IMG/VR virus record: IMGVR_UViG_3300032249_000847
Coordinates: 1-34,196 of that record
Source of the DNA: a virus
DNA length: 34,196 nucleotides
Direction: 5' to 3' (one strand)
The position numbers were made by a program, and so were the translations under genes. Below, in pieces: positions 1 to 34,196 of the stretch; position 1 is the first letter of the stretch, and every line of letters starts with the position of its first letter. The notes below the pieces were generated by a model. It was not told the origin of the DNA and ran no database searches. It saw only the letters and a list, made by a program, of their open reading frames with translations.

Positions 1-800
1 ACGAATTCTCCTGAGAGATCCAGTTGGTCAATCACCCAGCCCGGCACGTTGATGGTTCGCACTGACTTCTTCGTCTTTGGAACACCTAGCTCGTAGCCGC
101 CACCTTCGGCTTTTTTCCACGCCTGGACGATCCGCACCGTTCCCGCTTTCCGGTTGACGTGCTGCGGACGCAACGCCGTGGCTTCACCCCAACGGCAGCC
201 CGACATCACCAAAAAATCAACCAGAGCCCGCCAATGGGTGGGAATCTCCGCACGCAACAACTGAAACTCGTCAGGCTCGAGGAACACCATTTCTGCGCGA
301 TCCCAGCGCGGCAACCGAACGTTGTCGCACGGATTTGATTTCAGGTGCCCCCGCTGCACGGCCACCGCCAGCGCCCCGGCAAGGAAGCCATGTTTGTTGG
401 CCACTGTCTTCCCCGAAGGCAGGCTGCCATCTAAATTCCGCAAGGACTGCACCCAGCCGGCCACATCGTCGGGTGTGAGAGCAGCCAGCGGGATGTCCAC
501 GATGGCGCCGAAATCCTTGGCCGCATAGCGGCGGTAGTTAGTAATGGTTTCGGGCTGCACCCCAGTTAGGTGGTCGATGTGGTGAGTGAGCCACTGACCC
601 ACTGTGGTGCCCTGCTCTTGGGCAACGACGATCCGGGTGATCTCCAAGGCTTTGACCGCTCCGACTTTGGTGATGAGCTTGTCGAACGCTAAGGCTTCCG
701 AGTGGTCATCGAAGGACACTGATCCCTGTCGGCCTTGGTGCCTGTAGCGCACTTGGCTGTAGGACGTGCCATCGGCGCGGGTGCGGATGCGGACGCTCAT
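1..800 (-). CDS. int: Tyrosine recombinase integrase, partial (C-terminus beyond window)
   Basis: This gene would catalyse site-specific integration at the tRNA-derived site just upstream. The reading frame runs from an ATG at 798-800 off the left edge, giving about 266 residues. Residues about 1-55 resemble the small N-terminal arm-binding domain (RIRTRADGTSYSQVRYRHQG). Residues about 60-160 resemble a SAM-like core-binding domain. From about 170 the catalytic domain begins (FLEPDEFQLLRAE), with the box I motif SGCRWGEATAL, whose Arg is near residue 203, and a beta-hairpin lysine in VPKTKKS near residue 246. The box II H-x-x-R and the Tyr nucleophile lie outside the window, so activity cannot be judged. 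Divergence from the late operon and adjacency to attP fit a phage integrase. No strong ribosome binding site is visible before the ATG. Confidence 0.93.
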   Translation of the reverse strand, partial: MSVRIRTRADGTSYSQVRYRHQGRQGSVSFDDHSEALAFDKLITKVGAVKALEITRIVVAQEQGTTVGQWLTHHIDHLTGVQPETITNYRRYAAKDFGAIVDIPLAALTPDDVAGWVQSLRNLDGSLPSGKTVANKHGFLAGALAVAVQRGHLKSNPCDNVRLPRWDRAEMVFLEPDEFQLLRAEIPTHWRALVDFLVMSGCRWGEATALRPQHVNRKAGTVRIVQAWKKAEGGGYELGVPKTKKSVRTINVPGWVIDQLDLSGEF

Positions 801-832
801 AACGGGAGCCTAGCGTCCAATGTGGACAGGGT

Positions 833-841
833 GTGTGGCCC
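833..841 (+). repeat. Candidate integrase arm-type site (GTGTGGCCC), int-proximal copy
   Basis: The 9-mer GTGTGGCCC lies between the integrase start and the tRNA-like core. The same word recurs as both arms of the palindrome at 1005-1025 on the other side of the core. Three copies within 200 bp flanking an att core match the layout of arm-type sites bound by the N-terminal domain of tyrosine integrases. The assignment rests on position and repetition only. Confidence 0.4.
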
Positions 842-885
842 TACGTTATCCCGTCCCGATTTATGCCGTCTGACCTGCGTGTTTC

Positions 886-915
886 TGGTGGAGCTAAGGG
901 GATTCGAACCCCATC
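886..915 (-). other. attP: Probable attP core: 3' end of a tRNA gene (best fit tRNA-Ala)
   Basis: On the minus strand this reads as a T-arm (GGGGTTCGAATCCCC) followed by TTAGCTCCACCA, which is a tRNA acceptor 3' strand with discriminator A and encoded CCA. The acceptor strand TAGCTCC would pair with GGGGCTA, including the G3:U70 pair characteristic of tRNA-Ala. Upstream on the minus strand no D-arm, anticodon stem or 5' acceptor strand can be found within 76 nt, so this is only a tRNA 3' end. A tRNA 3' fragment next to a tyrosine integrase is the usual structure of a phage attP core that rebuilds the host tRNA on integration. The exact core boundary cannot be set without the host sequence. 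Confidence 0.75.
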
Positions 916-1004
916 TTTTAACGTCCATTTTGGCCCCTGAACTGCTAGTTCTTGTTTTGGGATGTGCCCCACAGTACCCCACGCGACCTGCTGGAACACG
1001 TTTA

Positions 1005-1025
1005 GGTGTGGCCCAGGGCCACACC
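1005..1025. repeat. Perfect 10-bp inverted repeat with one-base centre next to attP
   Basis: GGTGTGGCCC, a single A, then GGGCCACACC form a perfect palindrome about 100 bp from the tRNA-like core. Each arm contains the 9-mer GTGTGGCCC that also occurs at 833-841. It may be a double arm-type integrase site or an excisionase site. It is not followed by a T-run, so an intrinsic terminator is unlikely. Confidence 0.5.
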
Positions 1026-1040
1026 CCGGAAACGACTAAA

Positions 1041-1065
1041 GCTCCCCACCCGAAGGTGGGGAAGC
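1041..1065 (-). terminator. Hairpin with UUCG tetraloop, probable minus-strand terminator
   Basis: Read on the minus strand the sequence is GC-T-TCCCCACC, loop TTCG, GGTGGGGA-GC, followed by TTTAG. The stem has 8 perfect pairs plus two more beyond a bulged T, and the loop is a C(UUCG)G tetraloop of exceptional stability. The U-tract is short. It is the first such structure met by transcripts leaving the minus-strand late operon after its last gene at 1637, so it plausibly ends late transcription before attP. Confidence 0.5.
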
Positions 1066-1081
1066 AGTAACAGCAAAGTAC

Positions 1082-1131
1082 TTGCGCTGTAGGTACATCG
1101 TGCTAGCCTGTAGGTACATCTACAGGAGGGG
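1082..1131 (+). promoter_or_regulatory. Promoter/operator of the plus-strand cassette with 13-bp direct repeats
   Basis: A possible -35 TTGCGC (1082-1087) and -10 TAGCCT (1104-1109) are 16 bp apart. Two identical copies of CTGTAGGTACATC occupy 1087-1099 and 1108-1120, exactly 21 bp (two helical turns) apart, one in the spacer and one over the -10/start region. The second copy lies within a perfect inverted repeat, arms CCTGTAG and CTACAGG around GTACAT (1107-1126), whose right arm runs into the ribosome binding site AGGAGGGG (1124-1131). Placement and spacing are those of an operator for a dimeric repressor such as the ribbon-helix-helix protein encoded downstream. The promoter elements are weak matches; the repeats are exact. 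Confidence 0.6.
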
Positions 1132-1137
1132 ATCGAA

Positions 1138-1503
1138 ATGATCGTCGGTACACCAGACCCGAAGTGCATCAACTGCAAACCGGACATGCCATTCCACTGG
1201 CACGACGCCGTTGTTCGCGTCGATGTGCATGCGCCACGGCGTCAAGGTCAAGTTGCCACAGTCACCGTTGAAGGCGTATGCCTAAGCACCCACGAAGCGC
1301 GGATGTTGGCCCGCCAACTGGAAGCGGCAGCCGATATTTCCGAAGGCATCAACGTACCCATACTGGATCAGAAGAGAGCCGAGCTTGCAGAGCGAATTGC
1401 ATGTAAGCATTGCGGCCACACGTTGTCAGCCCATAATGGCAAGTACTTTAAGCAGCGCCCCTGCGGCAAGTGCGACTGCGTCGATATGGTCGTCGGCGCG
1501 TAA
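1138..1503 (+). CDS. Small CxxC-rich putative zinc-binding protein, function unknown
   Basis: This 121-residue protein starts at ATG 1138 behind a strong AGGAGGGG. It has an early CINCK pair (residues 10-14) and a C-terminal cluster of CxxC and His residues (CKHCGHTLSAH then PCGKCDC, about 89-116) resembling a zinc ribbon. The middle (VTVEGVCLSTHEARMLARQLEAAADI) resembles a short segment seen in many actinobacterial hypothetical proteins that ends in an AR-LA-L-AA-D helix. I do not recognise a function. It has its own promoter, is transcribed against the late operon and is followed by a small DNA-binding protein with which it overlaps by one base (TAATG), so the two form an operon. In an integrated prophage this pair would sit at one end, so expression from the prophage is plausible. 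Confidence 0.8.
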   Translation: MIVGTPDPKCINCKPDMPFHWHDAVVRVDVHAPRRQGQVATVTVEGVCLSTHEARMLARQLEAAADISEGINVPILDQKRAELAERIACKHCGHTLSAHNGKYFKQRPCGKCDCVDMVVGA

Positions 1504-1640
1504 TGCCGCCCGGAACGACGCTGCGTAACGTCCGCGTGCCCGATGAACTGTGGGATGCGGCGTTAGCGCGGGCTGAGAACGAACACACCAACGTGTCCGA
1601 AGTGGTGCGCGAACTCTTGCAGCAATGGGTCGACCGCTAG
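1503..1640 (+). CDS. Ribbon-helix-helix DNA-binding protein (45 aa)
   Basis: The ATG at 1503-1505 overlaps the previous gene's TAA, and the frame runs 45 codons to TAG. The protein reads as a beta-strand (TLRNVRVPDELW) followed by two helices (DAALARAENE, then VSEVVRELLQQWV), the arrangement of MetJ/Arc/CopG ribbon-helix-helix repressors. These bind DNA as dimers through the paired beta-strands, usually at tandem sites one or two helical turns apart. The natural target is the repeat pair upstream of the operon, making it a candidate autoregulator; it could instead control integration or immunity genes. Its stop codon shares CTAG (1637-1640) with the stop of the convergent late gene. Confidence 0.8.
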   Translation: MPPGTTLRNVRVPDELWDAALARAENEHTNVSEVVRELLQQWVDR

Positions 1641-1876
1641 TCGGTGTCGATGTCTGAACTTTCGCGTAGTTCGGACGCAGCTTGCAGCAGACCATCGGTC
1701 TGCCACTCCGGTTGTTCAGCCGGTGCCCACACCCACGCGGTGGATTCAACAGCCCCGTCAGGTGTGATGCGTTGCAGCCCGAGCGCCAAGACGAACTCTT
1801 GGACGATAAAGCCGTCCCCTTCGGCGTTGAGCAGCTTCTGGATGGCGTTCCGCAGCCGATCTGCTGGGCTGATCAC
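1637..1876 (-). CDS. Hypothetical phage protein, last gene of the late operon
   Basis: The likely start is GTG at 1874-1876, which overlaps the upstream gene's TGA as GTGA; a longer frame reaches 1927 but would overlap that gene by 55 bases. The 79-residue product starts MISPADRLRNAIQKLLNAEG and has a predicted helix, then a central hydrophobic stretch (FIVQEFVLALGLQRI), a Trp-rich segment (TAWVWAPAEQPEWQ) and an acidic C-terminus. It resembles small proteins encoded near the lysis region of other actinophages, but I cannot name a function. It ends in TAG, overlapping the convergent gene by four bases, with no terminator between the two. Confidence 0.65.
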   Translation of the reverse strand: MISPADRLRNAIQKLLNAEGDGFIVQEFVLALGLQRITPDGAVESTAWVWAPAEQPEWQTDGLLQAASELRESSDIDTD

Positions 1877-2097
1877 CGGGAAGCCCTGACCGCAATCTGG
1901 TGCAGCGGATCTATGCGCTTGGGCCATTGCCGCAACAAGTGCATGGCGATGTAGAAGATTGTGCCATTGGTGATGACCGGATGGCGGCGGCGGTAACGGT
2001 CGACGGCTTCGGAAAGCAGTTCGCCTTTGGGCGCCGCCACTTCATACAAGACAATGCCAGCCGCCAACGTTAGCCACGCCACATCGCCGTGTTTCAT
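1873..2097 (-). CDS. Small conserved actinophage protein with hydrophobic segments
   Basis: The ATG at 2095-2097 overlaps the upstream TGA as ATGA. The 74-residue product has a hydrophobic N-terminal segment (VAWLTLAAGIVLYEVA, about residues 6-21), a charged stretch containing LLSEAVDRYRRRHP, a second hydrophobic stretch (TNGTIFYIAMHLL) and a basic tail. The pattern (VAWL-AG-Y-, P-GE-LSEAVDRY--RHP) is familiar from small actinophage proteins of unknown role encoded after the lysis genes. One or two membrane passes are likely. Confidence 0.7.
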   Translation of the reverse strand: MKHGDVAWLTLAAGIVLYEVAAPKGELLSEAVDRYRRRHPVITNGTIFYIAMHLLRQWPKRIDPLHQIAVRASR

Positions 2098-2720
2098 AGC
2101 AGAGACATCCGTGACACACTCCCCGCGTTCAAAAGGTAAACGAGACCGCCCCGGCGGTTAGTTGATCCGCGCTTCTCCCGATACCAGTCAGACCCGCAGT
2201 CATAGGTGCTTGTCTGGATTCGGGTTTTGTGTTCAGTGGTTTCAACCTGCCAACTGTGGTAGTGGCCGTGCTGCAATATCTGCGCGGCCCCTGCTGGCTG
2301 AAGGTTCAATGATTGATCGCTCCACCACTTGAATGCTTGTCCTGGTCTCCACTGGTGTCCGTGGATGACGGTGACAACGGTGTCTCCCACGGGCACTGTC
2401 ATCGACCCTGACCACCGTTCAGGCACCCGAACCGTCACATGACCAAATGCGCTGGGGTTCAGGGTTAGGGCGTCGGACACTGCGATGGCCGATTCGCAGG
2501 CCCAGTTGTCACCCGGCCAGGTGTTCTGCACCCGCTGGCTTTCGTCGTGGTTTCCCCCGACAACATCTAGGAACACCTGATCAACCAGCGGCGCGAATTG
2601 TTCCACCGTGTGCATCATCAATCGGCGCAGGATTCGACACTGTTCGGTGATCGCTTGGTCAGTCAGAACAAGGTTGCGGCTCTGCTGAGACACCCAACCC
2701 TCAATGCAGTCCCCCGGCAT
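2094..2720 (-). CDS. Metallophosphoesterase, C-terminal part downstream of an in-frame amber
   Basis: This is the larger part of a calcineurin-like metallophosphoesterase. It holds the second motif (MPGDCIEG), the third (VVGGNHDES), the fourth (VIHGHQW) and the fifth (HGHYHSW), which supply ligands for the two catalytic metals. The first motif lies in the preceding frame segment (2769-3251). The frame is open back to 2768, directly after TAG 2771-2769, and the 16 codons between that TAG and the ATG at 2720 (EFKSLKRHGVEGIQIC) read as normal protein of this family. The ATG has no good ribosome binding site. The fragment alone lacks one metal-binding motif, so it is either made only by amber readthrough or is part of a decayed gene. 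Phage members are thought to be nucleases or phosphatases; substrate unknown. Confidence 0.75.
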   Translation of the reverse strand: MPGDCIEGWVSQQSRNLVLTDQAITEQCRILRRLMMHTVEQFAPLVDQVFLDVVGGNHDESQRVQNTWPGDNWACESAIAVSDALTLNPSAFGHVTVRVPERWSGSMTVPVGDTVVTVIHGHQWRPGQAFKWWSDQSLNLQPAGAAQILQHGHYHSWQVETTEHKTRIQTSTYDCGSDWYREKRGSTNRRGGLVYLLNAGSVSRMSLL

Positions 2721-2768
2721 GCAAATCTGGATGCCTTCAACGCCGTGGCGTTTCAGTGACTTGAACTC

Positions 2769-3251
2769 CTAGACCGCTGCGTCAACGGATTGCATGTAGC
2801 GTTCCACGATCTGTTCGGTCGCTCCATCACGGCTGCGTTTGCCTATCTGAAGATCGCCGGCCATGAAGGTGAACCAGTGCGGCCCGGTCCCCACCTTGGG
2901 TTGTTTCTTGGCCCGAGCAACGATGGCTTCCAGATCAGCCGGGGCTGATGCTGAGCCCTTGGCGGCGATCTGAAATTTGAACGCCGTCAGCCACGTCGTT
3001 TCGTAGTCGCTGGTTCCCCGTATGCGGGCTCGCTGCTGCCACTTCGATATGCGGGGATGCCCGACGATCTGCACAACGTCAGGGTTATATCCGAATTGGG
3101 ATAGCAGTTCGTTGTAGTCGGCGGGCGGTTCTTTCAGCACCCCGGTCTGTAGGTATCCGGTGGTGCCGTCGAATTCAGTTTTGGGTTGGTACTTGGTTTC
3201 TTCGGCTTGCGGGTAAGCCTTCAGGTCTTCTAGGCGGTCTTCAAGCGTCAT
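2769..3251 (-). CDS. Metallophosphoesterase, N-terminal part ending at an in-frame amber
   Basis: This is the N-terminal 160 residues of the metallophosphoesterase continued at 2094-2768. It begins with a charged extension (MTLEDRLEDLKAY), has a middle region with a conserved look (YNPDVVQIVGHPRISKWQQR) and carries the first metal motif (FMAGDLQIGKRSRDGATEQ). It stops at TAG 2771-2769, after VDAAV. The frame resumes in phase immediately after the stop. I prefer ATG 3251 as start, with AGG nine bases before it and an 11-base overlap with the upstream gene; an ATG at 3275 is possible. On its own this piece lacks four of the five catalytic motifs. Confidence 0.72.
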   Translation of the reverse strand: MTLEDRLEDLKAYPQAEETKYQPKTEFDGTTGYLQTGVLKEPPADYNELLSQFGYNPDVVQIVGHPRISKWQQRARIRGTSDYETTWLTAFKFQIAAKGSASAPADLEAIVARAKKQPKVGTGPHWFTFMAGDLQIGKRSRDGATEQIVERYMQSVDAAV

Positions 3252-3483
3252 CGGCTGCCTGATGGTGTCGGACATGATTGCGGAGTCCGCTGACGCTGAC
3301 CTTTAAGGGGTTTTCTTCGCTGGCGCAGATTTCCCACAACTGAACGAGTGAGTGCTTCTCAGTGACCCAATCATCGAATGCCTTGCGGTCTGCTTTGGGT
3401 AGCGTTTCCAACCAGAAGCATGTGACACACCCACGGTTTGAGCGGGCTACTACGACCGTATGTAGACGGTTTGCAAGAGACAC
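3241..3483 (-). CDS. Small actinophage protein, possible helix-turn-helix
   Basis: The frame begins at GTG 3483 with AAGGGAGA upstream and encodes 80 residues. It contains RGCVTCFWLETLP near residues 17-29, then AFDDWVTEKHSLVQLWEICA, and ends in a basic NHVRHH motif. The helical middle followed by VSVSGLRNHVRHH looks like a small DNA-binding fold, and short proteins of this pattern occur in other actinophages, but no function is established to my knowledge. It precedes the metallophosphoesterase and overlaps it slightly, so the two are probably co-translated. Confidence 0.65.
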   Translation of the reverse strand: MSLANRLHTVVVARSNRGCVTCFWLETLPKADRKAFDDWVTEKHSLVQLWEICASEENPLKVSVSGLRNHVRHHQAADDA

Positions 3484-3493
3484 ACGTTCTCCC

Positions 3494-3802
3494 TTATTGG
3501 TGCCGACTGAACTTTTCCAGTCGGTCCTCGAGTTCCGCTACCTGAGTGCGGCGGCGGTCTTCTTCAGCGGCAAGGTCCGTGCGTATGCCGCGCACATCGT
3601 GGCCGAGTTGTTCCACAGCCCTGATGGCTCTGTCGATGTCATCTCGTAGGTTTGTGTCGTGGTTGTTTTTGGTCTGGTAGACGACTTCTTTCAGGTCTTT
3701 GTGGTTTCGGTGCGCGAACCATGACGGGATGGCGACCATCGCCGTCGCAGCCAGGATGGTCACCACGTCCATCCAACTGTCCGGGTTCGGGATTTGCGTC
3801 AC
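3494..3802 (-). CDS. Membrane protein with coiled coil, probable second lysis protein
   Basis: The GTG at 3802 overlaps the holin stop as GTGA. The 102-residue product has one transmembrane segment near the N-terminus (VVTILAATAMVAIPSWFA, about 13-30) followed by a long charged helix (RDDIDRAIRAVEQLGHDV then LAAEEDRRRTQVAELEDRLE) predicted to form a coiled coil facing the cytoplasm. This architecture matches the DUF2746-type proteins found beside actinophage holins and often annotated as a second holin. The role as holin partner or regulator is inferred from position and topology. Confidence 0.72.
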   Translation of the reverse strand: MTQIPNPDSWMDVVTILAATAMVAIPSWFAHRNHKDLKEVVYQTKNNHDTNLRDDIDRAIRAVEQLGHDVRGIRTDLAAEEDRRRTQVAELEDRLEKFSRHQ

Positions 3803-4185
3803 CGCATGTCGACCGATTTGATGACCTGCTGCGCCAGCGGGCCGACAACCGGCAACGATCCGAACACGTCGGAGACTGCGACCTTGACCCGGTCAAGATC
3901 GGCTGACGCGGACTGAACCTGGGCTACCGTGGCGTTGATCGCGGTGATCGCCTGATCCACCGGGGACTGTGCTTCCAGAACTCCTTCTTTGCGCTGCCGT
4001 GACAGCACCACCCCAGCGGTGGCGCTGGCGCCCACGCCGAGCAATCCCAGCACACCTGTGATGGCGTTGCCGAGAGCGGTTGCGGTGTTCGTGTCGATGC
4101 CCCGCCACAGCGCCAACAGTGTGACAACGCTGGTGGCTACGGTGCCGAGAACGTAAGCGGTTTGCCTGATTCTGGGAGACAACAT
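3799..4185 (-). CDS. Holin, two predicted transmembrane segments
   Basis: The ATG at 4185 lies just after LysA with AGAAAGG upstream. The 128-residue protein has two membrane segments, about residues 9-28 (TAYVLGTVATSVVTLLALW) and 36-62 (TALGNAITGVLGLLGVGASA), then RQRKEG and a long amphipathic helical tail. Two passes, small size and position directly after the endolysin fit an actinophage holin, which permeabilises the membrane so that the endolysin reaches the wall. It shares no strong motif, as is usual for holins. The four-base overlap with the next membrane protein suggests coordinated synthesis. Confidence 0.75.
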   Translation of the reverse strand: MLSPRIRQTAYVLGTVATSVVTLLALWRGIDTNTATALGNAITGVLGLLGVGASATAGVVLSRQRKEGVLEAQSPVDQAITAINATVAQVQSASADLDRVKVAVSDVFGSLPVVGPLAQQVIKSVDMR

Positions 4186-4190
4186 GGTGG

Positions 4191-5579
4191 TCAGCCTTTC
4201 TCTAAAAATTCTTGCAGGATGGTGGGGTTGGTGCGCTCAATGTCGGCCAGCACGGTCTGCGCCTGGGCGATGGCTTGGCGGTCCTTCACAGCGCCTTGGC
4301 CGGCGGCGGTGCGGGCCACCCGCATCACCGCATCGCGGTCACCTTGGCGTGCCAGCCGCTCCACTAGTTCGGCGTGGGCCATCGCGTCGACGTTCAGCAG
4401 CATGCCGGTGGTGGTGTCGATTGCGCCTTCGCCTGGTGTGCGGTAGATGGAGCGCGACGGCAGCTTGGTGGTCAACTCGCGGTAGACGCGGTCCCACTGT
4501 TCCTGCGGTACGGATGCCATGTCTTCGACTCCTGTCGTGATCGTCCCGGTTGGGCCAGTCGGTGAATACTTGTTGTGTTGGGCTTCGGTGACCCGAGCGC
4601 GGAAGGTTCTCATGGACACCCCGCCTGGGTCCCACTTGCCTTGGGCGCGACCGCCCCACTCTTTGTGGGAGATCACCCGTGACGAGTCGAACCCGAGCCG
4701 CGACAGGATTGCGGCAACGCTGCCCACCATTGCGTCCATCTGCGCGTCGGGCCAGGGTTCGCGGCCCGCGGTGGCAGGGGTGATGGTGGTGTCCATCGGC
4801 CACGCGCATTCAATGCCGATTAGATGCCAGTTGCCGTTGCCGGCGGGTAGACCTGGATAGTCCCCGGCGCCCGCATGCCAGCACACACCCGCCGCGACGA
4901 CGGTCACTTCTCCGTTCGGGGCGATGTGCAGATTGCTGAGTGGGCCGGGAAGATCGGGGCGGCCACGCCTGATGGATTCAGCGGTCTCGCGGGCGTTGCC
5001 TGTGTGGTGGATCATCACACCCCAGATGGAGCGGAAGTCGCCGTGGCCGGTCTGCTGCCAGCCGTCCAGTTCACGAACCCGCAGCTTCGGTTCAGCGGCG
5101 TGCAGCACGTCGGCCAGCCACAGCGGATCGCCGGTCCAGCCCGTCGACGCCGCTTGGATACCACTGGAGTAACCCGGCAGTGGGATCGGCTTTGATTGGC
5201 GAGTGTGAACGTGGTCGCGGTGCCCGCCGTAGTCCGCTGCGTAATAACCGGTGTGGGTGACATCGTCGCCGCCGGCCACACCCACACGTCTGCGGGTCTG
5301 CGGATGCTCCCAGATCACCTGCTCAAGATGGCTGCGTATTGACAGCAGATACGTCGCAAACTTATCCATCGCGTCAGGTGTACCGACCCAGTCAATGCCC
5401 CGGTTCTGGCGCTGCGGGTTGGGGGCGAACCCCGCTTCGGCCCGAGACCCTTCCTGATGCCCCGGATATGTCGACGCTTGAACGTTGAACACAGCGCCAA
5501 GCTGATACACCCACTGCGGGAATCCGGGGGCGCCGTAAAAGATTTGCGTGCCCGCAGGCAGCCCGTAGCTAGCTGACAT
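4191..5579 (-). CDS. lysA: LysA endolysin: peptidase domain plus N-acetylmuramoyl-L-alanine amidase
   Basis: LysA cleaves host peptidoglycan at lysis. Residues about 30-130 form an N-terminal peptidase-like domain found in actinophage lysins (STYPGHQEGS, RGIDWVGTPDAM, then YGGHRDHVHTRQ), whose His and Asp residues suggest a zinc site. Residues about 180-325 are an Amidase_2 domain with MIHHTGN (His 191-192), CWHAGAG, GIECAWP, SHKEW (His 305) and KWDPGG (Lys 315, Asp 317), matching the zinc ligands and catalytic residues of the family. A C-terminal region starting near SVPQEQWDRVYREL probably binds the wall. I choose ATG 5579 because AGGA is seven bases upstream; ATG 5585 lies too close. No signal peptide is evident, so it relies on the holin. 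No separate lysB follows. Confidence 0.92.
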   Translation of the reverse strand: MSASYGLPAGTQIFYGAPGFPQWVYQLGAVFNVQASTYPGHQEGSRAEAGFAPNPQRQNRGIDWVGTPDAMDKFATYLLSIRSHLEQVIWEHPQTRRRVGVAGGDDVTHTGYYAADYGGHRDHVHTRQSKPIPLPGYSSGIQAASTGWTGDPLWLADVLHAAEPKLRVRELDGWQQTGHGDFRSIWGVMIHHTGNARETAESIRRGRPDLPGPLSNLHIAPNGEVTVVAAGVCWHAGAGDYPGLPAGNGNWHLIGIECAWPMDTTITPATAGREPWPDAQMDAMVGSVAAILSRLGFDSSRVISHKEWGGRAQGKWDPGGVSMRTFRARVTEAQHNKYSPTGPTGTITTGVEDMASVPQEQWDRVYRELTTKLPSRSIYRTPGEGAIDTTTGMLLNVDAMAHAELVERLARQGDRDAVMRVARTAAGQGAVKDRQAIAQAQTVLADIERTNPTILQEFLEKG

Positions 5580-5588
5580 GTCCATTTC

Positions 5589-6947
5589 CTACGCTTGGAT
5601 GGTTCGGCTTGCAGGTTTCACAATTAGAGTGCGGCTACCTGAAACCACAATGGTTCGTTCTTCTGGCCGCACGGCGAAGATGTCCCGGATAGTGGGAATC
5701 GGTGTCAGATACACCGCGACAGCCAAGGTGGCAGTTCCACCAGTAACCCGGATGTCGGCTTTGGCTGGGCTGAGAAAAATGGGTAACAGTACGTCAGGTG
5801 TGCCCCCAATGACGGTGATTGACGCCGCAGTGGGTTCCAGATCTATGGGGTTGATGACGACAGGTGTTCCACCGGTCACTGTTACCGCAGCGGAAGCAGG
5901 ACTGAGTACAGTCACCGCAATCAGGACCGGTGTGCCGCCGGTAACCGGCAGGGTTGCCGATCCTGGGACCGTCGACAGCAGAAGTGTCGGAGCGGTGCCG
6001 GTCACGGTGATCGCCGCTGCTGCGGGAGTGATTACCGATACCCCGGCGGTAGACGGTGTGCCGCCGATGATCGTGACCGTGGCCCCTGTCGTCACCAGTG
6101 ACATGGTCAACGTCGGAGCAGATCCGGTGACGGTGATGAGCGCCCCGGTCAAGCTGCCACCGGGTGGGGTGACGATGATGTCGAGCTTGGGTGCCCTGCC
6201 GGTGACTGCGATGGTGGCGGCAGCCGGGGTAAGTACTGATTCAGTGACCAGTGTCGGCGCAGTTCCGGTGACCGTGATACTGGCGCCAGCCGGTGTCAGC
6301 GTTGTTGTCGTCGCTGAACTTAGAACAACACTGCCTGATGCCCATGCGTTAGCGATACTAATCGTTGCGCCGAATGTTGCCGTAGAAGTTGAATCGCTGA
6401 TTGCTAGGCATGCACAGTTTGCATTAGGAGTGTTTGTGATGAGCGTTCGGTTTGTTCCACCGGTTGCAGAACTAATGGACGCCTTGGTGTTGCCGGAAAA
6501 GTAACCTTGTATGTCGCCTGCGCCAAGGCCGCACACGATCATCTGTCCGGTCGATGCAGTGATTGAATCCGACGAGAGTGATGTCGATGATCCAGAGGCA
6601 ACTTGCAAAGTGCCGACGCTGGTGACTCCGGTGTACGAAACCGTGTTAGCCGCCCACCATGACGATGCGATGGTGGCGGTTACTGCCGTTGCAGACGTAG
6701 AAGTGACACCGGATTTGCGATAAACGAACAGGATTCCTTTAGCTGCATCGTTGTTGCAGTTTCGGCTTCCAACCAGGGTCATTGCCGAGCCGCCGTAGTT
6801 GACGCTTGACGGGGTTACCTGACGATCTACAAGGATGAAGAGGAATACATCGACGCCCGACGTGGCGGGCGTGTGATTAAACGAGAGGTTTCCGGGAGCG
6901 ACGGTGTTGTACTGCCCTGGTCCCTTCGCATCGTATGCGACGGCCAT
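5589..6947 (-). CDS. Minor tail or fibre-like protein with nine tandem ~22-residue repeats
   Basis: The N-terminal 210 residues (MAVAYDAKG onward) are rich in Ser, Thr and Gly and look like a beta-sandwich domain common in phage appendage proteins. Residues 213-410 hold nine copies of a repeat with core [ILV]-x-V-[TI]-G-[TGR]-[AT]-P-x-[LV], at residues 224, 246, 271, 291, 313, 333, 355, 377 and 399; most are spaced 20-22 residues, one 25. Each core is followed by a hydrophobic strand and a Pro-containing turn. The regular strand-turn pattern suggests a stack of short beta modules, as in fibrous adhesins. The C-terminal 40 residues are basic. It sits between other appendage genes and lysA and ends TAG just before lysA. 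Host attachment is inferred. Confidence 0.7.
   Translation of the reverse strand: MAVAYDAKGPGQYNTVAPGNLSFNHTPATSGVDVFLFILVDRQVTPSSVNYGGSAMTLVGSRNCNNDAAKGILFVYRKSGVTSTSATAVTATIASSWWAANTVSYTGVTSVGTLQVASGSSTSLSSDSITASTGQMIVCGLGAGDIQGYFSGNTKASISSATGGTNRTLITNTPNANCACLAISDSTSTATFGATISIANAWASGSVVLSSATTTTLTPAGASITVTGTAPTLVTESVLTPAAATIAVTGRAPKLDIIVTPPGGSLTGALITVTGSAPTLTMSLVTTGATVTIIGGTPSTAGVSVITPAAAAITVTGTAPTLLLSTVPGSATLPVTGGTPVLIAVTVLSPASAAVTVTGGTPVVINPIDLEPTAASITVIGGTPDVLLPIFLSPAKADIRVTGGTATLAVAVYLTPIPTIRDIFAVRPEERTIVVSGSRTLIVKPASRTIQA
5718..6311 (-). repeat. Coding tandem repeats, nine copies of a ~66-bp unit
   Basis: These repeats encode the ITVTGTAPTL-type modules. Four core starts are exactly 22 residues (66 bp) after the previous one and were probably generated by in-frame duplication. 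The nucleotide copies have diverged while the protein core is kept, so this is not a recent expansion. Confidence 0.7.
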
Positions 6948-6997
6948 CAGTGACCTACTCCCATCATCGGCAGAAACCTGGACTCAGTGAGCAGGAT

Positions 6998-7426
6998 TTA
7001 AGCCATCGTGAACACGGGATTGGATACTGTGTTGTTAATCTGGAGCGTGTTGCCAGCAGCCACGACCACGTCAGCGGGGGCGCTGTCCAGCAAGCTGAAC
7101 GCCAACACATCCGAGCCGGTCTTGTACAGCACAGCCCACCTTGCCGTGATCGAACCGCCCGATGCGGTCCACGCGGGGTTGGCACTGAAAAACACGTTCA
7201 CGCTTGTTGTGCCGCTCTGCGACAAGGTAACGCTGACGCCGCCCGTGGTGTAGCCGTTGCCGTTCGCGACTTCGTTGGTGACACCTGCGAACGTCGATGA
7301 CGACGCACTGATGTTGCTTGACGATGTAACGAGTGCCACTTTGTAGCCAGATCCGACGACGAAGGTGCCGTTCAAAATATCTTCGCGGGCGCCGTTGACC
7401 AAAGTCCATGCTCCTGGTGCAGCCAT
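6998..7426 (-). CDS. Small Ser/Thr-rich putative appendage protein
   Basis: An AGGAG sits eight bases before the ATG at 7426 and directly against an earlier in-frame ATG at 7435, so 7426 is the better start. The 142-residue product (MAAPGAWTLVNGAREDILNG onward) resembles short actinophage proteins with WTL-N-A-E-I-NGT-- followed by alternating strand segments (YTTGGVSVTLSQSG) and a WAVLYKTG strand. Such proteins are usually annotated as minor tail or head-fibre proteins. It has no enzyme motif. Its place between fibre genes supports a structural role, with moderate confidence. Confidence 0.65.
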   Translation of the reverse strand: MAAPGAWTLVNGAREDILNGTFVVGSGYKVALVTSSSNISASSSTFAGVTNEVANGNGYTTGGVSVTLSQSGTTSVNVFFSANPAWTASGGSITARWAVLYKTGSDVLAFSLLDSAPADVVVAAGNTLQINNTVSNPVFTMA

Positions 7427-7459
7427 TTTACTCATCTCCTTTGTTTGAACGAAAAGCCA

Positions 7460-7738
7460 TTACGGCTCCACGCGGGGGCGAACGAACAGATTCTTTGTTA
7501 CCGAAAACGTTTCCGAAGAACTCGTTGTGATCACGCATGTGACCGCATACCTGTTGCCGGCTGTCCCACCGGAGAGTCGGGCGCGAGCAACCTTGTCGGT
7601 GAAACCCGTCGCACCAACGGTCAAACCTGCGGTGGCTGTGATACTTACCGACGCAATGGTTTCTTCGGTGGGCAGAAACTTAGACCAGTCGATGAAGTAG
7701 TCGGAAACGTCCAGTGGGCTTTTCGGTGTCCAGGGCAT
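7460..7738 (-). CDS. Small putative structural protein (92 aa)
   Basis: The ATG at 7738 has GGAGA nine bases upstream. The protein begins MPWTPKSPLDVSDYFIDWSKFLP and continues as a single strand-rich, Ig-like unit (ASVSITATAGLTVGATGFTD, then GNRYAVTCVITTSSSETF) ending in a basic tail. Small proteins starting PW-PK-P-D--DY--DW---L---E are found among structural genes of many actinophages, often next to the gene now at 6998-7426. The likely role is a virion surface or tail accessory protein. Confidence 0.68.
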   Translation of the reverse strand: MPWTPKSPLDVSDYFIDWSKFLPTEETIASVSITATAGLTVGATGFTDKVARARLSGGTAGNRYAVTCVITTSSSETFSVTKNLFVRPRVEP

Positions 7739-7749
7739 CTAAATTCTCC

Positions 7750-7836
7750 TTACCAGTAGTAAAAACCCACAGCCGACAGCACCGCAGTCACTGCAAAGAT
7801 GCCGACTGCGGTCAGGGTGTCGGAGATCATGCTCAT
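7750..7836 (-). CDS. Tiny single-pass membrane protein (28 aa)
   Basis: The frame starts at ATG 7836, overlapping the stop of the preceding tiny gene as ATGA, and runs to TAA 7752-7750. The product is almost entirely one hydrophobic helix (GIFAVTAVLSAVGFYYW) with a short polar start (MSMISDTLT) and aromatic residues at the end, typical of a single transmembrane peptide. It fits neatly between flanking genes with coupled overlaps, supporting expression. The function is unknown; a small holin-like or antiholin-like peptide is possible. Confidence 0.6.
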   Translation of the reverse strand: MSMISDTLTAVGIFAVTAVLSAVGFYYW

Positions 7837-7940
7837 GCCCATTCGGGAAGGTCGTCGCACAGCGTTCCGATGGCGGCATAGACGAACACGGCCCACGCCA
7901 CGACCACGATCACCGCGGCGGCGGCGGTCTTACAAGCCAT
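7833..7940 (-). CDS. Tiny single-pass membrane protein (35 aa)
   Basis: The ATG at 7940 lies within the last codons of the upstream lyase-like gene, an 11-base overlap, and the frame ends at TGA 7835-7833. The protein has a short basic start (MACKT), one hydrophobic helix (AAAAVIVVVAWAVFVYAAI) and a short acidic tail (CDDLPEW), consistent with an inner-membrane peptide with its C-terminus outside. The overlapping starts and stops on both sides argue for a real gene. No family is recognised. Confidence 0.6.
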   Translation of the reverse strand: MACKTAAAAVIVVVAWAVFVYAAIGTLCDDLPEWA

Positions 7941-8697
7941 CTTCGGTGTCGGCGATGCGGTAGTTGGCGTGGTGAATGATCCCAGTCGGATAGGACACAC
8001 CTGCCTGCCGGTACAAGCCGCACTTGTAGAAAAACGTGCCCGACGTGTTATTCAGCACGGTCTTCCCGGTGAACGTCTGCCCCGTCGTTGCTGATGCCCA
8101 GTTGGTGGAGTTGTAGCGCAGGGTTTGTCGGGCGCCGTTGATCCAGACGCGCACGAATCCGGCGCCTGCGGTGTCGTACCAGCCGACGTGCATCTTCACA
8201 TCAATCCACTGGCCGCGATTCATCGGCACATCAAGCAGCCGCCGGATAGAGTTAGGCGCATCGGAAAGGTCGCTGTACATCAGCGTCCAGGTGCCTGATG
8301 GGCTATGACCGTCTTGGTGATTGCCGAATCCAAAAGCCAATGCGGAAGCGTCGGGCCACTGGTTGGTCACGCCCCACCCGTGATCAACCGCTGAGTTCAG
8401 CGGAAACGTTGTGTCAAATTTGACGCTGAACGCTTCCCACCGGCTCACGTTGATGGCGCGGGGATCGTCAGCGATTTCGCAGCGCTCGTTTACGGTGATG
8501 TTGATGTCGCCGGGTCTGACTTCCACCCGAGCGGCGTAGCCGCAGTCCCGGTCCTCATTTACCACCTGGAGCGGGTACTGCAAGTAGCCGTTATAGGTGG
8601 CGGTGCCTTCGGAGTAGTCCTTGGCGACCGTGTTCTGGATCACATCCCACTGCTTGAAGTCCCGCGTAGAGAAGTCGCCAGTGAATATGCGTCCCAT
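7930..8697 (-). CDS. Polysaccharide lyase-like / lectin-fold appendage protein
   Basis: The 255-residue protein (MGRIFTGDFSTRDFKQWDVIQ onward) has the pattern of the jelly-roll heparin- or glucuronan-lyase-like domains in actinophages. Features are GDFST-DF-QW near the start, YAARVEVRPGD, the strand EAFSVKFDTTFPLN, the WTLMYSDLSD segment, RGQWIDVKMHVGWYDTAGAGFVRV and a C-terminal YKCGLYR. The RGQWID-K-H--W pattern, with a following WINGARQ strand, is typical of that fold. It may bind or cleave a host surface glycan during adsorption. Without a structure comparison I cannot say whether catalytic residues are retained. It lies among tail fibre genes. Confidence 0.68.
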   Translation of the reverse strand: MGRIFTGDFSTRDFKQWDVIQNTVAKDYSEGTATYNGYLQYPLQVVNEDRDCGYAARVEVRPGDINITVNERCEIADDPRAINVSRWEAFSVKFDTTFPLNSAVDHGWGVTNQWPDASALAFGFGNHQDGHSPSGTWTLMYSDLSDAPNSIRRLLDVPMNRGQWIDVKMHVGWYDTAGAGFVRVWINGARQTLRYNSTNWASATTGQTFTGKTVLNNTSGTFFYKCGLYRQAGVSYPTGIIHHANYRIADTEDGL

Positions 8698-8700
8698 GGT

Positions 8701-8898
8701 TTAGCTACCGATCCCTAGAGCCTGCTTGAGTGCATCTAATGTTGCGGCTGGCAGCGCCGACAGTGCTTCTGCAAGGGCTTGCACATCCGGCGACGGGTCC
8801 AGTGGTTCTGGTTGACCGTCGTCGTACTGTTCAACGATGTTGCCGTTCGGCATGGACGGGTCGTAGCCGCCCAACCCGTAAACCGTCACTGTTGCCAT
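8701..8898 (-). CDS. Small hypothetical protein between fibre genes (65 aa)
   Basis: The ATG at 8898 directly follows the stop of the collagen-like fibre gene. The N-terminus (MATVTVYGLGGYDPSMPNGN) forms a strand and a Gly-rich turn, the middle is acidic, and the C-terminus is an Ala/Leu helix (VQALAEALSALPAATLDALK). Its place between two receptor-type genes suggests a fibre chaperone or accessory subunit, but this is only positional. Confidence 0.6.
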   Translation of the reverse strand: MATVTVYGLGGYDPSMPNGNIVEQYDDGQPEPLDPSPDVQALAEALSALPAATLDALKQALGIGS

Positions 8899-11607
8899 TT
8901 ATGCCGTCCCTAACATAATTCTTGGAGAGTTGGCGACTATTGAAAAGCCAGATTCCGCGCCCCAACTACTGGGAAGTGCGCTGGTCACTCCCGACAAGTT
9001 CCAACTGTCGTTGCCCTGTCCCAGGTTGTACGACTGTGAAGAATAGGTGTGAAAGCCGCCGATAAAGCTGTCGGATCGCACCGTGCACGTTGCCGTTTGA
9101 GATACCAGCGTCAGGTAATACATCCCAGCCGTTAGGGTTTGGCTAATGGTGATCGTTTTCACGCCAGTTGATGTGGCATCGACAGTTCCGGCATCCAGTA
9201 CCAACGTTGAAGGAACGCCATTGCTGTCGGAGTTGTAAATGCCCAGCCGTAGCACAGCGCCCGTTGTCCCACCACCACTGACAGCACAACTGATCGCGTT
9301 AAAGGTGAGCGTTGCAGGGACGTAGATACGGGCCGTTCGCATGAAACCCAAACCAGTGCCAAATGTTGAGTTTTGTCCACCACCGGAATGAAGCCAACGG
9401 CCACTACTGGGGGTGGAGACAGTGACCACGTTTCCCGGCGCGGCCCCCGTGGCACCTGTAGCGCCCGTAGCACCAGTGGCGCCGGTCGCACCAGTGGCAC
9501 CGGTCGCACCCGTGGCACCCGTGGCGCCGGTCGCACCTGTCGGGCCGACACCGCCTGCTGACCAGCCAGTGTTACCGGAGCCGGACTCTTTGATGTACAG
9601 CGTCGTATTTGCGCCGCCATCAGTGCGCGTATAGACCGAACCGACCGGCGCGGTCACTACACTCTCCGGCGATCCTGTGCCCGAGCTAATCGTCGCAGCG
9701 GTGCCGCTGACCGACACAGTGCCCGCATTATCGACCCGGAACTTCGACGCCCCACCTACCTGCGCGTCGATAAGAAGCTTGGTGCCTGATCCGACGGTCG
9801 ACTCTGTCGGATTGATCAGCAGTTGGGTATAGCCCGCAGTTGATGTTTGGGTAACGGTAGGCGAGATCGAGACGCCGTACTGTCGGCCCGAAGTCGCGCC
9901 CTGGCCGCCGTTGACTCCTAGCTGCGTTGCGGTGTCAGCGCCGGATGAAGGATTGATCTGCACATAACCGACAGTCGGACCCTGGAATGCCGGATAGACG
10001 CGGAATCCGGCTTGCAGCACGATGCTGCGCAACCCGCCGGTGCCGCCTCTTTCCGTATAGAGATAAAACAGATTCGTGGCCCAAGTAGCGCGGACTCGCT
10101 CAAAGTTGGTGGTCTGGTCTGCGGTGTTGTAGAAGTCGACCGTGGCAGCGTTGGGCACTACCGTCGCCCCGTCCAGCGTGGCGGCCGTGATGGTCTTGTT
10201 CGTGACCGTCTGGGTGCCGGTCGTGGTGACCACGGGAACGCCGTTGGCCTGCACCACGCCGCTGGCGCCTTGGCTTTCAAGGTTCAAGTTGACGTTGGTG
10301 TCGGTAAAGGACTTCGCCGCGATCTTCACCGCAGCACCGGTAGCCGTGGCGGTCGACTCGAGATAGTTCACCGGGCTTGCTTGGGCAGTGAACACGAATG
10401 CCGGCTGGCCGCCAGTCGCCAGCGCGGCCACGCTTCCATTCGTGGGGCGCAGTTGCAGGTTGGCGCTCGCACCGATGGTGCTGGTTGCTCGGATAGTGGG
10501 AGAATTCGGGAATGCCGCATTGGTGATCTGAATGTGTGCGGTGGCGTTAGCTGTCGGATTGGCCGAGATGACCGGGTTGCCGTTCACATCGTCTAGCTGA
10601 TCGAACCGCGCATCAAGAAGTGTTTTGTTGGTCAGGCTGGCCCGAACTGAATCGTAGTAATCGTTGATCGCCGCCGGGGCAAACGAATCAGTCAGCACGA
10701 TCCAGACACCCGAAACGTAGCGCAGATGCACGCTCTGGCCCGGTAGCGACAGTTGCAGCCACGAAGGGCCAGTTGTCGCCGTATTGAACGTGTCGCTTCC
10801 GGTGCGCTGCACCAGCACGGTGTTGCGGGTGGCGTCGACCTTTTTGACAACAATCGTTGACCCGGAAGCTGGTGCCGAAGGTAGCGAGATTGTGAAACCA
10901 CCCGCAGTGGCATCGGCCCGCACAATGTCACCAACAGCAGCGGTATAGGCAGCCGTTTTTATGGTCGTTGGGTTTCCGATAAAGTCAACGCCGCCAGGAC
11001 CGACTGCTGCCCTTGCAGCGGCCGAGTCGGCAGCGATGATTAACGAGTTGCCTGTAGCAGTCGCCCCCAATGTCGTCCTAGCCGCCGCCGCAGTAGCGGC
11101 GGTCATAAGTCCTTGTCCGACCGCTGTCGAGTCAACAATTTCGTTGCTGTAAACCAGCTGCGGCTGCATAACAGACGGAGAAGGTAAACCGCTCGACTGA
11201 AGGACGTTGGCTAAGTTGATAGACACATCAGTTTCGGGGGCTTCAAAGTAACCGCCGTCGACCCGAACCTGCTCCCCCACGGGAGTTGTCAGCGAAAAGG
11301 TGACCTTGTATGTCAAGCGCTCAAGTTCCAGCACTGGGTCGTTGGCCCACAACCGAACACCGACAGCACCACTACGAGCGGACTTCAACCTGCCGTCGAC
11401 ATCAATGAACCCGGTGAAACTCCGTAGTTTGAACCCAGCCGGGCGAGGCGAATAGGACGGGGCCAGGACAGCTCGATCATCAGCGGTGACGGGCTCAAAC
11501 AGCACCGAACCAATCAACGGGATGATGTCTGCGTCGACACCGTCATCGCCGGAATCGGTATTACTAGCCAGCAGATCGTAGTTGACGGTGAAGTTGATGA
11601 TCGCCAC
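8899..11607 (-). CDS. Collagen-like tail fibre / minor tail protein (902 aa)
   Basis: The GTG at 11607 overlaps the previous stop as TAGTG. The N-terminal 150 residues (MAIINFTVNYDLLASNTDSG onward, including FTGFIDVDGRLKS) form a globular domain that probably anchors to the tail. A long Ser/Thr/Ala-rich fibre follows, with recurring TG-QTVTNKTI and NKTLLDARFD motifs typical of phage fibre shafts. Near residues 687-722 there are ten Gly-Ala-Thr triplets preceded by GPT and ended by GAAPG, a collagen-like triple helix. The C-terminal 180 residues form a beta-rich head domain (GFMRTARIYVPATLTF onward) likely to contact the host. Collagen-like triplets trimerise fibres in several phages. Confidence 0.85.
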   Translation of the reverse strand: MAIINFTVNYDLLASNTDSGDDGVDADIIPLIGSVLFEPVTADDRAVLAPSYSPRPAGFKLRSFTGFIDVDGRLKSARSGAVGVRLWANDPVLELERLTYKVTFSLTTPVGEQVRVDGGYFEAPETDVSINLANVLQSSGLPSPSVMQPQLVYSNEIVDSTAVGQGLMTAATAAAARTTLGATATGNSLIIAADSAAARAAVGPGGVDFIGNPTTIKTAAYTAAVGDIVRADATAGGFTISLPSAPASGSTIVVKKVDATRNTVLVQRTGSDTFNTATTGPSWLQLSLPGQSVHLRYVSGVWIVLTDSFAPAAINDYYDSVRASLTNKTLLDARFDQLDDVNGNPVISANPTANATAHIQITNAAFPNSPTIRATSTIGASANLQLRPTNGSVAALATGGQPAFVFTAQASPVNYLESTATATGAAVKIAAKSFTDTNVNLNLESQGASGVVQANGVPVVTTTGTQTVTNKTITAATLDGATVVPNAATVDFYNTADQTTNFERVRATWATNLFYLYTERGGTGGLRSIVLQAGFRVYPAFQGPTVGYVQINPSSGADTATQLGVNGGQGATSGRQYGVSISPTVTQTSTAGYTQLLINPTESTVGSGTKLLIDAQVGGASKFRVDNAGTVSVSGTAATISSGTGSPESVVTAPVGSVYTRTDGGANTTLYIKESGSGNTGWSAGGVGPTGATGATGATGATGATGATGATGATGATGATGAAPGNVVTVSTPSSGRWLHSGGGQNSTFGTGLGFMRTARIYVPATLTFNAISCAVSGGGTTGAVLRLGIYNSDSNGVPSTLVLDAGTVDATSTGVKTITISQTLTAGMYYLTLVSQTATCTVRSDSFIGGFHTYSSQSYNLGQGNDSWNLSGVTSALPSSWGAESGFSIVANSPRIMLGTA
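9448..9537 (-). repeat. Ten 9-bp repeats encoding Gly-Ala-Thr (collagen-like)
   Basis: Ten consecutive 9-bp units encode G-A-T with varied third bases (GGT/GGC, GCC/GCG/GCT, ACC/ACG/ACT/ACA), directly followed on the coding strand by a GAA triplet and preceded by GPT at 9538-9546. Synonymous variation argues for selection on the protein triplet rather than a fresh slippage product. Confidence 0.9.
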
Positions 11608-11882
11608 TATTGCGCCACCTCATAGTTTTGGTTGAACTGTGACTCGTTGAGCAGTCGTAAACCGAGGTCTACGACCAGCCACTCGCCGCTGTGTGCAACC
11701 ACATGACGGTCGGGGTTGTCTGCGTTCAATTCAAGGCGCCACTCTTCAGAGTGAGGATTGAAGCTGATTGCGCCGCGCCAGCCATCACCACTTAAAAAGC
11801 CGAGAGCGTCGAGCATTTGGGATTGGTCGGATAAGTGCCACGCAGTCAACGGCACAGGTTTGCGATTCAACGACACAGGCAT
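11607..11882 (-). CDS. Small hypothetical protein in the tail fibre cluster (91 aa)
   Basis: The ATG at 11882 starts a 91-residue protein (MPVSLNRKPVPLTAWHLSDQ onward) with a central WRLELNADNPDRHVVAHSGE and a following strand-rich WLVVDLGLRLL. It is enriched in Trp, His and hydrophobic strand residues and has no membrane segment. It sits between two minor tail genes and overlaps the collagen-like fibre gene by one base, so it may be a tail accessory protein. I do not recognise a named family. Confidence 0.65.
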   Translation of the reverse strand: MPVSLNRKPVPLTAWHLSDQSQMLDALGFLSGDGWRGAISFNPHSEEWRLELNADNPDRHVVAHSGEWLVVDLGLRLLNESQFNQNYEVAQ

Positions 11883-11891
11883 AGGGGCTCC

Positions 11892-12875
11892 TTAGATTGA
11901 TGTCGGTAGACGGTCGGCGGCAGACCACAAATCAATTTCGCCAGGTGTGGTCTGATCAAGAAACGGAATGATGAGAATGCCGCGGTCGCCGGCGAGGGCA
12001 CCTAAGCCGACGTAGCGGTGATTGGAGTCCATCGCTGACGACGTTGAATCAGTCACCGTTAGGCGGGCTACACCGTTTTGTTTGACAATGAACTGTCGTG
12101 TGTTGGTGTCGGTGCCCGCGAGGAATGTCCACTGATCGCCCGGGTTGGTGGTTGTAGCAACAGTCTGCCAAGGATTGGAAAACGTTCCTCCCGCGCGCTT
12201 GCCGACAGCGACATCGTTGTTGCCGATCCGCGCGTACACGAAATCGCTTCCATCACTGTTGCAGCGGGCTATCAAGTAGATGTAAGCATCAGAGCCGAGA
12301 TACGGTGACTGCGCTGGCAGGGACATGATGCAAAACACTGCTTGATACGACGTCGCTAAAGGTGTCGTGAACACGTTGACGTGTCGGCGCAGGAGGCCGC
12401 CAGAAGTTTTCCACACTGCTCGACCGGTCCCGTTGGGTCCGAAGTTGCCGCTGCCGGATCCGTCGGAGAACCTATTCCACGAAGCCCCCAACGTGTTGGC
12501 AGAGCCTCCGTTGAACTGGTCGTTTAGCGCAATTCCGCCGTCAACTTCGGTTGCCAAGGATCCGCCAGTCAAAATGGTTAACTGGCTGTTCGCAAAGTTG
12601 GCAGCAGACTGCGCGTAGCCGGCGTTGTTGTAGGCATCCAAGGCCCGCTGCTGCAAATCGCGGCCCCACTCGGCCAAGAAACCGAAGGGTTTCTGCCCGA
12701 GGATCGTGATGTTACCTAAAGCTAACGCGACCTGAGCCAAGACCAAATCCAGTATGACCGAACCGATAAGGCCGATGCGCTGCGCGGTAAGTTCCGGTGA
12801 TGCGGGCTTAACCGGCGGCGGCGGATTGTGAATTGTTGGCGACGGGTTTATCTGCCCGAAGTTGGGTTGGGTCAC
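11892..12875 (-). CDS. Minor tail protein with lectin-like C-terminal domain
   Basis: The GTG at 12875 overlaps the upstream stop as GTGA. The first 40 residues are Pro/Asn-rich (PSPTIHNPPPPVKPASPELT), followed by a hydrophobic helix (IGLIGSVILDLVLAQVALALG) that may associate with the tail. From about residue 110 a beta-sandwich follows (LNDQFNGGSANTLGASWNRF, then YIYLIARCNSDGSDFVYARI, then RYVGLGALAGDRGI), typical of concanavalin-like domains in actinophage minor tail proteins. It probably contributes to host recognition. Confidence 0.72.
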   Translation of the reverse strand: MTQPNFGQINPSPTIHNPPPPVKPASPELTAQRIGLIGSVILDLVLAQVALALGNITILGQKPFGFLAEWGRDLQQRALDAYNNAGYAQSAANFANSQLTILTGGSLATEVDGGIALNDQFNGGSANTLGASWNRFSDGSGSGNFGPNGTGRAVWKTSGGLLRRHVNVFTTPLATSYQAVFCIMSLPAQSPYLGSDAYIYLIARCNSDGSDFVYARIGNNDVAVGKRAGGTFSNPWQTVATTTNPGDQWTFLAGTDTNTRQFIVKQNGVARLTVTDSTSSAMDSNHRYVGLGALAGDRGILIIPFLDQTTPGEIDLWSAADRLPTSI

Positions 12876-13738
12876 GAGCCGGCGGCTGCCGCCGCTGCAA
12901 TAGGCGCAACTTCAACCATGAACGACGTTGAGGATGCAGACGTTGTGTAAGCGTCGGCCGTGGACGCTTGCTGCTCAGCGCGCAGGAAAACCACCGCGGA
13001 TTGACCAGCCAACACCTTGCCCACCGTTGAGGCCGAACCTGCTGGCACCCCAGAAACCAACACGTTTGGTGGCGGGTTGGGTCCGACCTGACCGAATGAT
13101 CTGGCGACAATGTCACCCGAGATGGCATTGTTTAACCGGGCAAGCACATCCACCCGCGTGTTGGCGGTCCCGGAGATGATGCACTGCCCGAACACCCGCA
13201 GGCGGTAGTCGAATGGTTGAGCGCCGATGCTGACGGTTGCCAAGGTGCGGTTGCTTCCATCGGCGCCCGTGGTGTTGGAAATGGATGCCGGCCAGTACTG
13301 GTCACCGACCTTTACCGGCTGGAACCGTACTGTGTTGGCGCCAACACTTTTTGTGAGGACGTAGCCGTCAGTAGCAGCACCGACGAGATCGTCAGCGGAC
13401 AGTACGGTGGTGCCGCCCTCGACACCGGGCTCGCCTTTGTGGAGGTTTAAGGTTAGCCGGTAGACCGGAGATACTTCATCGGATCCTGGGACGACCGTCG
13501 TCCAGGTCGCGGAATCAGCGGTCGGGTCGTCCCATTCCAGAGCGTTGAAGACGATTGTGGGATCTATCTCGGCGTGCCGGCCGGGATCGCCTTTGACCAG
13601 TGCTGGGATTTGGGCGATGCCACCGGGCGGCCCGAGCATGATGACAGCAGCTTTTGATGCCGGGTCGAACGTGCGCGGGATTCGAACTTCGCCGTTCCAG
13701 ATGTAGTACTGGTCGTCGTCCGTTGTCCACGATGCCAT
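12872..13738 (-). CDS. Minor tail protein
   Basis: The ATG at 13738 begins MASWTTDDDQYYIWNGEVRI. The N-terminal part carries GPPGGIAQIPALVKGDPGRH and later LHKGEPGVEGG, short collagen-like or GEPG-containing linkers often found in actinophage minor tail proteins. The C-terminal half is strand-rich (FDYRLRVFGQCIISGTANTR, then GQSAVVFLRAEQQASTADAY) and ends in a poly-Ala run. It sits directly after the baseplate proteins and before the fibre genes. Function is inferred from position and composition. Confidence 0.72.
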   Translation of the reverse strand: MASWTTDDDQYYIWNGEVRIPRTFDPASKAAVIMLGPPGGIAQIPALVKGDPGRHAEIDPTIVFNALEWDDPTADSATWTTVVPGSDEVSPVYRLTLNLHKGEPGVEGGTTVLSADDLVGAATDGYVLTKSVGANTVRFQPVKVGDQYWPASISNTTGADGSNRTLATVSIGAQPFDYRLRVFGQCIISGTANTRVDVLARLNNAISGDIVARSFGQVGPNPPPNVLVSGVPAGSASTVGKVLAGQSAVVFLRAEQQASTADAYTTSASSTSFMVEVAPIAAAAAAGS

Positions 13739-13750
13739 TAAGTTTCTCCT

Positions 13751-16318
13751 TTATTGCGGGGCCAGCGTGAGGACGTTAATGGTTTCCTGTATGCCGGTGA
13801 TGAGTCGCTGGAAGCGGGCTATGGGTGCTTCTTCTGCTTGGCCGTCACCGATTTGTACTATGACTTTGGCTCGTTCTTGCCTGTTGTCGGTGATGATGAT
13901 TGATTCGATGTAGTCGGTGTATAACACGCCGCTTTCAGCAATGGACATCATTGCGCCCGGGAATATGTCGCGGCCGACAGCGTAGGGGTATCCGTTTCTG
14001 AAATGCGCGATGGCTGACCGATAGCCGCGCGAATCCCACATCGCGGTAATAAATGAAAACAAAGCGTCGATATTGTACGGCGCTGCCCCGGTTGCTACGA
14101 ATTTTTCTGGCTTGCCGTAAGGCCCCATGCTGTTTCTGCGTTCAAAGTTTTGCGTCAACTGGAAACTGAGCAGCACATCATTGAACAATCCGTCTAGCAG
14201 GTTAGAGGGCACACCAGTAAGACCCAAAACAATCATTAGAGAATCGAGAATCCACGACGTGGTTGCATTGATCAGATCGTTGAGCCATTTGGGGCTACGG
14301 CCACCAATGACGATTTGCCAACCCTGTGGGTGGTGGTCAACAATTTCGAAGCGTTCCAAAGGCCCACGCGGGTGGTCAATGAGAATTGTCCATGGTGTCA
14401 CATAGTCCACCCCGACCGTTGGGGCGATAAACACGCCGTCCGGGGCGTAGACGCCGTCAGGGTTCAGGAATGGCTCTAGAGCATTCCCGAACACGGACCC
14501 TTCGAGGGTGACTAGCTGTTTGATGACTGAGTCGATGATGGTTCCGGTCGGGCCGGTGACGTTTGACCGGTCGGTGACTCTGACGACGTATGTGGGTACT
14601 GAGAGCCGTGCTGCGCTGTCAGGTTGGGGATCTCCGGGCAGCCACAGCTCTACCTCGACAGTGACGCCGTAGCCGGTAATTAACTTATCTAAAACTGTTG
14701 CTACTGTTTCCATGCGCGAGGTGATAGCGACGAGAGGGCTGCCGTCTGTTAGCGGGTTGACGTGACACACGTAAAGCGGTGTGTGGAGCATGTCGAAGAA
14801 ATTGCCGCGAGACTGTAGGACCGTGCCGAACCAGGCCCGCCAATCGAAGTTGAGGGAAGCAGCATTGTTGAGCAGTTCCCACAAACCGGATTGCAAACGA
14901 AATGCCTGCTCGGCAATCATTACGTTTATTACGCTGACAATGGGTCCCACAAACACTGCCCGGTTTGGTATTTGTGTCTGGATGGGCAGCAAAAAATTGG
15001 GCCAAATTAGCAAGTAAGAAAGATAGTCGAACAGTCCGTGGGCTTTTATTTGCAGTGTGCGTTGGCCGTCATCGAGTTTCATGCTGGCTTCTTCGACGGT
15101 GTAAGCCCATCGAATGGAACCTGTTTCCACTGTGATGCCGATAACTTCGTTACGGCAGTTACGCATGATGGGCACTAAAGGATCGGAGCCCTTCAGTGTC
15201 ATCATCAACACGGGAATTTTGTTGCGCGGTTTAGAGGCAGTTAATTCGATGTAGTCGCCGGCTTCGGCGATGGGGCGCCAAAACTTGTCGTATACCGTCA
15301 CGACAATCTCAGGTGCCTCCGAGGCACGTCGGCTGACGACCATGCTTGCTTCGCTGATGGCTTCGTAGCCGTCGCCTTTGAGTGCTTGCCGCAAGGACCG
15401 TATTTCGTTGCGCTGGCGCGACAGGATGGGCGCGGGCGGCAACGCCGCTTCCCCCACTTCGGTCAGATAGTTGACGGCCAAGTCGACAGCTGACGCTGTG
15501 GTGTTACCGGGCAGGTTGGTGTATGTCCAGTGATATTGGACGTGGGGGCTGTTGTTCAAAACAGGATCCTGCGCCAGCGGAACAGCCGCAGCCATCAACA
15601 TTGCTTGGAAGAGCAGTGAAGCCAAGTCTTCAATGTCTTCGAGGGCCAACGCCAATCCCTGGAAGAGTCCTGCGTCGAACTGCTCAACGATCTCTTCAAT
15701 GAAATCAACGAGGCCCGAGTAGTCCTGCTGCAAGAAGTCGAATACACGTTCTTGCGCGCGGCCGGCGTTGGTGTTGAACGGGCAGTCGGCAACGATGTCG
15801 CCTGTGTTGACGAAGTCCCACCAGCGCGAATCTGGTTGGGCCATTATGTCGCTGCCGTAAGCGCCGCGACTGTTGGCGCCGCCAGGGCTTGATCCGCCTG
15901 GTATTGACCAGCCGGGGTAGCGACGAGGATTGCCGAAGACAACGGCGGCCAACAAATCTTCATCGCGGTCAGCTAGTGAGCCGCCCCGAATTTCCTCGTA
16001 GATGCGCGAGACAACGATGGCGCCTTGGCTGGTGCCTGCCATCGCGAACTTGCGTCCGGGCGGTAACTGCTCAATGAGGGCTTTCAGGTTGTCGAAGCCT
16101 TGAGTGGCAGTCTGATCCATTTGTAGGAAGGACTGAATGGTCATGGCGTCACCGGGGTAGCCGACATCAACGATGTCCCACACGTCGGGATCAAGCCGCC
16201 TGCCGACACCGTTTTCGTAGTGGCCAGCTGTCTCGATGGCTTCTGTGCCGAGCAACTGCTGGAAGCCGCGAGAACCGGTGCCGCGGACCATGAAGAGGGT
16301 GTGTTTTATAAAGGCCAT
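13751..16318 (-). CDS. Baseplate minor tail protein with N-terminal LysB/cutinase-like esterase domain
   Basis: Residues 1 to about 270 read as an alpha/beta hydrolase of the LysB/cutinase group. They contain FMVRGTGS near the start, VGYPGDAM, the nucleophile elbow AGTSQGA with Ser 97, AAVVFGNPRRYPGW, an acid candidate in VNTGDIVADC (Asp 174 or 178), and a His candidate in NSPHVQYHW (His 259 or 263). Order and spacing fit the Ser-Asp-His triad of phage LysB enzymes, which cleave mycolic acid esters from arabinogalactan. The remaining 585 residues match large baseplate minor tail proteins (IEVTVYDKFWRPI-like strand, FDYLSYLLIWPNF, PLYVCHVNPLTDGSPLVA). ATG 16318 overlaps the upstream gene by 13 bases. 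I infer a virion-associated esterase that opens the outer lipid layer at infection. Confidence 0.82.
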   Translation of the reverse strand: MAFIKHTLFMVRGTGSRGFQQLLGTEAIETAGHYENGVGRRLDPDVWDIVDVGYPGDAMTIQSFLQMDQTATQGFDNLKALIEQLPPGRKFAMAGTSQGAIVVSRIYEEIRGGSLADRDEDLLAAVVFGNPRRYPGWSIPGGSSPGGANSRGAYGSDIMAQPDSRWWDFVNTGDIVADCPFNTNAGRAQERVFDFLQQDYSGLVDFIEEIVEQFDAGLFQGLALALEDIEDLASLLFQAMLMAAAVPLAQDPVLNNSPHVQYHWTYTNLPGNTTASAVDLAVNYLTEVGEAALPPAPILSRQRNEIRSLRQALKGDGYEAISEASMVVSRRASEAPEIVVTVYDKFWRPIAEAGDYIELTASKPRNKIPVLMMTLKGSDPLVPIMRNCRNEVIGITVETGSIRWAYTVEEASMKLDDGQRTLQIKAHGLFDYLSYLLIWPNFLLPIQTQIPNRAVFVGPIVSVINVMIAEQAFRLQSGLWELLNNAASLNFDWRAWFGTVLQSRGNFFDMLHTPLYVCHVNPLTDGSPLVAITSRMETVATVLDKLITGYGVTVEVELWLPGDPQPDSAARLSVPTYVVRVTDRSNVTGPTGTIIDSVIKQLVTLEGSVFGNALEPFLNPDGVYAPDGVFIAPTVGVDYVTPWTILIDHPRGPLERFEIVDHHPQGWQIVIGGRSPKWLNDLINATTSWILDSLMIVLGLTGVPSNLLDGLFNDVLLSFQLTQNFERRNSMGPYGKPEKFVATGAAPYNIDALFSFITAMWDSRGYRSAIAHFRNGYPYAVGRDIFPGAMMSIAESGVLYTDYIESIIITDNRQERAKVIVQIGDGQAEEAPIARFQRLITGIQETINVLTLAPQ

Positions 16319-18006
16319 TTGCGCCGCGGGGTAACTGCGCCAACGATCTTGCTGTCGGCTGTGCCGTCATCAATACGGACAAGGATTTGCGACGTCACCG
16401 GTGTTGCCCCCGATGGGCGCGCAGGAAGTGGTGCCGTGAATCTGCCCGACATGTAGGAGAACAGATTTCCTTGCGGCGGTGCGATACCGAACAGCGACTC
16501 GAACTCTTCGAGCAGGGGCGGGGTGTTGTTGTTTGTCGCGAACGACACCAACGCTTTGATCAGTTGTTGAAACAACCCGAGCTGCGGGGTGTTGGCCGCC
16601 AGGGCCGCCGGGGTCAAGTCGATCACTGATCGTCGTCGGGGATCGGTTTCGATCAACACGATTTGGCCCTCGACCAGCGGCCCAAGGGTGACTACATCTG
16701 AGCTTTCCGGGCCGTTGCCGATAGAGAAAGTTCCTGGGCCGTACAGCAGGTAACGGGGCCACGACGCGACGTCACCGTTGTTGGTTAGTGGCAGGTAGCC
16801 TTCTTGGCTGACGGCGGTGTTGTCGCCGGCACTGATCTTGCGGACACTGCCCGGTGTTGCTTGAGTGATGAGCGCACCTGCGGCGAGCATTCCAAATCCG
16901 ATGCCCCGGTAGGTAGGCCCGTAAACCGATGACGTGTCTTTGTGGCTGAGAACTTCCCCACCGTTGCGAAGGATTTTGAACAGCCGCGGATTGCCCTCGA
17001 AGCCGCACACCAACGTCCACTTTTCGCCCATGACCGGAGGGACGATCAACGGCCGCGACGTCATGGTGGTTTTGACAAAGTTTTCGAACCGGGAGATTTC
17101 TAACAGCCCGAAGCCGATGCGGGCTCGTATGCCGTACCCGTTCCATGTGCCGTTGAGGTTGCGGCCCATGCGGCCCCACAGATCGTTGTACCCTGACTGC
17201 GGGAACGACACTTCTGGGAATGATCCCAGCACCATGTTGACGACTTGGTTATTGCTTGATGTGTAGAAATTCTTGAGCGGGCCCGCAACAACTTCGCGTG
17301 GGTTTGTCGTGAACTGGTCGTTTGGGTCATCTCGCCAGCGGGCTTGGGTGCCGTCTGCGTAAATGTATCCGCCGCCGGCACCGCTGTAATACAGCGGCCA
17401 GTTAGCGCCCAAGTCGGTGCTGTTCGAGGAACCGTAGTTGAACGTGTCTGTGGTTGCCTCGTAGGAGAATTCGAAGCTGCCGACAGAGTCGTAGGACCGC
17501 CAAAAAGCGTCATCAACTCTGCATGTCCACAGGAATCGTTGGCGGTTAGATGATGACCTCATCATGGCGTCGGTGGGGGCTTTGAGCCATCTGACCGGTG
17601 CCCACCACAATCCCTGCTCCGGTGTCAGGACTTGCAACTCGCCCTGAGAGTGTGCGTCCCACGACCCAACCCAATCGCGGATGACGGTACGTGTTTCCTC
17701 CGGGGTGCGCCCATGAACTTCGACAAGCATGTCAATTTCTGCTGGACCGTACACAGCATCATTGAAAGTCACGCCGTCTTGGTTTGACCCTGACTGATCT
17801 AAGGTCTGCCACGGCGCGATTAAGCCTTTAATCGACTCGGCGGCGATAGTCACTCCCGGTTGTACACCAGGCATGGGACTCATCGGACCCATCAGATGAA
17901 AGACCATTGAATCGTTGTAGGACACATACGAGATGTGCGGCTCTGTGCCGTCCAACAACATGCGCGCACCCATGGGGGTGATCTCACCGGGAGGATAGGT
18001 GATCAT
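16306..18006 (-). CDS. Minor tail protein, distal tail type
   Basis: The ATG at 18006 overlaps the tape measure stop as ATGA. This 566-residue protein follows the tape measure directly, the position of distal tail (Dit-like) proteins in siphoviruses. The start (MITYPPGEITPMGARMLLDG) and segments such as GVTFNDAVYGPAEIDMLVEV, ETRTVIRDWVGSWDAHSQGE and WTCRVDDAFWRS match the first minor tail protein of many actinophages. The middle includes a strand-rich lectin-like insertion (about 200-400) and a C-terminal FTAPLPARPSGA region. No enzymatic motif is visible. Confidence 0.82.
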   Translation of the reverse strand: MITYPPGEITPMGARMLLDGTEPHISYVSYNDSMVFHLMGPMSPMPGVQPGVTIAAESIKGLIAPWQTLDQSGSNQDGVTFNDAVYGPAEIDMLVEVHGRTPEETRTVIRDWVGSWDAHSQGELQVLTPEQGLWWAPVRWLKAPTDAMMRSSSNRQRFLWTCRVDDAFWRSYDSVGSFEFSYEATTDTFNYGSSNSTDLGANWPLYYSGAGGGYIYADGTQARWRDDPNDQFTTNPREVVAGPLKNFYTSSNNQVVNMVLGSFPEVSFPQSGYNDLWGRMGRNLNGTWNGYGIRARIGFGLLEISRFENFVKTTMTSRPLIVPPVMGEKWTLVCGFEGNPRLFKILRNGGEVLSHKDTSSVYGPTYRGIGFGMLAAGALITQATPGSVRKISAGDNTAVSQEGYLPLTNNGDVASWPRYLLYGPGTFSIGNGPESSDVVTLGPLVEGQIVLIETDPRRRSVIDLTPAALAANTPQLGLFQQLIKALVSFATNNNTPPLLEEFESLFGIAPPQGNLFSYMSGRFTAPLPARPSGATPVTSQILVRIDDGTADSKIVGAVTPRRKWPL

Positions 18007-21000
18007 CGCGGCCCTCCGGCGCCGTAGCCGCTCATCTGCATCCGACCAATCTGGTTGGCCACCGCTTGTCCACCATCGGGTGTCTGGTTGACCATCGACT
18101 CAATGTTGACCATCGGTCCAGATGCGGCAGCACCGCCCTGCTGCGGCGTCGGTGGCTGAGCTGGCGCCGAACCGGCAGTGTTTGGCAACGCAGGTCGTGC
18201 CCCTGCCACCCCTGATGCGATCCGGCCTAGCCACGACTTGGAGGGATCAGCCGTTGAAGAGTTGTTAGGCAAGAATGTTTCCAATAAACCGCCCACACCG
18301 ATGCCGGCAAGTTGTCCTGCATAGCCGGCTGCCCTATTCGCAAGTTTCATACCTACTTGCGCTGCCTGCGATGCACCCGGGGCCAACAGATCCAAGCCTG
18401 CGGTTGCGGTCATGGCGGCTTCAAGGGGCAGACCGCCAATGCCTTGGAAGCCGCCGCCGCCAACGGAGCCGCCCGGAGACATTGATGTCGGTCCTGGGGG
18501 CGCCCCGCCGGCCGCGCCGTGCATTCCCACACCACCACCGAGTGGCGCAGGCCCCATCATCGACGGCATCGGTATGCCCGCAGGCGTCATTGGGCCGGCC
18601 ATCATCGGTGGGATTCCTGTCCCGGGCATTGCCGGTCCCGGCATCATGGGCGGCACACCTGCTCCGGGCATCATCGGTGGGATACTGAGCCCGAGCGGTG
18701 ATCCACCGGCCGCCATGTTTTGGGCACCCATCATTCCGAACAGTCCGTGTCCACCTTGTATCGGTGAGGCGGCAGACACCGCAGCCAGTTGGCCCATCAT
18801 CGGCGCGAACGCCATGTTGGCTAATGCCGTGGTGAGGAATTTGGCGATACCTGGCAGTCCTTCAGACAACCCGAAGTCGCCGGCCAGCTCCGCGCCGATC
18901 TGCCCCATGCTGGACGTGACTTGCCGTGCAGCACCAGTGACAGCCTGATCAAGTTCCTTAAACTTGCCTTGCTGCGCCTGATACAACTTCGCTTGGTTAG
19001 ACAGATATGTGCGCTCTGCTTCGTCCCGATTGTTTCTAGCAGTCAACAGTTCTAGCTGAGTAGCTGTGCCGTCAGTCTCAAGCTGCAGAACCTTTAACCG
19101 TTTCTGCTCAACATCATTTTTGGAACGCAGCAACGCGGACTCGGCGTCGAAGATTGCTTGCGGATCCTGCTCGAAATATCCTGCTCCCGGCATCGCACCG
19201 TTGGGCATCATGCCCGTCACAACGGGGAGGTGATATTTCTGCTCAAGGTTTGGCGAGTAGGCGCCCATAGACGACGTGCGCCCACCTGCGGCAGCATCGG
19301 TGTTGTTGCCGAAGTTGAAGTTTGTTCCACCTGGGAGGGTGGCTTCCATGTGCGGGGTGCCGGTGTTGGTGAAACCGACGTTGAAAGCCCCCGGCGCGAG
19401 CCCAGGCATAAAGCCGCGGGACGTCAACCATTCTGCTGCGTTGAACGTGGTCAACTTTCCACCTACAGTGGACTGCCCTTGGAGCATGTTAACGAGGTCT
19501 TCAACGGAGCTGGCGCAGTCGGCCAACCCTAAGGTCAAATCCTTGGTGACTTGGTCGTAGCGGCCGGACGGCACATTCGAGAGCAGGGCATCGTCGAGTG
19601 CTTTGAGTTGCGACTGCATTGGGATGCCGCCGGCCACCGGCATCGAGTCAACGCTGTAGAGCGACGGGTCGAAGTACGGTGGCGGTTGTGCTGCCGACGA
19701 GCCCGAGCCTGCACTGCCAGCCGGCGGCGGTGCAGGCAGCGGATAGCCGCCGGAGGGGAAACCCGGGATGCCCTGTCGCAGTCGTTCCATGTATGAGCTG
19801 AACGATGAGCCGTCGACGTCGCCAAGGGTTCCCGCGCCGCGGCCCGAAGATCCGCCCTGCCGTCTGAACGACCCTTGGGGAACGCTGGGGCGCGGATCAA
19901 GGCGGCTCTCCAAGTTTCCAGCGATACCGCCGAAGACGTTGCCCAGTGCTGCGGCTGACGGTATTTGAGGGATGCCACCAGCACCAGGAACAAGGAACCG
20001 TGCCAGGGGACTTCTGTTCAGTTGATCAATGAAGAATCTGATCGGGGCGAAAACCCCGTCGATGGCGCCCGCAATTCTGACACACGCTGATTCGATGCCT
20101 CGCGCTAAGGTAAGTGTTAGTCGTTCCACATTGGTCATTGCGTCACCAATTTGTTGGACTGCGAGTCCGATTTCGCCAAAAGCACTCAGGACTAATTTGG
20201 CGCCGAAAGCGATGACGGGCATGAGTTCGTCCATCTTTTGCAGCGAGGCAACGATGCTTGGTAGCGATTCGTGGCTAGCGAGAGCCATGAATGCTTCACC
20301 AATGGCGTAGATGGCGTCCCACATCAACCCTAAGGCTGTTATGCCGTCTTGTATCCAGCCCTGAAGCTCGCCGGAGCGGGAGGCTTGGTCAATGAAGTTA
20401 GCAAATGCGTTAGCTGCATCAACTGCCGCGTTAGCGATTCCTGGTAGGAACCCTGAGCCAACTTCAGTGAGTTGTGTGAACGCACGTATGAGTGGATCGA
20501 CGGCCGGCGCCAAGTTTTGGAACGCTTGGACAATGTTGTTGACGGTGTTGCTGATCGAATCGAAAACCTGTGGGCTCATCAACGAGTCGAAGGCTTCGCT
20601 GGCGAGAGCGCTGAAAGCGCCGGCAACTCCAACAGTTAGACGTTGCACAGTGGGCAGGTATTCGTTGACCAGTTGATTAATTATCGGGCCGAAATCGGCA
20701 AACAACGCATCCTGTGTAGCGTTCTTTAGCTCTTTCAGGGGTTCCATGACAGCCTGTATGGACAAGGCTGCTTGCTGCGCGTTGGGAGATAGGCTCTGTA
20801 GGGCGGTAGCGAACTTTTCGGGATCGCCAATATCTTTGATGGCATCGCCAAAGCCCATTGTTGCAAGTGTTAAGGTTCCGACCGCTGCCGCGCCCGCTGT
20901 AGCCGCGGCAGGCAGAACGAGGATTGCTTTGGTGGCTTGTGCGACCGCGCCTGCAATCTCAACAAAGATGGATGTGCCAATAGCAAAGGATGCGGGGATG

Positions 21001-21560
21001 GCGACGGCGCGCAAAGCAGAAATGTACTTACCGATAGAGAGCAGCGACAGGTTTGAGTCAGCGTCGGCAATGACCTTTTCTTGAGCAGCGGCCACTCCGC
21101 TCAACGACGCAATATGTTCGTTGTTGGCCCTGGTCAACTGCGAACGCAAACTGATCTGTTTCGCAATCTCAGATGAATGCTCGGAGCTAGCAAGCCGTGC
21201 GCGTTCCTGCGCCTCGCGGAGCCTGTCAGAGCTTGCTGACGCATCGTTTTGCACTCGCGCGAGATTGGCTTGTTCTTCCGCTAAGCGGAGAGCTGCCGCC
21301 TCGGTGCGTCGGGTTTGGTTTTCGAGCTTCGATTCAGCTTCGGTTTGCCTGCTGATGGAAACAACAACCCGCTCGTAGGCGCGGCGGATCGGCTTCTCAT
21401 TGAGTTGCATACCTTTTGCGAACTCGCTGCTGAACAGATCGCCGGCTCTGCGCCCGCCAGCGCCGCCGGCAGCACCCAACTGGTCGTGCATCTGGCGGGC
21501 GACCAGATCAATCCTGTTTAGGTCAAGGCCGATAGAAAGGTTGATGTCATTGCGAGCCAC
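18003..21560 (-). CDS. Tape measure protein (1185 aa)
   Basis: The protein sets tail length and spans the tube. It starts at GTG 21560 with AAAGGTGA upstream. Residues about 55-165 are a charged coiled coil (TEAESKLENQTRRTEAAALR onward), and about 175-240 contain hydrophobic helices (AVAIPASFAIGTSIFVEIAG, then PAAATAGAAAVGTLTLATMG). Long Ala-rich helical repeats, a central Pro/Gly-rich linker and a further charged helix near residue 810-890 (RSKNDVEQKRLKVLQLETDG) follow. Residues about 945-1035 are unusually rich in Met, Pro and Gly (PPMMPGAGVPPMMPG-type repeats). At about 0.15 nm per residue it predicts a tail near 175 nm. It follows the chaperone genes and overlaps the next gene by four bases. 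Confidence 0.95.
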   Translation of the reverse strand: MARNDINLSIGLDLNRIDLVARQMHDQLGAAGGAGGRRAGDLFSSEFAKGMQLNEKPIRRAYERVVVSISRQTEAESKLENQTRRTEAAALRLAEEQANLARVQNDASASSDRLREAQERARLASSEHSSEIAKQISLRSQLTRANNEHIASLSGVAAAQEKVIADADSNLSLLSIGKYISALRAVAIPASFAIGTSIFVEIAGAVAQATKAILVLPAAATAGAAAVGTLTLATMGFGDAIKDIGDPEKFATALQSLSPNAQQAALSIQAVMEPLKELKNATQDALFADFGPIINQLVNEYLPTVQRLTVGVAGAFSALASEAFDSLMSPQVFDSISNTVNNIVQAFQNLAPAVDPLIRAFTQLTEVGSGFLPGIANAAVDAANAFANFIDQASRSGELQGWIQDGITALGLMWDAIYAIGEAFMALASHESLPSIVASLQKMDELMPVIAFGAKLVLSAFGEIGLAVQQIGDAMTNVERLTLTLARGIESACVRIAGAIDGVFAPIRFFIDQLNRSPLARFLVPGAGGIPQIPSAAALGNVFGGIAGNLESRLDPRPSVPQGSFRRQGGSSGRGAGTLGDVDGSSFSSYMERLRQGIPGFPSGGYPLPAPPPAGSAGSGSSAAQPPPYFDPSLYSVDSMPVAGGIPMQSQLKALDDALLSNVPSGRYDQVTKDLTLGLADCASSVEDLVNMLQGQSTVGGKLTTFNAAEWLTSRGFMPGLAPGAFNVGFTNTGTPHMEATLPGGTNFNFGNNTDAAAGGRTSSMGAYSPNLEQKYHLPVVTGMMPNGAMPGAGYFEQDPQAIFDAESALLRSKNDVEQKRLKVLQLETDGTATQLELLTARNNRDEAERTYLSNQAKLYQAQQGKFKELDQAVTGAARQVTSSMGQIGAELAGDFGLSEGLPGIAKFLTTALANMAFAPMMGQLAAVSAASPIQGGHGLFGMMGAQNMAAGGSPLGLSIPPMMPGAGVPPMMPGPAMPGTGIPPMMAGPMTPAGIPMPSMMGPAPLGGGVGMHGAAGGAPPGPTSMSPGGSVGGGGFQGIGGLPLEAAMTATAGLDLLAPGASQAAQVGMKLANRAAGYAGQLAGIGVGGLLETFLPNNSSTADPSKSWLGRIASGVAGARPALPNTAGSAPAQPPTPQQGGAAASGPMVNIESMVNQTPDGGQAVANQIGRMQMSGYGAGGPR

Positions 21561-21566
21561 AGAACG

Positions 21567-22450
21567 TCACCTTTCGCCGTGTAGTTGGGCCGAAACCTCG
21601 GCGTGCCGCCTAGCCCGCCAATCATCTTTTTCTTTCTTCACGAACTGCTCACCGGGCGACAAGTCCAAGTTGGGTTTGTGCCCACCAGCATGTTCGTAGC
21701 GCATCAACGCCAGTTCATTGACGACGCGGGCAGCCCGGTATTCGTGAGATGACCAATCCCCTGACCGTTCAGCCGTTTTGGTGGCCGACTCTTCGGGCAG
21801 GAACTCCAAAAGGTCAAGCAACTCACTGCTACTCATCAACCCCTGATGCCATTCCCGTACATGGCGGCCGCTGTGAAATCGGGACACGTCGTGTCGGATC
21901 TCGCTGGGGAACCGCCGAAAGTACGCGACGGCTATTCGGGTTTTGGGTCTGCGTTATCCCTCGCCAAAAATTCGCGATTCATGCGCGTCCACTCTAACGC
22001 GATCTGGTTGGAGCGACCACCACCGGCTTTGTAGCGTTCGTAGCCTTCCTGGCCCCACAGCGCAATAGCCAGCCGCACGTTGTAAGGGGGCTTTACCGGC
22101 TTCCCGTCTTTGCGGTGCGGATTGGTCAGCAGCACCCGTTCTGTGCGGTTGCCAACAACTTTGGGCTCGCTGTAGGTGCTGCCATCGGCGCGGGTTTCGA
22201 CGGTGTATTCCACGATAGGAACGTCAACCTCGTCGTGGTCGAAGGTTTCCAACTCGGATTGCAGCTCTTCGAACCGTTCCTGCTGATCATCGTCAAGCAA
22301 ACCCGGGTTGGGAATTTCGAACACTTCGCCGTTATCAACTTTGATGTAGATGCTGGCGGTGAAACCAAGGTACTCGGCGGCTTGCTGGCGGGCTTCCGAT
22401 GGGGAAACCTCGCGGCGTGCTTTCGCTGCCGAAACTGGATCATTGGGCAT
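21567..22450 (-). CDS. Tail assembly chaperone, -1 frameshift fusion product
   Basis: Ribosomes reading the first chaperone frame slip back one base at CCCAAAA (21947-21941) and continue in the second frame to TGA at 21567. The expected product joins 170 residues encoded by 22450-21941 to about 124 encoded by 21941-21567, 294 in total. The sequence after the slip (KTRIAVAYFRRFPSEIRHDV, then REWHQGLMSSSELLDLLEFL) is the conserved second domain of actinophage chaperones. The downstream segment has no convincing start of its own and ends directly before the tape measure gene. In lambda the equivalent gpG and gpGT bind the tape measure and recruit the tube protein. Confidence 0.9.
21932..22450 (-). 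CDS. Tail assembly chaperone, short (unshifted) form
   Basis: The ATG at 22450 begins a 172-residue protein (MPNDPVSAAKARREVSPSEA onward). The middle contains IYIKVDNGEVFEIPNPGLLD and an acidic helical stretch (DDQQERFEELQSELETFDHD), and the C-terminal part has PPYNVRLAIALWGQEGYERY and WTRMNREFLARD, the conserved end of this family. It ends TAG 21934-21932. Position between major tail protein and tape measure and the frameshift site near the end identify it as the gpG-like chaperone. It is needed for tail assembly and is absent from finished virions in related phages. Confidence 0.9.
   Translation of the reverse strand: MPNDPVSAAKARREVSPSEARQQAAEYLGFTASIYIKVDNGEVFEIPNPGLLDDDQQERFEELQSELETFDHDEVDVPIVEYTVETRADGSTYSEPKVVGNRTERVLLTNPHRKDGKPVKPPYNVRLAIALWGQEGYERYKAGGGRSNQIALEWTRMNREFLARDNADPKPE
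21941..21947 (-). other. Programmed -1 ribosomal frameshift site CCCAAAA
   Basis: In the chaperone frame the codons read GAC CCA AAA CCC, so the heptamer is C-CCA-AAA, a perfect X-XXY-YYZ slippery sequence. Slipping back one base places the ribosome in the frame encoding the conserved second chaperone domain. The zero-frame stop follows within three codons. Confidence 0.88.
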
Positions 22451-22482
22451 GGCTGTGTCCTTTCATGGGCTCGAACAGGGCT

Positions 22483-22505
22483 AGCCCCACCTGTGTGGTG
22501 GGGCT
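22483..22505 (-). terminator. 9-bp perfect hairpin after the major tail protein gene
   Basis: Minus-strand AGCCCCACC, loop ACACA, GGTGGGGCT forms a perfect nine-pair stem in the 131-bp gap between the major tail protein and the chaperones. No T-run follows, so it is either a weak terminator or a 3' stabiliser of the major tail message. It would help keep tail tube protein far more abundant than chaperones. Confidence 0.5.
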
Positions 22506-22581
22506 CGCTGAGCGACGGCCAGCCCGACAACAGACGCACAAGGCAATCTGATGAAACCGCCGCCCAGCGAGGTTTAGGAGG

Positions 22582-23310
22582 TCAGGAACCCGACGTCGGC
22601 GGGGTTCCTGCCACGCTGACCTGGCTGCGCCAGCCGACGCCGTCACGCACCAGATACACCGGGGTGTCGGCGTAGGGGCACGGGATAGCGCCGTAGGTCA
22701 GCTCAAGGTCGTCGGGGTCTTGACGGTTCAAGTTCGACTGTCCGACGCTCTTGCGTGCAAGACGCGGGAACACGTAGGCGAACCTCTGGTCGCCGTCTTC
22801 GGCGAACGCGATGGCTTGCCGCTCGACCATGTTGGCTTCCATCGGCTTGACCACCGTGTAGTTGGTCGCACCAACGGCTTGCAGGTCAGCACCCAATGCC
22901 AGATCGAAACGCAGAGCATCGACCACATTGTTGGACTCGCGGCACGTGAACATCAGCTCGTCGTTCTCTTCACCGATGTCGAACCGCTGCGCGCGGCGGG
23001 CCTGCGCCACCCGGACACCCTCGACGGTCAGGTCGGGCGTGATGCGAATGCCGTCCTCCGAGAGCGCGCCGACGTCGTAGAACCGGCCGCCCGGGAAGTT
23101 GGCGCCCGTCAGGTCGGTGCGGTACAGCCCGTCGATTGCGTAGGGGCTGAACAGACCTTTGGTGTTGGTTCCCACTGCGCTCGCACGCAGGTTGGTGTTG
23201 GAACCTTTGTAGTCGCGGATCAGGATGTTGACGATGATGCCCTTGCGGATACCGAGCGGGTTGAATCCGTAGACATCGGTCCACGCAGAGCCGGTTGATG
23301 GATTCGGCAT
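22582..23310 (-). CDS. Major tail (tube) protein
   Basis: The ATG at 23310 follows GATAGGAAC. The 242-residue protein (MPNPSTGSAWTDVYGFNPLG) matches major tail subunits of actinophages: an extended N-terminus, YKGSNTNLRASAVGTNTKGL, the strand FYDVGALSEDGIRITPDLTV, an amphipathic stretch containing RVAQARRAQRFDIGEENDEL, and a C-terminal WRSQVSVAGTPPTSG. These form the tail tube rings. It lies just before the chaperone genes and after the tail terminator, the standard order. The intergenic hairpin downstream sets it apart as a high-expression gene. Confidence 0.9.
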   Translation of the reverse strand: MPNPSTGSAWTDVYGFNPLGIRKGIIVNILIRDYKGSNTNLRASAVGTNTKGLFSPYAIDGLYRTDLTGANFPGGRFYDVGALSEDGIRITPDLTVEGVRVAQARRAQRFDIGEENDELMFTCRESNNVVDALRFDLALGADLQAVGATNYTVVKPMEANMVERQAIAFAEDGDQRFAYVFPRLARKSVGQSNLNRQDPDDLELTYGAIPCPYADTPVYLVRDGVGWRSQVSVAGTPPTSGS

Positions 23311-23375
23311 GAGTGTTCCTATCTGTGTTGCCCACGGAATTCCGCAGGGTGTTTATTTGGGATGGGCTTGTGCTG

Positions 23376-23816
23376 CTACGAACCTTGTGGCACTGCTGCG
23401 AATCGAAGGTCAATGGTGTAGCGAGCGACGAAACGCTGCACGGTGTTGTCTCCGTAGTCCTGCCAACTCGGCGGGTCCGCGGTTTCTACACCGTCGACAA
23501 ACACGGTTCGGCCGCCAGCAAGTTGGACGCGATACTGTCCAACCATCGGAGGCCCCAACGCCAACATTCGGCGGTGAGTTAACCGTGCCTGCTCTCGTGC
23601 CGACCAGTAGTCGACGCCGAAAGTATGTATGGAAAATGTGGAACTTTCTGTGACCTTGTCGTCGGCGCCGCCCGGTGCGTCGCTGACCCACCGATAGGGC
23701 AAGCCTTGCCCGCTGTAGCGTTGCGGCCCGACCGCCCCGTCGAGGGGTGCAAGCCATGTCACCAAAAGCTCTACCCCGTCAGGGGCGGCAAGGCTGTACA
23801 TCAACGGCCGGCTCAT
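23376..23816 (-). CDS. Tail terminator / tail completion protein
   Basis: The ATG at 23816 overlaps the upstream stop as ATGA. The 146-residue protein has ELLVTWLAPLDGAVGPQRYS, a SAREQARLTHRRMLALGPPM helix, a strand VQLAGGRTVFVDGVETADPP and a final TVQRFVARYTIDLRF strand. This matches actinophage tail terminator proteins that cap the tube end facing the head. Position directly upstream of the major tail protein is canonical. Confidence 0.82.
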   Translation of the reverse strand: MSRPLMYSLAAPDGVELLVTWLAPLDGAVGPQRYSGQGLPYRWVSDAPGGADDKVTESSTFSIHTFGVDYWSAREQARLTHRRMLALGPPMVGQYRVQLAGGRTVFVDGVETADPPSWQDYGDNTVQRFVARYTIDLRFAAVPQGS

Positions 23817-24361
23817 GCTGCCGACTCCACAGGTTCATATCTCCGTGCGCGCCCGGGTCGGCCGGAGGGCCGGTTTCTGCCGGTGCCAATGGACAGACCA
23901 GTCGTACCTCGACGGCCAGACTTGTTGACCGTGCCTTGACGGGCAGCAACGCCGCCCATCGCACCGAAGCGGGTCGCTGTGCGCTGCCGGCACGCAAACT
24001 CCGGTGTCGGTGTGGTGCCGCCCGTCCCGTACTCAATCCAGTGAGACTTGTGGTCAGTGGCCGAAATCATCCGAGTGGGGAACCCGTTTAAATCAGGTTT
24101 ACCTTTACGGTTCACGATGCCAGCTCTATACGATCCGGCGTTTTTGTCGGTTTGGTTCCAGTGCTTCGGTAGGGGTCCACCGAAGTTTTCGACGTAACGG
24201 GCGCCGCTTGCGTCACCAACAGGGGCAATGCGGCGCCAGTATTTGTGGACTCGACGCGAAAACAGCAGAAGCTCGCGGCGCATCGACTCATCCTCGCGGG
24301 CTCTCTCGATGAGTAGGTTCTGTATCTGAACGGCTGACTTATCAACTTTTGTGCGCGCCAT
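23813..24361 (-). CDS. Tail completion/neck protein, HK97 gp10-like
   Basis: The ATG at 24361 follows the upstream TAA directly. The 182-residue product starts with a charged helix (MARTKVDKSAVQIQNLLIER) and continues with LLFSRRVHKYWRRIAPVGD, then DHKSHWIEYGTGGT, the A-P-VGD ... H--WIEYGT pattern of HK97 gp10-type neck proteins. The C-terminus is basic (GRNRPSGRPGRARRYEP). It lies in the connector block between stopper and terminator. Confidence 0.78.
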   Translation of the reverse strand: MARTKVDKSAVQIQNLLIERAREDESMRRELLLFSRRVHKYWRRIAPVGDASGARYVENFGGPLPKHWNQTDKNAGSYRAGIVNRKGKPDLNGFPTRMISATDHKSHWIEYGTGGTTPTPEFACRQRTATRFGAMGGVAARQGTVNKSGRRGTTGLSIGTGRNRPSGRPGRARRYEPVESAA

Positions 24362-24712
24362 TTAGCTCGCTTCCCATCGCGCAATGCACCACACCTGGAC
24401 AGCATCACCGTCGACGCCGTACTCGGTCGACGCCGGCCCGAGCATCTGATAGTCACGGCCAGCGAACCGCAAAACATCAGTTGACGTGATAGCAGTTGTG
24501 TCGTCGTCGGGTGGCATGAAAATCCACACCAGTTCCGTGTTGATCGCGAACAGGCCAACGTTTTCGGTCTGGCTTTGCGTTTCGACGTGACAACCATGCT
24601 TGACAATGAGTTGCGGCGCCGCAGGCAGAGGATCAGTCGGCAAGCTACGCACAGTCGAACCGGGCGGCTTTTTGACAATCGTCACCTCAAGTGACCCAGG
24701 TATGCGACTCAT
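24362..24712 (-). CDS. Head-to-tail stopper
   Basis: The ATG at 24712 overlaps the upstream stop as TGATG. The 116-residue protein has a short hydrophobic N-terminal strand (GSLEVTIVKKPPG), a middle ELVWIFMPPDDDTTAITSTD and a C-terminal FAGRDYQMLGPASTEYG followed by DAVQVWCIARWEAS. Small beta-rich proteins in this location, with the -I-P-D----TD--RF-G--Y-V pattern, are head-to-tail stoppers closing the portal channel after packaging. Confidence 0.78.
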   Translation of the reverse strand: MSRIPGSLEVTIVKKPPGSTVRSLPTDPLPAAPQLIVKHGCHVETQSQTENVGLFAINTELVWIFMPPDDDTTAITSTDVLRFAGRDYQMLGPASTEYGVDGDAVQVWCIARWEAS

Positions 24713-25077
24713 CAGTAGTCGTTTGCCGGGAACGAATACTTAGGCGGAGATTGCACACTGATGCCGAGCATGTCGCGATGACGGTCAGTAAAATCTAGGC
24801 CGGCCGAGTCGTGACTAAAGGTACCAGACAGTGTGCTGTGACTGGTCTGCTCATTGAACGAACTGAACGGCGAATACTTGTTGTAGCGCAGAGCATTTGA
24901 CACAACTTCAGTGACAACAAGTTTAGCAGCCACGCTGTCGTCGGAGATTGTCGGCTTCTTGTCCCTGATCCAGTCTGAGGCAACTTCCAGTAGCCACTCC
25001 GCGAGCTGCTGCTCAGACGGCTTCAATGGGCGGAATGAATCAGCGAAATCTTCGACAGTGACGAATGGCTCAGGCAC
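24712..25077 (-). CDS. Head-to-tail adaptor
   Basis: The start is GTG 25077, with TAGGTGA some 11-17 bases upstream, giving 121 residues. The N-terminus has VTVEDFADSFRPLKPSEQQL and an EWLLEVASDWIRDKKP helix, then AAKLVVTEVVSNALRYNKYS and a C-terminal GLDFTDRHRDMLGI. This is the all-helical gp6/gp15-like adaptor pattern (A--L-A-S--IR, V---V-ALR) of actinophages, which binds the portal ring. It is translationally coupled to the stopper. Confidence 0.82.
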   Translation of the reverse strand: MPEPFVTVEDFADSFRPLKPSEQQLAEWLLEVASDWIRDKKPTISDDSVAAKLVVTEVVSNALRYNKYSPFSSFNEQTSHSTLSGTFSHDSAGLDFTDRHRDMLGISVQSPPKYSFPANDY

Positions 25078-25088
25078 GCTAAATTCAC

Positions 25089-25268
25089 CTACTCACTTGT
25101 GTTGTCGAGACGTGTCAAACATTTGATCAGATCGGATTTGTCCATCCGTGACGCAGCGTTACGCTTCACGCCGCGGCTCACAGCGAACTCAACCCACACT
25201 TGGGTGGCTTCCTCAACATGAGGCCAGTCATCGAACTCTGGGTCAAATTCGCACTCAGGTGCAGACAC
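25089..25268 (-). CDS. Small connector-region protein sharing a domain with its upstream neighbour (59 aa)
   Basis: The GTG at 25268 starts four bases after the upstream stop and the frame ends TAG at 25091-25089. The segment TQVWVEFAVSRGVKRNAASR then MDKSDLIKCL aligns without gaps to ALWIDYAVLQGFDRSEAE then SMTKEQLVASL at the end of the neighbouring protein. The pattern is W-[IV]-[DE]-[YF]-A-V, then G, R, A, M-x-K, and a short Leu helix, resembling small LEM/SAP-like end domains of phage proteins. The start is inferred from position; no strong ribosome binding site is seen. Confidence 0.65.
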   Translation of the reverse strand: MSAPECEFDPEFDDWPHVEEATQVWVEFAVSRGVKRNAASRMDKSDLIKCLTRLDNTSE

Positions 25269-25271
25269 GTT

Positions 25272-25598
25272 TCACGCCAACGATGCGACGAGTTGTTCTT
25301 TTGTCATTGACTCGGCTTCCGACCGGTCAAACCCTTGCAGCACCGCATAGTCAATCCACAGTGCTTTCGCGGCCACATGCGGTGGACGCGCGCCACGCTC
25401 ATCAGGATCGCTGACAGTTGTGTGCGTGTCCACCGCATGTTCGGGTGCCTCAACCGACCTCACCATGCCCGATCCGAGCAGATAGTGGGCGTGAGCTGTG
25501 TCAACCACATCCACCACTGAACCTTCGTAACAGTGGTGGGTGCGGCCCTCCTCGTCCCGGACCAACACGAGGGGGGCACTCACCCGATACGCCGGCAT
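25272..25598 (-). CDS. Small protein between capsid and connector genes (108 aa)
   Basis: The ATG at 25598 overlaps the capsid gene stop as TAATG. The N-terminal half (MPAYRVSAPLVLVRDEEGRT, HHCYEGSVVDVVDTAHAHYL, LGSGMVRSVE) is a beta-rich fold with the pattern of small actinophage head proteins encoded after the major capsid gene. The C-terminal part (KALWIDYAVLQGFDR, then SMTKEQLVASLA) is the domain repeated in the next gene. The exact role in head completion is not established from sequence; a longer frame reaching 25694 would run deep into the capsid gene and is rejected. Confidence 0.7.
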   Translation of the reverse strand: MPAYRVSAPLVLVRDEEGRTHHCYEGSVVDVVDTAHAHYLLGSGMVRSVEAPEHAVDTHTTVSDPDERGARPPHVAAKALWIDYAVLQGFDRSEAESMTKEQLVASLA

Positions 25599-26551
25599 TA
25601 GCTGCCGTTGACGTTGGCTACGCCCGTGATCTTCCAAGCCGCGGACGGCTCCAGAACGATGGGCACGGTGACGCGGCGGGCCCGCAGCAGCCACTTGTCG
25701 GCTTCGTCCTGGCGGATGGTTTTGGCTTGCACGCCAACGCCGTTCGCTGAAACGTAGCCCGGGCCGCCGATGTTCTCGTCGGCCATGCCACCCAACGCCC
25801 GCGAGTCGAGGACCAGGGCGATAGCGGAACTGGTGCCACCGTTCTGGACGTTGGGCGAAACCAGCACCCGGAGGCCGGCAACAACCAGATACGAACCGGT
25901 CTGCACGGGGGTGTTGGTCTGCTCACGCGGCAGCAGCCCCGCGATAGCGGTGTCGGACAGGAAGTTGGCGTAGGTCGCATCATCAATGACCAGGGTGTCC
26001 GGTTCGAAACCCTGATTGAGCTTGGTGATGTTGGCTTTCGCCCGAACCACGTCGCGGAGGATCTGCGGCGCAGATCCGCTGCCATTCCACGGCGCGAGGC
26101 ACGCAGTGGTCTGTGTGATGGCCGAGTTGATCGCGGACATCGCGACCGAGTCGACGGTCTTCACCATGTGGTTGACCAGCTTCTCGAACGCCCGGTCAAC
26201 GGGGTTGATCAACTGCCGAGAAATGGCTTCGTCGGTGACCTCGACATCCGAACCCCACTTGGTGGTCTTCGCGAGCGAGGCGGTGCCGTGGCTGACCGCG
26301 GTACGCGGGTACTCGGCACCGGGGCTGACACCATCGGGTGCGGTGTCGGTGTAGATCGACTCGCCCGTTTCGTACAGCACGGAACCGCCCTGAGCCTGCA
26401 TCCGCTGTGTCAGCAGTGCATCGGAGATGAAGCGCTGCTCAGCGAGAGTGCGGAGGCGACGGGCCACCAGCGTCGGGTTGGCCAGAAACCGGTTGATGGA
26501 TAAGACGTCACCCGACAGCGACGGGGCTGCGGGGGGATAGGTGTACGGCAT
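25598..26551 (-). CDS. Major capsid protein, HK97-fold
   Basis: The ATG at 26551 has AGGAA about eight bases upstream. The 317-residue protein carries the N-terminal PYTYPPAAPSLSGDVLSINR and later segments typical of actinophage capsids. These are RFISDALLTQRMQAQGGSVL, YPRTAVSHGTASLAKTTKWG, VEVTDEAISRQLINPVDRAF (the E-loop/spine region), then TLVIDDATYANFLSD and GLRVLVSPNV (P- and A-domain strands). The C-terminal ends in a strand with RRVTVPIVLEPSAAWKITGV. It is preceded by the decoration protein and the protease-scaffold, the normal order for HK97-type heads. Confidence 0.92.
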   Translation of the reverse strand: MPYTYPPAAPSLSGDVLSINRFLANPTLVARRLRTLAEQRFISDALLTQRMQAQGGSVLYETGESIYTDTAPDGVSPGAEYPRTAVSHGTASLAKTTKWGSDVEVTDEAISRQLINPVDRAFEKLVNHMVKTVDSVAMSAINSAITQTTACLAPWNGSGSAPQILRDVVRAKANITKLNQGFEPDTLVIDDATYANFLSDTAIAGLLPREQTNTPVQTGSYLVVAGLRVLVSPNVQNGGTSSAIALVLDSRALGGMADENIGGPGYVSANGVGVQAKTIRQDEADKWLLRARRVTVPIVLEPSAAWKITGVANVNGS

Positions 26552-26579
26552 GTCTGTTTCCTGCTTTCGTGTGTGCCGG

Positions 26580-26945
26580 TCAGCCCAGCGTCAGCTTGAC
26601 GAGGACTTTGTTGTTGGCGGCTGCGCCGAGCGCAACCCCGATGATGGTGCTGTAGTTGGTGCCCGAGTGGGCGGCAACTGCACCGCTCGCCGCTGCCGCA
26701 ACGGAAGCGCCAGCAGTGATCGCGCCACTGGCAGCCAAGTTATGCACACCAGCAGTGATGACCGTGACGTACTCGCCAGTGGCGGCGTCGAAGCCGGCCA
26801 CACCGAGAACGGCAGCCGAGGCCGCCGAGGATGCTGCCACGGTCTTCTCACCGGAAACGATCAGCACCTGACCGCCCGTGACAGCCGCGGAGGTAGCACT
26901 GGTGAACTCGGCACCCGGCTTGAAAAGAGGGGAATACTCAGGCAT
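26580..26945 (-). CDS. Capsid decoration/stabilisation protein
   Basis: This 121-residue protein is highly Ala/Gly/Val/Thr-rich with short strands (TSATSAAVTGGQVLIVSGEK, VLGVAGFDAATGEYVTVITA) and a C-terminal IIGVALGAAANNKVLVKLTL. The pattern (AVTGGQ-V-V, VLGVAGFDA--G--V-V) is that of DUF2190-like or gpD-like decoration proteins that trimerise on the expanded capsid. Its gene overlaps the protease by eight bases and immediately precedes the major capsid gene, as expected. Confidence 0.82.
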   Translation of the reverse strand: MPEYSPLFKPGAEFTSATSAAVTGGQVLIVSGEKTVAASSAASAAVLGVAGFDAATGEYVTVITAGVHNLAASGAITAGASVAAAASGAVAAHSGTNYSTIIGVALGAAANNKVLVKLTLG

Positions 26946-28125
26946 TTGAGGCGTCCTTTGCGCTCAGGCCGAACAGACGGCCGTACAGGCTGTCATCGTC
27001 GTCGGCGTCGTTGTTGCTGATGGCGTGACCGAACTCGGTCACCGGGATGACGGCCGGCAGGGCCGAGATCACGTTCTGGATGCCTTCGGGGTCGGCCGCG
27101 AGTTGCGTCAGCCAGTGATCCCGAGAGGCCGGGGCGATCCGACCGTCGCTGACGGCCGAGTCAACGATCCGCTCGAACGATTCGCGGACCTGCAACGCGC
27201 GGGCTTCAGCGCCCGCACGGGCCTGATCCTGCAACGCTGCGAGGGTTTCGGAGTTGACCAGCGTCAGGCCCGACTTGGCCGCGATGGCCGCCGCCTGCTC
27301 AATGGTGGGTTCCGCCGGGGCGGCGGGTTCCTCAGCGGCGGTTCGCTCTTCGAGAGCGTCCTTGGCTGCGGTCAGAATGGTCTCGTCGTCAGCGTCGGTA
27401 GGAACACCGAACAGCTCCGCGAGCCCCTCGTGCAAGGTGGGCATTGCGCCACCTTCCTTTCTAGGTGATGACTCGGAGCCCGAGTCGGTGGGGTGAATGG
27501 GCTGAACATCTAGGGGCTTTGGTGCGTTGGATCGGCCGGCGTAGGTAAACGTCGACAGGTCGTAGGAATTGGTGACAGCGGGCTGGTCGGACACTCGGTC
27601 AGCTAGGCCAGCGGCGACAGCTTCTTCAGCGCTGTACCACGTTTCTGCGGCCATAACTTCACGCCACTTTTCGACCGTGCCGCCGGCACGCGACACGTAC
27701 ATCGAGGCAATGTTGTCGCGTACTGCGTCGAGCCGGTCAGCGAGTTGCCGCATGTCGGTGGATCCACCACTGGTGGCGGCTTTGGGATTGTGGATCATCA
27801 TTTCCGAGTTGCGGTTCATCACAACTTCGTCGCCGGCAGTGGCGATGAATGATGCGGCAGAGGCCGCTAAACCGTCAACGACTGTAATAACCCGAGCGGG
27901 GTGGTCGCGCAGCGCATTGCTCATCGCAATGGCATCGAAGACGTTGCCCCCCGAGGAATTGATACGCACGGTGATCGTGTCGGCTTTCAAGTCCTTCAGT
28001 GCCCTGACGAACGGCCCCGAGGTAGCCGAGTTGATGTCGTCGTAGATCAGCACTTCCGCTGATCCTGTCTTGCTGTTGCTAATTGCGAAGCGGGGATGGT
28101 CCGCTGCTGTCTCTTCGTCAAACAT
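26938..28125 (-). CDS. Capsid maturation protease (ClpP-like, S14) fused to scaffold domain
   Basis: Residues 20 to about 185 form a ClpP-like serine protease: VRINSSGGNVFDAIAMSNAL, the nucleophile region GLAASAASFIA with Ser 89, MMIHNPKA with His 112, and the later EKWREVMAAETWYSAEEA. Residues about 225-395 are a charged, Ala-rich helical region (ALEERTAAEEPAAPAEPTIE, LAALQDQARAGAEARALQVR) typical of a scaffolding domain. The protease cleaves scaffold and capsid N-termini during head maturation. A TTG three bases earlier is possible, but ATG 28125 is preferred. The gene overlaps the portal by eight bases. Confidence 0.9.
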   Translation of the reverse strand: MFDEETAADHPRFAISNSKTGSAEVLIYDDINSATSGPFVRALKDLKADTITVRINSSGGNVFDAIAMSNALRDHPARVITVVDGLAASAASFIATAGDEVVMNRNSEMMIHNPKAATSGGSTDMRQLADRLDAVRDNIASMYVSRAGGTVEKWREVMAAETWYSAEEAVAAGLADRVSDQPAVTNSYDLSTFTYAGRSNAPKPLDVQPIHPTDSGSESSPRKEGGAMPTLHEGLAELFGVPTDADDETILTAAKDALEERTAAEEPAAPAEPTIEQAAAIAAKSGLTLVNSETLAALQDQARAGAEARALQVRESFERIVDSAVSDGRIAPASRDHWLTQLAADPEGIQNVISALPAVIPVTEFGHAISNNDADDDDSLYGRLFGLSAKDASNA

Positions 28126-29491
28126 CAAACAACCTCAAATCGTTCTTATTGGACAGTGTTTGCGGCGGCGGTTCGACACCCTGCCCAACGTCGGGTTCTT
28201 CAACCTCTTCTGGTGAATCGTCTTCGGTGTACGACTCCGATGCCGGCAGCCCAGTCATCTGGCGAACAAAAGACTCCAGCTTGGTGTCCGGTGTCAGCAA
28301 GCCAGCAGAGACAAGCTGCTGCATAGCAACAGCCGTAGCGTCCTGGCGGGAGCCAATCGCATCGAACACCAGCCGCGGGGCGGGCTCGTCCTCGCCGTAG
28401 TTCCAGTCAACGATGTCGTCAATGACATGGGCTTGTGCAATCTCGCGAATGTTTTCCGCGACAGCCCCGACAGCCTGGACGAAGGTGTCCTGCTGCACGC
28501 TTGCAAGCGCATAGGAGCCGCCCTTGCCGTCAAGGTTGAGGAAGTGAGCCAACGCCACCAACGCCATCTGATGGTCGTGGTACTCGATTGCCCGCCGAGG
28601 ATCCATCGGGGCACCGGTCGGGCCCAAGATTTCGAATCTTGCTTCGGCCGGCAATCCGATGCCGGCACTTGAGCCGCCCTGATAGGCCGAGGCTGCCTTC
28701 TGATACTCAGCTACCCGTTCAGGGTCGTTGGACTCATCTGGTGGCGCCCAAGCCGCTGGCACACCGATGCCGTGACGTCGAGCAGCGGCAGCCTCAATGC
28801 GAAGCAGCTCGTCTTTGAGGACGTAGTTTTTGTAAGCGGGCCGCAAGATGGAGTTGCCGTGCCACACACCAGGGTCGGGGTCGCGTACATACACCAGTAG
28901 GCGATTGATCGGGATGGCTGAACGTCCACCCGCAGGCGATGACACACTCAACCCGGGTGTCACGAACAAGCCTGCCGGCCATTGTTCAATGCTGATGAGG
29001 CCGCCGTCGCGGGCCACGTTCCACCACGCAATCGTGGACTGCGGACGCGGGGCCAGTTTCGCCAAGTGAATGCGGCCGTTGTCGACGCGGTAGATCGTTT
29101 CGAAGATTGAGTGCCCGAATTGCAGGTACGTCAAAGCCTGCTGAAGATGCGATCCCCACGAAAATCTGCCCTTGGACCGGCGGTGCGTGTAACTGTCGTC
29201 TTCACCGACGATAGGCAAACCCAAGTCTTCGGCAATATGCTTGGTCACTTCTTCGGACGCACCACACGCATCAATCCGCCATGACGTTAACCGGATGGGC
29301 AACGACACGGCTTGCAAAATGGATGACAGGCGTGAATCGTCGCGGGCCATGCGCGTGAACGTTTGAATAGACCGAGGCCACAGCAGGTCATCGTTGGTTT
29401 CGAACTGGTTGCCGTCTTGCGACCAGCCCGACATGATACCGCCGAGCGGGTTGACGTAGCCACGTTCAGTCACGGGAGGCGATTTCGCCAC
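28118..29491 (-). CDS. Portal protein, DUF935/Mu gp29-like
   Basis: The start is GTG 29491 with a strong GAAAGGAGG upstream. The 457-residue protein contains TFTRMARDDSRLSSILQAVS, LPIRLTSWRIDACGASEEV, WGSHLQQALTYLQFGHSIFE, KLAPRPQSTIAWW, then NRLLVYVRDPDPGVWHGNSI and LRPAYKNYVLKDELLRIEAA, which are hallmark segments of DUF935-type portals. Twelve copies form the ring for DNA entry and exit. The Asp/Glu- and Pro-rich C-terminus (EDDSPEEVEEPDVGQGVEPP) is flexible. It lies between the large terminase and the protease. Confidence 0.92.
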   Translation of the reverse strand: MAKSPPVTERGYVNPLGGIMSGWSQDGNQFETNDDLLWPRSIQTFTRMARDDSRLSSILQAVSLPIRLTSWRIDACGASEEVTKHIAEDLGLPIVGEDDSYTHRRSKGRFSWGSHLQQALTYLQFGHSIFETIYRVDNGRIHLAKLAPRPQSTIAWWNVARDGGLISIEQWPAGLFVTPGLSVSSPAGGRSAIPINRLLVYVRDPDPGVWHGNSILRPAYKNYVLKDELLRIEAAAARRHGIGVPAAWAPPDESNDPERVAEYQKAASAYQGGSSAGIGLPAEARFEILGPTGAPMDPRRAIEYHDHQMALVALAHFLNLDGKGGSYALASVQQDTFVQAVGAVAENIREIAQAHVIDDIVDWNYGEDEPAPRLVFDAIGSRQDATAVAMQQLVSAGLLTPDTKLESFVRQMTGLPASESYTEDDSPEEVEEPDVGQGVEPPPQTLSNKNDLRLFDV

Positions 29492-29506
29492 AGTTGCCTC
29501 CTTTCA

Positions 29507-30967
29507 TTAGAAAGCCGCAAAGACATCAAGTTCGGTTTCGGGGTTTCGTGTTTCCACGACGGGTGATGATCGTGGGCCTGTAGGTGGTTTCGCTATCGAA
29601 ATGAGAGCCCAGTGCGCCAACGTGGCAGCAATGAGTGGGGCGGTGGTTGATCCTTCGGAGTCCTCAAACCAGGCGAAGCCGCCGCCGGGGAGTTCTCGTT
29701 TACGCGCGTTAGCTGATGCGCTTGTCAACACTTGCTGGTTACTGTGCGACAGCATCCCCGAAAGGGCATCGTCTAGGAAACCTCCGCACGCCAACGCCAA
29801 GTCTGTTGAGTTGGTGATAGTAGGTTCGATGCCGGCGTCGAGCAGTAATGGCTCCAACGCCATCGCTGACGAGCGGCGATCAATGACCAGGGCGACTGGG
29901 TTCCATTGGGCTATTTTGTCGACCAAATATTCGGCCACGTCGGTGTGTGATCCTTCTTGCACGGGACCAATCTCGACGTGAACTTTGTTGCCGATGGTGC
30001 GCTGCGCGGCAGCAATAGACCAGCGGCGCCGGTCGCGTGACCTGTGGACCGCAATAGTTCTCGGCCCAACAAGTTCCGGGCTGATCTGCACCATCTCGGA
30101 CCACGTGTCGGAAGGGATTTCCGAATCAACGTCACCCAGCGCCGGCCAGTCACCGATGCTCATTCTTTCGACAGCGAAAACTTTGGGCTGATGCGAAAGA
30201 GCGCGCCGCTCGTTGCGAACATGCTCCATTTGGATGCGGTAACCCAAGCCGGGATTGCTGATCGCATATTGTTCGGCGTCGTCCAAGTCCGCGCCGGGAA
30301 CACACGACCATTCCTGCCAACACAACGACGGGTCAGTGCCGGACAGTCCGCGTTCTCTCACCGAGGAGAACACCGTTCCATTGGCGTGAATTACCTGATC
30401 GACAGCCGAACCGGTGTACCACAACTGCGGATTGGGCCTCGCTGACATTGTCGGCAGCAGCGCACCAACAGCGTCACTGGACAAGATCATTGCCTCATCC
30501 AAGATGATCAGATCGCCACTCAAACCGCGGCCAGCAGCCTTCGTTCTGGTCTGAAACATCACCCGGGCGCCAGTCTTCTTGAACTCCAACGACTCTTCGC
30601 CGTGCGACCGGTTAGCCCGATAAGGTTCCCCCGCGCGAGCCAACAACATTTCAAGACGACGCATCGCTTCTTTGGCGGTCTTGAATTCGTGCGCGGAATG
30701 AACAATCAGTTTCTCGCCGAACAGCAACGCACCCGCCAGTTCGCGGGCCTCAAGGATTGCGCCCTTCCCGTTCTGCCGGCTGACGACCAACCCAACCTCG
30801 AACGCAGCCCAGCGAGAAGCATCGTCATCCTTGACCAGCAAGGCATCATTCAGGACGTTTTGCTGCCAAGGATCAAGTATCAGTCCGAAAGACGCAGCCA
30901 ACTCAATGGCGGCATCACCGAGACTGTGCTGCGCCGCCGGAAGGTTCCGTATCCGAGGTGTCTGCAC
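29507..30967 (-). CDS. terL: Terminase large subunit
   Basis: The protein is the packaging motor. The ATPase has an adenine-binding DPWQQNVLN (about 32-40), the Walker A variant VSRQNGKG (about 62-69), Walker B LIILDEAM (about 153-160) and a coupling motif near QLWYTGSAVDQ. The C-terminal nuclease half has acidic residues in TIAVHRSRDRRRWSIAAAQ, VALVIDRRSSAMALEPLLLD and the tail. I prefer GTG 30967 because it keeps the overlap with the small subunit at 53 bases and starts VQTPRIRNLP, like relatives; ATG 31012 would give 501 residues and a 98-base overlap. Position after the small subunit and before the portal is canonical. Confidence 0.9.
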   Translation of the reverse strand: MQTPRIRNLPAAQHSLGDAAIELAASFGLILDPWQQNVLNDALLVKDDDASRWAAFEVGLVVSRQNGKGAILEARELAGALLFGEKLIVHSAHEFKTAKEAMRRLEMLLARAGEPYRANRSHGEESLEFKKTGARVMFQTRTKAAGRGLSGDLIILDEAMILSSDAVGALLPTMSARPNPQLWYTGSAVDQVIHANGTVFSSVRERGLSGTDPSLCWQEWSCVPGADLDDAEQYAISNPGLGYRIQMEHVRNERRALSHQPKVFAVERMSIGDWPALGDVDSEIPSDTWSEMVQISPELVGPRTIAVHRSRDRRRWSIAAAQRTIGNKVHVEIGPVQEGSHTDVAEYLVDKIAQWNPVALVIDRRSSAMALEPLLLDAGIEPTITNSTDLALACGGFLDDALSGMLSHSNQQVLTSASANARKRELPGGGFAWFEDSEGSTTAPLIAATLAHWALISIAKPPTGPRSSPVVETRNPETELDVFAAF

Positions 30968-31202
30968 CCCGAATAGATTTAAGTTTTCGTGCGTATTTGT
31001 CAGCAATTTCATCCACTCTTGAAGGTGCTGTGGGCTTCAGTTCCGCAAGCTGGGTGATCACCGCCATGAACTGGCGACTTAAAACTGCAAGTATCTGCGC
31101 TGAATCGGTGCAATCAATCTCGACGGCAAGACGATCTCGCAACGCCACTAACGCCGCAACATCATCTTCAGCGCCCGAAACACCAGACCTGCCCTCTACC
31201 AC
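30915..31202 (-). CDS. terS: Terminase small subunit-like protein
   Basis: The GTG at 31202 overlaps the previous gene's stop by seven bases. The 95-residue product contains DDVAALVALRDRLAVEID, then LAVLSRQFMAVITQLAEL and SRVDEIADKYARKLKSI. The A-LVALRD-LA-EID ... LSRQ---V--QLAEL ... SRVDEIA pattern is that of small terminase subunits of actinophages, which recognise cos or pac and load the motor. The C-terminal is short and charged. Confidence 0.85.
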   Translation of the reverse strand: MVEGRSGVSGAEDDVAALVALRDRLAVEIDCTDSAQILAVLSRQFMAVITQLAELKPTAPSRVDEIADKYARKLKSIRGADTSDTEPSGGAAQSR

Positions 31203-31624
31203 GGCATTGCCACCGACTCGACAGCATCAGTGGTTCTGCTCTGATACCAACGGTTCGCGACCTGCTTCATCTGCCAAGGACGCTGCTTGTCGCACCGAGA
31301 CAACACCACCTCGCGGCCCGGATCCACAGTAACGATCTTCGCCCCCAACCGTTGATAAAACTTGATCATCTTCTCGGACGGCGTCGAATGAATCACGTAC
31401 ACATCTGTTAAGTCCTTGTAGTCAAGAGCAGCGTCAATGGCAGCTCTGCGGGCTGCCTGAGTCACCGCAGAAACATGCTTCGGGTAAACACGGGAACCTT
31501 CTTGGAGGGGCGTCAGAACCGCTGCGATGGCGTCGTAATCAATCGTTATATCGCCCGATTTAGCGTTCTGGCGCACCCAAGTCGATTTACCTGCCGCTGG
31601 CGGCCCGGTAACAAGAAACAACAT
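31196..31624 (-). CDS. P-loop NTPase / kinase-like protein
   Basis: I use ATG 31624, which overlaps the HNH stop as TGATG; GTG 31627 and TTG 31630 are in frame. The 142-residue protein has a Walker A at residues 7-15 (GPPAAGKST), a TIDYDAIAAVL region, VYVIHSTPSEKMIKFY and a lid-like SRCDKQRPWQMKQVANRWYQ. It resembles small AAA or polynucleotide-kinase-like P-loop proteins encoded before the terminase in many actinophages. The role is probably nucleic-acid end processing near packaging, inferred from context. Confidence 0.8.
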   Translation of the reverse strand: MLFLVTGPPAAGKSTWVRQNAKSGDITIDYDAIAAVLTPLQEGSRVYPKHVSAVTQAARRAAIDAALDYKDLTDVYVIHSTPSEKMIKFYQRLGAKIVTVDPGREVVLSRCDKQRPWQMKQVANRWYQSRTTDAVESVAMPW

Positions 31625-31971
31625 CACCAATCCATAGCCAAGTCAGACTGCACATCCGGGCAATCAACTTGGACACCAGTCACCGCTGGACGTTTGTGGT
31701 CCCGGTTTCCGTAGCCGCGCTGAGAGTTACAGGTGAAGTGCAGCAGCCTGTCAGCGAGCATCCCACCCAAAGCCCGAGCCTGTGAATGATCCGCAGCCAA
31801 CGGCCGCCCATCCCAATTCTTGGTGGGCTCTTTCCTCAACGCCAGCCCGCACCACCAACACAACTCGCCGTCGATGAGCTTGCGCATCAAAATTGTGCGC
31901 TGCTGCTGATGACGCCAACCCAAACCCAACTGCGTTTGCGTCTTCGTCTTACCCCGACGATTACTGATCAA
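31624..31971 (-). CDS. HNH endonuclease
   Basis: The protein has the treble-clef nuclease fold: GELCWWCGLAL (zinc Cys pair), NWDGRPLAADHSQARALGG (the first catalytic His in ADHS) and ADRLLHFTCNSQRGYGN (the closing His and Asn). HNH enzymes next to terminase are common in cos-type phages and aid cohesive-end cleavage. The start is uncertain. TTG 31971 sits at the end of the glycosyltransferase gene, GTG 32013 gives a 53-base overlap, and TTG 32064 would overlap by 104 bases. The conserved part begins near GLGWRHQQQRT, so the shortest choice keeps the whole domain. Confidence 0.82.
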   Translation of the reverse strand: MISNRRGKTKTQTQLGLGWRHQQQRTILMRKLIDGELCWWCGLALRKEPTKNWDGRPLAADHSQARALGGMLADRLLHFTCNSQRGYGNRDHKRPAVTGVQVDCPDVQSDLAMDW

Positions 31972-32596
31972 CCCACACCGACTTACTTGACCAATTAGCG
32001 TGAGCCCCTGCACTCCACGCCACTCGGCCCGCCGGCCGCGGCTGACCATCGTTATGCACTGCAATCACTGTCGGCCAATCCGCGTGGTCAACCAGTGACG
32101 GCACACAATAGGACACATCCAAACCCGACCAGGACGCCCACTCGCTGATACGTTCGTCAACCGGCAATCCGGTTCTCCAGCCAACCAACCCAGGCAGCAG
32201 ATCTGTCCTCACCGCATACCCCACACCGTGATACATACGATCTGCCGACACCCAGTCGGCGCCCTCCCGCTGCGCCGCCTCGACAGCACGACCAATAGCT
32301 GCCTGGTACTGCGGCGGCCTAGATTGTCCCAAGTACAAAGAAACCAACGGCTCCGGTGAATGCTCTAAAGAAGCCTCAAGCTGAGCCCTGAAATTAGGCA
32401 CAGGCACGGCATCATCTTCCAACACAACCGACCAAACACTCGGCTGAGAAACAAGCCAGCGATGCACCCGGTCGTGATTGCCGTCGCAGCCAAGTCGACC
32501 GTTATCCATCGACAAAAAACTGGCGCCCACAGTCGCAAACAGTTCGTGAGCAGCATCAGCCCGAGAAGTATGGGCAACAATCCCAATGCGGATCAC
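31961..32596 (-). CDS. Glycosyltransferase, GT25-like
   Basis: The GTG at 32596 begins MIRIGIVAHTSRADAAHELF. The protein has a GT-A type architecture with the motif VWSVVLEDDAVPVPNF (Glu 60, Asp 61, Asp 62), matching the EDDA metal-binding motif of family 25 transferases. The middle SLYLGQSRPPQYQAAIGRAV and HGVGYAVRTDLLPGLVGW follow, and the C-terminus has DERISEWASWSGLDVSYCVP then SLVDH. The acceptor is unknown; virion proteins or a host glycan are the options. It sits next to a larger glycosyltransferase at the start of the late operon, before the HNH gene. Confidence 0.8.
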   Translation of the reverse strand: MIRIGIVAHTSRADAAHELFATVGASFLSMDNGRLGCDGNHDRVHRWLVSQPSVWSVVLEDDAVPVPNFRAQLEASLEHSPEPLVSLYLGQSRPPQYQAAIGRAVEAAQREGADWVSADRMYHGVGYAVRTDLLPGLVGWRTGLPVDERISEWASWSGLDVSYCVPSLVDHADWPTVIAVHNDGQPRPAGRVAWSAGAHANWSSKSVWVDQ

Positions 32597-32610
32597 TCAG
32601 ACCACACCCA

Positions 32611-34032
32611 TCACTTATGGGCAAACCACGCCGACGGATGAGAAGTCGCACCAGACTTAAACAAAGTAGTCACCTGAATACCCGAAACCACATTCGGATG
32701 TTTCGACGCAGCGATGTTGAAATACGTCATTTCCTCTACCGGATCAGACCTATCCCCCGAAACCCACAAATCAACCATGTCTCGGCACAACTGCATCACA
32801 GTCGCACGATCCCCACCCACAACACCGCAATTCAACAACATGCGGCCACTATTCGCCTCAACCCACTTCGAAGAATTGGGAGAATGGCTACGAATCCAAT
32901 CGCAATTAACAACTTCCATCTCCCAGCCACAATACAAAACACCCGAGCGCATCGCCGGAAAAGGATCATTAAGCAGCAACACATCGCTGGCATCAACAAG
33001 CCACACAAAGCAAACATCAGGATTATCCCGTAACCACTGCCACTGAGAAATCCAACGCTGCTCATAGGCAGACAACGGAGATTCCACCCGACAGACAGTG
33101 AAACCGTCGAAAACAACACCAGGAACATCGGTCAACAACACAAGATCTTGGCCGGCGGCCGACGAACGTAGCGGGTCCAGCACACGGGAATCATTAGGCA
33201 GATGACAACCACGCTGAACATCCACAACAGACGTAAAATACGACGTCAAAATGCAATTCCGGGAACCATACGGAACAAAAGACGAATCATCTGCCAAAGA
33301 AAGCCGTAAAGCCTCATTGCGCTCAAGTAAAGCAGCACGGTCACCAGCAGAAAGAGTCCGCGAAACCGCCCCAAACCGATCAGCAGCCCAAATCAGCGCA
33401 TCGGAACCAGGAATATCCTGATGCACGAACGATGTCAGGCCAGCATTGTAGATGCGCTGGCTAAACTCGCCATGCTCATCCATGCCCAACCCAAACTCGG
33501 GCCGCATTCCACCAACACGACGGACTACATCAGCCGTCAGGTACAACATGCACCCCATAGACCAGGCATAAGCAACCAAGCCAGAATCCTGATACAACAC
33601 ATTCATCTTGGGTATTTGCCGGCCGCGGGCATCCCGGATCCACGAATGCTGCAAATGCGGCTCAGCCGAGACTAAATAAGGCAACCACCACTCATCAGCA
33701 GCCGGCCGAGTGTCGTCATCGAACAAAAACAGGTGGTCAACACCCCGAGACATCAGAGCCGAGATACAGACATTCTTGGACCGCGGAATACCTAGAGCTG
33801 ACTCATGTCGAATGACGGAGACAGCAGGATCAGTTACCGAAACCTGAAAATCAGATCCATCATCGACCACCACTACGGGAACATCCGAGGGTGTAAAACG
33901 CTTGAAAGCCGCCAAAGTCTCAGCCAAGACTTCATGCCGATTTCTGGAAGTAATCGCAACCCCAAAAGACGGCTTGGAAACCGAGGACGCTAACTCCGCG
34001 TACTCGACACCATCGACCAGAATTTTAGGCAT
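32611..34032 (-). CDS. Two-domain glycosyltransferase (GT2-like plus second GT-A-like domain)
   Basis: Residues about 20-250 are a GT2-type domain: SFGVAITSRNRHEVLAETL, VPVVVVDDGSD, then HLFLFDDDTRPAAD with the DDD metal motif at 105-107, YAWSMGCMLYLTADVVRRVG and GMDEHGEFSQRIYNAG (a catalytic-base-type acidic cluster). Residues about 257-473 look like a second nucleotide-sugar domain: NCILTSYFTSVVDVQRGCHL, LVLLTDVPGVVFDGF, then WLVDASDVLLLNDPF (Asp 347, Asp 350) and SGRMLLNCGVVGGDRATVM. The start ATG 34032 is the first in the operon. Phage transferases of this kind can modify virion proteins. Linked action of both domains is inferred. Confidence 0.8.
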   Translation of the reverse strand: MPKILVDGVEYAELASSVSKPSFGVAITSRNRHEVLAETLAAFKRFTPSDVPVVVVDDGSDFQVSVTDPAVSVIRHESALGIPRSKNVCISALMSRGVDHLFLFDDDTRPAADEWWLPYLVSAEPHLQHSWIRDARGRQIPKMNVLYQDSGLVAYAWSMGCMLYLTADVVRRVGGMRPEFGLGMDEHGEFSQRIYNAGLTSFVHQDIPGSDALIWAADRFGAVSRTLSAGDRAALLERNEALRLSLADDSSFVPYGSRNCILTSYFTSVVDVQRGCHLPNDSRVLDPLRSSAAGQDLVLLTDVPGVVFDGFTVCRVESPLSAYEQRWISQWQWLRDNPDVCFVWLVDASDVLLLNDPFPAMRSGVLYCGWEMEVVNCDWIRSHSPNSSKWVEANSGRMLLNCGVVGGDRATVMQLCRDMVDLWVSGDRSDPVEEMTYFNIAASKHPNVVSGIQVTTLFKSGATSHPSAWFAHK

Positions 34033-34196
34033 GGGCTAATTCCCTAAAACACGAAGTAGAACGGCTATTAACAGGGCAAAACGGGCGCAACACCGCTGTA
34101 AAAGGGGTCAATTCAGGGCGAAAACGTGCGGCTGAAAATTACGCACATGTGTTTCCGCAGGTCTAGCCATTTTTTTCGGGGGGAGAGAAAGCTGCC
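34033..34196. other. cos: Gene-free end region, probable cos/packaging-initiation end
   Basis: The last 164 bases carry no convincing gene; a 20-codon frame starting ATGGCT on the minus strand is too short to trust. A run of six G and a polypurine stretch lie at the edge. Two related words, CAGGGCAAAACG and CAGGGCGAAAACG, occur about 40 bp apart. Position upstream of the first gene of the packaging block, with terminase and HNH nuclease a few kilobases away, fits a cohesive-end region with terminase-binding repeats. The terminus itself is not proven. Confidence 0.5.

What the first reader, a model, noticed from the sequence alone, without database searches (positions are those of the whole stretch)
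2094..3251. Metallophosphoesterase interrupted by a single in-frame TAG
The frame reads from ATG 3251 to TAG 2771-2769 and continues in the same phase through a well-conserved stretch (EFKSLKRHGVEGIQIC, then MPGDCIEG) to TGA at 2094. Metal motif 1 lies before the TAG and motifs 2-5 after it, so neither piece alone should be active. Many other genes here end in TAG (short chaperone, kinase, the 91-aa gene), so this is not a global recoded code. Possibilities are amber readthrough, host suppression, a fresh nonsense mutation or a sequencing error. One base change from AAG, GAG or CAG would restore the gene. The rest of the gene looks intact, arguing against long decay.
Basis: partly seen in the sequence, partly recalled or inferred. 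Interest (0 to 1): 0.65.

Follow-up and report, generated by a model that had tools for sequence, protein, structure and literature searches.

The report
Phage nuclease gene with nonsense mutation
A mycobacteriophage-like virus carries a DNA-cutting enzyme gene that is intact in nearly all its relatives but has one stop codon in the middle here, most likely an ordinary recent knock-out mutation (or a sequencing slip) and not a new decoding trick.

Summary
In detail: on the minus strand, ATG 3251 (or 3275) opens a frame that meets TAG at 2771-2769 and continues in phase to TGA at 2096-2094. The gene is an Mre11/SbcD-like metallophosphoesterase exonuclease (phrog_284), the "MRE11" gene downstream of the lysis cassette in cluster K-type mycobacteriophages. 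The closest relative (IMG/VR 3300032305_000585, about 95% DNA identity in this gene) has a gap-free ORF of the same length with a serine codon there. Of 83 fetched relatives none has a stop at this site, and 82 are uninterrupted; one has a frameshift about 20 codons upstream. The site is a variable position inside the helix between metal motifs I and II. No sign of recoding: TAG ends 6 of 36 genes, coding density is 94%, no tRNA is found, and another TAG in almost the same context separates a tail gene from lysin A. Restart at ATG 2720 would lose motif I. On the window's branch the part after the TAG kept strong purifying selection (3 amino-acid against 11 silent changes), so the TAG is recent or an error. 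Most likely an ordinary recent amber nonsense allele. Interest low. More unusual: a lysin B-like esterase fused to a minor tail protein (13751-16318).

The parts
2094..3251 (-). Mre11/SbcD-like exonuclease (metallophosphoesterase) gene, interrupted; alternative upstream start ATG at 3275
   Evidence: (phrog_284 on both halves)
2769..2771 (-). in-frame TAG (codon 161); Ser codon in the closest relative, variable position across the family
2772..3275 (-). 5' piece (168 aa from ATG 3275, 160 aa from ATG 3251): N-terminal part plus metal motif I and half of the first core helix
2094..2720 (-). only restart ORF after the TAG (ATG 2720, 208 aa): motifs II-V, lacks motif I; no good Shine-Dalgarno before it
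3241..3483 (-). upstream neighbour (80 aa, phrog_1738), overlapping the nuclease start; intact
1873..2097 (-). downstream neighbour (74 aa, DUF7427), overlapping the TGA; intact

Best explanation
A recent, single-lineage amber nonsense mutation in an otherwise intact phage gene for an Mre11/SbcD-like exonuclease. Translation ends at the TAG and gives a 160-168-residue fragment that holds metal motif I but not motifs II-V. This phage therefore makes no active enzyme from this gene, which would mean the gene is dispensable in it. Shown: the stop, the intact relatives, the absence of recoding signs, the recent date. Inferred: that the stop is real in the virus, that it terminates efficiently and that activity is lost.
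For: Closest relative (L001/L018/L035; 95.8% and 94.5% DNA identity over the two halves) has a gap-free ORF of equal length with Ser at the site. 83 relatives: no stop at the site, 82 uninterrupted. Known mycobacteriophages and a Gordonia phage carry one undivided ORF. The neighbouring genes compared with the relative are intact. After the TAG the window's branch shows 3 amino-acid against 11 silent changes, where neutrality would give about 27-49 amino-acid changes (P under 1e-8; at most about 12-22% of the branch neutral). TAG ends 6 of 36 genes, coding fraction 94%, no tRNA. Two of the three post-TAG changes hit conserved positions (T252C, Thr in all 83 relatives; E378S, Glu in 57 of 83), which fits a beginning loss of constraint. 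Relatives' products are toxic to M. smegmatis when overexpressed (PMC10700055, PMC11797047, PMC11373665), so a broken allele could be tolerated or favoured.
Against: No reads are available, so an assembly or base-calling error is not excluded. The low amino-acid change after the TAG is equally what readthrough would give.
Confidence: 0.66

Rival explanations
1. Sequencing or assembly error, or a minority variant caught in the consensus of a virus contig; the virus population has an intact gene.
For: The record is a linear virus contig of 34,196 bases that may be a fragment. The TAG is the only interruption among about 36 genes and the flanking genes are clean.
Against: Substitution errors in a consensus are rare (general knowledge), no other broken gene is seen, and two other multi-base codon changes at conserved positions lie on the same branch.
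Confidence: 0.24
2. The TAG is read through, by leaky termination or a host or phage amber suppressor, giving a full-length enzyme at low level, perhaps to limit a toxic product.
For: The site is a variable position inside a helix, so many residues would be accepted. The downstream half is still under purifying selection. Homologues are toxic when overexpressed (PMC10700055, PMC11373665).
Against: No relative has a stop there, including the toxic homologues' group. No tRNA in the window, no unusual RNA structure (z +0.86), and a TAG in nearly the same 3' context (TAG GAA) at 5589-5591 serves as a stop just before lysin A in frame and is kept in the relative.
Confidence: 0.07
3. Two working genes: the 168-aa piece and a separately initiated 208-aa piece that assemble into a split enzyme.
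For: An in-frame ATG exists at 2720 and both pieces keep their motifs.
Against: The break is in the middle of the first core helix, between motifs I and II. The ATG is the Met of MPGD, found in 66 of 83 relatives, so it exists for protein reasons. No good ribosome binding site, and no relative with two genes was seen.
Confidence: 0.02

Closest known systems
MRE11-like double-strand break endo/exonuclease of cluster K mycobacteriophages (phrog_284; Hammy gp34, Adephagia gp35, Amelie gp31)
   Same: sequence family, length, metal motifs, place downstream of lysin A, holin and two small genes
   Different: one internal TAG; about 54-65% identical to the closest known mycobacteriophage copies over the 3' half; no lysin B gene in the cassette
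Mre11/SbcD nuclease core and archaeal PolD DP1 3'-5' exonuclease (solved structures)
   Same: fold of residues 121-385 of the intact relative: DP1 Z 18.4, Mre11 Z up to 15.8, SbcD Z 13.5-13.8
   Different: about 12% sequence identity, motif I is D-x-Q; the first 120 residues are not covered by these matches
Phages with TAG recoded to glutamine (code 15, crAss-like and others; PMC11210395, PMC9523058)
   Same: an in-frame TAG inside a conserved gene
   Different: one gene only, TAG used as a genuine stop elsewhere, coding density already 94% under table 11

Membership tests
Phage MRE11-like exonuclease (phrog_284) | match to the profile along its length | tested here: met
   the two pieces match adjacent parts of phrog_284, E 8.8e-10 and 1.3e-65
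Calcineurin-like metallophosphoesterase | motifs I-V (D-x-H/Q, GD, GNH, H, GH-x-H) | tested here: met
   present in the window frame if the TAG is ignored; invariant in 43-44 of 44 relatives; Pfam Metallophos_2 E 0.0011, below its cut-off
Calcineurin-like metallophosphoesterase | Mre11-type fold | tested here: met
   AlphaFold model of the intact relative, pLDDT 83.8; DP1 and Mre11 top matches
Calcineurin-like metallophosphoesterase | nuclease activity | not testable with these tools
   none measured here; annotation only
Recoded (TAG = amino acid) phage | many genes with in-frame TAG, TAG avoided as stop, low coding density under table 11 | tested here: not met
   one gene; TAG ends 6 of 36; coding 94%
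Recoded (TAG = amino acid) phage | Sup-CTA tRNA | tested here: inconclusive
   no tRNA in the window, but the record may be incomplete
Programmed readthrough gene | stop conserved among relatives, with stimulating context or structure | tested here: not met
   0 of 83 relatives have the stop; RNA fold z +0.86

The most novel reading that the evidence does not exclude
The TAG is a selected attenuator: occasional readthrough supplies a trace of a host-toxic nuclease in this phage lineage.
Probability: 0.04. Interest if true: 0.5.

Novelty: new member of a known kind. Interest (0 to 1): 0.13.

Why it matters
Little by itself. If real, it shows that this widespread and, in tests on relatives, host-toxic phage nuclease can be interrupted without visible damage to the rest of the genome, so it may be dispensable. 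It also illustrates how an isolated in-frame TAG can be told apart from recoding by comparison with relatives.

Tried and rejected
Megablast of the gene against phages: no match. Exact search for the TAG neighbourhood in viral contigs: only the intact relative. Genome contigs with a single protein: nothing; with an alignment: 8 relatives in actinobacterial genomes. Profile against PDB sequences: no match. First structure model (10 sequences) was weak, pLDDT 65.5; its Foldseek list was superseded by that of the second model. RNA structure near the TAG: nothing unusual. Promoter-like site near the restart: none. Papers on amber mutants in mycobacteriophages: none held for the terms used. Recoding, split gene and conserved readthrough were considered and rejected as above.

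Full report
What is there. On the minus strand the frame opens at ATG 3251 (or ATG 3275, also in frame), meets TAG at 2771-2769 and continues in phase to TGA at 2096-2094. The 5' piece matches positions 38-165 and the 3' piece positions 172-385 of one profile, phrog_284, annotated exonuclease. This is therefore one gene with one stop in it. Metal motif I lies before the stop, motifs II-V after it.

Relatives. The nearest is IMGVR_UViG_3300032305_000585 (L001, L018, L035): 95.8% and 94.5% DNA identity over the two halves, no gaps, the same length, and a serine codon at the site. Two further close relatives from another sample (L036/L020, 79% protein identity; L037, 75%) have Ala and Gly there. 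Of 83 relatives from viral contigs and bacterial genomes none has a stop at the site. The column holds R 37, E 17, A 11, D 5, Q 5, S 3 and others. The only interrupted copy, L095, carries a frameshift about 20 codons upstream of the site. The annotated phages I opened (prophiGD91-2, WXIN, Octobien14, Hammy, Gengar, Malthus) have one undivided gene. In the cluster K-type phages among them (Hammy, Gengar, Malthus) it sits downstream of lysin A, lysin B, holin and two small genes.

Structure. An AlphaFold model of the intact relative (44 sequences, mean pLDDT 83.8) has the site within helix 145-169, between the strand that leads to motif I and the strand that ends in motif II. Residues 121-385 match archaeal PolD DP1 (Z 18.4) and Mre11 (Z up to 15.8). 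Termination there leaves no complete phosphoesterase core. The only restart codon, ATG 2720, yields 208 residues without motif I; the sequence before it has no good Shine-Dalgarno at the usual distance.

Age of the stop. Changes between the window and L035 were assigned to branches with L036 and L037 as outgroups. After the TAG the window branch has 3 amino-acid and 11 silent changes, the L035 branch 2 and 10. Without constraint, 11 silent changes should come with roughly 27-49 amino-acid changes; 3 or fewer has P under 1e-8, and at most about 12-22% of the branch can have been neutral. So the gene was translated to its end for most of the branch. The TAG is recent, absent in the real virus, or not felt. 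Two of the three changes fall on conserved positions (Thr 252, the same in all 83 relatives, and Glu 378), each needing two or three base changes in the codon. That hints at constraint beginning to relax, but the numbers are small.

Recoding and readthrough. Of 36 called gene ends (the nuclease's own TGA included), TGA closes 18, TAA 12 and TAG 6, and coding covers 94%. Phages that recode TAG show a median coding capacity near 67-69% under the standard table before re-annotation, and about half carry a Sup-CTA tRNA (PMC11210395). No tRNA was found here, though the record may be incomplete. A second TAG, followed by GAA at 5589-5591, is the stop of a tail gene and lies in frame with lysin A; efficient suppression would fuse the two. 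That stop is kept in the relative. The RNA around the nuclease TAG folds no better than shuffles (z +0.86).

Possible cost or benefit. Homologues are toxic to M. smegmatis on overexpression: Hammy gp34 nearly abolishes growth (PMC10700055), Amelie gp31 and Waterfoul gp34 are moderately toxic (PMC11797047), and Adephagia gene 35 is among the most toxic (PMC11373665). A broken allele may therefore be tolerated or even favoured. This is inference.

Verdict. An ordinary recent amber nonsense allele is most likely (0.66); an error or minority variant in the contig is next (0.24); readthrough (0.07) and a split enzyme (0.02) have no positive support. Reads would settle the first two.

Noticed in passing
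window 13751-16318 (-): 855-aa ORF whose first ~290 residues match lysin B-type endolysins (phrog_102, E 2.9e-38; Pfam Cutinase and PE-PPE above cut-off) and whose rest is a minor tail protein (phrog_110, E 7.5e-164). No lysin B gene sits between lysin A and holin, where cluster K phages have it, and no phage record has one place covering 80% of this ORF. A possible virion-borne mycolate esterase; worth its own look.
   Followed up: partly
window 886-937 (-): 52 bases that match the two ends of tmRNA, mainly its 3' end (Rfam RF00023, 20.1 bits, below the family cut-off), beside an integrase gene at 3-800: probably attP, as cluster K1 mycobacteriophages integrate into the host tmRNA gene (PMC3203893).
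   Followed up: partly
L095:1-995: A second broken copy of the nuclease gene: a frameshift just after motif I, about 20 codons upstream of the position of the TAG.
   Followed up: partly
L035:2501-3655 (model mf7d224b9cb41): The phage 'MRE11' family scores better against the archaeal PolD DP1 proofreading exonuclease (Z 18.4) than against Mre11 itself (Z 15.8); the first 120 residues, with a beta-rich part, are untested.
   Followed up: no
window 8899-11607 (-): 902-aa tail-region protein with a short collagen-like repeat (residues about 684-722, weak Pfam Collagen match).
   Followed up: no
window 7930-8697 (-): 255-aa ORF among the tail genes matching Pfam Polysacc_lyase (E 5.5e-17, above cut-off), a candidate virion depolymerase.
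   Followed up: no
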